In this document: positions 1 through 36,921 of the stretch, piece after piece
Layout: each line of letters opens with the position of its first letter
Position numbering within the stretch: position 1 is the first letter of the stretch
Origin: Acidobacteriota bacterium
GTDB lineage: Bacteria > Acidobacteriota > Aminicenantia > Aminicenantales > Saccharicenantaceae
Assembly: GCA_014894455.1 (NCBI GenBank)
Contig: JADBLN010000029.1
Span: 1 to 36,921 of the forward strand
Direction: 5' to 3'
Length of the DNA stretch: 36,921 bases
Made by a program: the position numbers and the translations under genes
Notes under the pieces: model-generated
What the model was told of the DNA's origin: nothing
Seen by the model: only the letters and a program-made list of their open reading frames with translations
The model's database searches: none

Positions 1-15
1 TTATAATTCAACAGG

Positions 16-1101
16 TTGAGGAGGAAACAGCTTTTTTTATGCATAATTCAGGCTAAGGCCCTGTTCAGCCAGGTCGTCGACCCGGCGGCCACGACGGTCA
101 TCCGGGAACGGCTCGTCCCCGGGGTCAAGGTTTTCGAGGTCGTCAGATCCGGCGAACCCCGCCGCAAGGTTGACGTGGCCATCGTCGCCGAGGGCTACAC
201 GGCGGACGAAGAGGGGAAGCTCAAGGCCGATCTCGACCGCTTCGCCGCCGTCTTTTTCAAGCTCGAGCCGTACAGATCCCACCGGGACAAGTTCAACCTT
301 TATGGCGTGTTCAAGCCCTCGCCCGAGAGCGGTTGCGATGAACCGAGCCACGGCTCGTTCAAGGCGACGGCCCTCGGCGCGACCTTCGACTCACTCGGCT
401 CGGAGCGCTACCTCCTGACCGAGGACAACAAAAGCCTGCGGGACATCGCCGCCCACGTCCCCTACGACGCCCTCTATATCATGGTCAACCACAAGAGGTA
501 CGGCGGCGGAGGGATCTACAACCTTTACTGCACGTTCACGACCGACAACCAGTGGTATGAATATCTCTTCCTCCACGAATTCGGTCATTCCTTCGCCGAC
601 CTGGCGGACGAGTACTACACCTCCGAGGTCGCCTACAACGAGTTCTATCCCCGCGGCGTCGAACCGGCCGAGCCGAACATCACCGCCCTGCTCGAACCCG
701 GCCGGCTGAAGTGGAAAAACCTGACGAGCCCTGGGGTCGAGATCCCGACGCGCTGGGAAAAGGCGGACTTCGACGCGATGGACAACGCCTACCAGAAGAT
801 CCGGGGAGAGATCAACGCAAAGATCGCCAAGCTCAAGAGGGAAGGGGCCGACGCGGCCGAGGTCGCCCGTGTCGAGGAGGAGTCCGAGCGCCTGTCGCGC
901 GAGCACGCCGACAAGGTCGACGCCTTCCTCCGGGCGAGCAAGTATTGGGGCAAGGTTGGTGCGTTCGAAGGCGCCGGGTACGCGGCCCAGGGCCTCTACC
1001 GTCCCCAGCTCGACTGCTTGATGTTCACCAAAGGGACCAAACCCTTCTGCAAGGTCTGCGAGGCGGCCGTCGTCCGGACGATCCTCAATTACACCGACTG
1101 A
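16..1101 (+). CDS. M64 family (IgA-type) zinc metallopeptidase, apparently 5'-truncated
   Basis: Secreted zinc endopeptidases of family M64 (founder: an IgA protease) cleave extracellular protein. Seen: the zinc motif HEFGH at residues 187-191 followed by the family's ADEYY, the upstream blocks VAEGYT, SPESG and SERYLLTEDN, and a Cys-containing C-terminus (CLMFTKGTKPFCKVC). Family members normally carry a signal peptide and an N-terminal domain of roughly 100 residues before this catalytic domain; here the frame is closed by TAA at 4-6 and the only starts are TTG at 16 or later internal codons. The first ~57 bases are AT-rich with poor codon use, then typical GC-rich codons begin near 58. A good Shine-Dalgarno (GAGGAGG, 18-24) precedes an ATG at 39 that opens only a 5-codon frame. 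The gene is therefore probably a fragment or frameshifted near its 5' end. Family call is firm; functionality is doubtful. Confidence 0.85.
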   Translation: MRRKQLFLCIIQAKALFSQVVDPAATTVIRERLVPGVKVFEVVRSGEPRRKVDVAIVAEGYTADEEGKLKADLDRFAAVFFKLEPYRSHRDKFNLYGVFKPSPESGCDEPSHGSFKATALGATFDSLGSERYLLTEDNKSLRDIAAHVPYDALYIMVNHKRYGGGGIYNLYCTFTTDNQWYEYLFLHEFGHSFADLADEYYTSEVAYNEFYPRGVEPAEPNITALLEPGRLKWKNLTSPGVEIPTRWEKADFDAMDNAYQKIRGEINAKIAKLKREGADAAEVARVEEESERLSREHADKVDAFLRASKYWGKVGAFEGAGYAAQGLYRPQLDCLMFTKGTKPFCKVCEAAVVRTILNYTD

Positions 1102-1368
1102 ACGGCCACGCCGGTTATGCAGAGGTCCCGCCCCCCTCGGTTTTAAGTGCGGGCTGTTGTCAGCAAAAGGGGGGTTGATGATGGGAACCAAAAAGGTGGG
1201 GGCTTTCGCCAGCCCGCTCACGAAAGCCATTGTCAGTATAACAGGCCGCGGGGCGTTGTAAAGCTTTATTTTCGTTTTTCGGCATTTATTTTTATGCGGG
1301 TCCCATCCTATTGATTTTCAAGCCGTTTCGCCCCACAATGGGGAGGACATCCGGACTCGGGAGGGACC

Positions 1369-1662
1369 ATGGATCAGAAAACGGACCCGAAAAAGGTCGA
1401 GATCAAGGTCGACGAGGCGGTCGCGCTCGGCCAGTATGCCAGCCTCGCCGCCATCCGGCATTCGCGGGAGGAGTTCCTTTTCGACTTCGCCTTCCTTTTC
1501 CCCGACGGCCCTTTCGGCAAGCTCGTGGCGCGGATCATCGTCAGCCCTGCCCACGCCAAGCGCTTCCTCGAAGCCCTGCAGGCGAACATCAAGCGCTACG
1601 AAGACGCCTACGGGACGATCGTCCCGGCGGACCTGCCGCCCGCGGTCGACTTCATCCAGTGA
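1369..1662 (+). CDS. DUF3467 family protein
   Basis: 97-residue cytosolic protein of the DUF3467 family, whose function is unknown. Seen: the family pattern of an 'Y-A-S....R-H-S-R-E-E-F-L-F-D-F' strand, a P-D-G segment, 'A-R-I-I-V-S-P-A-H-A-K-R-F-L-E-A-L' and a C-terminal 'N-I-K-R-Y-E-D-A-Y-G-T-I'. Length matches the family. Start chosen because GGGAGGGACC lies directly before the ATG. The 267 bp upstream, after the M64 gene, contain an 8-bp hairpin (GGCTTTCG/CGAAAGCC, about 1201-1229) and an AT-rich stretch (1265-1320), but no promoter I can pin down. The gene is followed by the separate promoter of the next gene, so it looks monocistronic. Confidence 0.85.
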   Translation: MDQKTDPKKVEIKVDEAVALGQYASLAAIRHSREEFLFDFAFLFPDGPFGKLVARIIVSPAHAKRFLEALQANIKRYEDAYGTIVPADLPPAVDFIQ

Positions 1663-1694
1663 CGGCGGCGCGGGCGGTTTCCCCGAGTCCGGCC

Positions 1695-1723
1695 TTGACA
1701 TGGAGCGGTTTTTTTTATATTAA
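1695..1723 (+). promoter_or_regulatory. Sigma-70 type promoter for the 65-residue protein gene
   Basis: A perfect -35 TTGACA (1695-1700), a 17-bp spacer and -10 TATTAA (1718-1723). Expected transcription start near 1730, giving a leader of about 58 nt that ends in the ribosome site GGAGGT before ATG 1788. It is the best -35 hexamer on the plus strand in this part of the window, suggesting strong expression. Confidence 0.65.
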
Positions 1724-1787
1724 TTGAACCAGATCGATATCCCGAGATCCAAACGCGTGCCAGTAATTTTATTCGGAGGTAATAGAC

Positions 1788-1985
1788 ATGGCGTATGAAT
1801 TCAAGAATTCGAGAGGGGTCAGCTACTTCTTGCACTCCAAGGACGTCCTGCTGAAGGGCGGCCGCAAGCAGACCATCTACTTCTTCGCGCGCGATATCCG
1901 GCCCGGCGCTCTTGATGCGATCCCCGAGGCCTACGTCGCCCAAGAGACGATGAAGACCGGGATGCCCATCCTGAAGAAAAAGTAA
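1788..1985 (+). CDS. Conserved small hypothetical protein (65 aa)
   Basis: Lysine- and aromatic-rich 65-residue protein, with no signal peptide or membrane segment. Seen: N-terminal 'MAYEFKNSRG', a central 'YFLHSKDVLLKGGRKQTIYFFAR' type segment (about residues 13-35) that reads as two beta strands around a basic turn, and a basic C-terminus KKK. I recall similar short proteins in several uncultured bacterial lineages, but no function is known to me. The ATG is set by GGAGGTAATAGAC. It has its own promoter (1695-1723) and its own intrinsic terminator (2040-2088), so it is an isolated transcription unit; this together with the basic composition suggests an abundant, perhaps nucleic-acid- or ribosome-associated protein (inference only). 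Confidence 0.75.
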   Translation: MAYEFKNSRGVSYFLHSKDVLLKGGRKQTIYFFARDIRPGALDAIPEAYVAQETMKTGMPILKKK

Positions 1986-2039
1986 GACCCCTTTCTTCCG
2001 GACGAAAACGCCGGGGACCCCGATTCCCGGCGAGGGCGG

Positions 2040-2088
2040 GGAACCACCTTGGCGGCCATCTCCGAAGGTGGTTCCTCTCTATTTTCTT
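2040..2088 (+). terminator. Intrinsic terminator after the 65-aa protein gene
   Basis: An 11-bp perfect inverted repeat (GGAACCACCTT at 2040-2050 and AAGGTGGTTCC at 2065-2075) with a 14-nt loop, followed by the pyrimidine/T-rich run TCTCTATTTTCTT. It separates the small-protein gene from the ABC importer operon and excludes any start of the binding-protein gene upstream of 2106. Confidence 0.85.
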
Positions 2089-2105
2089 CCGTGTATCCCG
2101 AGGAC

Positions 2106-3107
2106 ATGAAATCCCTTGCCCTAAAAACCATGGCCGGATGTCTGTGCCTTGCGCTGGCCTCGTCGGCCTGCGCTAAAAAGTCCTCCGATGCCGCCGCACC
2201 CCGGGAGGGCCGAACCCTCCAGATCGCCGTCATCCCCAAGGGCACGACCCACGAATTCTGGAAGAGCATCCACGCCGGGGCCGTCGAGGCGGCCCGGGAG
2301 CTCGGCGTCGAGGTCATCTGGAAGGGGCCGCAGAAGGAGGACGACCGGGCCCAGCAGATCACCGTGGTCGAGGATTTCATCAGCCGCGGCGTCGACGGCA
2401 TCGTCCTGGCGCCGCTCGACGACCGGGCGCTCATGCGGCCCGTGCAGGACGCCGTCAGGGAGAGGATCCCGGTCGTCATCATCGACTCCGCCCTTCAGGG
2501 AAGCGACTTCACGAGCTACGTCGCCACGGACAATTACAAGGGTGGCGTCTTGGCCGCCCGCAGGCTCGGCCAGCTTCTCGGCGGCCGGGGCCGGATCTTC
2601 CTCATCCGTTACCAGGAAGGCTCGGCCAGCACGGTCCAGCGCGAGACCGGGTTCTACGATACCGTCAAGAAGGAATTCCCGGACCTCGTCCTGCTCGTCC
2701 GGGACCAGTACGCGGGGGCGACGACCGAAACCGCATACCAGCTCGCCGAGAACCTGATCAGCCGTTTCCCCGACGTCGAGGGCGTGTTCGCGCCCAACGA
2801 ATCGAGTACGTTCGGCACGCTCCGGGCCCTCCAGGAATCCCGTCTCGCGGGCAAGGTCGTTTTCGTCGGCTTCGACAGCTCCCCCAAGCTCGTCCAGGGC
2901 CTCCGGGACGGCCACGTCCAGGGCCTCGTCGTCCAGAACCCGCGCAAGATGGGCTATCTGGGGGTCAAGACCATGGTCGCCCATCTCCGGGGCGAGACCG
3001 TCGAAAAGGTCATCGACACCGGCGTGGTCCTGGCCACGGCGGACAACATGGACGACCCGGACATCAAGTCGCTCCTTTCGCCCGACCTCTCCAAGATCAT
3101 CGACTGA
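2106..3107 (+). CDS. Sugar ABC transporter substrate-binding lipoprotein (RbsB-like)
   Basis: Captures a sugar or related ligand outside the inner membrane and hands it to the permease. 333 residues. Seen: a lipoprotein-type signal (basic N-terminus, hydrophobic stretch, Cys at about residue 22 after LASSA) followed by a Peripla_BP_4 fold: IAVIPKGTTHEFWKSIHAGAVEAARELG, the 'DGIVLAPLD' and 'IPVVIIDS' strands, 'ATDNYKGG' and 'VVQNPRKMGYLGVK', all typical of ribose/galactose-binding proteins. Start 2106 was chosen because a longer in-frame opening (2049) would begin inside the terminator stem. The Shine-Dalgarno is weak (GAGG two bases before the ATG). The stop overlaps the next start (TGATG). 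The exact sugar cannot be read from sequence. Confidence 0.9.
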   Translation: MKSLALKTMAGCLCLALASSACAKKSSDAAAPREGRTLQIAVIPKGTTHEFWKSIHAGAVEAARELGVEVIWKGPQKEDDRAQQITVVEDFISRGVDGIVLAPLDDRALMRPVQDAVRERIPVVIIDSALQGSDFTSYVATDNYKGGVLAARRLGQLLGGRGRIFLIRYQEGSASTVQRETGFYDTVKKEFPDLVLLVRDQYAGATTETAYQLAENLISRFPDVEGVFAPNESSTFGTLRALQESRLAGKVVFVGFDSSPKLVQGLRDGHVQGLVVQNPRKMGYLGVKTMVAHLRGETVEKVIDTGVVLATADNMDDPDIKSLLSPDLSKIID

Positions 3108-4651
3108 TGAGCCGGGAACCCGCCGCGCCCCCCGTCCTCCGCATGGCCGGGGTGAGCAAGAGCTTCGGCGCGACACGGGCCCTCGATGGCGTGAGCTTCG
3201 AGCTCGGCCGGGGCGAAGTCCATGCGCTGATCGGGGAGAACGGCGCCGGCAAGAGCACGATGATGAAGATCCTCAGCGGCGCCATCCCGCCCGACGCCGG
3301 GCGGATGGAGATCGACGGCTGGCCCTACGCCCCGGCCGGCCCCGCCGACGGACTCCGGGGAGGGATCTCCATGATCTACCAGGAGCTCACCTTAGCCCCT
3401 CACCTCACCGTCGAGGAGAACATCATGCTCGGCCGCGAGGTCCACGCGGCGGGCTGGCTCGACCGGAAGGCCATGAAGCGTCGGGTCCGGGAGGCGCTGG
3501 AGCTCGTCCGCCATCCCGAGATCTCGCCCGACGTCCCGGTAAGGAAGCTGAGCGTGGGGGCCAAGCAGGTCGTGGAGATCGCCCGGGCCCTGCTCAACCG
3601 CGCCCGCATCGTCGTCATGGACGAACCGACGAGCGCTCTCTCCCAGGAGGACAGCCAGCGGCTCTTCGAGATCATCGGCAAGCTCAAGGGTCAGGGCGTC
3701 AGCGTCATCTACATCAGCCACTTCCTCGAGGAGGTCCAGAGGGTGGCCGACTCCTACACGGTCCTCCGGGACGGCCGCGGTGTCGGCTCGGGGAGGATGG
3801 AGGGGACCCTTCTCGAAGACCTCATTCAGCTCATGGTCGGGCAGAAGTTCACCCGGTTTTTCCCCAAGGTCGAACACGCTGTCGGGGAGGTCATCCTGTC
3901 CCTCGACGGGCTCAAGGGGGCGAGGATGACATCGCCCGTCAGCCTGACCCTGTCGAGGGGGGAGATCTTGGGCATCGCCGGGCTCATCGGCGCCGGAAGG
4001 ACGGAGATGCTGAGGACCCTTTTCGGGCTCGACGAGGCCGAAGGCGGCTCGGTCGTCGTCTCGGGCTTCGAGATGGCCGGCGCGAAACCCTGGGCCAGCA
4101 TCAGCCGCGGCCTCGGCCTGCTCAGCGAGGACAGGCAAGGGGAGGGGTTGGCCCTCGGCCGGTCCGTGGCCGATAACATGACGATGAGCGATTTCGCCCC
4201 TTATCGCCGCCACGGCTTTCTTCGGCCCGGGCGCCAGCGCCGGGCCGTGGGCGAGTGGATCGGAAAAATGAAGATCAAGGCCAAGGGCCCCGCCCAGAAG
4301 GTCGGCGACCTGTCGGGAGGGAATCAGCAAAAGGTCGCCCTGGCCAGGCTCCTCCATCAGAAGGCCGCGATCCTCCTCCTCGACGAGCCGACGCGCGGCA
4401 TCGACGTCGTCAGCAAGGCCCAGATCTACGAATGGATCGGCGAGCTCGCCCGGGAGGGGAAGGCCGTCCTGTTCGTCAGCTCCTACCTCCCCGAGCTCCT
4501 CGGAATATGCGACAGGATCGCCGTTTTCCACCGGGGCGGCCTGGTCGAATCGCGGCCCACCCCGGAGTGGGACGCGCCGGGCTTGATGGCCGCGGCCACC
4601 GTCGGCCGCGCCCGCCCGGATCATCCGATTAGCCAAAGGATCGCGGAATGA
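3107..4651 (+). CDS. Sugar ABC transporter, double ATP-binding subunit (RbsA/MglA-like)
   Basis: Energises import by the sugar ABC system. 514 residues, the usual length for the duplicated-ATPase family. First half: Walker A GENGAGKST at residues 43-51, signature LSVGAKQ, Walker B VVMDEPTSAL. Second half: degenerate Walker A GLIGAGRTE, signature LSGGNQQKVALARLL, Walker B LLLDEPTRGID. A canonical first and degenerate second nucleotide site is normal for RbsA, XylG and MglA. It overlaps the binding-protein gene by one base (TGATG) and the permease gene by four (ATGA), so the three are translationally coupled. Confidence 0.93.
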   Translation: MSREPAAPPVLRMAGVSKSFGATRALDGVSFELGRGEVHALIGENGAGKSTMMKILSGAIPPDAGRMEIDGWPYAPAGPADGLRGGISMIYQELTLAPHLTVEENIMLGREVHAAGWLDRKAMKRRVREALELVRHPEISPDVPVRKLSVGAKQVVEIARALLNRARIVVMDEPTSALSQEDSQRLFEIIGKLKGQGVSVIYISHFLEEVQRVADSYTVLRDGRGVGSGRMEGTLLEDLIQLMVGQKFTRFFPKVEHAVGEVILSLDGLKGARMTSPVSLTLSRGEILGIAGLIGAGRTEMLRTLFGLDEAEGGSVVVSGFEMAGAKPWASISRGLGLLSEDRQGEGLALGRSVADNMTMSDFAPYRRHGFLRPGRQRRAVGEWIGKMKIKAKGPAQKVGDLSGGNQQKVALARLLHQKAAILLLDEPTRGIDVVSKAQIYEWIGELAREGKAVLFVSSYLPELLGICDRIAVFHRGGLVESRPTPEWDAPGLMAAATVGRARPDHPISQRIAE

Positions 4652-5619
4652 GCCGTCAACGTCCAGCCGGACTCCAAAAGGTCCTCAACGTCCTCGGCCC
4701 GTTCATCGGGCTCGCCCTTGTCATCGCCCTCTTCTCCCTGATCCCCGAGGTCCAGGGCCGCTTCCTGAGATTCGCCAACTTCAAGAGCGTTGCCACCCAA
4801 TCCGTAATCGTGGCCCTGGGCGCCCTCGGCATGACCTTCATCATCGTCAGCGGCGGCATCGATCTTTCCGCGGCCTCCAACATCGCCCTGTCGAGCGTCA
4901 TCACGGCCTACGCCATCAACGCCGGCGCCGCTCCCCTCGTCGCCGTCTTGCTCGGCGTCCTCACGGGCGGCCTGGTCGGCCTGGCCAACGGGGCCCTGGT
5001 CACGCGGCTCCGGCTCATCCCGTTCATCGTCACCCTGGGCATGATGGGCATCGCCCGGGGGGCGGCCAAGTGGATCGCCGGGAACCAGAAGATCGACGCG
5101 CCCATGACCTGGGCGAACGAGCTCATGGCTAGGAGTCCCCGGCCGTCCTGGCTCCTCCTGGCCCCGGGCGTTTGGATCGTCATCCTCTTAGCCGTGGCCA
5201 TGGCCGTCGTCCTCAGGTACACGGTTTTCGGCCGGCATGTCTTCGCCGTCGGCTCGAACGAGTCCGCCGCCCGGCTCTGCGGCATCCGGACGAGCCGGGT
5301 CAAGATCCTGGTCTATTCCGTCGCCGGCCTTTTCTGCGGCCTGAGCGGGGTCATGGAGTTCTCCCGGCTCACGGTTGGCGACCCCACGGTGGCCGTGGGG
5401 CTCGAGCTCGACATCATCGCCGCCGTCGTCATCGGAGGCGGGAGCCTGAACGGGGGAGAGGGAAGCATCCTGGGCACCATGGTCGGGGTCATGATCATGT
5501 CCTTTCTGCGCAACGGCTGCACGATGATGGGCTGGCCGAACTACATCCAGGAGATCATCATCGGGGCGATCATCGTCATCGCCGTCACCCTGGACCGGCT
5601 CCGGCACCGAGGAGAATAA
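4648..5619 (+). CDS. Sugar ABC transporter permease (RbsC-like)
   Basis: Membrane channel of the importer, BPD_transp_2 type. 323 residues with about 8-10 hydrophobic segments. Seen: the family blocks 'LGALGMTFIIVSGGIDLS', 'GLANGALVTRLRLIPFIVTLGMMGIARG', 'FAVGSNESAARLCGI' and 'IIAAVVIGGGSLNGGEGSILGTMVGVMIM', all characteristic of ribose/xylose permeases. Start ATG 4648 lies in the ATGA overlap with the ATPase stop. It is the last gene of the operon; no clear intrinsic terminator follows before the Spy-like gene at 5693. Neighbouring genes give no hint of the substrate. Confidence 0.93.
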   Translation: MSRQRPAGLQKVLNVLGPFIGLALVIALFSLIPEVQGRFLRFANFKSVATQSVIVALGALGMTFIIVSGGIDLSAASNIALSSVITAYAINAGAAPLVAVLLGVLTGGLVGLANGALVTRLRLIPFIVTLGMMGIARGAAKWIAGNQKIDAPMTWANELMARSPRPSWLLLAPGVWIVILLAVAMAVVLRYTVFGRHVFAVGSNESAARLCGIRTSRVKILVYSVAGLFCGLSGVMEFSRLTVGDPTVAVGLELDIIAAVVIGGGSLNGGEGSILGTMVGVMIMSFLRNGCTMMGWPNYIQEIIIGAIIVIAVTLDRLRHRGE

Positions 5620-5692
5620 AGAGGGACCGGCCCCGCAAAGTATTCCGGTTGGCCGTCGTCTAACACTACGAGATGACCCAAGGAGGCCAATC

Positions 5693-6289
5693 ATGATAAA
5701 GATGAATTCCCGCATGTTCATCCGCGTGACGGCGGCCGTTTTCCTGGCCGCGATTTTGGCCCTGGCCTTCATCACGGCCCAGGAGACCCCGGCGCCCCCG
5801 CCGGCCGGCAAGAAACCGCCCGTGAAGATGGGGCCCCGCGAGTCCCTGGGGCTCACCGCCGGGCAGGAGAAGGCGCTCGAGGAATTCCAGAAGGCCCGAA
5901 GGGACGAGAGCCGGGCGTTCCGCGATGAGATGCAGAAGATGCGCGGCGAGATGCGTGAACTCGCCAAGGATCCCAAGGCCAACGAGGCGAAGATCGACGG
6001 CCTCATCGACAAGACCGCCCAGCTTCGGGCCGAAAGGGCCAAAGCGGCTTTCAAACACAGGGGCGAGGTGGAGAAGATCTTCACCCCCGAGCAACTCGAG
6101 AAGATGAGGGCCTTCCGGGCGCAGGCCATGGATCGGCCGGAGATGGCCGGCCGCGGCCGGATGGGATTCGGCCGCATGGGCTTCCGCGGCCCGGGCATGG
6201 GCAGGTTCATGGGTCCGGGATTCGGCATGCGACCCGGGAGCGGTCATCGGCCATGGCGCCATCGCCCCCTTTTCTGGCGGCGCTGGTAA
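5693..6289 (+). CDS. Periplasmic Spy/CpxP-like (LTxxQ) protein with Gly/Met/Arg-rich tail
   Basis: 198 residues. Seen: a signal peptide (about residues 1-30, AFITAQ end), a Pro-rich linker, then two LTxxQ-type motifs (LTAGQ 54-58; FTPEQ 130-134) flanking a charged helical region with Met-rich heptads (DEMQKMRGEM), as in the Spy/CpxP/zinc-resistance family of periplasmic chaperones and metal-stress sensors. The C-terminus (about 150-198) is an unusual low-complexity tail of repeated G-R-M-G-F / G-M-G-R-F units ending in His, Arg and Trp, which could bind metal or the envelope (inference). AAGGAGG six bases before the ATG fixes the start. Transcription probably ends at the hairpin 6428-6468. 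Confidence 0.8.
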   Translation: MIKMNSRMFIRVTAAVFLAAILALAFITAQETPAPPPAGKKPPVKMGPRESLGLTAGQEKALEEFQKARRDESRAFRDEMQKMRGEMRELAKDPKANEAKIDGLIDKTAQLRAERAKAAFKHRGEVEKIFTPEQLEKMRAFRAQAMDRPEMAGRGRMGFGRMGFRGPGMGRFMGPGFGMRPGSGHRPWRHRPLFWRRW

Positions 6290-6320
6290 TCCCAGAGGGG
6301 CTGCCCCCGGGGGACTGTCC

Positions 6321-6396
6321 GGCAGGGAACGAAGTCCTCGAAGTGACCGATAAAAGTGCGGCGGAGATACTCGGAGTCGCACTTTTAGGAAATATC
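6321..6396 (+). repeat. 76-bp palindromic repeat, copy A
   Basis: One of three 76-bp copies in the window (others 8859-8934 and 14586-14661, both on the opposite strand). It differs from the reverse complement of copy B at only 3 positions. Its core is a stem-loop, AAAAGTGCG pairing with CGCACTTTT around a 17-nt loop. It lies between the Spy-like gene and its probable terminator, so it would be part of that mRNA's 3' region. Confidence 0.85.
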
Positions 6397-6427
6397 CTAA
6401 TTAATATAGTACTTAGCCTAAAGAAAT

Positions 6428-6468
6428 GAGGACATGTACCGGAGGTATATGTCCTCTTTCTTCTTCTC
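6428..6468 (+). terminator. Strong intrinsic terminator
   Basis: GAGGACATGTACC (6428-6440) pairs with GGTATATGTCCTC (6444-6456): 13 bp with one G-T wobble and a GGA triloop, followed by TTTCTTCTTCT. It closes the transcript of the Spy-like gene and repeat copy A and insulates the sigma-54 promoter downstream. Confidence 0.85.
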
Positions 6469-6528
6469 CTTTGTTCCTCCTGTCCTTTTCATAGGACGCA
6501 CGGCCTTTCCTCCCTGGGAGAGCCCGAC

Positions 6529-6544
6529 TGGCACGATAGTTGCT
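6529..6544 (+). promoter_or_regulatory. Sigma-54 (RpoN) -24/-12 promoter
   Basis: TGGCACG-ATAG-TTGCT matches the sigma-54 consensus TGGCACG-N4-TTGCW at every position. The invariant GG (6530-6531) and GC (6542-6543) are separated by exactly 10 nt. The start of transcription would be near 6555, leaving a leader of only about 17 nt that contains GGAAGGAG before ATG 6572. A sigma-54 promoter requires an AAA+ enhancer-binding activator, which is not in this window. Confidence 0.85.
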
Positions 6545-6571
6545 TAAGATAAGGTCGGAAGGAGAAAGACG

Positions 6572-8740
6572 ATGAGAAAACTCTCAATACTCGCCATCGC
6601 GATCATCGTTTCCATCCCCCTCGGCCTCATGGCCCAGGACGAAGGATTCTACCCCTACAGCTATGCCCGCCTGAGCTACGTCAACGGTGCGGTCTTTGTC
6701 CAGAGGACGGCTGATTTGGGCTATGAAAAGGGCGAAGTGAACCTCGCCCTCGTCCAGGGCGACAAGATGGGGACCGAAGCCGGCCAGGCCGAGGTCCACT
6801 TCGGCCGCCGCAACTACCTCCGCCTCGCCGACAACACCAAGGTGGAATTCGCGATCCTTCCCCAGGAAGGGGACGAGCGCATCCAGATCCATATCACCGA
6901 AGGAAGCGCCTACCTCAGGGTGAGCTATCTCGCCGCTGACAAAGGCATCGAGGTCCATACCCCCGACGCATCATTCTACGTTCTCGAAGAAGGGCTCTAC
7001 AGGTTCGACGTAAGACTGGACCGGGAAACCGAGGTCTTCGTCCGCGAGGGCAGCCTGGAGGCGGCCGGCGAGGACGGCTCGGTCATGGTCCGGGAGAAAG
7101 AGACCCTGACGGCCTCCGATGGCCGTCTCTCCGGCGACCCGGAATATTTCTATTCCCGCGACGACAACTTCGACGACTGGAACGGTTCCCGGGACATCCA
7201 GCTCTCCCAGCGGAGCGAACGGCAGAACCTCCCCTCCGACCTCGAAGAATATGAAGAAGAGCTCGACCAGAATGGCCAATGGGTCTACGAGCGGCCCTAC
7301 GGCAACGTCTGGGTGCCCAACGTTTCCTACGCCGACTGGCGGCCCTACCTCTACGGCCGCTGGGTCTGGTATCCCGTCATTGGCTGGAACTGGGTCTCCT
7401 CCGAGTCTTGGGGCTGGTCCGTCTACCACTACGGCCGCTGGCATTGGCGCTTCGGCCTCGGCTGGTACTGGATCCCCCAGAATCATTGGGGGCCGGCCTG
7501 GGTGCATTGGTGGTCGGACAACAGCTACATCGGCTGGTGCCCCCTCAGCTGGTACAACCGGCCCGTCGTCATCGTCGGCAATCACTTCTACGATAGGGAT
7601 TACGGCCGCGATTTCTCCGCCCATAACCGGGCCCTGTCCGTCATCCGCCGCGACCACCTCCAGTCTCCCGACATCGCCCGGCGCCAGGTCGGGTCCGGCG
7701 AACGCGACCGCATCGACAGGGTGGCCCTCAAGGCCGATCAGCCCAGGATCCGGCCGGCCGTGGATAACGCCCGGCCCCAGGCCGTCGAGGCCAAGCGGGC
7801 GCTGGCGGTCCGGTCCGGCAGCCGCAGCGCCGTGAAGTCTTTGCCACCGGCTAATTCCGTATCCTCCTCGCGTCTGCGGCAGGGCGCGGTTTCGCAGGGC
7901 GCCCGGACGAGAGACCGCGGCGCGTCCGTGTCCGACCCGAACCGGAACGCCGTTTCGCGGCCGGCCATCAAGGATCCCGAAACGGGCAGCCGGGTCATCC
8001 GGTCCTACCCGAGCCAGAAGGTCTCCGGGAACCGCAATGAGAACGGCGCTTCCGAGAACCGCCGGGCCGGCGTCGCCGCGCCGGTCCGCCGGAGCGGATC
8101 CGAGGCCAAGAAAAATCCCTCCCGGGTCGCCCCTTCACAAAAGCAGGTTTCGGCCTCTCCCAAGTCCGAATCCAAGCAGGACCAGCAGAAAGCCAAGAAG
8201 AACGAAAACGAATCCAAGGGCGCCGTCATCAAGAAAGGGGAGACTATCAAGAAATACTCGTCGAGCGCACGGTCTGAATCCGGGGCCACGAGCTCGCGGA
8301 GGTCGACGTCGGGGAGCCGGACGTACTCTTCGGACCCGCGGACCTACGCCGGCTCGCCGAGCCGCTCTTCACAGTCCTCCGCCGGCCGGTCTCAGGCTCC
8401 CTCCCTTTCTTCAAGGCCGGCGGCCTCGCGGCCAGCCCCGCGTCTGAGCAGCCCGTCGTACTCGACCCCTCGCTCGTCCTCCGCCCGGACGAGCTCCCCG
8501 TCCTACTCCCGCTCCAGATCTGTCCGCTCCTCCTCGGCATCACCCTCCTATTCTCAGCCCCGGAGCTCCTATTCCTCCCCCTCCCGCTCGAGCGGTTCCT
8601 CTTCCGGACGCTCCTCGAGCGTGGCCAGGTCGGGCGGATCTTCCTCAGGCCGCTCTTCTTCGTCAGGCCGGTCGAGCTCCTCTTCCGGAGGCTCCTCGAG
8701 CTCTTCGTCCAAGTCCGGCGGCGTTAGAAAGAAGGGTTGA
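6572..8740 (+). CDS. Large secreted FecR-like / DUF6600-type protein with Trp-rich core and Ser/Arg-rich tail
   Basis: 722 residues. Seen: signal peptide (about 1-21, ending GLMAQ); an N-terminal FecR-like beta domain (about 25-190; 'ARLSYVNGAVFVQR', 'GDKMGTEAGQAEVHFGRRNYLRLADNTKVEF', 'FYVLEEGLYRFDV'); a remarkable Trp-rich block (about 231-340) with 19 Trp in about 105 residues, in short W-x-W and GRW repeats that fit the DUF6600 family; then a long basic, low-complexity tail (about 390-722) that becomes almost pure Ser/Arg/Gly/Pro after about 560 and ends KSGGVRKKG. No membrane anchor is visible. The start is fixed by GGAAGGAG and by the sigma-54 promoter just upstream. Function unknown; a surface or periplasmic structural protein made under an environmental signal is a reasonable inference. 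Confidence 0.8.
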   Translation: MRKLSILAIAIIVSIPLGLMAQDEGFYPYSYARLSYVNGAVFVQRTADLGYEKGEVNLALVQGDKMGTEAGQAEVHFGRRNYLRLADNTKVEFAILPQEGDERIQIHITEGSAYLRVSYLAADKGIEVHTPDASFYVLEEGLYRFDVRLDRETEVFVREGSLEAAGEDGSVMVREKETLTASDGRLSGDPEYFYSRDDNFDDWNGSRDIQLSQRSERQNLPSDLEEYEEELDQNGQWVYERPYGNVWVPNVSYADWRPYLYGRWVWYPVIGWNWVSSESWGWSVYHYGRWHWRFGLGWYWIPQNHWGPAWVHWWSDNSYIGWCPLSWYNRPVVIVGNHFYDRDYGRDFSAHNRALSVIRRDHLQSPDIARRQVGSGERDRIDRVALKADQPRIRPAVDNARPQAVEAKRALAVRSGSRSAVKSLPPANSVSSSRLRQGAVSQGARTRDRGASVSDPNRNAVSRPAIKDPETGSRVIRSYPSQKVSGNRNENGASENRRAGVAAPVRRSGSEAKKNPSRVAPSQKQVSASPKSESKQDQQKAKKNENESKGAVIKKGETIKKYSSSARSESGATSSRRSTSGSRTYSSDPRTYAGSPSRSSQSSAGRSQAPSLSSRPAASRPAPRLSSPSYSTPRSSSARTSSPSYSRSRSVRSSSASPSYSQPRSSYSSPSRSSGSSSGRSSSVARSGGSSSGRSSSSGRSSSSSGGSSSSSSKSGGVRKKG

Positions 8741-8858
8741 CCGAATCCGGCTTGGCTTTGTTTCGTACGTCCACTCTCTTTTCCCCCCTCTTCCTTTAAA
8801 TTTAATTACGGGGCCGAGGGGATCGTCGGAGGGGCAGCTAAGCATAAAGCTCCATTCA

Positions 8859-8934
8859 GATATTTCCTAAAAGTGCGACTCCGAGCATCTCCGCCGCACT
8901 TTTATCGGTCACTTCGAAGACTCCGTTCCCTGCC
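8859..8934 (-). repeat. 76-bp palindromic repeat, copy B
   Basis: Inverted relative to copy A and 73/76 identical to it, so A and B flank the sigma-54-driven gene as an imperfect inverted pair. The copy is preceded on the plus strand by ATTCA, as is copy C, suggesting the unit may extend 5 bp further. Confidence 0.85.
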
Positions 8935-8958
8935 GATCCCCGAGGCCCCATTTTTTTC

Positions 8959-8987
8959 TTTACTTTTGTAGGCCGCGGTGGTATAAA
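8959..8987 (+). promoter_or_regulatory. Probable sigma-70 promoter for the lipoprotein gene
   Basis: TTTACT (8959-8964), 17-bp spacer, TATAAA (8982-8987). Expected start near 8994, leader about 89 nt. Confidence 0.5.
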
Positions 8988-9082
8988 CTTATCCTCGTTC
9001 GGGAATTGATTTCCCGGCGCGATAAAACCGCCTATCCGGCCCGCGGGGATGGACGATCGTTCGACACATGGAGGTGCTTCCG

Positions 9083-9790
9083 ATGAGTTCAGCGAAAAAA
9101 AACGGCATTTTCCTCTTGAGTCTGGCCGTGCTCGTCGCCCTGGGCGGCGGCGTGGCCTGTCAGAAGAAAGCGGCCGAAGGACAGGTCGCCGAGGTCCAGA
9201 AGGCGGTCAACGAGTTCGACGGAACGGTCCGGGCGGCCTTGGGCCGGTACATGTACCTTTCGACGGCCCAGGGGTTCGACATCGTCCTGCCCGGCTTCGA
9301 CGCGGCAACGCTCGTGGGCAAGACCGTCAAGATCAAGGGCAACCTGCTCGTCGACCATCCCCCGGTTTTCCTGGCCGATAGCGTTGAACTTAAGGACGCG
9401 TCGGGCGCCGGTTCGAACGTCTACACGCGAAGCCAGGAGTTCCAGCCGGAGGATTTCGTCGAATTCAAGTCCCGGGAAGCCGTCCCGGCCCTAACCATCA
9501 CCGGCGTCGCCAAGCCCGAGGAGTGGGAGGGCAAGGCGCAAGGCAAGGTTTACGGGAAGCTCCAGAAGGGCGACGTGACCTATATCGTCCTCTCCGACGA
9601 CAAGGGTAAGGAAACGGCCAAGATCATCGTCGACTCCGTCACCGCATACTCCAACTATTACCTGAACAAACTGAAGCTCTTCGACAAGTTCTGGTTCTAC
9701 GTGAACGTCAAGGACAGCGTCGACAAGAAGATCCGTCCGAAGACCAAGGAGATCTTCCACGCCGACGTCATCGGCGCCGGCCTTTTCTGA
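9083..9790 (+). CDS. Putative lipoprotein of unknown function
   Basis: 235 residues. Seen: lipoprotein signal (KKNGIFLLSLAVLVALGGGVAC, split here only as a description: basic start, hydrophobic run, lipobox Cys after GGGVA), then a Lys/Glu-rich helix (QKKAAEGQVAEVQKAVNEF) and a beta-rich region with a 'LVGKTVKIKGNLLVDHPPVFLADSV' type strand pattern reminiscent of an OB-like or tRNA_anti-like fold, which I cannot confirm. No catalytic motif recognised. Start 9083 is preferred over ATG 9068 because the ribosome site GGAGGT (9070-9075) sits between them at a correct distance from 9083. A strong terminator follows at 9814-9844. Confidence 0.75.
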   Translation: MSSAKKNGIFLLSLAVLVALGGGVACQKKAAEGQVAEVQKAVNEFDGTVRAALGRYMYLSTAQGFDIVLPGFDAATLVGKTVKIKGNLLVDHPPVFLADSVELKDASGAGSNVYTRSQEFQPEDFVEFKSREAVPALTITGVAKPEEWEGKAQGKVYGKLQKGDVTYIVLSDDKGKETAKIIVDSVTAYSNYYLNKLKLFDKFWFYVNVKDSVDKKIRPKTKEIFHADVIGAGLF

Positions 9791-9813
9791 GTTTTCTTAA
9801 AGCGAGAAACCAG

Positions 9814-9844
9814 GGACGGCTCTTCGGGGCCGTCCTTTTTTTTT
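9814..9844 (+). terminator. Intrinsic terminator after the lipoprotein gene
   Basis: GGACGGC (9814-9820), 8-nt loop, GCCGTCC (9829-9835), then nine T (9836-9844). The T-run reaches into the stop codon of the convergent pgi gene; there is no T-tract on the opposite side, so it acts mainly on plus-strand transcripts. Confidence 0.92.
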
Positions 9845-11556
9845 CAGCCCAACAAGGACGTCAGTTCCCTGAGCCCCGCCTCGACCGGGCCTTCGATCTC
9901 GACCCTCAGGACGCGGCGGCCCTTGTCCGCGAGGGCCATCCCGTCTCCCCGCCCTTGAGCCGCGAAAAGGTCGGCGAATGTCGCGGCGGGACGCTCGACA
10001 CCCGGGACGGCGGGGATGGGGACGTCAGGCATGTCCGCCTCGGTCAGCATCAGGAAGAGGCCCATATTTCCGTCCCCCTTGTGAAGCTGTCCGGTCGAAT
10101 GGAGGTAGCGCGGCCCGAACCCGAGCGTGACGGGTAGGCGATGCTTCCGCCGGAGGACGCTCGCCAGCCCGGCCAGAAGCGTCTCGACTCCCTCTCGCGG
10201 CGGGAGAAAAGCCAGCACGGCGATATAATCCCCCTCGCGGGAAGCCCCCAAAAAGCGGGCCAACGTCTCCCCGGCGCTTTTCGAACGGCCCGGCCCGGCT
10301 ATCGTCAGGACTTCGGCGTCAAGGGATTGGCCCGCCGGAGCGGCACCTCCCGCCCGTCCGGAACCGGCCAGGATGTCTTTCGTTTTCTTTTTCGTCGATT
10401 CGACGTCCGGCTGGTCGAAAGGATTGATCTTCAGGCAATGAGCGGCGACGGCCGTGGCGAATTCCCATAGGAAAAAATGCCCGGCCAGAGAATATGGGTC
10501 CTCGAGCGTCAGCCGGACAAGCGGCGCCCCGGCGTCGATGAGCGCGCGGACACCCCCGTCGCGCCCCGGGGCTCCGGCGTCGGGAAGTTCGACGAAAAGG
10601 CGGTCCTTTCCGTAGCTTGCGGGGGATCCCGGAACGTCCTCGATGACGGGCACGATGCCCTTGCCCTCTTTGCCCGTGCTTTCGGCGATGAGTTGCTCGA
10701 GCCAGCCGGCGAGCGGCCTGAGCGGCGGCGGGACGAAGAAGGTCAGCTTGTCGATGCCACTCGCCGCAGCGGTACCCAGGATCGCCCCGAGCCGGGCCCC
10801 CGGGTTTTCGTCCGGCGTTTCGACGCGGCACGCGTCGGCGACGGTCCGGCTCGAGAGAAGCAGGCGCCTCAGGTCGATTCCCTTGAGGGCCGCAGGCAAC
10901 AGGCCGAATGCCGAGAGGGCGGAGAACCGCCCGCCGATATCTGGCCGGCCGGAAAACGTCCCCCGGAAGCGGAGCGATTTGGCCAGGGCCTCGAGCGGGG
11001 TCCCCGGGTCGGTGACGGCGACGAACCGGCCGCCGGCGCGGGCGTCCCCGAGTTCACGGCGGGCCCGGTCGTAGAAAAAGGAGAAGAGGGCGACGAGTTC
11101 CGCGGTCGTCCCCGACTTCGAAGAGACGACGAACAGGGTTCTTCCGGGATCGAGGCGCTCGGCCGCCGCGGCCACGGTTCCCGGCTCGGTCGTGTCCAGG
11201 ACTTCGAGCTCGAGCGCGCCGTCCCCCGTCCCGAAAGCGCGGGCGAAGACCTCCGGGGCGAGGCTCGAGCCGCCCATGCCCAGGACGACGGCCCGGGTCA
11301 ATCCTTCGCCGCGGAGGGAGGCCGCGAAAGCTTCCAGCGCGGGGACCTCGTCTTCGGCCGATCGGGGAGACGAGAGCCAGCCCAGCCGGTTCGAGATTTC
11401 CCTGTCCTCGGTCTTCCAGACCGTCGCGTCCCGGCCCCAGATCCGACGGACGACCCGGTCTTTTTCGAGGCCGCGCAGGCTCCGGTCGAGCTCCGGAGCC
11501 AGGCGCTCCGGGTTGAAAAACCTAAAATGGCGGCTGTCATCGTCCATGGGATCCAT
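9844..11556 (-). CDS. pgi: Glucose-6-phosphate isomerase
   Basis: Interconverts glucose 6-phosphate and fructose 6-phosphate in the cytosol (glycolysis, gluconeogenesis). 570 residues. Seen: GMGGSSLA at 93-100 and SSKSGTT at 145-151 (phosphosugar-binding SIS loops), 'AESTGKEGKGI' with the catalytic Glu region, and 'GPRYLHSTGQLHKG' near the C-terminus. These match the divergent PGI form that is often fused to transaldolase in other bacteria; here no transaldolase part is attached or adjacent. The start is ATG 11556 or ATG 11547; the ribosome site AAGGAAGGG fits either. Convergent with the lipoprotein gene, divergent from the MFS gene. Confidence 0.9.
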   Translation of the reverse strand: MDPMDDDSRHFRFFNPERLAPELDRSLRGLEKDRVVRRIWGRDATVWKTEDREISNRLGWLSSPRSAEDEVPALEAFAASLRGEGLTRAVVLGMGGSSLAPEVFARAFGTGDGALELEVLDTTEPGTVAAAAERLDPGRTLFVVSSKSGTTAELVALFSFFYDRARRELGDARAGGRFVAVTDPGTPLEALAKSLRFRGTFSGRPDIGGRFSALSAFGLLPAALKGIDLRRLLLSSRTVADACRVETPDENPGARLGAILGTAAASGIDKLTFFVPPPLRPLAGWLEQLIAESTGKEGKGIVPVIEDVPGSPASYGKDRLFVELPDAGAPGRDGGVRALIDAGAPLVRLTLEDPYSLAGHFFLWEFATAVAAHCLKINPFDQPDVESTKKKTKDILAGSGRAGGAAPAGQSLDAEVLTIAGPGRSKSAGETLARFLGASREGDYIAVLAFLPPREGVETLLAGLASVLRRKHRLPVTLGFGPRYLHSTGQLHKGDGNMGLFLMLTEADMPDVPIPAVPGVERPAATFADLFAAQGRGDGMALADKGRRVLRVEIEGPVEAGLRELTSLLG

Positions 11557-11682
11557 CCCTTCCTTTAGGGAGGATTATATCAGGACCCCGGGGATCGGAT
11601 AAAGAGGCTTGATTATTTTCCCCGGATTCCGGAAGATAGAGCCTCGAATGACCGGATCACCAGGAGATTGGAGGGTCTTTTC

Positions 11683-13017
11683 ATGACAAACGCCGATACT
11701 GCAGCGCCGGTCGGCTTCTTCCACCCGACCAAGCCGATCTACCGGTTCACGAACCTTTTATTCATTTCCTCTCTGACTTTCGGAAGCTACTTTGCCTACG
11801 ACATCATCGGGGCCATCGCGCCGTCGCTCATCGGCGAGCTCAAGGCGTCCCGCGCGACCGTCGGCACGATGAACACGATGTACAGCATCGCCGCCATCCT
11901 GGTGCTGCTTTTTGCGGGGATGCTCATCGACAGGCTTGGGACTCGGAAGGCGAGCATCATCTTCTCTATCCTCGTCTTCATCGGCGCCTTGGTCGTCTGG
12001 CAGGCCAAGACCATTCCCTTGATGTTCCTCGGCCGGTTCATCTTCGGGGCTGGCGCCGAGCCCCTCGTCGTCGCCCAGAGCGCCATGCTGGCCCGCTGGT
12101 TCAAGAAGAAAGAGCTGGCGCTTTCCTTCGGCGTGGCCCTGACCGTAAGTCGCCTGGGGTCGCTCTTCGCCTTCAATAATGGCGAGCTCATCACGAAGTA
12201 TTTCGGCAGTTTCCGAAACGCCCTGCTGGCCGCAGTCGGCGCCTGCGCCCTGTCCCTCATCGGCAACCTTTGCTACTTCGTCATGGACAAGCGGGGCGAG
12301 AAAGCCCTCAACCTCCGCGAGGAGAGCGCCGGCGACAAGATCGTCTTCAAAGATATCAAGGAGTTCAAGCCGACCTTCTGGTACGTCACCGCGCTCTGCT
12401 TCACGTTCTACGCGGCCATCTTCCCCTTCCAGAGCCTGTCGACGGACTTCTTCGCCACCAAGTGGGGCATCGCCCTGACGGCGCCGGCCTCGGGCAGCTT
12501 CCTGGCCCAGGTCTTCAACAACTTCCGCCACATCTTCAGCACCGCCGGCGGCATCACCAGCATCATCATCTTCGCCTCGATGCTCCTCGCTCCGTTCGCC
12601 GGTCGGCTTGTGGATCGAGTGGGAAAGAGGACGACGTTCATGATCGCCGGTTCTCTCCTCCTCATCCCCTGCCATCTGGCCATGGGTCTGACGAACATCT
12701 ACCCGGTTTACCCGATGATCCTCCTCGGCTTCGCCTTTGTCCTCGTCCCGGCGGCCCTGTGGCCGTCCGTTCCGCTCATTGTCAAGTCGAACCGGGTCGG
12801 GACGGCCTTCGGACTGATGACCGCCATCCAGAATATCGGCCTGGGGCTCTTCCCGCTGCTCAACGGGTTGTTGCGCGATCGAACGGGTTCTTACGTCGCC
12901 AGCCAGACCATGTTCGCCAGCCTGGGCGTCATCGGCCTCGTCTTCGCCCTTCTCCTCAAGCGGGCCGACCGCCGGGAAGGCCAGGGCCTGGAGACCCCTC
13001 AGAAAGCCAAGGCCTGA
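11683..13017 (+). CDS. MFS transporter, MFSD1-like
   Basis: 444 residues with 12 predicted membrane helices. Seen: the MFS loop signature after helix 2 (AGMLIDRLGTRKAS) and its counterpart in the second half (AGRLVDRVGKRTT), and the block 'LARWFKKKELALSFGVALTVSRLGS', which I recognise from the MFSD1 group and its bacterial relatives. Eukaryotic MFSD1 is reported as a lysosomal dipeptide carrier; whether that substrate holds here is inference. ATG 11683 was chosen because GGAGG (11670-11674) lies 8 bases before it; the frame also opens at TTG 11668. Gene stands alone; no partner gene suggests the substrate. Confidence 0.85.
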   Translation: MTNADTAAPVGFFHPTKPIYRFTNLLFISSLTFGSYFAYDIIGAIAPSLIGELKASRATVGTMNTMYSIAAILVLLFAGMLIDRLGTRKASIIFSILVFIGALVVWQAKTIPLMFLGRFIFGAGAEPLVVAQSAMLARWFKKKELALSFGVALTVSRLGSLFAFNNGELITKYFGSFRNALLAAVGACALSLIGNLCYFVMDKRGEKALNLREESAGDKIVFKDIKEFKPTFWYVTALCFTFYAAIFPFQSLSTDFFATKWGIALTAPASGSFLAQVFNNFRHIFSTAGGITSIIIFASMLLAPFAGRLVDRVGKRTTFMIAGSLLLIPCHLAMGLTNIYPVYPMILLGFAFVLVPAALWPSVPLIVKSNRVGTAFGLMTAIQNIGLGLFPLLNGLLRDRTGSYVASQTMFASLGVIGLVFALLLKRADRREGQGLETPQKAKA

Positions 13018-13186
13018 GGTCGGTTCGTCTAAAATCCGAAGAGCGCATGACTATCCGCTCTCGTCCAGTTGTGTTTTTCCGATAGGCGCCTGGAGGCCGT
13101 TCGCCCGGCCGGGCCCGGTACCCATGAGAAATCCCAGAAGGGTTGGCCGTCCTCTCAATGGGGAGCCCAATGGAAATTAATCACGC

Positions 13187-13251
13187 GGTAAAGCCAACTA
13201 AAGTTAACTAAAATTAAATAAATATTGACAAAGTTTAATGTTGGCTTTACC
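13187..13251. promoter_or_regulatory. Inverted-repeat operator of the toxin-antitoxin genes
   Basis: A 12-bp perfect inverted repeat: GGTAAAGCCAAC (13187-13198) and GTTGGCTTTACC (13240-13251), 41 bp apart, with AT-rich DNA and repeated AACTAAA-like units between. The right arm overlaps the -10 box. Autorepression by antitoxin or toxin-antitoxin complex is known for RelBE-type systems; that these arms are the operator is inference. Confidence 0.65.
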
Positions 13252-13253
13252 AT
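13225..13253 (+). promoter_or_regulatory. Promoter of the toxin-antitoxin operon
   Basis: Perfect -35 TTGACA (13225-13230), 17-bp spacer, -10 TACCAT (13248-13253). The ATG of the antitoxin is only 9 nt further on, so the mRNA would be nearly leaderless. Confidence 0.65.
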
Positions 13254-13262
13254 GGGAGCAGG

Positions 13263-13496
13263 ATGAAAGACCAAAAAGCCACCCTGGCCGTTAAGGTAAA
13301 TTATGATGTCGTCGAGCGGGTCAAGCATTTTTGCCGGGAGAGGGGTTTGAAATACGGCTTTTTCGTCGAGAAAGCGGTCCTCGAACTACTCGCCCGGGAG
13401 GAACTTAAGGAAGACCTGGTGGACCTGAAGGACCTCCGCGAGTTGGAGCGTTTGGCCGTTCCCCTCGACGGCTACCTCAAAAAGCGCCGTGTATGA
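13263..13496 (+). CDS. Antitoxin of a RelBE-type system (RHH-like)
   Basis: 77 residues. Seen: an N-terminal beta strand followed by two helices (ATLAVKVNYDVVERVKHF... GLKYGFFVEKAVLELL), which fits a ribbon-helix-helix DNA-binding domain, then an acidic C-terminal region (EELKEDLVDLKDLRELE) expected to wrap the toxin. Its last 8 bases overlap the toxin start, giving the antitoxin-first coupled order typical of type II systems. It is preceded by an AT-rich promoter/operator region strikingly unlike its GC-rich surroundings, a common sign of horizontal acquisition. Confidence 0.8.
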   Translation: MKDQKATLAVKVNYDVVERVKHFCRERGLKYGFFVEKAVLELLAREELKEDLVDLKDLRELERLAVPLDGYLKKRRV

Positions 13497-13740
13497 CCTC
13501 TTCGTTCTTCCCCCGGCGCAAAAGGACCTCGACAAGCTCGAGGCTTCGGCCTTCGAACGTATCCTCAAGAAAATCCGCGCCCTGTCCAAGGACGCTCGTC
13601 CGCCTGGATGTCTGAAGTTAACGGGGGATGACGGCTATCGTATCCGAGCCGGAGATTATCGCGTTCTCTATCGGGTCGACGAGGCTGCGAAGCGGATCTA
13701 CATCTACAGGATCAAGCATCGAAAAGACGTCTATTCTTGA
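13489..13740 (+). CDS. RelE/ParE-superfamily toxin
   Basis: 83 residues. In type II systems RelE-like toxins are usually ribosome-dependent mRNA interferases. Seen: 'FVLPPAQKDLDKLEASAFERILKKIRAL', 'GCLKLTGDDGYRIRAGDYRVLYRVDEAAKRIYIYRIKHRKDVY': the family's helical N-terminus and the beta-sheet with GDYRVLYRVD and C-terminal basic HRKDVY, where catalytic basic residues normally lie. GTG start at 13489 inside the antitoxin's last codons; no better start is in frame. Activity is not provable from sequence, but no defect is visible. Confidence 0.88.
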   Translation: MYDLFVLPPAQKDLDKLEASAFERILKKIRALSKDARPPGCLKLTGDDGYRIRAGDYRVLYRVDEAAKRIYIYRIKHRKDVYS

Positions 13741-13804
13741 CCCCTGCGGATCATGTCCTTAGGAATCCAATAGAGCTTGGTTCCCTTCGAACCTGGCCCG
13801 CCGT

Positions 13805-13833
13805 TTGCCCCGGTGGCGGATTTCTGCTATAAA
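13805..13833 (+). promoter_or_regulatory. Promoter of the HAD hydrolase gene (leaderless geometry)
   Basis: TTGCCC (13805-13810), 17-bp spacer, TATAAA (13828-13833), then 8 nt to the ATG at 13842. Transcription would begin at or next to the start codon, and no Shine-Dalgarno is present. Confidence 0.55.
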
Positions 13834-13841
13834 GTCCCTCC

Positions 13842-14450
13842 ATGATCCGCACCGTTATTTCCGACCTGGGCCGCGTCGTTCTCTGGTTCGACAACGCCAT
13901 CTTCTTGCGCAAACTGGCCGATGGGGCGGGAAAACCGTTCGAGGACGTCAAGGCGGCCGTCCACGGCGACCTCGAGCTCCTCCGCCGCTTCGACGCCGGG
14001 GCCGTGACCCCGTGCGCGTTTTTCGAAAGAGTCACGGGGCTGGTCGGCGCGGACATCTCCTACGAAGCCTTCTTCGAGATGTACAACGACATCTTCTCGC
14101 TGAACGCGCCTGCGGTCGACTTACTCGCCAGTGTCAAGGCGGCCGGCTGCAAGACTCTGCTCCTTTCGAACACCGACCCGGAGCGCTTCGCTTTCGTCCG
14201 GCGCCGCTTCCCCGAGGTCCTGTTCTTCGACCACTACGTCCTGTCCTACGAGCTCAAGCTGCTCAAGCCCGACCCGGCTATCTACCTCGCGGCAGCCCGT
14301 TTGGCGGACACTTCGCCGCGGGAGTGCGTCTTCATCGACGACATGGAGGAGAATGTCAAGGGCGCCGTCGATGCGGGGCTCGTCGGCATTCACTATATGC
14401 CGACGACCGACCTCGCCGCGGAGCTCAAGAAACTCGGCCTGCGCTTTTAG
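13842..14450 (+). CDS. HAD-superfamily hydrolase (YihX-like, HAD-IA)
   Basis: 202 residues. HAD phosphatases use an N-terminal Asp nucleophile. Seen: motif I VISDLGRVVL (Asp 8; the D-L-G form, rather than DxD, is usual in the YihX/epoxide-hydrolase-like branch), motif II LLLSNTD (about 107-113), motif III Lys in ELKLLKPDPAIY, and motif IV VFIDDMEENVKGA. The family branch includes sugar-phosphate phosphatases, but the substrate cannot be fixed. It is a single gene with a probable leaderless promoter, convergent with yjbQ. Confidence 0.85.
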   Translation: MIRTVISDLGRVVLWFDNAIFLRKLADGAGKPFEDVKAAVHGDLELLRRFDAGAVTPCAFFERVTGLVGADISYEAFFEMYNDIFSLNAPAVDLLASVKAAGCKTLLLSNTDPERFAFVRRRFPEVLFFDHYVLSYELKLLKPDPAIYLAAARLADTSPRECVFIDDMEENVKGAVDAGLVGIHYMPTTDLAAELKKLGLRF

Positions 14451-14793
14451 AGGGCCATCCGTCGCCGGAATGCGGCGATGAGGCCACCCTTATCCCCCGG
14501 GCCCCCGGGAACCAGTCCCGGCGGTCGGCCAGGGAATCTTCAATATCACGAATCTTCTGAGACCTGATAACCAAGACTCGATTCAGATATTTCCCAGAAG
14601 TGCGGCTCCGTGCCGCTCCGCCGCACTTCTGATGGTCGCTTCTCAGAATCCGCTCCCTGCCGCCCCGCCGCTACGGGGGCTTGCGGGCGGCCATCATCAC
14701 CGCCCGACGGCGGATTCATCTCGAATTACGCCGTCTCCGCCAATTTTCACGCGCGGCTTCGAGATTCCCCGACTCGGAATCCGACTAGCGGGC
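14451..14793. other. Intergenic region between convergent HAD and yjbQ genes
   Basis: No gene seen. It contains two short hairpins (TCGCCG/CGGCGA around 14460-14477 and CCGGGA/TCCCGG around 14505-14522) and repeat copy C (14586-14661). No T-rich intrinsic terminator is evident. Confidence 0.6.
14586..14661 (-). repeat. 76-bp palindromic repeat, copy C (diverged)
   Basis: Same length and ends as copies A and B (GATATTTCC ... CCCTGCC on the plus strand), same orientation as B and also preceded by ATTCA. It has diverged at roughly 15 positions, yet the stem is preserved: AGAAGTGCGGC pairs with GCCGCACTTCT, where an A-T pair of A/B has become G-C on both sides and a G-T wobble has become G-C. 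That covariation points to selection on the folded form. Confidence 0.8.
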
Positions 14794-15192
14794 TCACACT
14801 GAGCCGACGATTTGAATCCAAGCCTTCCGCGCCCGGGGCCCGTCGAACTCGCAGAAAAAAACGCCCTGCCAGGTCCCGAGCCGGAGACGCCCGCCCTCGA
14901 CGATGAGGCTCACCGACGACCCGACGAGCGCGGCCTTGACGTGGGCCGGAGAATTCCCTTCCGCGTGGGCATAGGGGAGGGCGTCGGGAACGATCCGTCG
15001 CAGAGTCATCAGCAAGTCCGCCCGGACGTCCGTGTCGGCGTTCTCGTTGACGGTGACGCCCGCCGTCGTGTGGGGGACGGCGACGACGCACACGCCGGTT
15101 GCGACCCCCGACGCCGATACGATTCGGTCCAGCTCGGTCGTCAAATCGACGAATTCTTCCTTGGCCCTCGTCCGGATTTCGATAATATGCAT
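14794..15192 (-). CDS. yjbQ: YjbQ/UPF0047 family protein
   Basis: 132 residues, full family length (UPF0047, one-domain trimeric proteins; E. coli YjbQ has weak thiamine-phosphate synthase activity). Seen: 'VVAVPHTTAGVTVNENAD', the family signature with conserved His and Glu, then 'AEGNSPAHVKAALVGSSVSLIVEGGRLRLGTWQGVFFCEFDGPR', with the conserved His and the GTWQ-FxEFDGPR end. Start set by GAGGCGGCA before ATG 15192. Divergent from nrdD, sharing the intergenic promoter region. Confidence 0.9.
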   Translation of the reverse strand: MHIIEIRTRAKEEFVDLTTELDRIVSASGVATGVCVVAVPHTTAGVTVNENADTDVRADLLMTLRRIVPDALPYAHAEGNSPAHVKAALVGSSVSLIVEGGRLRLGTWQGVFFCEFDGPRARKAWIQIVGSV

Positions 15193-15206
15193 TGCCGCCT
15201 CAATAA

Positions 15207-15237
15207 CTTATAAAATTCCCTCAAAAGGGCTTGACAA
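15207..15237 (-). promoter_or_regulatory. Possible yjbQ promoter sharing the -35 site with nrdD
   Basis: On the minus strand TTGTCA (15232-15237) lies 19 bp from TATAAG (15207-15212). The -35 overlaps the plus-strand TTGACA almost completely because TTGWCAA is self-complementary. The long spacer makes this tentative. Confidence 0.35.
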
Positions 15238-15260
15238 AGCCGTTTTCAAGGGTGTAGAGT
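15231..15260 (+). promoter_or_regulatory. Probable promoter of the nrdD operon
   Basis: Perfect -35 TTGACA (15231-15236), 18-bp spacer, -10 TAGAGT (15255-15260). Expected start near 15267, immediately upstream of the first NrdR-like box. Confidence 0.5.
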
Positions 15261-15271
15261 CTGCTCGGGAA

Positions 15272-15319
15272 ATACAATATTTGGTATTTTCCTTGCAATA
15301 GCTACACAACATATGGGAT
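15272..15319 (+). promoter_or_regulatory. Tandem NrdR-like boxes upstream of nrdD
   Basis: Two 16-mers, ATACAATATTTGGTAT (15272-15287) and ACACAACATATGGGAT (15304-15319), each match 12 of 16 positions of the known NrdR box aCaCwAtATaTwGtgt. Their starts are 32 bp apart, three helical turns, the spacing typical of NrdR-regulated ribonucleotide reductase genes. NrdR represses when dATP is plentiful. The nrdR gene itself is not in this window. Confidence 0.7.
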
Positions 15320-15430
15320 AAGGCCGAAAGGCTGTTCGTTTTCGCCATGGTTTTTGGAAGGATTGATTTTAGCACGTAACGTGCGAAAATCCCAGGCTTG
15401 TGAGCAGGGCAAAGAAGAAGGAGGCGGCTC

Positions 15431-17503
15431 ATGGTCAGCACGGTCGGCAGGATCAAGAAGAGAGACGGCACAGTCGCGGACTTCGACCAGGAGAAGATCA
15501 CCAACGCCATCTTCAAGGCGATGCAGACCCAGGGCATCAAGGACCGGACGATCGCCAAGACCGCCTGCGACATCGTCTGCTTCATGATCGAGGAGAAGTT
15601 CGCCGGTTACACCGTCCCGTCCGTCGAGCAGATTCAGGACGTCGTCGAGATGGTCCTTATGAAGCAGGGCTACCACGAGGTCGCCAAGACCTACATCCTC
15701 TACCGGGAGAAGCACAAGGGCATCCGCGAGGCCAAGAAGATCGGGCTCAACCTCGAGCGGTTGGTCAAGGACTACCTCAGCAACGCCGACTGGAAGATCC
15801 GGGAGAACTCGAACGAAGGTGTCATGAGCTTCGCCGGCCTCAACGCCCGCGTTTCCGGCGAGGTCCTGTCGAATTTCGCCCTCAACCAGATCTACTCCGA
15901 GCGGGCCAAGAAGGCCCACGAAGAAGGCGACTTCCACATCCACGACCTGAGCTACCCCATCGTCGGCTATTGCGCCGGCTGGTCGCTCGAGACCCTCATC
16001 CGCAAGGGCTTCGGCCACGTCCCCAACCAGGTCCATTCCAACCCGGCCAAGCACCTCGACACCCTGACCCTCCACATGGTCAACTACATCGGGACGATGC
16101 AGGCCGAGTTCGCCGGCGCCCAGGCCTTCTCGAGCGTCGACACCTTCCTCGCGCCCTTCGTTCGCCACGACCGTCTCAGCTATGAAGACGTCAAGCAGGA
16201 CATGCAGAAGCTCATCTTCGGCCTCAACGTCCCCTGCCGCTGGGGCTGGCAGACCCCATTCTCCAACCTGACCTTCGACTGGACGATCCCCGAGGACATG
16301 AAGAATAAGCGTGCAGTCGTCGGCGGCGAGGAGCTCGACACCTGCTACGGCGACTACCAGAAGGAGGTCGACTGGATCAACCGGGCCTTCCTCGAGATCA
16401 TGATCGAGGGCGACCTCAAGGGCCGGGTCTTCACCTTCCCCATCCCGACCTACAACCTCAGCCGCGAGTTCGACTGGGATTCCCCCAAGGCCAAGCTCCT
16501 CTTCGACGCCACGGCCAAGTACGGCATCCCTTACTTCCAGAACTACATCGGGACGAACATGAACCCGGGCGACATCCGGGCCATGTGCTGCCGGCTCAAC
16601 CTCGACCAGCGCGAGCTCATGCGCCGGCCGGGGAGCATCTGGGGCCCGGGCGATTCGACGGGGTCCGTCGGTGTCGTCACGGTCAACCTCAACCGGGTCG
16701 CCTTCGAGGCCACGTCCAAAGACGACTATTTCGCCCGCCTCAAGGAGCTCATGACCATCGCCAAGGAGACGCTCGAAACCAAGCGCGAGATCGTCAACAA
16801 CATGCTGGCCAAGGGCATGATGCCCTACACCAAGGTCTACCTCGGCCACTTCGACAACCACTTCTCGACGATCGGCATTTGCGGCATGCACGAGGCCTGC
16901 ATGAACTTCCTGAAGAAGGGCATCGGCACCCCCGAAGGCCGCGATTTCGCCGTCGAGACGCTCAACTTCATGCGCGGCGTCCTGCGTGAATTCCAGGAGG
17001 AGACGGGCAACCTCTATAACCTCGAGGCGACGCCGGCGGAATCCACGGCCTACCGCCTGGCCCGGCTCGACAGGCAGAAATACCCCCGGATCCACACGTC
17101 GGGCACGGAGAAATACCCCTATCTCACCAACTCCACCCAGCTCAACGTCGATGCCACCCGGGACATCTTCGAAGCCATCCAGCACCAGGGGGAGATCCAG
17201 CCGCTCTACACCGGCGGGACGATCTTCCACGCCTTCCTGCCCGAGGCCATCGACGGCGAGACCTGCAAGAAGCTTGTCCAGAGGATCGCCCAGACGAAGC
17301 TGCCGTACTTCTCCATCACCCCGACGTTCAGCGTCTGTATGAACCACGGCTACATCCGCGGCCGGCACTCCCAGTGCCCGGAGTGCGGCGACGAGACCGA
17401 GGTCTACAGCCGCATCGTCGGCTACATGAGGCCGGTCCGGACCTGGAACGACGGCAAACAGCAGGAGTTCAAGGACCGGACGCCCTACAACAAGATCGCT
17501 TGA
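15431..17503 (+). CDS. nrdD: Anaerobic (class III) ribonucleoside-triphosphate reductase
   Basis: Reduces NTPs to dNTPs without oxygen, using a glycyl radical. 690 residues. Seen: N-terminal ATP-cone regulatory domain (about 3-95; VGRIKKRDGTVADFDQEKI); core with 'SFAGLNARVSGEVLSNFALN', 'FHIHDLSYPIVGYCAGWSLETL'; the catalytic Cys-containing 'MCCRLNLD'; a C-terminal zinc region with CPECG (C649, C652, plus C636); and the glycyl radical loop SRIVGYMRP with Gly 664. All key elements are present. AAGGAGG precedes ATG 15431 by 6 bases. Followed 33 bp later by a redoxin gene and nrdG, with NrdR boxes upstream. Confidence 0.96.
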   Translation: MVSTVGRIKKRDGTVADFDQEKITNAIFKAMQTQGIKDRTIAKTACDIVCFMIEEKFAGYTVPSVEQIQDVVEMVLMKQGYHEVAKTYILYREKHKGIREAKKIGLNLERLVKDYLSNADWKIRENSNEGVMSFAGLNARVSGEVLSNFALNQIYSERAKKAHEEGDFHIHDLSYPIVGYCAGWSLETLIRKGFGHVPNQVHSNPAKHLDTLTLHMVNYIGTMQAEFAGAQAFSSVDTFLAPFVRHDRLSYEDVKQDMQKLIFGLNVPCRWGWQTPFSNLTFDWTIPEDMKNKRAVVGGEELDTCYGDYQKEVDWINRAFLEIMIEGDLKGRVFTFPIPTYNLSREFDWDSPKAKLLFDATAKYGIPYFQNYIGTNMNPGDIRAMCCRLNLDQRELMRRPGSIWGPGDSTGSVGVVTVNLNRVAFEATSKDDYFARLKELMTIAKETLETKREIVNNMLAKGMMPYTKVYLGHFDNHFSTIGICGMHEACMNFLKKGIGTPEGRDFAVETLNFMRGVLREFQEETGNLYNLEATPAESTAYRLARLDRQKYPRIHTSGTEKYPYLTNSTQLNVDATRDIFEAIQHQGEIQPLYTGGTIFHAFLPEAIDGETCKKLVQRIAQTKLPYFSITPTFSVCMNHGYIRGRHSQCPECGDETEVYSRIVGYMRPVRTWNDGKQQEFKDRTPYNKIA

Positions 17504-17536
17504 GTCCCGGCATATTTCACGAGAGGCGGAAACGTC

Positions 17537-17803
17537 ATGGATTACCTGCTTTTTACCTATCCCAGCTGCGGCAAGTGCGAGGCGCTGAAGAAGAGGCTCG
17601 CCGAAACCGAGACTCCGTACGCCGCGTACAGCCTGACCGAGCGCTCGGGCAAGGCCAAGATCCGCGAGTTCATCAACGTCATCAAGAGGGACGACAAGGG
17701 CGCGATCATCCTCCCGACCCTCGTCGCCCACACCCAGGGCATTGTCCGGGCCGTGATCAACTCGGCGGAGGAGTTCGACGGGTGGTCGAAATCAAAGGGA
17801 TAG
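17537..17803 (+). CDS. Glutaredoxin/NrdH-like redoxin
   Basis: 88 residues, thioredoxin-fold size of NrdH/glutaredoxin-like proteins. Seen: 'LLFTYPSCGKCEALKKRL' with redox pair C11-x-x-C14 and, after an unusually basic middle (KRDDKGAIILPTLVAHTQG), a cis-Pro (LPT) typical of the fold. Lying between nrdD and nrdG, it may supply electrons to the reductase or to its activase; some class III enzymes use thioredoxin or glutaredoxin rather than formate (known), which this placement suggests here (inference). Its 3' end overlaps nrdG by 22 bp. Confidence 0.82.
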   Translation: MDYLLFTYPSCGKCEALKKRLAETETPYAAYSLTERSGKAKIREFINVIKRDDKGAIILPTLVAHTQGIVRAVINSAEEFDGWSKSKG

Positions 17804-18480
17804 AGAAGTTCTCGAGCCGGGACTTCCCCGGCCATATTTCCTCGACGGTCTTCCTCGGCGGCTGTACCTTCCGCTGCCCTTACTGCCACAACGCGGACCT
17901 CGTGCTGAGGCCGGAGACGATCCAGACGATGCCCGTCGACATCTTCCTGTCCTATCTCGACGGCCGCAAAGGCTGGCTGGAGGCGGTCTGCCTCACGGGC
18001 GGAGAACCCCTCCTCCACGAGGACGTCGAGGACATCATCCGTGTCGTCCGGGAGCGGGGCCTCCTGGTCAAGCTGGACACCAACGGCTCCTTTCCGGAGC
18101 GCCTGGAGGGGCTTCTCGCCGCCGGGCTCCTCGACTGGGTGGCCATGGACGTCAAGGCCCCCCTCGAGCGCTACCGCGAGGTGACCCGCTCGAACGTGGA
18201 CGTCGAGCGGGTCGTCAGGAGTGCGGACATCCTCCGGACCTCCGGCATCCGGCACACCTTCCGGACGACGGTCGTCCCGGGGTTCGTGGGGAAAGAGGAC
18301 GTGGTCAAGATCGGCGAGTGGCTCGATGGAGCAGCGAACTACCTCATCCAGCAATTCGTGCCCCAAACGACGATCGACCCGGCCTTCCTCGCTATCAAAC
18401 CATTCGGCCGAGCCGAGCTCGCGGAGATCGTCGCCGCGGCCAAGCCGTACTTCCAGGATGTCCGGATCGAGGCCCCGTAA
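17782..18480 (+). CDS. nrdG: Anaerobic ribonucleotide reductase activating protein (radical SAM)
   Basis: Radical SAM activase that installs the glycyl radical on NrdD. 232 residues. Seen: GCTFRCPYCHN with the [4Fe-4S] Cys motif CxxxCxxC at 28-35, the SAM-binding LTGGEPLL, and 'LDTNGSFPE' and 'WVAMDVKAPLERY'. The frame is open further upstream, but GTG 17782 is the right start: GGAGGAG (17767-17773) lies 8 bases before it and homology begins at VEIKGIEKFSS. It overlaps the redoxin gene, so translation is coupled. Its stop codon lies in the left arm of an 18-bp perfect hairpin. Confidence 0.94.
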   Translation: MVEIKGIEKFSSRDFPGHISSTVFLGGCTFRCPYCHNADLVLRPETIQTMPVDIFLSYLDGRKGWLEAVCLTGGEPLLHEDVEDIIRVVRERGLLVKLDTNGSFPERLEGLLAAGLLDWVAMDVKAPLERYREVTRSNVDVERVVRSADILRTSGIRHTFRTTVVPGFVGKEDVVKIGEWLDGAANYLIQQFVPQTTIDPAFLAIKPFGRAELAEIVAAAKPYFQDVRIEAP

Positions 18481-18525
18481 CGGCAGGGTCTCTGCGAGCA
18501 GGGGACTGACCCTGCCGTTACGGGG
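18473..18525. terminator. 18-bp perfect hairpin spanning the nrdG stop codon
   Basis: CCCCGTAACGGCAGGGTC (18473-18490) and GACCCTGCCGTTACGGGG (18508-18525) form a perfect 18-bp stem with a 17-nt loop. The stop TAA is inside the left arm. There is no U-tract; GC-rich sequence with two GGGGCTGCCC units follows. It could terminate, attenuate expression of dut, or protect the mRNA 3' end. Confidence 0.6.
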
Positions 18526-18569
18526 CTGCCCGCAAAGCGGGGCTGCCCCGTTGAAGGAGATATGACGAG

Positions 18570-18992
18570 ATGATTCTTAAGGTCAAGCGTATCCACCCTG
18601 AGGCCAAGCTCCCCGTCTACGGTCACCCCGGCGACGCCGGGCTGGATCTTTTTTCGATCATCGATCGCGAGCTCCGCCCCGGCGAGGTCTTCGCCGTCCC
18701 GACGGGCATCCAGGTGGCCGTCCCGGCCGGCCATGTGGGACTCGTCTGGGATAAGAGCGGCATTTCGCTCCAGGGCGTCCATCGCCTGGCCGGCGTCGTC
18801 GACTCCGGCTACCGGGGTGAGATCCAGGTCGTCATGATCAACCTGGGCGCCGCTCCGTTCGCGGTCAGGAAGGGCATGAAGATCGCCCAGATGCTCGTCC
18901 AACCGGTGGCCGCCGTCTCCGTCGTCGAGTGCGAAGCACTCGATGGCACCTCGCGCGGCCAGGGCGGCTTCGGCTCGACCGGGCTCTACTGA
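18570..18992 (+). CDS. dut: Deoxyuridine 5'-triphosphate nucleotidohydrolase (dUTPase)
   Basis: Hydrolyses dUTP to dUMP, keeping uracil out of DNA and feeding thymidylate synthesis. 140 residues, usual trimeric-dUTPase size. Five motifs in order: HPGDAGLDLFS (1), WDKSGIS (2; the common form is RSG, here KSG), GVVDSGYRGEIQVVMIN (3, with catalytic Asp), RKGMKIAQMLVQP (4), RGQGGFGSTG (5). The Arg-to-Lys change in motif 2 is unusual but conservative. GAAGGAG lies about 10 bases upstream. Placed directly behind nrdG, it makes a dNTP-supply cluster. Confidence 0.92.
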   Translation: MILKVKRIHPEAKLPVYGHPGDAGLDLFSIIDRELRPGEVFAVPTGIQVAVPAGHVGLVWDKSGISLQGVHRLAGVVDSGYRGEIQVVMINLGAAPFAVRKGMKIAQMLVQPVAAVSVVECEALDGTSRGQGGFGSTGLY

Positions 18993-19061
18993 CCGTCCTC
19001 CTTCCCCCTGTCCTCCGGCTTGTGGTAAGATGCCCTTTATTAGATAGATAGGATTGGACTC

Positions 19062-20348
19062 ATGTTACGAAAAGCGATGATCTGCGGTTTCATCGCTGCG
19101 GCCGTCCTCTCACCCTTAGTCCGGGCGGAGGAGAAGCCGGCGCCCCGCCTGAAGCTCATCTTCGTCGAGCGTTTCCGTTTCGAAGCCTGGGACAACGCCG
19201 TCAACCTCGACGACGCGGCCGGCGACAACTTCGGCTACACCCGAAACAGGACGACCCTCGGCCTACGCTGGCTCGCGGCCAAGAATATAGAAATCCTGGG
19301 CAAGGTCACGAACGAATTCCGCGTCTACCTGGCCCCCAAGGACCGGGCGTTCAACGGGCATGAGCTCTTCTTCGACAACCTCACCGTCAAGTGGACGATC
19401 CCGGGCCGCCTGCCGTTTACGATCACAGCCGGCCGCCAGGACATCAACCTCGGAGAGGGCTTCGTCATCGCCGACGGCACGCCTGGCGACGGCTCCCGTT
19501 CCTACTACTTCAATGCCCTCCGTGTCGACGCCGACATCCACAAGAACCATAAGTTGATTTTTTTTCTCCATGCCCAGGAAACGACCGATCGATATCTTCC
19601 CGTGATCAACGAGCGGTCCCAGGCCCTGGCCGAACAGCCGGAGAAGGGCATGGCCCTTTACTACGCCGGGACCTTCGGGAAAACGAAAATCGACGCCTAC
19701 GCCATCCGCAAGACAACCGACGAAACGGAGCTCTGGCCCGTCGCGGGAAGGGTTGACACTTACGGCCTCCGGGCCCAGGCGCCGATCCTCCGTCCCTTCA
19801 TGCTCACGGCGGAGGGAGCCGTTCAGACGGGCGCCTCCGGCGACGCCGGCCGCTCGGCCTTCGGCGGGATCGTCCATCTCGACTACGAAATCGGGGGTGC
19901 GCTCCCTCTCCTCAAGACGGTCGTCTTCGGCGGCATCTTCCTCAGCGGCGACCGTCCCGGGACGGAGAAGATCGAAGGTTGGGACCCCATCTTCAGCCGC
20001 TGGCCGAAATGGAGCGAAAGCTACATCTACACGCTCACCCGGGAGAGCCGCCAATCTTATTGGAGCAACCTGACGTCCCTTTACGGTTCCCTCTCCCTGG
20101 ACTTCGGCAGCCGGTGCGACGGCTTGCTGATGTTCCAGCGCATGGGCGCGATCGAAGCGCAGCCGGGAGCGTTTCCCGGCGGCACAGGTCGTGCGCGCGG
20201 CTCGCTCCTCAAGGGCCGTTTGAACTATAAGATCAGCAAGTTCCTCACGGGCCGTGTGATCTGGGAGCACTTCATACCGGGGAGTTTCTACTTTCCTGGG
20301 GCTGCGAGCTACAACTGGCTACAGTTCGAGATGATCTTCCGCTACTGA
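19062..20348 (+). CDS. Outer-membrane beta-barrel protein, alginate-export/porin-like
   Basis: 428 residues. Seen: signal peptide (about 1-22, ending LVRA), then alternating hydrophobic/polar strands with aromatic girdles and a terminal aromatic strand 'LQFEMIFRY', as in outer-membrane barrels. The block 'TAGRQDINLGEGFVIADGTPGDGSRSYYFNALR' resembles the alginate-export (Alginate_exp) family, where such GRQ..GEG..DG.R patterns are conserved. The ligand is unknown; alginate is not implied. The start fits AGGA 8 bases upstream. Evidence for a diderm envelope. Confidence 0.8.
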   Translation: MLRKAMICGFIAAAVLSPLVRAEEKPAPRLKLIFVERFRFEAWDNAVNLDDAAGDNFGYTRNRTTLGLRWLAAKNIEILGKVTNEFRVYLAPKDRAFNGHELFFDNLTVKWTIPGRLPFTITAGRQDINLGEGFVIADGTPGDGSRSYYFNALRVDADIHKNHKLIFFLHAQETTDRYLPVINERSQALAEQPEKGMALYYAGTFGKTKIDAYAIRKTTDETELWPVAGRVDTYGLRAQAPILRPFMLTAEGAVQTGASGDAGRSAFGGIVHLDYEIGGALPLLKTVVFGGIFLSGDRPGTEKIEGWDPIFSRWPKWSESYIYTLTRESRQSYWSNLTSLYGSLSLDFGSRCDGLLMFQRMGAIEAQPGAFPGGTGRARGSLLKGRLNYKISKFLTGRVIWEHFIPGSFYFPGAASYNWLQFEMIFRY

Positions 20349-20354
20349 CGGCGG

Positions 20355-20714
20355 TTACGCGACGAGACTCGCCAGCGGGTTGGCCGCGAACGAGACGATC
20401 ATTCCAATCGTCCCGGCTTCGGCCGGCGGCATCCCGGCGATGGCGAGGCCCAGGCATGTCCCGAGGCCGAGGATCGCCGAGGCCATGGCCCCGAATTTCG
20501 TCACCCTTTTGCTGATGATGCCCCAGACGAACGGCCCGAGGAAGAACGAGCCGATCGCCTCCCACGAGACCGACAGGATGGCGACGATCGTCGCCGGACG
20601 GAGATAGGCCAGAACGACGGAGAGGAGGATGAAGACGGCCGACGTGACACGCATCATCCGCGTCAGTGTCCGGTCAGGGACGTCGGGGTTGACGAAACCG
20701 GCGCGGTCTGATTT
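20355..20714 (-). pseudogene. 3' remnant of a sodium:solute symporter (SSS family)
   Basis: About 119 codons with strong similarity in pattern to the C-terminal part of SSS carriers: 'FVNPDVPDRTLTRMMRVTSAVFILLSVVLA', 'ILSVSWEAIGSFFLGPFVWGIISKRVTKFGAMAS', with three hydrophobic helices and a normal stop (TAA, 20355-20357). Full SSS proteins have about 480-550 residues and 12-14 helices, so more than 70% is missing. Upstream homology ends at about 20705-20716, exactly where the GlpA-like gene on the other strand begins. A rearrangement joining the two is the simplest explanation. Confidence 0.75.
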
Positions 20715-20717
20715 GAT
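20689..20717 (+). promoter_or_regulatory. Possible promoter of the GlpA-like triad, inside the symporter remnant
   Basis: TTGACG (20689-20694), 17-bp spacer, TTTGAT (20712-20717), 8 nt before ATG 20726. No Shine-Dalgarno is visible, so the mRNA would be leaderless. Tentative. Confidence 0.4.
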
Positions 20718-20725
20718 ATGATGAC

Positions 20726-22207
20726 ATGCTGACGGTCATGGACGAAACGAAAAGCTCGGTTTACGACGTCGCCGTCATCGGCGGCGGGGCCGTCGGCTGC
20801 GCCGTCCTCCGGGAGCTCTCGCGCTACGACCTGAAGCTCCTCCTCCTCGAGAGGGAAGCGGACCTGGCCGAGGGCATCAGCAAGGGCAACAGCGGTGTCA
20901 TCCACGCCGGGTTCAACGTCTCGGCCGGGTCGCTCAAGGCTAAAACCAACGCCGCCGGCTTGGGGATGATCTACGGCCTGGCCGCGGAACTCGGCGTCCC
21001 CCACCGCAAGACCGGAAAGCTCGTCGTGGCCCTGGCCAATGCGGACAGGAGCCGCCTCGAGGAGCTCAAGGCCGATGGCGACAAGAACGGCGTCCAGGAC
21101 CTCGAGATCGTTGACGAGGCCGCCATCCGGCGCCTCGAGCCCCTGGCGCGCGGCCACTGGGCGCTCTATTCGCCGCACACGGGCATCATCTCCCCCTACG
21201 AATTCACCATCGCGCTGGCCGAGTGCGCCGGACAGAACGGCGCCCGGGTCTTGCTCGAGGCGCCCGTCGAGGCCGTTGACTTCCGCGGCGGCCTCTTCCA
21301 CCTGTCGACGCCGAAAGGGACGTTCGCGGCCCGCCGGGTCGTCAACAGCGCCGGCCTTTTTTCCGACGAAGTCGCCCGCTTGGCTGGGATCGACGAATAC
21401 CGGGTCTTCCCATATCGGGGCGAGTATCTCATCACGGACAAGGATTGCGGGCTCCGGCTCGGCCTTCCCGTTTATCCCGTGCCGCCACGCGACGACCCCG
21501 GCCTCGGCATCCATATCACGCCGACTCTGGAGGGGAACATCATCCTCGGCCCGAGCGCGGAGCCGGTCGACGACAAGCGCGACGTCTCCTCGACCCGGAA
21601 AGCCATGGCCCGGCTCAAGGCCGAGGCCGCCCGGCTCATGCCGGAGCTTTCCCGCGTCTCCTTCATCCGCAGCTACGCGGGGATACGCCCCAAGCTTGTC
21701 GACGCGAGCGACAAGGACAGGTTCGGCGATTTCATCGTCGAGGAGAGCGCCCTCCGTCCGGGCTGGATAAACCTCGTCGGGATCGAGTCGCCCGGTCTGA
21801 CCGCGGCGCCGGCCATCGCCGTAATGGTAGCCGGGATGATCGGCGCGAAAACGGATCTCCGGCCGAAGCCGGAGTTCAAACCGGAGCGGCTTCGCAGGAC
21901 CCGCTTCGCCGCCCTGGGCGACGGCGAGCGGGTGGGGCTGGTCGCCCGGGACGCCGACTGGGGCGAGATGGTCTGCCGCTGCGAGCACGTCGCCCGGGCC
22001 GAGGTCGTCGCCGCCCTGCGGAACCCGTTCGGGGCAAAGACGATGGACGCCGTCAAGCGTCGGACCCGGTGTGGCATGGGCCGCTGCCAGGGCGGTTTCT
22101 GCACGCCGCGCATCGTCGAGATCCTCCAGGACGAAGGGATGCCTGTCGACAGGATCACCAAACGGGGCGGCGGCTCCCGCCTCTTCTATGGGTGGCTCAA
22201 GGGCTGA
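20726..22207 (+). CDS. GlpA-like FAD-dependent oxidoreductase with C-terminal BFD-type [2Fe-2S] domain
   Basis: 493 residues. Seen: Rossmann FAD motif VIGGGAVGCAVLRELSRY (about 17-34), the DAO-family 'GNSGVIHAGF', 'VNSAGLFSDEVARLAG' and 'LVGIESPGLTAAPAIA', then a C-terminal Cys-rich domain (about 420-475: CRCEH...RCGMGRCQGGFC) of the bacterioferritin-associated-ferredoxin type that binds a [2Fe-2S] cluster. Family members include anaerobic glycerol-3-phosphate dehydrogenase GlpA and L-2-hydroxyglutarate oxidases. GlpB and GlpC are absent; instead the next two genes form the GlpA/FAD-reductase/DUF1667 triad known from Thermotoga and Clostridia. ATG 20726 or ATG 20738 could be the start. Confidence 0.87.
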   Translation: MLTVMDETKSSVYDVAVIGGGAVGCAVLRELSRYDLKLLLLEREADLAEGISKGNSGVIHAGFNVSAGSLKAKTNAAGLGMIYGLAAELGVPHRKTGKLVVALANADRSRLEELKADGDKNGVQDLEIVDEAAIRRLEPLARGHWALYSPHTGIISPYEFTIALAECAGQNGARVLLEAPVEAVDFRGGLFHLSTPKGTFAARRVVNSAGLFSDEVARLAGIDEYRVFPYRGEYLITDKDCGLRLGLPVYPVPPRDDPGLGIHITPTLEGNIILGPSAEPVDDKRDVSSTRKAMARLKAEAARLMPELSRVSFIRSYAGIRPKLVDASDKDRFGDFIVEESALRPGWINLVGIESPGLTAAPAIAVMVAGMIGAKTDLRPKPEFKPERLRRTRFAALGDGERVGLVARDADWGEMVCRCEHVARAEVVAALRNPFGAKTMDAVKRRTRCGMGRCQGGFCTPRIVEILQDEGMPVDRITKRGGGSRLFYGWLKG

Positions 22208-22213
22208 ACGAAG

Positions 22214-23458
22214 ATGGAAGCGAACGAGACCCATGACGTCGTCGTTATCGGCGGAGGTCCGGCCGGATTGGCCGCGGCCCTGGGCGCCCGGCGGGCCGGG
22301 GCGGGGAAAGTCCTCCTCGTCGAGCGCGACCGGACCCTCGGCGGCATCCTTAACCAATGCGTCCACGACGGCTTCGGGCTTTTCCTCTACAACGAAACGA
22401 TCAGCGGCCCCGAATACGCCGAGCGGCTCATCGAAGACGTCGTCCGCGAACCGATCAAGGTCGAGACCGGGACCATGGTCCTCGACCTTGGGCCGGACCG
22501 TGTCCTTCGGATCAACTCCCGTGCCGGCTATAGACTCGTTCGGGCCGGAGCCGTCGTGCTGGCCATGGGCTGCCGGGAGCGGACGCGGGAGATGATCGAG
22601 ATCCCGGGAACGCGCCCGGCCGGTGTTTTTACGGCCGGGTCGGCCCAGAACCTGGTCAACCTCCAGAATCTCCGCATCGGCAACGCGGCCGTCGTCCTGG
22701 GCTCGGGCGATATCGGGCTGATCATGGCCCGCCGCCTGACCTTCGAGGGCGTCGCGGTAAAGGGCGTCTTCGAGATCATGCCCTGGGCGAGCGGCCTCGA
22801 ACGCAACGTCCGCCAATGCCTGCTCGATTTCGGCATCCCGCTCGAGCTACGGTCGACCGTCGTCGAGATCCGAGGCCGCGACCGGGTGGAGAGCGTCGTC
22901 GTGGCCAAGGTCGACGATGCGCTCGGGCCGGTCGCCGGGACCGAGAGCGTCATTCCCTGCGATACCCTGCTCCTCTCGGTGGGGCTCATTCCCGAGAACG
23001 AACTCTCGAAGCGGGCCGGCGTCGCGCTCTCGCCGTTCACCGGAGGCGCCGTCGTCGACCAGACGCTCATGACCTCGGTCCCCGGGATTTTCTCTTGCGG
23101 CAATGTCCTTCATATCCATGACGTGGCCGATTGGGCCTCATACGAAGGTTTCGCGGCCGGCGAATCCGCCGCCCGTTACGCGGCGGGGGAGAAGGCGGCC
23201 GGCGGGACGGTCCGTGTTTCCGCCGGGCCGAACGTCAAGTACGTCCTCCCCCAAGTCCTGACGGCCGGGTCCGCGGGCGTAGAATGGAGCTTCCGGACAA
23301 TGCGTCCCCTCAGGAACGTCCAGGTCGTCGTCAAGGGGAAAACGACGGGAAAGGTCTATGCCCGGAAGAAGTTCGGCCGCCTCCTGCCGTCGGAGCTCCA
23401 GAAGATCAAGGTGCGTCCGGCCGTCGAAGAGGACCTCGAGGTCAGCTGCCATGAATGA
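22214..23458 (+). CDS. FAD/NAD(P)-dependent oxidoreductase, triad second subunit
   Basis: 414 residues, pyridine-nucleotide-disulfide-type flavoprotein. Seen: FAD motif VVIGGGPAGLAAALGARRAG (about 10-29), 'LGGILNQCVHDGFGL' with a Cys near the flavin, second nucleotide motif VVLGSGDIGLIMARRL (about 157-172) for NAD(P)H, and 'GIFSCGNVLHIHDVADWASYEGFAAG' near the C-terminus (FAD-binding GNV). This likely relays electrons between NAD(P) and the GlpA-like subunit (inference). Starts 6 bp after the previous stop and overlaps the DUF1667 gene by 8 bp. Confidence 0.88.
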   Translation: MEANETHDVVVIGGGPAGLAAALGARRAGAGKVLLVERDRTLGGILNQCVHDGFGLFLYNETISGPEYAERLIEDVVREPIKVETGTMVLDLGPDRVLRINSRAGYRLVRAGAVVLAMGCRERTREMIEIPGTRPAGVFTAGSAQNLVNLQNLRIGNAAVVLGSGDIGLIMARRLTFEGVAVKGVFEIMPWASGLERNVRQCLLDFGIPLELRSTVVEIRGRDRVESVVVAKVDDALGPVAGTESVIPCDTLLLSVGLIPENELSKRAGVALSPFTGGAVVDQTLMTSVPGIFSCGNVLHIHDVADWASYEGFAAGESAARYAAGEKAAGGTVRVSAGPNVKYVLPQVLTAGSAGVEWSFRTMRPLRNVQVVVKGKTTGKVYARKKFGRLLPSELQKIKVRPAVEEDLEVSCHE

Positions 23459-23825
23459 CCGCCCCGCCCTCGACCGCCTGACCTGCGTCCTCTGCCCTGT
23501 CGGCTGCGAGCTCGAGATCCGCAAGGACGAGGCCGGGGAGCTCGACGTCCAAGGGAACCAGTGCGACAAGGGCGTACCCTTCGCCGTCGAAGAAATCCTC
23601 CATCCGAAGAGGAACCTGGCCACGTCGGTTCCGGTCCGGGGCACGGCGGCGACGATGGTCTCGGTCCGGCTGAGCGGCCCCGTGCCGAGAGAGATGATCT
23701 TCCCCATCCTCGCCGAGATCGCCCGACTCAGGCCGGAGTCCCCCGTCCGACGCGGCCAGGTCCTCATCGCCGACGTCCTTGGCACGGGCGTCGACGTCAT
23801 CGCCACCCGCACGGTTGAATCGTAA
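23451..23825 (+). CDS. DUF1667 protein, triad third subunit
   Basis: 124 residues. Seen: an N-terminal Cys cluster CVLCPVGCEL and a further Cys in 'VQGNQCDKG', the hallmark of DUF1667 (four Cys that probably bind an Fe-S cluster or metal), then 'PFAVEEILHPKRNLATSVPVRG' and a 'VSVRLSGPVPREMIFPILAEIARL' domain. The start ATG 23451 overlaps the end of the preceding gene (ATGAATGA). DUF1667 genes are known to follow this oxidoreductase pair; the protein is plausibly a small electron-transfer or assembly subunit (inference). Confidence 0.88.
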   Translation: MNDRPALDRLTCVLCPVGCELEIRKDEAGELDVQGNQCDKGVPFAVEEILHPKRNLATSVPVRGTAATMVSVRLSGPVPREMIFPILAEIARLRPESPVRRGQVLIADVLGTGVDVIATRTVES

Positions 23826-23826
23826 C

Positions 23827-23885
23827 AGGGACTGCCCCCTCAATTGATTGATCTACAGGTGGGAATTGGGGAGGGGGACTGTCCC
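23827..23885. terminator. Imperfect hairpin between convergent operons
   Basis: AGGGACTGCCCCCTC...AATT (23827-23845) pairs with AATT...GAGGGGGACTGTCCCT (23864-23885) with small bulges. It separates the triad from the convergent Maf-RlmD gene. No T-tract on either side; may be a bidirectional terminator or a repeat of the GGGACTGYCCC type. Confidence 0.5.
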
Positions 23886-23887
23886 TC

Positions 23888-25822
23888 TTACTTCTCGAGG
23901 ACGGCCAGAACTTCCATGTGGGGCGTGTGGGGGAAGAGGTCGAAGGACGAGAGGGATTTGACCCTGTAGCCGGCGTCGAGAAAACCGCGGAGGTCCCGGG
24001 CGAGCGAAGCCGGGTTACAGGACACGTAGACGACCGCGGGGACGCCGAGGTCCAAGACCCGGCGGAGCGCCTTGCCCGTGAGCCCGACGCGCGGCGGGTC
24101 GACGACGACGACGTCGGCCGGCTCGCGGAGCGGTTCACTCAGCAGGGCTTCGACGGTCCCCGGCACGAACGCGGCGTTCTCGATGCGGTTGAGCATGGCG
24201 TTTTCCACGGCGGTGGCGATATTGGCGGGGGAGGAGTCGACGCCCGTCACTTTCCGGACCGCCCCGGCGAGCGAGAGCTCGATCGTCCCGCTGCCGCAAT
24301 AGAGCCCCAGGACGTGGCTCTCCGGAGATAGCGGAGCTTCGTCCCTGATCCTTCGGTAGAGCAGTTCGGCGCCGGCCGTGTTGGTCTGGAAGAACGTCTG
24401 GGGGTAGACCCGGAAGGTGAGGCCGGCCAGCGTTTCCTCGATGAACGGGGCCCCGGCGACGAGCTGGGTCTTCTCGTGCTCGACGAGGTCCGAGGGGCGG
24501 TTGTTCGTGACGTGGACGAAACTCTTGAGCTCCGGGACGGCGGCCATCAGGCGCTCGGCCAGGACGGCGATATCCGTGCCCGGAAGCTCGGCCGTCACGA
24601 GGATGACCATGAGCTCGCCGGTCCTCTTCCCCTGCCGGAGGACGAGGTGGCGGACGTGTCCGTGGCCCGACAGGATGTCGAAAACGGCCAGGCCTTTTTC
24701 GCCGACGAAATCGATCACGGCCGGAAAGACACGCTCGACGACAGGACTGAATATCGGGCACGCGTCGATGGACAAAGTGCGGCGGTGGGTCTGCCGGGTG
24801 GCCGTGACTCTCTCCCTGAGCCCGAGCACGAGCCGGCCCCAGTTCTCCCCGAAGCCGAACTCCATCTTGTTCCGGTAGGCGTAGAAGTCCGGCGAGGGCG
24901 TGATGGCCTTGACGGTCGCGGCCGCCTCGGCGATGCCGGCCTCCACGAGCGTCCGTTTGAGGTGCCGTTCTTTGAGCTCGAGCTGGGTCCCGTAATCGAT
25001 GTTCTGGAAGAGGCAGCCGCCGCACCGCCCGAAATGAGGACAGCGGGGCTCGGCGCGGCGGCTCGAAGGGAGCTCGACCCGGATGACCTCGGCGACACGG
25101 GCGGCGCCGCGCTCACCGACGACCTGGACCCGGACGGTTTCGCCGGTGACGCCGCCCGGGATAAGAAGCTTGCGGCCGTCGGCCACGGCTTTCCCGGAGC
25201 TCGCCGGGAAATCGATGTCCTCGACCTCGACCGTGAGCGGCGGGGCCTTGAACAGGGCCAGGAGCCGCCGGACCTTTTCCACGGGAAAGCCGACGACGTT
25301 GTCGTAATCCCCCTTGAGCTTGGCGACGAACGCGTCGCCGACCTCCTGGACGGCGTAGGCGCCGGCCTTGTCGAAGCAGCTTTCCTGGTCGAGGTAGCCT
25401 TCGATCATCTCCGCGGAGAGCTCGCGGAAGGTGACGTAGGTCAGGTCGTAGCCCGTGAGGAGGCGATCCTCGGTTTTGTTGTAAAAAGCCAACCCGGTCA
25501 TCACCCGGTGCCGCCGGCCCGAGAGCGCCCGGAGCATGGCCCGAGCGGCTTCCCGGTCGGACGGCTTACCGAGGACGCGCAGACCTAGGGCGACGACCGT
25601 GTCCGCCCCGATGACGATGGCTTCGGGGAAGGATTCGGCCGCCATTTTGGCCTTCAGCACGGCGGCGGCGATGGCGAACTCGAGCGGGTCTTTCTCCGGA
25701 ACCGAGGATTCGTCGACGTCGGTCGGGAAGACGCGGAACTCCGGCGCGACCCGGGCCATGAGCTCCCGGCGCCGGGGCGAAGCCGAGGCGAGGACGATTT
25801 CCGCCATCTGCGTTTTTTCCAT
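23888..25822 (-). CDS. Maf nucleotide pyrophosphatase fused to RlmD/TrmA-type RNA (uracil-5)-methyltransferase
   Basis: 644 residues, two enzymes in one chain. Residues 7-192: Maf domain with SASPRR (13-18), GADTVV (72-77), GKP (85-87) and DKAGAYAVQ (151-159), the dTTP/UTP-type house-cleaning pyrophosphatase pattern, ending in the usual GDYDNVVGFPV. After about 3 residues comes a TRAM-like domain (196-250), then the RumA/RlmD-type methyltransferase: [4Fe-4S] Cys 261, 267, 270 and 355, FFQTN 477-481, SAM loop LYCGSGTIEL 507-516, DPPRVG 575-580 and catalytic SCNP with Cys 602. No stop or plausible restart lies at the junction. The start is ATG 25822 or 25807. Each half is complete, so both should be active. 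I know no standard description of this fusion. Confidence 0.93.
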   Translation of the reverse strand: MEKTQMAEIVLASASPRRRELMARVAPEFRVFPTDVDESSVPEKDPLEFAIAAAVLKAKMAAESFPEAIVIGADTVVALGLRVLGKPSDREAARAMLRALSGRRHRVMTGLAFYNKTEDRLLTGYDLTYVTFRELSAEMIEGYLDQESCFDKAGAYAVQEVGDAFVAKLKGDYDNVVGFPVEKVRRLLALFKAPPLTVEVEDIDFPASSGKAVADGRKLLIPGGVTGETVRVQVVGERGAARVAEVIRVELPSSRRAEPRCPHFGRCGGCLFQNIDYGTQLELKERHLKRTLVEAGIAEAAATVKAITPSPDFYAYRNKMEFGFGENWGRLVLGLRERVTATRQTHRRTLSIDACPIFSPVVERVFPAVIDFVGEKGLAVFDILSGHGHVRHLVLRQGKRTGELMVILVTAELPGTDIAVLAERLMAAVPELKSFVHVTNNRPSDLVEHEKTQLVAGAPFIEETLAGLTFRVYPQTFFQTNTAGAELLYRRIRDEAPLSPESHVLGLYCGSGTIELSLAGAVRKVTGVDSSPANIATAVENAMLNRIENAAFVPGTVEALLSEPLREPADVVVVDPPRVGLTGKALRRVLDLGVPAVVYVSCNPASLARDLRGFLDAGYRVKSLSSFDLFPHTPHMEVLAVLEK

Positions 25823-25891
25823 GGATGAGGACCTATTTTACACGATTCGCCGCGGGGCGCCATGAGGGAAACGGGTCCCGGCCCTGCGTTC

Positions 25892-27103
25892 CTAGGGGAA
25901 GAGCCGTGCCCCCCAGCCGGTCTCGACGGCGTAATTCATGCACCGGGCGAAAATAGCGTAATCGAATTCGGGGCAGACAAGGCCCCTTTTTTCGAGGGCC
26001 GGCGCGGCGTTCTTGATCTCGAACGTCCGCAGGTCCTGCATGTAAGGACGGTAGGCGTCGAGGTAAGCATCGTAGAGCGTCTCCAGAGCGTTCCTCGGCT
26101 GCGCCACAAAGGCCTCCAACCCGCAGGTCTCGACGCCGTCCAGGCGAAAAAGACGTTTGGCGTGATCGACGAGATCCTCGATCCTCGTCGGCCGGGAGTT
26201 GACGATGTGATAGACGCCGCCTTCGAGGCCGTCCTCCAGGATGGCCATGAAGACATCGACGCAGTGGTCGATCGGGACGAGGTTGATGCCGCCCTCGCGG
26301 CCGGCCTCGATACGGATGGGCATGAAAAGATACCCGTTCTCCTTCATCCGGATGCCCAGCTCCGAGGCTTTCCTCCCGTCCCGCTCGCGAATGTCGGCGA
26401 GGTAGATGTCGCGGAGAAAGACGGCCGCCTTGACCGGGAAGTAGAGGGCGTTGAAGCGCAGGGTTCGTCCCGTCCGGGAATCGCCGTAGACGATGGACGG
26501 CCGGTAGACGTTGAGCCGGATGCCCTCGCGCCGGCAGACGTCCCGGGCCAGGATCTCTCCGCCGGCCTTCGTCTCTTCGTAGACGTTGGTGAATTTGCCC
26601 GATTCGACCCATTCCTCCCGGCAGAGCCCGGTCCGCTTTCCGGCGACGAAAGCGGTGCTGACATGGTGGAAAAAGACGCACCCGCTCCGGGCGGCGAAAT
26701 CGAGGACGTTGCGGAGCCCGCCGATGTTGACCGCCTCGACCTCGGCCCGCTTCCGCTCGGCGAAGGCCGTGTTCGAGGCGCAGTGGACGATCTCGTCGAC
26801 CGGGCCCGGTCCCGCTGTCCCCTCGAGCGCCGCTTCGGCCCAGCCGGGGTCGAGGACATCGCCCTCGGCGACGTCGAGAGACCGGCGTACCCCCTCGTCG
26901 AGGCCGAACCAGTCGGCGAGACGGGCGACCCTGTCCTGGGCCGGGAGCTTTTTCGATGACCGGACCAAAACCGTTACCCGGTGGCCGGCCCTCAACAGGG
27001 CGACGGCGATGTGGCTGCCGAGGAACCCCGTCCCGCCCGTGACCAGGATGCGTTGACCTCGTGCTGCGCGCCTTTCGACGAGCGTCCCTGACCCGATTCT
27101 CAT
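25892..27103 (-). CDS. Extended SDR / thioester-reductase-like NAD(P)-dependent oxidoreductase
   Basis: 403 residues. Seen: NAD(P) motif VTGGTGFLGSHIAVALL (about 21-37), 'VLVRSSKK', 'EIVHCASNTAFAE', the catalytic pair in YEETKAGGE (YxxxK-type), and 'INLVPIDHCVDVFMAIL', typical of NAD_binding_4/male-sterility or thioester-reductase domains that reduce acyl thioesters to aldehydes or alcohols. It stands alone, without a carrier-protein or adenylation domain. The first codons overlap GGGAGGGG followed by TTG-ATG; ATG 27103 is taken as start. Substrate unknown; lipid or polyketide-like acyl groups are an inference from the family. Confidence 0.85.
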   Translation of the reverse strand: MRIGSGTLVERRAARGQRILVTGGTGFLGSHIAVALLRAGHRVTVLVRSSKKLPAQDRVARLADWFGLDEGVRRSLDVAEGDVLDPGWAEAALEGTAGPGPVDEIVHCASNTAFAERKRAEVEAVNIGGLRNVLDFAARSGCVFFHHVSTAFVAGKRTGLCREEWVESGKFTNVYEETKAGGEILARDVCRREGIRLNVYRPSIVYGDSRTGRTLRFNALYFPVKAAVFLRDIYLADIRERDGRKASELGIRMKENGYLFMPIRIEAGREGGINLVPIDHCVDVFMAILEDGLEGGVYHIVNSRPTRIEDLVDHAKRLFRLDGVETCGLEAFVAQPRNALETLYDAYLDAYRPYMQDLRTFEIKNAAPALEKRGLVCPEFDYAIFARCMNYAVETGWGARLFP

Positions 27104-27326
27104 CAAGCCCCTCCCGGCCCGAGGCCGAGCCGCTGGACCGTCGTTCGCTTCTAGAAAAAGCCGACCTTTTCTTCAGATATCCGCATTCTCGCGTCTTCCC
27201 CGACGGTGTCATTCACTTTATCAAATGGTACCGGAAATAAAAAGGGGGAGGATCGGTCTTGTCTGGGAATGGCGACATCTTGGAAAATATGCGCGGTTAC
27301 AATAAAATAGCGGCGGAGATCGTTGA

Positions 27327-28241
27327 GTGAGCCGTTTTGCTGTCGGCGTCGACCTGGGTGGAACCAAGGTCGAGGCCTGTCTCGTCGACGAGACACGGAA
27401 AATCCTGGCCCGCAAGCGCCGGCCGTCGGAGCCCGGACTCGGCCGGGACCGGGTTGTCGCCAATATCCTCGATCTCATTGCCGAGACGGCCGGAGGAGCC
27501 GCCTACGGGGCCGTGGGCATTGGCACGCCCGGGACCTACCAGCCTCGGGACGACATCATGTACGGCGCGCCCCACACGCCGCTTTACGAGAAGCCCGGCC
27601 TCGTCAGCCTGCTCCGGTCCAGGCTTCCCGTCCCGCTTATCGTCGAGAACGACGCCAACTGCCTGGCCCTGGCAGAATTCTTCGCCCAGTGCTACGGCCG
27701 GTTTTCGACGGTCATGGCCGTCATCCTGGGCACGGGCATGGGCTCGGGGCTCGTCCTTGGTAACCGGCTCCACCGCGGCCCGAACGGGAACGCCGGCGAG
27801 ATCGGCCATACCTCGATCGACATCGACGGCCGGGCCTGCGAGTGCGGCCGGAACGGCTGCGGCGAAGCTTATCTCTCCGGGCCGAGTCTCGGCCGGCGCT
27901 ACGCCGAGATCTCCGGCGAATCCCTCGCCCCGGAAGAGATCTTCAAGCGATTCGAAAAAGGGGATCCCGCCGCCCGCCGGATTTTCGGAGAGTCGTTCCG
28001 GGTCATGGGCGAACTTTTCGCCAATTGCGTCAACGCCCTCGACCTCGAGGCCATCGTCCTCGGCGGCGGCGTCTCAAACATCCCCCTCTGGTACGAACAC
28101 GTCCCGCCGATCATGAACAAATCCCTTTTCGGAATCCCCGGCAGAAATATCCCCATCCTGAAAGCCGTTCTGGGGGATTCGGCGGGAGTGCTAGGTGCGG
28201 CCTATCTTGCTTTGCGCGAGCTGCGCCTCATGGACTTTTAA
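27327..28241 (+). CDS. ROK-family sugar kinase (glucokinase/fructokinase-like)
   Basis: 304 residues. Phosphorylates a hexose with ATP in the cytosol. Seen: phosphate loop VDLGGTK (9-14 region), sugar-binding 'IVENDANCLALAEF' with catalytic Asp, 'ILGTGMGSGLV', the ROK zinc signature 'GEIGHTSIDIDGRACECGRNGCGEAYLSG' with its His and three Cys intact, and 'IVLGGGVSN'. GTG start at 27327, after GGAG about 9 bases upstream. The substrate (glucose, fructose, mannose or N-acetyl sugar) is not decided by what I can see. Confidence 0.92.
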   Translation: MSRFAVGVDLGGTKVEACLVDETRKILARKRRPSEPGLGRDRVVANILDLIAETAGGAAYGAVGIGTPGTYQPRDDIMYGAPHTPLYEKPGLVSLLRSRLPVPLIVENDANCLALAEFFAQCYGRFSTVMAVILGTGMGSGLVLGNRLHRGPNGNAGEIGHTSIDIDGRACECGRNGCGEAYLSGPSLGRRYAEISGESLAPEEIFKRFEKGDPAARRIFGESFRVMGELFANCVNALDLEAIVLGGGVSNIPLWYEHVPPIMNKSLFGIPGRNIPILKAVLGDSAGVLGAAYLALRELRLMDF

Positions 28242-28247
28242 CGTTCT

Positions 28248-28685
28248 TTATTGGTACTTGCCCATGATGTAGTTTTCGAGGTTCTCGATCGTCCCCTTCT
28301 GCTGGCCGATGATGGCCTTGACCACGTCGCCGATGGAGATGATGCCGGCGAGCTTGCCGTCCTTGCAGACGGGCAGATGGCGGATGTGTTTGTCGGTCAT
28401 CAGGGCCATGCACTCCTCGGCCGTCGTGTCGTAATGGACGCCGTAGACTTCCTTGGTCATGATGTCCCGGACCGGCGTGTCCTGGGAATGGCGGCCCATA
28501 AGGATGATCTTCCGGGCGTAGTCCCGTTCGGAGATGATGCCGACGACGTCGTCCTTCTCCATAACGACCAGGGCGCCGAGCCCTTTCTTGGACATGAGCT
28601 CGAGGGCCTCGAAAACCTTGGCCTCGGGCGATATCGTCCAGGCCGTGTGGCCCTTCTGGTCGAGGATTTCCTTGACGTTGATCAT
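28248..28685 (-). CDS. Tandem CBS-domain protein
   Basis: 145 residues consisting of two CBS motifs (about 8-62 and 76-130), with 'VVGIISERDYARKI' and 'LAGIISIGDVVKAII' as the paired helix-turn segments. Stand-alone CBS pairs bind adenosine nucleotides and regulate partners; the partner is unknown. GGAGGGAAGATC fixes ATG 28685, although the frame runs open much further upstream across the malic enzyme gene (out of its frame). It lies behind the malic enzyme gene on the same strand, separated by 185 bp of hairpins, so co-transcription is uncertain. Confidence 0.92.
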   Translation of the reverse strand: MINVKEILDQKGHTAWTISPEAKVFEALELMSKKGLGALVVMEKDDVVGIISERDYARKIILMGRHSQDTPVRDIMTKEVYGVHYDTTAEECMALMTDKHIRHLPVCKDGKLAGIISIGDVVKAIIGQQKGTIENLENYIMGKYQ

Positions 28686-28763
28686 GATCTTCCCTCCAGT
28701 TCGACTGCCGTATTCCCTTTCCGGCGCGGTTCCTATATAGCCGAGCCGTGGATAGTTGTCAAC

Positions 28764-28866
28764 CCCATTCGTGGGACTCCACGGACTTATGTACCTGGAG
28801 TCCCACGAATGGGACAGGCGCTCCAACACCTGCAGTCCAAGAGATCCCACGGACGTAAGTCCGTGG
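28764..28866. repeat. Nested hairpins between the malic enzyme and CBS genes
   Basis: Three overlapping inverted repeats: an 18-bp perfect pair, CCCATTCGTGGGACTCCA (28764-28781) with 28796-28813, 14-nt loop; an 8-bp hairpin CCACGGAC-GTAA-GTCCGTGG (28847-28866), a few bases after the malic enzyme stop codon; and an 11-bp pair CCACGGACTTA (28779-28789) with TAAGTCCGTGG (28856-28866) that would compete with both. The layout allows two mutually exclusive folds, as in attenuators, but no U-tract is present. Confidence 0.6.
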
Positions 28867-28870
28867 AGCT

Positions 28871-30217
28871 TCAGTCGAAATAGCCGGTCAGGTCGTCCCG
28901 ATTGAGCCCCTGCTCGAGGGCGACCCGGGCCACGGCCCGGGCGACCGACTTGTGCAGGGCCTTGTCGAGCGGGTTGGGGACGATCTCGCCCGGCGGGGCG
29001 AAGGCGGCGATGGCCTCGGCCGCGGCGGTCAGCATCTCGCGGGTGATGCGCCGGACGTTGGCGTCGACGGCGCCGCGGAAGATGCCGGGAAAGCCGAGGA
29101 CGTTGTTGACCGATTTCCCGTCGGCAGCGAAGGCCGCCCCGGCTTCGAGTGCCGCCTCCGGCTCGATCTCGGGGTTGGGGTTGGACAGGGCTAGGATGAT
29201 CTGACCCTTGCGGACCATGTCCTTCTTGATCAGGCCGGGGACCCCGGTCGTGGCGATGGCCACGTCGCAGCCGGCCATGATCGTCTTGAGGTCGGAAGGG
29301 ATGCCGCCCGCGCTTTTCAGCCGGTCGAGGGCGTCGGGCGCGATGTCGGCCCCGAGGACGGGGTTCTTGAAGCGGAACATCAGCATTTTCGTCAGGGCCA
29401 GACCGGCCGCCCCCAGTCCGACGACGCCGATCCGGCAGTGGCCGAGGTCGACGCCGGTGGCCTTGGCCGCGTTGATGAGCGTGGCCGTGACGACGCAGGC
29501 CGTGCCGTGCTGGTCGTCGTGCATGACCGGGATGTCGAGCCGGGCCTGGATGCGTTCCTCGATGGCGAAACAGCGGGGCGCCGAGATGTCCTCGAGCTGG
29601 ATGGCGGCGAAGGTCGGCGCGATGTGGACGACCGTCTCGACGATCTCGTCGGGGTCCTTGGTGTCGAGGAGGATGGGCATGCCCGAAAGACCGGTCAGGG
29701 TCTCGAGGAGGCTGGCCTTGCCCTCCATGACCGGCATGGCCGCCAGCGGGCCGATGTCGCCCAGGCCGAGGACGGCCGTGCCGTCGGTGACGATGGCGAC
29801 GAGGTGGCGGATGGAGGTATAGCGCCGGGCCAGGGCGGGGTCGTCCTTGATCTTCAAGCTGACCTCGGCGACGCCCGGGGTGTAGACGAGGCGGAGCGTG
29901 CTGAGCGAGGAGATGTCGTAGCGGCTGCGGATGGCGATCTTCCCTCCCTGGTGCATCTCCAGGACCTCGTCGCGGACTTCGAGCAGCGCCACGCCCGGAG
30001 TGGCTTCGACGACTTTGATCAGCGCGTCGAGATGCCTGAGATCGTCGGCGTATAGGGTGATGTCCCGGACCATGGCCGAACCGCCCATCTGGACGATGCG
30101 GATTTCGCCAATCAGGCCGCCCCGGTCGCCGATCGCCGCGAGCAGGCGGCCCAGGCTGCCGGGAGTCTGGGGCAGCCGGCAGCGGAATGTCCTCTGGATC
30201 TTGCCGTCCCACCACAT
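28871..30217 (-). CDS. NAD(P)-dependent malic enzyme with N-terminal ACT domain
   Basis: 448 residues. Oxidatively decarboxylates malate to pyruvate, linking C4 acids to glycolysis. Seen: an N-terminal ACT-type regulatory domain (about 8-80; 'TFRCRLPQTPGSLGRLLAAIGDRGG'), then the malic enzyme core with VYTPGVAEV (Tyr 112), MEGKA (Lys 167), QLEDI (Glu 209, Asp 210), DDQHGT (234-239), the nucleotide loop GLGAAG (267-272) and ALSNPNPEIEP. Prokaryotic short form. GGAGGAGACAGCC precedes ATG 30217. ACT domains usually bind amino acids, so allosteric control is expected (inference). A good promoter with a palindrome lies upstream. Confidence 0.94.
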   Translation of the reverse strand: MWWDGKIQRTFRCRLPQTPGSLGRLLAAIGDRGGLIGEIRIVQMGGSAMVRDITLYADDLRHLDALIKVVEATPGVALLEVRDEVLEMHQGGKIAIRSRYDISSLSTLRLVYTPGVAEVSLKIKDDPALARRYTSIRHLVAIVTDGTAVLGLGDIGPLAAMPVMEGKASLLETLTGLSGMPILLDTKDPDEIVETVVHIAPTFAAIQLEDISAPRCFAIEERIQARLDIPVMHDDQHGTACVVTATLINAAKATGVDLGHCRIGVVGLGAAGLALTKMLMFRFKNPVLGADIAPDALDRLKSAGGIPSDLKTIMAGCDVAIATTGVPGLIKKDMVRKGQIILALSNPNPEIEPEAALEAGAAFAADGKSVNNVLGFPGIFRGAVDANVRRITREMLTAAAEAIAAFAPPGEIVPNPLDKALHKSVARAVARVALEQGLNRDDLTGYFD

Positions 30218-30250
30218 GGCTGTCTCCTCCGGGATGAGATTTCCGCAGTC

Positions 30251-30279
30251 ATTATAGCGTTATTGTCCTATGTGGACAA
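30251..30279 (-). promoter_or_regulatory. Promoter of the malic enzyme gene with a 17-bp palindrome over the -35
   Basis: On the minus strand, -35 TTGTCC (30274-30279), 17-bp spacer, perfect -10 TATAAT (30251-30256). The -35 is one arm of a palindrome TTGTCC-N5-GGACAA (30263-30279), so a dimeric regulator bound there would block polymerase. The regulator is unidentified. Confidence 0.65.
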
Positions 30280-30318
30280 ATCTGCGAACAGGCGGGAAGG
30301 GGATTATCGAGCAAGCCC

Positions 30319-30347
30319 TTCCCCGCGGCCCCGTCCTCCGCTATAAT
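30319..30347 (+). promoter_or_regulatory. Promoter of the TrmJ-like gene (leaderless geometry)
   Basis: Perfect -10 TATAAT (30342-30347), poor -35 TTCCCC (30319-30324) at 17 bp; the ATG follows 8 nt after the -10 with no Shine-Dalgarno. Same layout as the HAD gene. Confidence 0.5.
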
Positions 30348-30355
30348 CGTGCGGC

Positions 30356-31102
30356 ATGATCGATCTTTCGCGGTTCGCCGTCATCCTCGTCCGGCCGGAC
30401 AGTTCGGAGAACATCGGTCTGGCGGCGCGGGGCATGGCCAACACGGGCTTTTCGGACCTGCGTATCGTCGGGCTCGACAAGCTCGAGCCGCCGGCCTGGC
30501 GGACGGCCATCCACGCCGAATCCATCATCGAGGGGGCGCGGTTCTTTTCCTCCTTGGAGGACGCCGTCTCTGACCTCCAGCTCGTCCTCGGGTCGACGGC
30601 CCGCGTCCGCCACGATTTCCCACTCGTCACGCTCGCGGACGGGGTCCGGCGCCTCGAAGAGTATCCGGCCGAAACCCGCATCGGTCTCGTTTTCGGCAAC
30701 GAGAGGACGGGGCTGACCCAAAAGGAGATCGGCCTCGCCAATACCCGCTTCCACATCCCCCAGGCGGCGCGGCAGCCGTCCTACAACCTCGGCGTTGCCG
30801 TGACCCTGACGCTCCACGCTATCGCCTTCGAGAACGCCCCGCCTCCGGCCATCCACAAGGACCCGCCTCTGACCCACGTCGAACAAGCGGAGGCCGGCCG
30901 ACGCTTCCGGGAGATGCTCGACAGCCTCGGCTTCATGCACGATACCAACCGGGCCTTCATCACGGAAAGGGTCCAGGATATCTTTTTCCGCATGACCCTG
31001 ACGGCCAAGGACAGGGACATCATCCTGGCCATGTTCCGAAAGGCCCTCGAGGGCCCGCGGGAAACGCGGCCCCGAGCGAGGAGAGGAAAGGAGGACTCAT
31101 GA
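30356..31102 (+). CDS. trmJ: TrmH/SpoU-family RNA methyltransferase, TrmJ-like
   Basis: 248 residues. SPOUT-knot enzymes of this type 2'-O-methylate RNA ribose; TrmJ acts on tRNA position 32. Seen: motif 1 'NIGLAARGMANTGF' with the Asn/Arg pattern, motif 2 'GLVFGNERTGLT' and motif 3 'IPQAARQPSYNLGVAVTLTLHA', in order, followed by a C-terminal helical extension of about 80 residues, as in TrmJ rather than minimal TrmL. The 3' end (ATGA) overlaps the OsmC start. Probably leaderless. Confidence 0.85.
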   Translation: MIDLSRFAVILVRPDSSENIGLAARGMANTGFSDLRIVGLDKLEPPAWRTAIHAESIIEGARFFSSLEDAVSDLQLVLGSTARVRHDFPLVTLADGVRRLEEYPAETRIGLVFGNERTGLTQKEIGLANTRFHIPQAARQPSYNLGVAVTLTLHAIAFENAPPPAIHKDPPLTHVEQAEAGRRFREMLDSLGFMHDTNRAFITERVQDIFFRMTLTAKDRDIILAMFRKALEGPRETRPRARRGKEDS

Positions 31103-31509
31103 GCGCGAAAGAGCTGATCGTGAAGTTCGGAAACGGACTCGAGGTCGACGTCGAATACAAAGGGTTCGTCGTCAAGACCGACCAGCCCGCCCGCGAGGGC
31201 GGCGGTGGGACGGCCCCTTCACCCTTCGATTATTTTCTCGTTTCCCTGGCCGCCTGCGCCGGGTTTTACGCCCTGGCCTTCTGCCGCGAGCGCAAGATCT
31301 CGGTCGAGGGCCTGGCTGTGACCATGGCCACCGAGAGGGGGGAGGTCTCCAAGATGATCGACAAGGTGACGATCGCGGTCGACCTGCCGGCGCACTTCCC
31401 CGAGAAATACCGCTTCGCCCTGGTCAAGGCCATCGACCACTGCACGGTCAAAGCCCACATCCTCCGCCCGCCGCAATTCGAGATCGTCACCCGGTCCAAG
31501 ACCCCGTAG
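31099..31509 (+). CDS. OsmC/Ohr-family protein
   Basis: 136 residues, OsmC-like. Family members reduce organic peroxides with two Cys. Seen: 'GGGGTAPSPFDYFLVSLAACAGFYALAFCRERKISVEGL' with the first conserved Cys in LAACAG, a second Cys nearby, and 'KAIDHCTVKAHI' with the C-terminal redox Cys. Both Cys positions are present, so peroxidase activity is plausible, though the YhfA-like subgroup with unknown role is also possible. Translationally coupled to the methyltransferase; its stop lies in a 19-bp hairpin. Confidence 0.87.
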   Translation: MSAKELIVKFGNGLEVDVEYKGFVVKTDQPAREGGGGTAPSPFDYFLVSLAACAGFYALAFCRERKISVEGLAVTMATERGEVSKMIDKVTIAVDLPAHFPEKYRFALVKAIDHCTVKAHILRPPQFEIVTRSKTP

Positions 31510-31542
31510 CCATCCGGTCCTAAGACCGGATGGCTACGGGGT
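31501..31542. terminator. 19-bp perfect hairpin containing the stop codons of two convergent genes
   Basis: ACCCCGTAGCCATCCGGTC (31501-31519), loop CTAA, GACCGGATGGCTACGGGGT (31524-31542). The OsmC stop TAG (31507-31509) is in the left arm and the sppA stop (31534-31536) in the right arm, so the same palindrome encodes the last residues of both proteins (both end in T-P). No U-tract. It probably serves both strands. Confidence 0.7.
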
Positions 31543-32502
31543 TTGGGGCAGCCAGAGATAATAGAAGCCGGTCTTGAGGACCGCCAGCATCGATTCCAGG
31601 ACTTTCGAGTCGAGCGGCGAGAAATCGCCGAGGCGGCCGGCGTAGATGTTCGTCTTCGTCTTCGGATAATAGGTGTAGGACACGAGCTTGGCGCTCTTGA
31701 GCGGGACGAGAGAAAGGGCCTTGCCGAAGGCGTCGTCGAAATAGCCGATGGCGTCGATGAGCCCGAGCTTCAAGGCTTGCGGGGCGGTATAGACGCGGCC
31801 GTCGGCGATCGTCCGCAGCTTCTCGGCCGGGATCTTGTCTTTCCGGTTCCGGGCCACGACGGCCAGGAAACCCCCGTAGTACTCGTCGATGATCCCCTGG
31901 AAGATCTTCTTCTCGTCTTCCGTCATGTCCCGGAACGGGGAGCCGGAGTCCTTGGATGGGCCGGATTTGATGACGTTGACCTTGACCCCGACCTTGGCCA
32001 TCAGCGTCTCGACGTTGGGGAAGATGGAGATGACGCCGATGCTTCCGGTCAGGGTCGAGGGATGGGCCATGATGACGTCGCAGGCCGAGGCGATGTAGTA
32101 GCCGCCCGACGCGGCGACGCTCATCATCAGGCCGAGGACAGGCCGGCCGGTCCGTTCCTTGAAGCGGAGTATCTCGTGGTAGATGATGTCGCTCGCCGTC
32201 ACCTCGCCGCCGGGCGTGTCGATCCTGAGGATGACCGCCTTGACCCAGGGGTCCCGGGCGGCCGTTTCGAGACGCTCGAAGACGCGTGAGACGGCGTTCT
32301 TTTCCCGGGAGAAAAGCCCCGTGTCGAGCGCCGACGAGATCATGCCGTCGACGTCGATCATCAGGATCTTCTCGCGGGCCGGGCTGGGGAGGAGGACGAT
32401 CTCCTCGAGTTTTTCCTGCCCCAGCAGGTCGATGTGGATTTGCGGAGAACAAGCCGCAAGGGCGGCCACGACCATCGACAACAGGACAACAGCCTTTTTC
32501 AT
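31534..32502 (-). CDS. sppA: Signal peptide peptidase SppA-like lipoprotein (S49)
   Basis: 322 residues. Cleaves remnant signal peptides in or at the membrane. Seen: lipoprotein signal with Cys 18 after LAA, then the S49 core: 'AVILRIDTPGGEVTASDIIYHEI', 'SVAASGGYYIAS' with Ser 132, 'TGSIGVI', and 'VIKSGPSKDSG' with Lys 184; the 52-residue Ser-Lys spacing equals that of the B. subtilis SppA dyad. This is the short form (one S49 domain). Lipid anchoring instead of a transmembrane helix is less usual. GAGGAGG and a perfect TATAAT (32534-32539, minus strand) lie upstream. Confidence 0.9.
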   Translation of the reverse strand: MKKAVVLLSMVVAALAACSPQIHIDLLGQEKLEEIVLLPSPAREKILMIDVDGMISSALDTGLFSREKNAVSRVFERLETAARDPWVKAVILRIDTPGGEVTASDIIYHEILRFKERTGRPVLGLMMSVAASGGYYIASACDVIMAHPSTLTGSIGVISIFPNVETLMAKVGVKVNVIKSGPSKDSGSPFRDMTEDEKKIFQGIIDEYYGGFLAVVARNRKDKIPAEKLRTIADGRVYTAPQALKLGLIDAIGYFDDAFGKALSLVPLKSAKLVSYTYYPKTKTNIYAGRLGDFSPLDSKVLESMLAVLKTGFYYLWLPQTP

Positions 32503-32533
32503 GGGGCCTCCTCGGGAGTGTCGTTGCGCTTCA

Positions 32534-32539
32534 ATTATA
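32534..32539 (-). promoter_or_regulatory. -10 box of the sppA promoter
   Basis: TATAAT on the minus strand, 31 nt before the start codon, leaving a leader of about 25 nt with GAGGAGG. No good -35 is found at 16-18 bp. Confidence 0.4.
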
Positions 32540-32559
32540 GCACAGCGATGAGGTTTGGT

Positions 32560-32583
32560 CGGACGCTGCCTGGGCAGCGTCCG
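32560..32583 (-). terminator. 11-bp perfect hairpin after the lipid kinase stop codon
   Basis: CGGACGCTGCC (32560-32570), 2-nt loop, GGCAGCGTCCG (32573-32583), 4 bases after the minus-strand stop (32588-32590). No T-tract follows. Confidence 0.55.
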
Positions 32584-32587
32584 GACG

Positions 32588-33538
32588 CTAGGAAGACGCC
32601 TTCTGGAACCCCTTTCCGGCCCTGCGGGTCGGCGGGCAGACGATCCGGATCGCCTTCGGCAGGACCCGGAATTCGAGGCGGTCCCGGTCGCCGAGGAACT
32701 CGCCGTTGAACTGCATGGGCAGGTTGCGGCCGCTGATGACGACGCGTTTGGCCTTGAAGTGCCGCATCCGCCGCTGGTAGAGGCCGAAGTAGATCAAGGG
32801 GAAGAGAAAGGAGTACTTGACCGGCCCCATCTCGAACAGGGAGATGTCCAGGTAGCCGTCGTCCACGACGGCGCGGGGGGCGATGTTCCAGCTGTAGCCG
32901 AAATAGTTCGTCTTGGTGACGATGCAGTCGAAGAAGTTCGAGGTGATCGTCTTCGCCTCGAAAGGGCCCGATTGATCGAATCCATCGAAGAGTTCGAGCG
33001 TTTTTTCGTCGCGCGGTGTCCTGAAGAGCTCCCGGCCGGCGAGAAGGTGGCCCCAGATGCCCATGACCTTGCCGCGGAGCTTTTCCCCGGTCACCCGGGC
33101 CGTCGCCCCGACGCTGGCGAACGCGGCGATGCGGCCCTCGACCTCCATGAGGTCGATAGGGCGGGGGACGCCTTCGACCAGATAGTCGATCGCCCGGAGC
33201 GGGTTCTTGGGGATGGCGAAGGCCTTCCGGAAGGCGTTGCCGCTGCCGAACGGGATGACCCCGAAGAGGACGTCGTCCTGCTTGCCGGCCATGAAGATCC
33301 CCTGGAGCGTATCGGCGATCGTCCCGTCCCCGCCCATGGCCACGATGGTCCCCGAATCCCTGCACGCGGCGACGGCCCTGTCCATGGTCGTCTGCATGTC
33401 GTCGAGCCCGTCATAGATCTCGCCGGGGAGCTTTTTTTTCAGGTAAGCGCGCAGGAACTTCCGCCTCATCCACCTGGAATTCGCCGCCCGGGGGTTGATG
33501 AGACAGGCGACCTTGAGGTTCCTTTCTGTTTCCGGCAT
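32588..33538 (-). CDS. Diacylglycerol kinase-family lipid kinase (YegS/DgkB-like)
   Basis: 316 residues. Phosphorylates lipid alcohols such as diacylglycerol at the inner membrane face. Seen: 'KVACLINPRAAN' at 9-20, the nucleotide motif GGDGT at 69-73, GSGNAFRKAF at 98-107, and a C-terminal beta domain with 'VDDGYLDISLFEMG' and 'RVVISGRNLPMQFNGEF' (GE), as in the YegS/BmrU/DgkB group. The frame is open upstream to 33724, but that extension begins inside the promoter and has no family homology; ATG 33538 is preferred although its Shine-Dalgarno (AGGA) is weak. Confidence 0.88.
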   Translation of the reverse strand: MPETERNLKVACLINPRAANSRWMRRKFLRAYLKKKLPGEIYDGLDDMQTTMDRAVAACRDSGTIVAMGGDGTIADTLQGIFMAGKQDDVLFGVIPFGSGNAFRKAFAIPKNPLRAIDYLVEGVPRPIDLMEVEGRIAAFASVGATARVTGEKLRGKVMGIWGHLLAGRELFRTPRDEKTLELFDGFDQSGPFEAKTITSNFFDCIVTKTNYFGYSWNIAPRAVVDDGYLDISLFEMGPVKYSFLFPLIYFGLYQRRMRHFKAKRVVISGRNLPMQFNGEFLGDRDRLEFRVLPKAIRIVCPPTRRAGKGFQKASS

Positions 33539-33598
33539 GATCCTGATGGTTCCGTGAACGCGACGCTTGACAGCGGCCGTGGCTCCGGGCTTTGCAGT

Positions 33599-33681
33599 CC
33601 TCATGCGCGAAGCGATGAGGGCGGGCTTGCCCGGGGTCCACGTCCGCAGTACTCGCCCGTGGATATAGGCCACGGGCGAGT
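33599..33681 (-). promoter_or_regulatory. Structured 5' leader of the lipid kinase mRNA
   Basis: Within a predicted leader of about 170 nt are a 12-bp perfect hairpin (ACTCGCCCGTGG, 33651-33662, with 33670-33681; 7-nt loop) and a bulged stem CCTCAT-CGC/GCG-ATGAGG (33599-33620). The length and structure suggest a regulatory leader or an inserted palindromic repeat; no known riboswitch class is recognised. Confidence 0.45.
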
Positions 33682-33714
33682 GGCGAGCCGAAGGCTCGTC
33701 CCTTGACTCCATCA

Positions 33715-33743
33715 TATATAGCATGCCATAGGCCTCCTGTCAA
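33715..33743 (-). promoter_or_regulatory. Near-consensus promoter of the lipid kinase gene
   Basis: On the minus strand TTGACA (33738-33743), 17-bp spacer, TATATA (33715-33720). Expected start near 33708. Confidence 0.7.
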
Positions 33744-33869
33744 AAACCGCCGCGCCGGGTCATACGTTCGCGGCGCGAAACCCCGATTTTTAAATCGGGG
33801 TAAAAAGCGCCGCTCAGTATTAACCCTGGATATACCTCGGGCTTCAGCCCGGGGAGTCGAATGGGTTGA

Positions 33870-33898
33870 TTGAATGCGCCCCGTCCTTCGGTTAGAAT
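33870..33898 (+). promoter_or_regulatory. Promoter of the GNAT-ABC exporter operon
   Basis: TTGAAT (33870-33875), 17-bp spacer, TAGAAT (33893-33898); start of transcription near 33905, leaving a leader of under 10 nt before ATG 33913. Confidence 0.65.
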
Positions 33899-33912
33899 AG
33901 GGCGGCAGAACG

Positions 33913-34890
33913 ATGAAAGGCCTGGAAAAGATCGTCGCCGTCCGGGACAGACAGTTCCTCCTGCGCGTCGAGACCTCCCACGGATCCGAAGATTACAGGA
34001 TGTACGAGGACCTGCGCAACGAGATCTGGGATTTTCCCGACGATCGCCTTTCCGGCGCGCGGAACATGATGTGCGAAAACGTCTTCCACGAGGGGGGGAG
34101 CCTCTTCATCGGCGCTTTCGTCGAACCACCCGGCGGGGGCTTCGCGGCCGACGGGAAGAACCTCGTCGGCTTCTGCTACGGCTTCGTCGGCGTCCGCGAC
34201 AAGGAAGTCGGCTTCCGCGACCGTTCGAACCTGCGTTTCTATTCCCAGTACGCCGGGGTCCGGAAGGCCTACCAGAGCTACGGGCTGGGCATCCAGCTCA
34301 AAGAGTTCCAGAGGGAGATGGTCCTCGGCATCCTGGGCGTCTCCACCATGATCTGCACCTACGACCCGCTGACCGGGGTCAACGCCCACCGCAACGTCCG
34401 CCATTTCGGCATGGACGTCCTCGAATACCGAGTGGCGACCTACGGCGAATACGGCGGCCTCCTCAACCGGCTGGACGTCCCCACGGACCGCTTCCTGATG
34501 TCCTGGGACCTCGAAAGGAGGGCGGGAAGGGGAGAGCCGGCCTATGACCTCGAGGCGGCGCTTGCCGCGCCCCAACCCATCCGGGCCGGCATCCGGCGGG
34601 TGACGGGGAAGAGCTTCGAGCTCGATCTCGAGGTCGTGGAGCGGACCGATGGGAACGTCGGGGGAGACGTCCTTCTCGTCCGGGTCCCTTTGGATTTCTA
34701 CAGGATGCTCCAGGAAACCGATGTGGCCGACACGGACGTGCGCCGGATCCCCGTCGACTGGAGGCTGGCCACCCGCGAGGTCTTCCTTACTCTCTTCGCC
34801 CGCGGCTACCGGGTGATCGATTTCCGGAAAGCGAAGGGAAGCGTTTCCGGCAACTATTACGTTCTGTCGCGACCCGCGTCGCCGAGATGA
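33913..34890 (+). CDS. GNAT-fold protein, COG3375-like
   Basis: 325 residues, cytosolic. Seen: 'YEDLRNEIWDFPDD', 'LVGFCYGFVG', 'LRFYSQYAGVRKAYQSYGLGIQLKEFQREMVLGILGVSTMICTYDPLTGVNAHRNVRHFGMDV': the layout of the COG3375 predicted acetyltransferases, in which the Q/R-x-x-G-x-G/A acyl-CoA loop is here Y-Q-S-Y-G-L-G and the 'T-x-D-P-L...N-A-H-x-N' block is conserved. A C-terminal region of about 120 residues follows. Substrate unknown. Its stop overlaps the ATPase start (ATGATGA), tying it to the exporter genes. Confidence 0.78.
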   Translation: MKGLEKIVAVRDRQFLLRVETSHGSEDYRMYEDLRNEIWDFPDDRLSGARNMMCENVFHEGGSLFIGAFVEPPGGGFAADGKNLVGFCYGFVGVRDKEVGFRDRSNLRFYSQYAGVRKAYQSYGLGIQLKEFQREMVLGILGVSTMICTYDPLTGVNAHRNVRHFGMDVLEYRVATYGEYGGLLNRLDVPTDRFLMSWDLERRAGRGEPAYDLEAALAAPQPIRAGIRRVTGKSFELDLEVVERTDGNVGGDVLLVRVPLDFYRMLQETDVADTDVRRIPVDWRLATREVFLTLFARGYRVIDFRKAKGSVSGNYYVLSRPASPR

Positions 34891-35588
34891 TGAACGCGCC
34901 CCCGATCATCCAAGTCCGGTCCCTCGCCAAAACCTACGTTGTCGGCCGCGTCCGGGTCGCGGCGCTCGAGGACGTTACCCTGTCCGTGGGCGAAGGCCGC
35001 TTCGTCGCCATTTCCGGGGCCTCGGGCTCGGGCAAGTCGACCCTCCTCAATCTGCTCGGCGGCCTGGACACGCCGAGCGCCGGGACTATCGAGGTCGCCG
35101 GCGTCCTGATCTCGGCCATGGACCGGGACACCCTGGCCCGCTACCGTCGGTACCAGGCCGGGATGATCTTCCAATCCTTTAACCTCATCCCTTCCCGGAC
35201 GGCCCTCGAGAATGTTGAGCTGCCCCTCGTTTTTTCGAATGTCGATAAAAAGGAGCGGAAACGCCGGTCCGTCGAGCTCCTTGAAAAAGTCGGCCTCGCC
35301 CATCGCGCCGGCCATCGGCCCATGGAGCTTTCGGGCGGGGAACAGCAACGGGTAGCCGTGGCCCGGGCCCTGGCCAACAACCCCCGGCTCCTGCTGGCCG
35401 ATGAGCCGACGGGGAACCTCGACAGCCGCACGGCCAGGGAAATCGTCGACCTGCTGGCCGAGCTCAACCGGAGCCGGAACCTGACCGTAGTCATGGTTTC
35501 CCACGAGGAGAGCCTCGTCCGCGAATACGTCCAGGAAGTCGTCAGGCTCAGGGACGGCCGTGTCGTCGGGACGGAGAGATGGGCATGA
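34887..35588 (+). CDS. ABC exporter ATP-binding protein (MacB/LolD-like)
   Basis: 233 residues, one ATPase domain. Seen: Walker A SGASGSGKST, 'YQAGMIFQSFNLIPSRTALENVELPL' with Q-loop, signature LSGGEQQRVAVARAL, Walker B LLLADEPTGNLDS and switch His in VVMVSHEE. The Q-x-F-N-L-I/L-P pattern marks the LolD/MacB/FtsE class working with a mechanotransmission permease. It overlaps both neighbours by 4 bp (ATGA type), forming a coupled trio with the GNAT gene and the permease. Confidence 0.93.
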   Translation: MMNAPPIIQVRSLAKTYVVGRVRVAALEDVTLSVGEGRFVAISGASGSGKSTLLNLLGGLDTPSAGTIEVAGVLISAMDRDTLARYRRYQAGMIFQSFNLIPSRTALENVELPLVFSNVDKKERKRRSVELLEKVGLAHRAGHRPMELSGGEQQRVAVARALANNPRLLLADEPTGNLDSRTAREIVDLLAELNRSRNLTVVMVSHEESLVREYVQEVVRLRDGRVVGTERWA

Positions 35589-36921
35589 GGTTCCGGGACG
35601 CCATCGAATTCTCGCTGGCCGGCCTCCGGAAGCGGCGGTTGCGGACCTTCCTCACGGCCTCGGGCGTCATGATCGGCATCGGCGCCCTCGTCTCGATGAT
35701 CTCCTTCGGCACGGGCATGCAGAAAAACGTCACCGAGGCCTTCAAAGCCTCCGACATGTTCAATACACTCATGGTCATGCCCGGGAGGGCGGACGTTCCC
35801 TCGAATGATCCAGACCAGCCGCGCCGTCGCGCGGAGAAGGCCGGCCGGGCGGACGCCGTCCTCGACGACGCCGCCGTGGCCGAAATCTCCCGAATCCCGG
35901 GCGTCCGGACGGCCTACCCGGACGTCAACTTCCCGGCCCTGGTCGGCCTCGAGGGAGAAGAGGAGTTCCGGCTCATTCAGGTCGTCCCGGCGGCAGTCGC
36001 GGCCTCGGGCGCCGTGCAGGTCGGCTGGGGAAAAGCCTACGCATCGGACGACGAGGACAGTGTGATCGTCAGCCGGTCGCTCCTCCGACGGCTGGGGACG
36101 GACGAACCCGCGGCGGCCGTGGGAAAGACGCTGCGAATCACGTCCGTCTCCATCGACTTCGGCGAGCTCGCCTCTCTCGACCTCACCGCGCTTTTTACAG
36201 GGAAGGGATTGCCCGTGGCCCGGGAAGACTACGATTTCCCCATCGTCGGAGTCACCGAGACAATGGCGTTCGGCGGCGGCCCGAGCCCGGTCCAGAACGA
36301 TGTCCTCATCCCGCCGGGAACGGCCCGCCGGATCAAGCGACTCCCGATAACGAGCATCTGGGACCTGTTCCGGCTGAGGGGTGGCCGGCTTGGCTATTCG
36401 GCCGTGAGCGTCAAGCTCGGGTCCTTGCGGGACCTGGAGCGCGTCAAGTCCCGGGTCCGGGACATGGGTTTCTCGACATTCGCGCTCGCCGACCAGTTCG
36501 ATGAGATCAGGAAGGCCTTCTATTTCATGGACATGATCCTGGCCGCCGTGGGCATGATCGCCATCGTCGTCGCCGCGCTGGGCATCGTCAACACCATGGT
36601 CATGTCCATCCTCGAGCGCTTCCGGGAGATCGGCATTATGAAGGCCGTTGGGGCGGGGGACGGGGACATCAAGAGGATCTTCTTCTTCGAATCCGGCGTC
36701 ATCGGTCTGCTCGGCGGCGCGGCCGGATGCGTCCTCGGCTGGGCGGTCAGCCTGGTCATCAACCGGGTTGTCAATTTCTACATGGCCCGGGAGGGGGGGA
36801 TGTCCTTCATCGACTACTTCGCCTTCCCGTTCTGGATCTTCCTCGGCGCCGTGGGCTTCTCGCTCCTGGTCAGCCTTGCCTCCGGCATCTACCCGGCCCG
36901 CCGGGCCGCCCGCGTCGACCC
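35585..36921 (+). CDS. MacB/FtsX-type ABC permease, truncated by the window end
   Basis: At least 445 codons, open to the window edge. Seen: N-terminal 'FSLAGLRKRRLRTFLTASGVMIGIGALVSMISFG' (first membrane helix, MacB_PCD fold), a long periplasmic domain with 'IPGVRTAYPDV', 'VIVSRSLLRRLG' and 'VGVTETM', then the FtsX helices 'GMIAIVVAALGIVNTMVMSILERFREIGIMKAVGAGDGDIKRIFFFES' and, at the very end, 'SLASGIYPARRAARVD', the family's terminal motif. Only a few residues are likely missing. ATG 35585 overlaps the ATPase stop (ATGA). The cargo (lipoprotein, peptide or lipid) is not deducible. Confidence 0.92.
   Translation, partial: MRFRDAIEFSLAGLRKRRLRTFLTASGVMIGIGALVSMISFGTGMQKNVTEAFKASDMFNTLMVMPGRADVPSNDPDQPRRRAEKAGRADAVLDDAAVAEISRIPGVRTAYPDVNFPALVGLEGEEEFRLIQVVPAAVAASGAVQVGWGKAYASDDEDSVIVSRSLLRRLGTDEPAAAVGKTLRITSVSIDFGELASLDLTALFTGKGLPVAREDYDFPIVGVTETMAFGGGPSPVQNDVLIPPGTARRIKRLPITSIWDLFRLRGGRLGYSAVSVKLGSLRDLERVKSRVRDMGFSTFALADQFDEIRKAFYFMDMILAAVGMIAIVVAALGIVNTMVMSILERFREIGIMKAVGAGDGDIKRIFFFESGVIGLLGGAAGCVLGWAVSLVINRVVNFYMAREGGMSFIDYFAFPFWIFLGAVGFSLLVSLASGIYPARRAARVD

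Follow-up and report, generated by a model that had tools for sequence, protein, structure and literature searches.

The window analysed here, a stretch of 36,921 nucleotides, carries three palindromic repeats of 76 bp with equal length and ends, at 6321-6396 (+), 8859-8934 (-) and 14586-14661 (-), here called copies A, B and C, and it raises the question of what these repeats are and how they are multiplied. An earlier note on this DNA had left the choice between a palindromic element mobilised in trans and a family of structured RNAs. Re-reading the sequence confirmed the three positions and the 3 mismatches between A and B over 76 bases, while the divergence of "roughly 15" given for copy C agrees with its 15 mismatches to B but is too low for its 18 mismatches to A. 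As was also described, A (+) and B (-) face each other on either side of a sigma-54-controlled gene (ORF 6572-8740), with a sigma-54-like TGGCAC-N5-TTGC at 6529, and a Pfam scan of the 30 mechanical ORFs of the window found no flanking transposase. Based on the findings below, we propose that A, B and C are probably solo arms of a multi-copy, non-coding and non-autonomous mobile family in one Candidatus Aminicenantes genus.

The conserved unit starts 1 base earlier than the 76-mers (CGG), ends beyond them and comprises two hairpins rather than one, so that each copy is an arm in which hairpin 1 keeps G.A mismatches and hairpin 2 forms a 12-bp covarying stem. The features of the three copies and their surroundings are as follows.

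6320-6401, + strand: copy A, solo arm (blastn and covariance model; model match 6318-6406), absent at the syntenic site of the relative G004
6325-6348, + strand: hairpin 1 of copy A, GG-GA-AC...GT-GA-CC, with conserved G.A/A.G mismatches (alignment columns 8-31)
6351-6387, + strand: hairpin 2 of copy A, 12-bp covarying stem with a GAG/CTC cap (alignment columns 34-70)
6388-6396, + strand: conserved tail of copy A, GGAAATATC (alignment columns 71-79)
6428-6456, no strand assigned: GAGGACATGTACCGGAGGTATATGTCCTC palindrome 3' of copy A, of a type found near some genes for REP-associated tyrosine transposases (RAYTs) in relatives
8810-8824, + strand: left end, GGGGCCGAGGGGATC, of an inverted repeat around copy B (sequence and G004 comparison)
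8859-8935, - strand: copy B, solo arm (blastn and covariance model), absent in G004; hairpin 1 at 8907-8930, hairpin 2 at 8868-8904, tail at 8859-8867
8935-8949, - strand: right-hand end of the copy B inverted repeat, reading GGGGCCTCGGGGATC on this strand (sequence and G004 comparison)
14586-14662, - strand: copy C, solo arm (blastn and covariance model); hairpin 1 at 14634-14657, hairpin 2 at 14595-14631, tail at 14586-14594

The family is abundant. In the own genome (G000, 2.95 Mb, 96% complete), blastn with copy A returned 27 rows, of which 19 are near-full copies (E <= 1e-8) and 8 are short (E 0.11-2.55). A covariance model built from those 19 copies gave 55 rows; 51 places at E <= 1.6e-6 were kept, and a reverse-strand echo (1.2e-4), a contig-end partial (0.005) and two short reverse-strand rows (0.02 and 0.06) were dropped. 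The contig-end partial match contains the hairpin-1 core. Several contigs of this genome have an end no more than about 0.3 kb from an arm, where a gap could hide a transposase. The model matched in all 13 genomes of the genus, with 2-106 matches at E <= 0.01 in each of the 12 relatives, all Candidatus Aminicenantes MAGs, and all 23 stretches picked out by a hairpin pattern likewise came from Candidatus Aminicenantes MAGs. Outside the genus, weak model matches occurred in 5 of 27 genomes (L070, L071, L072, L073 and L074); that of L070 was rejected as falling within a release-factor domain and that of L073 as poor, and L071, L072 and L074 have the hairpin-1 core in common with the arms. Plasmids gave no match to copy A and phages none to copy C, and although viral contigs gave 29 pattern matches, the model scored 24 rows there at just 14.9-22.3 bits, which were taken as chance.

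The central stem had been described as kept through paired changes, and this held in the larger sample. Among the 19 own-genome copies, aligned by sequence only and read against their own consensus fold plus one hand-added pair, 94.7% of cells pair, compared with 86.6% with shuffled partners (0/500 as high), and 9 of 21 pairs are changed on both sides against a shuffled mean of 4.7 (0/500 as high); another of the five measures, further pair types, was no better than shuffled (15 vs 14.9; 307/500). Across 72 distinct arms, in an alignment fitted to the model, 96.0% of cells are paired against 85.9% when shuffled, and the covariation score is 0.321 against 0.133 shuffled and at most 0.090 slid. 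An excess of G-U over A-C (29 vs 8) appears only when pair 50-56 is left out, the two being about equal with its 19 A-C cells. Folding as RNA gave z-scores of -1.4 to -2.7 for the three 76-mers but just -0.6 to -0.7 with their flanks, and the DNA folds of the 76-mers resemble the RNA folds. Neither outcome that would have spoken against a selected or mobile element, the lack of further copies or of stem covariation, was found.

The copies also differ in position between close relatives. The window blocks are 79-97% identical to G004 (long blocks 90-97%), and both flanks aligned within the 1.21 Mb of that genome compared at 17 distinct syntenic sites (from 19 rows, of which three form a single array; at C115:77263, where the left flank match lies at a distance of 1.1 kb, synteny was judged from the bases closer by). 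Only one of these sites (C116) has an orthologous arm; at 2 the arm is a different one in other surroundings, 14 have none, and A, B and C are all absent at their syntenic G004 sites. In a further relative, G011, the 160 and 168 bp of the window that contain A and most of B correspond to 25 and 8 bp. Since orthologous arms are missing at 16 of the 17 sites in G004, and A and most or all of B in G011, recent insertion is the simplest reading of the three copies. At several of the missing sites the genomes differ by a replacement of 25-50 bp rather than a clean insertion, and thus the arm boundaries are inexact. In the comparison with G004, A, B and C show no terminal inverted repeats of their own and no clear target repeats.

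Arms occur either solo or as convergent tail-to-tail pairs of about 178-190 bp (43 solo arms vs 4 pairs in the own genome, 17 vs 5 in the compared part of G004), with a cluster of three arms at a 229-bp period on contig C5 and abutting arms of opposite orientation in other species. In the relative G002 such a pair forms the centre of a ~300-bp MITE with inverted ends (15 units aligned, a few without one end), whose terminal inverted repeats (TIRs) of about 30 bp begin GGTTCTTC; the doublet partners in relatives are unlike each other, a strong R arm and a weak L arm. For 28 TIR units from G002 and other relatives, 20 with and 8 without arms and with one left end counted twice, direct repeats of ~8 bp score at the group level above shuffled pairings (0/5000 as high), and strong direct repeats occur in 7 of the 28 vs 4.9% of mismatched pairings, in flanks of 78% A+T. 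No GGTTCTTC-type end was found in the own genome at up to 3 mismatches. Compared with random windows, solo arms of the own lineage adjoin or lie within other small repeat families much more frequently: a GGGGACACGTACC-type palindrome stands within 90 nt on the 3' side of 26 of 60 solo arms, compared with 5 of 60 on the 5' side and 48 of 12000 random windows. The CCCCCGTAGCGG...CCGGGACTGGTTCCCGG repeat around copy C is present in G004 too, but there lacks the arm, and the end type of the inverted repeat around copy B also occurs in 117-283-bp units of G004. A rule that arms always insert in hairpin loops was rejected, because complementarity between the flanks across the arms is weak (273/5000 shuffles as high; 68 of 69 units, one being too short).

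Could the copies instead be a structured RNA family with a function, either processed sRNAs or 3' elements of mRNAs, that multiplied by duplication and was retained for that function? The arms do have covarying helices and conserved purine mismatches and loops, and the hairpin-1 core turns up again, within an element whose hairpins covary, in different families of the order, so the covariation part of this idea stood, while the gene orientation preference and the Rfam match did not. Among 42 resolved solo arms, 13 lie on the same strand as the adjoining genes, 11 on the opposite strand, 10 between convergent and 8 between divergent genes, a count that leaves out 2 solo arms and 1 pair at the ends of contigs, together with 16 solo arms and 1 pair that a crude longest-ORF caller put inside an ORF; with no orientation bias, a cis-acting mRNA element was rejected. 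Rfam gave no match at gathering in the window, with weak rows solely at copy A and at the compact element. Together with the site turnover against so similar a relative as G004 and the pairing of arms in opposite orientation, these results make a structured-RNA origin quite improbable. Quasipalindrome correction is an established mutation process, and the paired changes could also be its by-product, through template switching or gene conversion between stem halves, without selection on the fold and with the copies as decaying debris. Hairpin 2, which changes mostly by full swaps with few G-U steps, fits correction. However, the four purine mismatches of hairpin 1 are kept in 65 (G.A), 70 (A.G), 69 (G.A) and 67 (A.G) of the 72 arms, the last being replaced by G-C in 4, whereas the loop-adjacent pair is freely exchanged (24 C-G, 22 U-A, 18 G-C and 2 A-U of 72). 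Conserved purine mismatches are not what a perfect palindrome would keep, and since correction would erase them, we consider this explanation the least probable of all.

A closer rival takes the arms for unusual REPs that a RAYT mobilises in trans, its gene having since disappeared from the own genome or escaped assembly. REPs are short single palindromes of 20-40 bp with a GTAG or CGTC tag by the hairpin, whereas the arms have 76-89 nt and two hairpins, and neither tag stands next to hairpin 1; the 4 bases before it are GGCA or GGCG, which shifted by one base gives GCAG, one base off GTAG, and single copies have AGCG or CGCA there. Several features agree with such a mover. Y1 transposase genes occur in 10 of the 12 genus relatives, and solo arms often adjoin palindromes of a type also found beside RAYT genes, that of GAGGACATGTACCGGAGGTATATGTCCTC adjoining them in L157, L166 and L167. 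The arms form inverted doublets, as do REPINs (PMC3116915), and the arm hairpin is imperfect with conserved mismatches, a feature that TnpA-REP needs in E. coli (PMC8266576). However, the RAYT that the earlier note proposed to look for did not materialise: the own genome, at 96% completeness, has no Y1 match, and 20 RAYT loci, inspected for about 2 kb each side where the contig allowed, contain no arm at E <= 1 (they derive from 25 genus Y1 matches, the five left out including two high-scoring ones presumed to be of IS200 type, one partial and one contig-end). Many of these RAYTs are accompanied by inverted repeats of their own that differ from the arms, and two relatives without a Y1 match carry arms, with 23 matches in G010 (71% complete) and 15 in G005 (73%). 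A RAYT as the mover therefore seems unlikely. Among other enzymes, ISL3 has no match in the own genome and within the genus matches only in G006 (4 pieces), whose ISL3-family element ends in the same 8 bases, GGTTCTTC, as the G002 MITE. An IS110 bridge-RNA element was rejected, as its recombinase gave no match in the own genome and matched in 1 of 13 genus genomes, and so was a reverse-transcriptase route, with no match in the own genome.

The reading of A, B and C as arms of a mobile, non-autonomous palindromic family thus follows from the copy number, the pairs and MITE form, the single orthologous arm among 17 sites and the absence of the three copies in G004, and the trans-mobilised palindromic element first suggested gains from the MITE-type ends and target repeats in relatives. 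The family appears to have spread recently through genomes of one uncultured bacterial group, alone or inside other small elements. A putative transposase or recombinase acting in trans would recognise the arm as a folded single strand, with hairpin 1 possibly serving as its identity mark by analogy with REPs, and the arms may also ride as passengers of other MITE or REP units.

BOX, ERIC and Correia-type repeats are mosaics of palindromic modules, intergenic and without an enzyme of their own; the arms resemble them in these respects but differ in module composition. MITEs with ISL3-like tips share with the G002 form the TIRs, the group-level direct repeats of ~8 bp in A+T-rich DNA, the short length and the many copies, while the own-genome arms lack those ends and stand in other repeat contexts. 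REPINs and BIMEs are likewise dispersed, high-copy, imperfect hairpins with stem mismatches, occurring as inverted doublets, solo copies and clusters, and are thought to move in trans as single strands; they differ from the arms, which are longer, two-hairpinned and tag-less, are missing from the RAYT loci examined, and in relatives form doublets of dissimilar partners inside a TIR MITE. CGTC-tagged REPs have 8-9-bp stems, 4-5-nt loops and the CGTC tag, in contrast to the two larger, untagged hairpins of the arms; many of the genomes encode tyrosine transposases, yet the repeats are reported to have no dedicated one (PMC3733652). The present family bears on the question posed by those REPs, of how a palindromic repeat spreads without a dedicated transposase (PMC3733652).

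The hairpin-1 core occurs in five families of the order, within a four-hairpin element. We tentatively raise the further idea, which we regard as doubtful, that the modules bearing the core GGCAGGGAGCG(R)...AGCGACC, which occur in five families of the Aminicenantes order, form a lineage that might parasitise other palindromic mobile elements, entering the centres of unrelated MITEs and the neighbourhoods of REP-type palindromes and being carried by their enzymes; the recombinase that moves the module itself, as a folded single strand, would be of an undescribed kind. In the open-access literature searched, with most subscription papers outside its coverage, no such repeat is described for Aminicenantes. 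With this family an uncultured bacterial class gains a well-delimited and apparently active mobile repeat family with insertion polymorphisms between relatives, and the compact order-wide element, the MITE core and the solo arm form a natural series for how palindromic repeats arise, merge and switch carrier. Hairpin 1 of the compact order-wide version has the closing sequence GCGAAGC, known as an extraordinarily stable DNA mini-hairpin, and this closure would fit recognition as DNA rather than RNA.

The coordinates, length and ends claimed for three 76-bp repeats in the window are all confirmed in the sequence:

6321-6396 (+), copy A
8859-8934 (-), copy B
14586-14661 (-), copy C

Over the 76 positions, A and B mismatch at 3, A and C at 18, and B and C at 15. 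The earlier note had called for a genome search with this unit, and the genome of the window (G000; 2,948,251 bases in 125 contigs, 96% complete, the window being the entire contig C100) indeed holds further copies. With copy A as the query, 19 of 27 blastn rows were near-full copies, from which the covariance model R1 was built; R1 gave 55 rows on G000, with 51 matches at E <= 1.6e-6 retained. Of the four rows left out, three are on the reverse strand (an echo and two short rows); the fourth, partial and at the end of a contig, is a real hairpin-1 core according to the core-pattern scan. The repeat probably breaks assemblies, because contigs start or stop in these units, hereafter arms, or within about 0.3 kb of them (C5, C9 and C12 of the genus relative G002; C5, C41, C85, C105, C111 and C114 of G000).

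The arm family is real, mobile, non-autonomous and folded, and the mechanism of its movement is one that we infer. Each arm reads CGGC(A/G), hairpin 1, hairpin 2 and the tail GGAAATATC. Hairpin 1 has the form GG-[GA]-(G/A)C-GGA-N(TCTT)N'-GAA-G(C/T)-[GA]-CC, in which four stem positions keep G.A/A.G mismatches in 65-70 of 72 distinct arms and the loop-adjacent pair varies among C-G, U-A, G-C and A-U, and hairpin 2 is a 12-bp stem capped by GAG/CTC. That the stem is kept by paired changes, as the three copies had suggested, is supported by covariation above shuffled controls in both sets examined. In a sequence-only alignment of the 19 own copies, 94.7% of cells were paired versus 86.6% when shuffled and two-sided changes occurred at 9 of 21 pairs versus 4.7, the count of further pair types being not above shuffled; in the 72 arms, whose alignment, unlike the former, was fitted to the model, the values were 96.0% versus 85.9% and 11 of 20 pairs versus 7.5 (1 of 500 shuffles as high), with a covariation score of 0.321 versus 0.133 shuffled and at most 0.090 slid. 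Single 76-mers have only a moderate folding advantage over shuffles (z -1.4 to -2.7), which nearly disappears when flanks are included (z -0.6 to -0.7), and the DNA folds are alike; therefore, the case for the fold rests on the covariation and the kept mismatches, which a simple palindrome correction would erase. G-U exceeds A-C, 29 versus 8, when the cap pair 50-56 is left out, but this pair has 19 A-C cells and counting it abolishes the excess, which therefore gives no pointer to the strand that folds.

Mobility was read from site comparison, for which the flanks of the 51 own copies, at most 1.3 kb per side, were used to seek the syntenic place in about 1.21 Mb of the relative G004, to which blocks of the window align at 79-97% identity (long blocks 90-97%). 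Among 17 distinct comparable sites, an arm is common to both genomes at one (C116), a different arm in another context stands in G004 at two (C85:31661 and C17:9042), and no arm is present at 14, including A, B and C; at one of these fourteen, C115:77263, the left match lies 1.1 kb off and synteny was read from nearer bases. In the relative G011, 25 and 8 bp replace window stretches of 160 and 168 bp covering A and most of B, so insertion in the lineage of the window is the simplest reading. Several G000/G004 sites look less like clean insertions than like replacements of 25-50 bp, and G004 has another repeat at some of the sites. At C62:6470, an 8-bp direct repeat, TGAACGCG, in two copies 254 bp apart, flanks a composite insertion, and G004 has it once at the matching site. 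The earlier reading of a mobile palindromic element is supported by the 51 own copies and by the lack of an orthologous arm in G004 at 16 of 17 sites.

Solo arms predominate (43 in G000 and 17 in the 1.21 Mb of G004) over convergent pairs (4 and 5, respectively), and one array occurs:

G000 contig C5, 24524-25070, three-arm tandem array with a period of 229 bp and a GGGGACACGTACC palindrome after each arm

In two of the three, this palindrome carries CGGCAGGGAGCG, the first 12 arm bases, in its middle. The pair is common in other species, where dissimilar arms abut at their tails in a stretch of about 178 bp, and in G002 it forms the middle of a unit with inverted ends of about 30 bp beginning GGTTCTTC (15 units aligned, a few without one end). 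Across 28 such units of G002 and other relatives (187-335 bp; 20 contain arms and 8 do not; a single left end was counted twice), whose flanks are A+T-rich (78%), direct repeats beat shuffled pairings in all 5000 trials and were strong in 7 units versus 4.9% of mismatched pairings. Some arm-less units have another palindromic module at the same central place, and others none. With up to 3 mismatches, G002 has 55 occurrences of the GGTTCTTC-type end, and G000, G004, G005 and G010 have none, despite 15-53 arm matches each; therefore, arms in the lineage of the window live without those ends.

A REP-associated tyrosine (Y1) transposase (RAYT), which the earlier note had proposed to look for, is not supported as the source of this mobility: Y1 transposases occur in 10 of 12 genus relatives and had no match in G000, and none of the 20 RAYT loci examined contains an arm. 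Many of these RAYT genes (L151-L170) have their own flanking repeats, long palindromes or inverted repeats (GGGGACACGTACC.., GGGGTCAAACCTAC.., GGGACCTGGTCTTCGC..), which differ from gene to gene, with none seen by eye at L152, L155 and L159. ISL3 elements commonly begin GGCTCTTC and generate 8-bp repeats. Among 13 genus genomes this family occurs in G006 alone, in four pieces; three of these end ...GAAGAACC, matching the MITE tip in all eight bases, with divergent, A-rich DNA beyond it. IS110 and reverse transcriptase were both missing from G000, being present in 1 and 3 of the 13 genus genomes. An own-genome enzyme for the arms could sit in assembly gaps.

The family works like REPIN/BIME or MITE systems, REPINs being described in PMC3116915. 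It departs from REPs in three defining features, size, tag and cognate RAYT, and only the G002 form has the hallmarks of a MITE. According to PMC8266576, TnpA-REP in E. coli depends on the mismatches conserved in REP stems, and REP recognition involves one strand; hairpin 1 offers a parallel. Like the arms, CGTC REPs are without a dedicated transposase, as reported in PMC3733652, and REPs are insertion targets in the account of PMC1525189. The arm family is a variant among palindromic miniature elements, and no description of it was found in the open-access literature searched.

A scan for hairpin 1 and the beginning of hairpin 2, with each bacterial and archaeal species represented by one genome, found 23 stretches, all in MAGs titled Candidatus Aminicenantes. 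In 40 genomes (G000, its 12 genus relatives and 27 others of the order), R1 matched 13 of 13 genus genomes, with 2-106 matches in each of the 12 relatives at E <= 0.01, and 5 of the 27 others, all weakly; one of these five sits in a release-factor domain and was rejected, another was set aside as a poor match, and the remaining three have the exact hairpin-1 core. Copy A had no match among plasmids and copy C none among phages. More deeply, the pattern GGCAGGGAGCGR-N(0-12)-AGCGACC occurs in 20 of the 142 genomes scanned in the class (reversed control, one match in total), namely 11 of the 13 genus genomes and 9 from other genera (families f1, f2, f4, f6 and f7). At 22 loci, comprising those outside the genus and four in G005 and G010, hairpin 1 has a minimal loop and the sequence GGGAGCG(A/G)AGCGACC; GCGAAGC is known as an extraordinarily stable DNA mini-hairpin from work cited in PMC10527192. 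Twelve of these loci were aligned, and the eight chosen for their complete left part fold into four hairpins, the last two of which are taken to be arm hairpins 1 and 2; two-sided changes occur at 8 of 35 predicted pairs, seven of them in the two left hairpins. Ten proteins scanned beside six minimal-loop loci are ordinary cell genes or unknown. At L346-L349, L351 and L361-L367, an intergenic element of about 135 nt with up to four hairpins, found in five families of the order, has the invariant core GGCAGGGAGCGRAGCGACC and resembles window arms in hairpin order and fold, and is itself a candidate structured element.

Arms also keep company with other repeats. Of the 60 solo arms that have 90 nt of sequence to either side, 26 are followed (3') and 5 preceded (5') by half of a GGGGACACGTACC-type palindrome, versus 48 of 12,000 random 90-nt windows, a contrast with intergenic DNA that is overstated because random windows include coding DNA; against the same background, the GGGGCC..GGGG end of a separate repeat lies 5' of 11 and 3' of 5 (random 45), and CCCCCGTAGCGGAGGGGG lies 5' of 9 and 3' of none (random 9). 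GGGGACACGTACC-type palindromes also adjoin RAYT genes at L157, L166 and L167. That arms as a rule lie inside hairpin loops is weakly supported by flank complementarity (273 of 5000 shuffles as high); striking single cases include copy B, enclosed by GGGGCC...GGCCCC, and a C106 arm, enclosed by GGGGTCAAACCTA...TAGGTTTGACCCC. In G004 (L225, L235, L236, L267, L280 and L284), a separate repeat with GGGCC(T/G)(C/A)GGGG..TCGTC ends measures 117-140 bp, or 243-283 bp where it encloses an arm or a pair; two units of 200 bp contain a different insert.

No preferred strand emerges for neighbouring genes from crude ORF calls (among 42 resolved solo arms, 13 same, 11 opposite, 10 convergent and 8 divergent). 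At L033 and L035 (own C89 and C18; arm 1501-1589), arm insertion would have altered the protein C-terminus, because the upstream ORF, crudely called, seems to stop at the TAA of the arm, GACCGATAAAAG. Three consecutive genes of the window are:

15431-17503, anaerobic ribonucleoside-triphosphate reductase with ATP-cone
17374-18480, radical SAM protein, after the reductase
18570-18992, dUTPase-like ORF, after the radical SAM protein

A sigma-54-like TGGCAC-N5-TTGC at 6529-6543, readable also at the corresponding G004 site, precedes a DUF6600 ORF (6572-8740), and copy A is positioned between it and the upstream gene.

Follow-up and report, generated by a model that had tools for sequence, protein, structure and literature searches.

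Maf proteins are nucleotide pyrophosphatases whose cellular role is unsettled between division arrest and house cleaning (PMC3899018). The same study divides them by the residues R-T-Q or W-Q-E, and assayed members of the YhdE subfamily hydrolyse m5UTP, pseudo-UTP, m5CTP, dTTP, UTP and CTP (PMC3899018). Among these, m5UTP and pseudo-UTP are high-affinity substrates in vitro, and evidence for E. coli YhdE in vivo points to dTTP and UTP (PMC3899018). Linkage of Maf to methyltransferases has been described: human ASMTL and other eukaryotic fusions join an N-terminal YhdE-type Maf to a methyltransferase, and in some archaea maf is associated with a methyltransferase gene (PMC3899018). In ASMTL the partner is an N-acetylserotonin O-methyltransferase-like domain.

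Here we describe a different combination, in the 96% complete draft genome of a Candidatus Aminicenantes bacterium (125 contigs). The window, meaning the whole stretch of 36,921 nucleotides that was analysed, contains a 644-codon open frame on the minus strand (23888-25822) without an internal stop. It encodes first a complete YhdE-type Maf pyrophosphatase and then a complete TRAM/Fe-S/Rossmann m5U methyltransferase of the RlmD type (TIGR00479), with the following features.

23888..25822, minus strand: maf-rlmD-type fused gene, 644 aa, start ATG at 25822, alternative ATG at 25807
25256..25801, minus strand: Maf domain (YhdE-type nucleotide pyrophosphatase), residues 8-189, from PF02545, motifs and Foldseek
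25238..25255, minus strand: short linker, residues ~190-195, without an internal start codon; helix 181-192 and strand 196-199 in the model
25070..25237, minus strand: TRAM domain, residues ~196-251, beta-rich in the model and aligned with the E. coli RlmD N-terminus
25013..25042, minus strand: cluster motif C261-x5-C267-x2-C270, aligned with E. coli RlmD C81/C87/C90
24758..24760, minus strand: fourth cluster cysteine C355, aligned with E. coli RlmD C162
23891..24400, minus strand: SAM-dependent methyltransferase core, residues ~475-644, from PF05958 (2.5e-19) and Foldseek
24017..24019, minus strand: catalytic nucleophile Cys602, aligned with E. coli RlmD C389
23912..23914, minus strand: Glu637, counterpart of E. 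coli RlmD E424

Because most homologues begin near M-[KDE]-[IV]-[VI]-L-A-S, Met6 (25807) may be the start. An earlier, sequence-only reading of this DNA had reported two complete enzymes in one frame, separated by three residues; the architecture holds, but the gap is ~6 residues, from the end of the Maf profile at 189 to the first TRAM strand at ~196. Residues 182-212 include no ATG, GTG or TTG codon. A methyltransferase carrying the complete TRAM domain therefore lacks an evident start codon and would not readily be made alone. A structure modelled with AlphaFold2 from 24 aligned sequences (mean pLDDT 89, pTM 0.85) contained both folds.

The Maf half matched Pfam PF02545 over residues 8-189 (1.3e-55; 188.5 bits against a cut-off of 27) and NCBIfam TIGR00172 (166.5 bits against a cut-off of 117.15). 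In Foldseek, B. subtilis Maf 4heb (TMt 0.92) and E. coli YhdE were matches of the N-terminal part, with TMt values of 0.92-0.93. Residues were aligned with E. coli YhdE, YceF, RlmD and RlmC as references. The six-residue catalytic signature S-R-E-K-D-K and the YhdE-subfamily residues R-T-Q (not W-Q-E) were present in all 39 aligned fused proteins, a set counted apart from the 39 genomes reported below (two sequences come from G042, none from G041 and a few other genomes), and also in the Dus-Maf protein described below. E. coli YhdE and B. subtilis Maf (BSU28050) share both motifs and the fold but are free-standing enzymes. Judged at the level of the family, the Maf half looks active and is a predicted pyrimidine NTP pyrophosphatase. 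Membership of the YhdE subfamily, with m5UTP among its assayed substrates (PMC3899018), also agrees with the earlier suggestion that such proteins act on m5UTP-type nucleotides. A non-catalytic or regulatory Maf half, for instance one that senses NTPs or serves as a platform on which the methyltransferase dimerises, would fit the observation that the C-terminal region through which known Maf proteins dimerise (PMC3899018) here leads into the TRAM domain; conservation of all six catalytic residues makes this very unlikely.

The second half matched NCBIfam TIGR00479 (rumA/RlmD) over residues 210-637 (1.4e-88; 297.6 bits, cut-off 183.55). It fell short of the narrower RlmD model NF009639 (227.1 against 458 bits) and was therefore classed as RlmD-type rather than RlmD proper. 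C261, C267, C270, C355, C602 and E637 align with C81, C87, C90, C162, C389 and E424 of E. coli RlmD, confirming that all cluster cysteines and the catalytic Cys602 are present, as first read; the four cluster cysteines, C602 and E637 were retained in 39 of 39 aligned fused proteins. E. coli RlmD (RumA) thus has the same TRAM domain, cluster cysteines and catalytic counterparts, but lacks Maf. In Foldseek the C-terminal part matched S. pneumoniae RlmCD 5xj1 (TMt 0.92) and E. coli RumA 1uwv (TMt 0.88). RlmCD is the closest solved structure to this half by both sequence and fold; it has no Fe-S cluster (PMC5614603), whereas all four cysteines are retained in the fused protein. From its family membership, which supports the original assignment, the second half looks like a SAM-dependent m5U methyltransferase of 23S rRNA. 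Its target may be U1939, U747, both or another site, because RlmCD, one enzyme of COG2265, serves both U747 and U1939 (PMC6235398, PMC7226160).

Contig 76 of the host genome carries a second RlmD-type paralogue, which is not fused (L002:1471-2760, minus strand); its motif C-G-H-F-L-A-C-S-P-Y is missing one of the three clustered cysteines.

The full-length fusion was found in 39 of 94 genomes of the order: 37 of the 60 searched as relatives, host included, and two more (G460, G461), distributed over families f1, f2, f3, f4 and f7. The junction is conserved, with 93% identity to G004 over residues 1-642, 71-74% to other close relatives, and 42-93% across dozens of other genomes. It is therefore not a sequencing artefact, and the fusion is more than a private accident: far from being absent in close relatives, as the sequence-only reading had allowed, it is shared among them. 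The probability of an assembly or sequencing artefact, for which nothing speaks beyond the draft state of the genome, is practically nil, since these relatives already refute it. In six pairwise comparisons dN/dS was 0.11-0.21 for the Maf half and 0.09-0.31 for the methyltransferase half; purifying selection acts on both halves.

Maf itself was present in 44 of the 94 genomes, as 39 full-length fusions, three genes cut by a contig end (G008, G010, G030) and two Dus-Maf fusions. All 44 thus carry a Maf that is fused or contig-cut, with one extra stand-alone, distant Maf in G040, and the fused gene is the sole Maf of the host. Where present, the Maf of this order is practically always fused. The 94-genome search detected no Maf in families f5 and f6 or in the f2 genomes G049, G054 and G058, so Maf is dispensable there. 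A split pair of maf and fused-type rlmD was seen in none of the 94 genomes.

Individual genomes showed some variation. G042 carries two diverged full-length fused copies on contigs C68 and C77 (L014, L067), reflecting duplication or a mixed assembly. The fused gene of G041 (L021 / L087), counted among the 37, has one in-frame TAG after ~581 residues with homology continuing beyond it, attributable to a sequencing error or recent decay. Long open frames (746-1013 aa) extend upstream of the fusion in G004, G009, G003 and G046; their additional residues resemble the chance coding expected of GC-rich DNA, and a further domain was rejected.

Outside the order, no full-length match was found in a phylum sample of 396 genomes, and the 43 Maf genes read elsewhere in the phylum were all separate, none joined to RlmD. 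Six long Maf frames from other families of the phylum (L150-L155) were rejected as candidates, having neither an RlmD nor a Dus domain. In other orders of the class (L156, L157, L160-L162), no maf-rlmD neighbours were found within ~2 kb of Maf. Full-length matches were likewise absent from samples of two other phyla (395 and 334 genomes, E <= 1e-80) and of a third (398 genomes, 1e-70, without a positive control), at strict cut-offs under which a fusion that had diverged or arisen independently might escape notice. No relative came from viral contigs.

The sequence-only reading had considered the pairing undescribed. ASMTL and the archaeal association (PMC3899018) qualify this for Maf-methyltransferase linkage in general. 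The fused protein is not of the ASMTL type: its C-terminal half is a TRAM/Fe-S RNA m5U methyltransferase of the RlmD type, not an O-methyltransferase of the ASMT kind. The RlmD-type partner, its broad establishment across a bacterial order and the switch to DusB described next did not appear in the open-access papers searched, a set that omits most subscription journals, and none of these papers named a Maf-RlmD or Maf-Dus fusion.

Both halves were placed in trees. All fused methyltransferases fell on one side of a branch (98/88), adjoining a Syntrophorhabdaceae protein, and all fused Maf domains, Dus-Maf included, formed one clade (99/98). On these trees the fusion arose once. In genus g11 (G040 and G458), Maf is instead found at the C-terminal end of a DusB-type tRNA-dihydrouridine synthase.

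L066:2911-4584 in G040, minus strand: DusB-Maf fusion, 557 aa, also found on L077 in G458

The two proteins are 76% identical over residues 6-550. The Dus half scores 1.3e-70 and 238 bits with TIGR00737, below the model cut-off of 293; E. coli DusB, comparable with the g11 variant only, is alike in this half (TIGR00737), and g11 adds the C-terminal Maf. In the tree the g11 Maf falls within the clade of RlmD-fused Maf domains (100/95 and 99/89 on the branches concerned), so that, most simply read, the domain parted from RlmD and was then attached to DusB. No fused-type RlmD was found in G040 or G458, and comparison of the DNA downstream of Dus-Maf in both genomes with RlmD gave chance alignments only. 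Because only two related genomes are involved, the switch counts as one event.

This change of partner is the most interesting new fact: it weakens the case for strict m5U specificity and points to a wider connection between Maf and the modification of uridines in RNA. DusB does not make m5U. The two halves of the RlmD-type fusion share no intermediate, because methylation to m5U takes place on polymeric RNA and RNA decay is the only source of free m5U nucleotides. The sequence-only reading had proposed that a single protein might both make m5U in RNA and clear free m5UTP/dTTP-like nucleotides; in a strictly m5U-specific version, the m5UTP removed would come from RNA decay. The R-T-Q motif in 39 of 39 proteins and the in vitro affinity of YhdE-type Maf for m5UTP and pseudo-UTP (PMC3899018) are consistent with such a pairing, but the attachment of the g11 Maf to DusB, the in vivo evidence for dTTP and UTP as substrates of E. 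coli YhdE (PMC3899018) and the unfused RlmD-type paralogue in the host genome all argue against it, and we regard it as unlikely. That the same Maf moved to DusB suggests that any coupling is not specific to m5U.

We consider it about an even call that the protein is a genuine two-headed enzyme in which cleaning of the nucleotide pool is tied to RNA uridine modification in general. The N-terminal half would cleave pyrimidine NTPs (UTP, dTTP, and modified forms such as m5UTP and pseudo-UTP) to the monophosphate and pyrophosphate, and the C-terminal half would use SAM to form m5U on 23S rRNA, at U1939, U747 or both. These reactions would be independent, with no intermediate passed between the halves, and the protein would therefore not be a channelling enzyme; the tie would instead be one of amount and place. 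Inheritance has fixed the fusion in some lineages of a single order of uncultured bacteria, the Aminicenantes.

Fusions, once made, can persist without functional coupling. Two housekeeping enzymes may thus have been joined once by chance, both remaining active, hard to re-separate and harmless when expressed jointly. A single origin, the lack of an intermediate shared by known chemistry, and the finding that no rlmD lies within ~2 kb of Maf at the loci read from other orders of this class all suit this neutral history; on the other hand, the same Maf was re-attached to a second RNA-uridine enzyme instead of going free, and no split pair occurs in the 94 genomes. We take a neutral history to be a real possibility, if not the one we would back. 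A functional tie in the two-headed enzyme is favoured by the re-fusion in g11, to judge from the nesting of its Maf. More tentatively, and with some doubt, Maf may be a portable module on RNA-uridine-modifying enzymes, first the RlmD-type methyltransferase and then DusB, which would bind pyrimidine nucleotide cleaning physically to the RNA-modification machinery; the tether itself would be functional, for example by clearing UTP-like or modified nucleotides locally, close to where RNA is processed or decays. Where the only Maf of a lineage is joined to an RNA-uridine methyltransferase, or in a single genus to a tRNA dihydrouridine synthase, the domain fusion is evidence of Maf acting together with RNA uridine modification, and the fused gene offers a single protein in which this link can be tested.

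Finally, the neighbourhood of the fused gene was inspected. A thioester-reductase-like NAD-binding protein is encoded ~70 bases upstream on the same strand (window 25892-27106, minus strand), such that co-transcription is possible. Convergent with the fused gene lies a three-gene set (window 20726-23825, plus strand) encoding an FAD oxidoreductase with a BFD-like [2Fe-2S] domain, a pyridine nucleotide-disulphide oxidoreductase and a DUF1667 protein.
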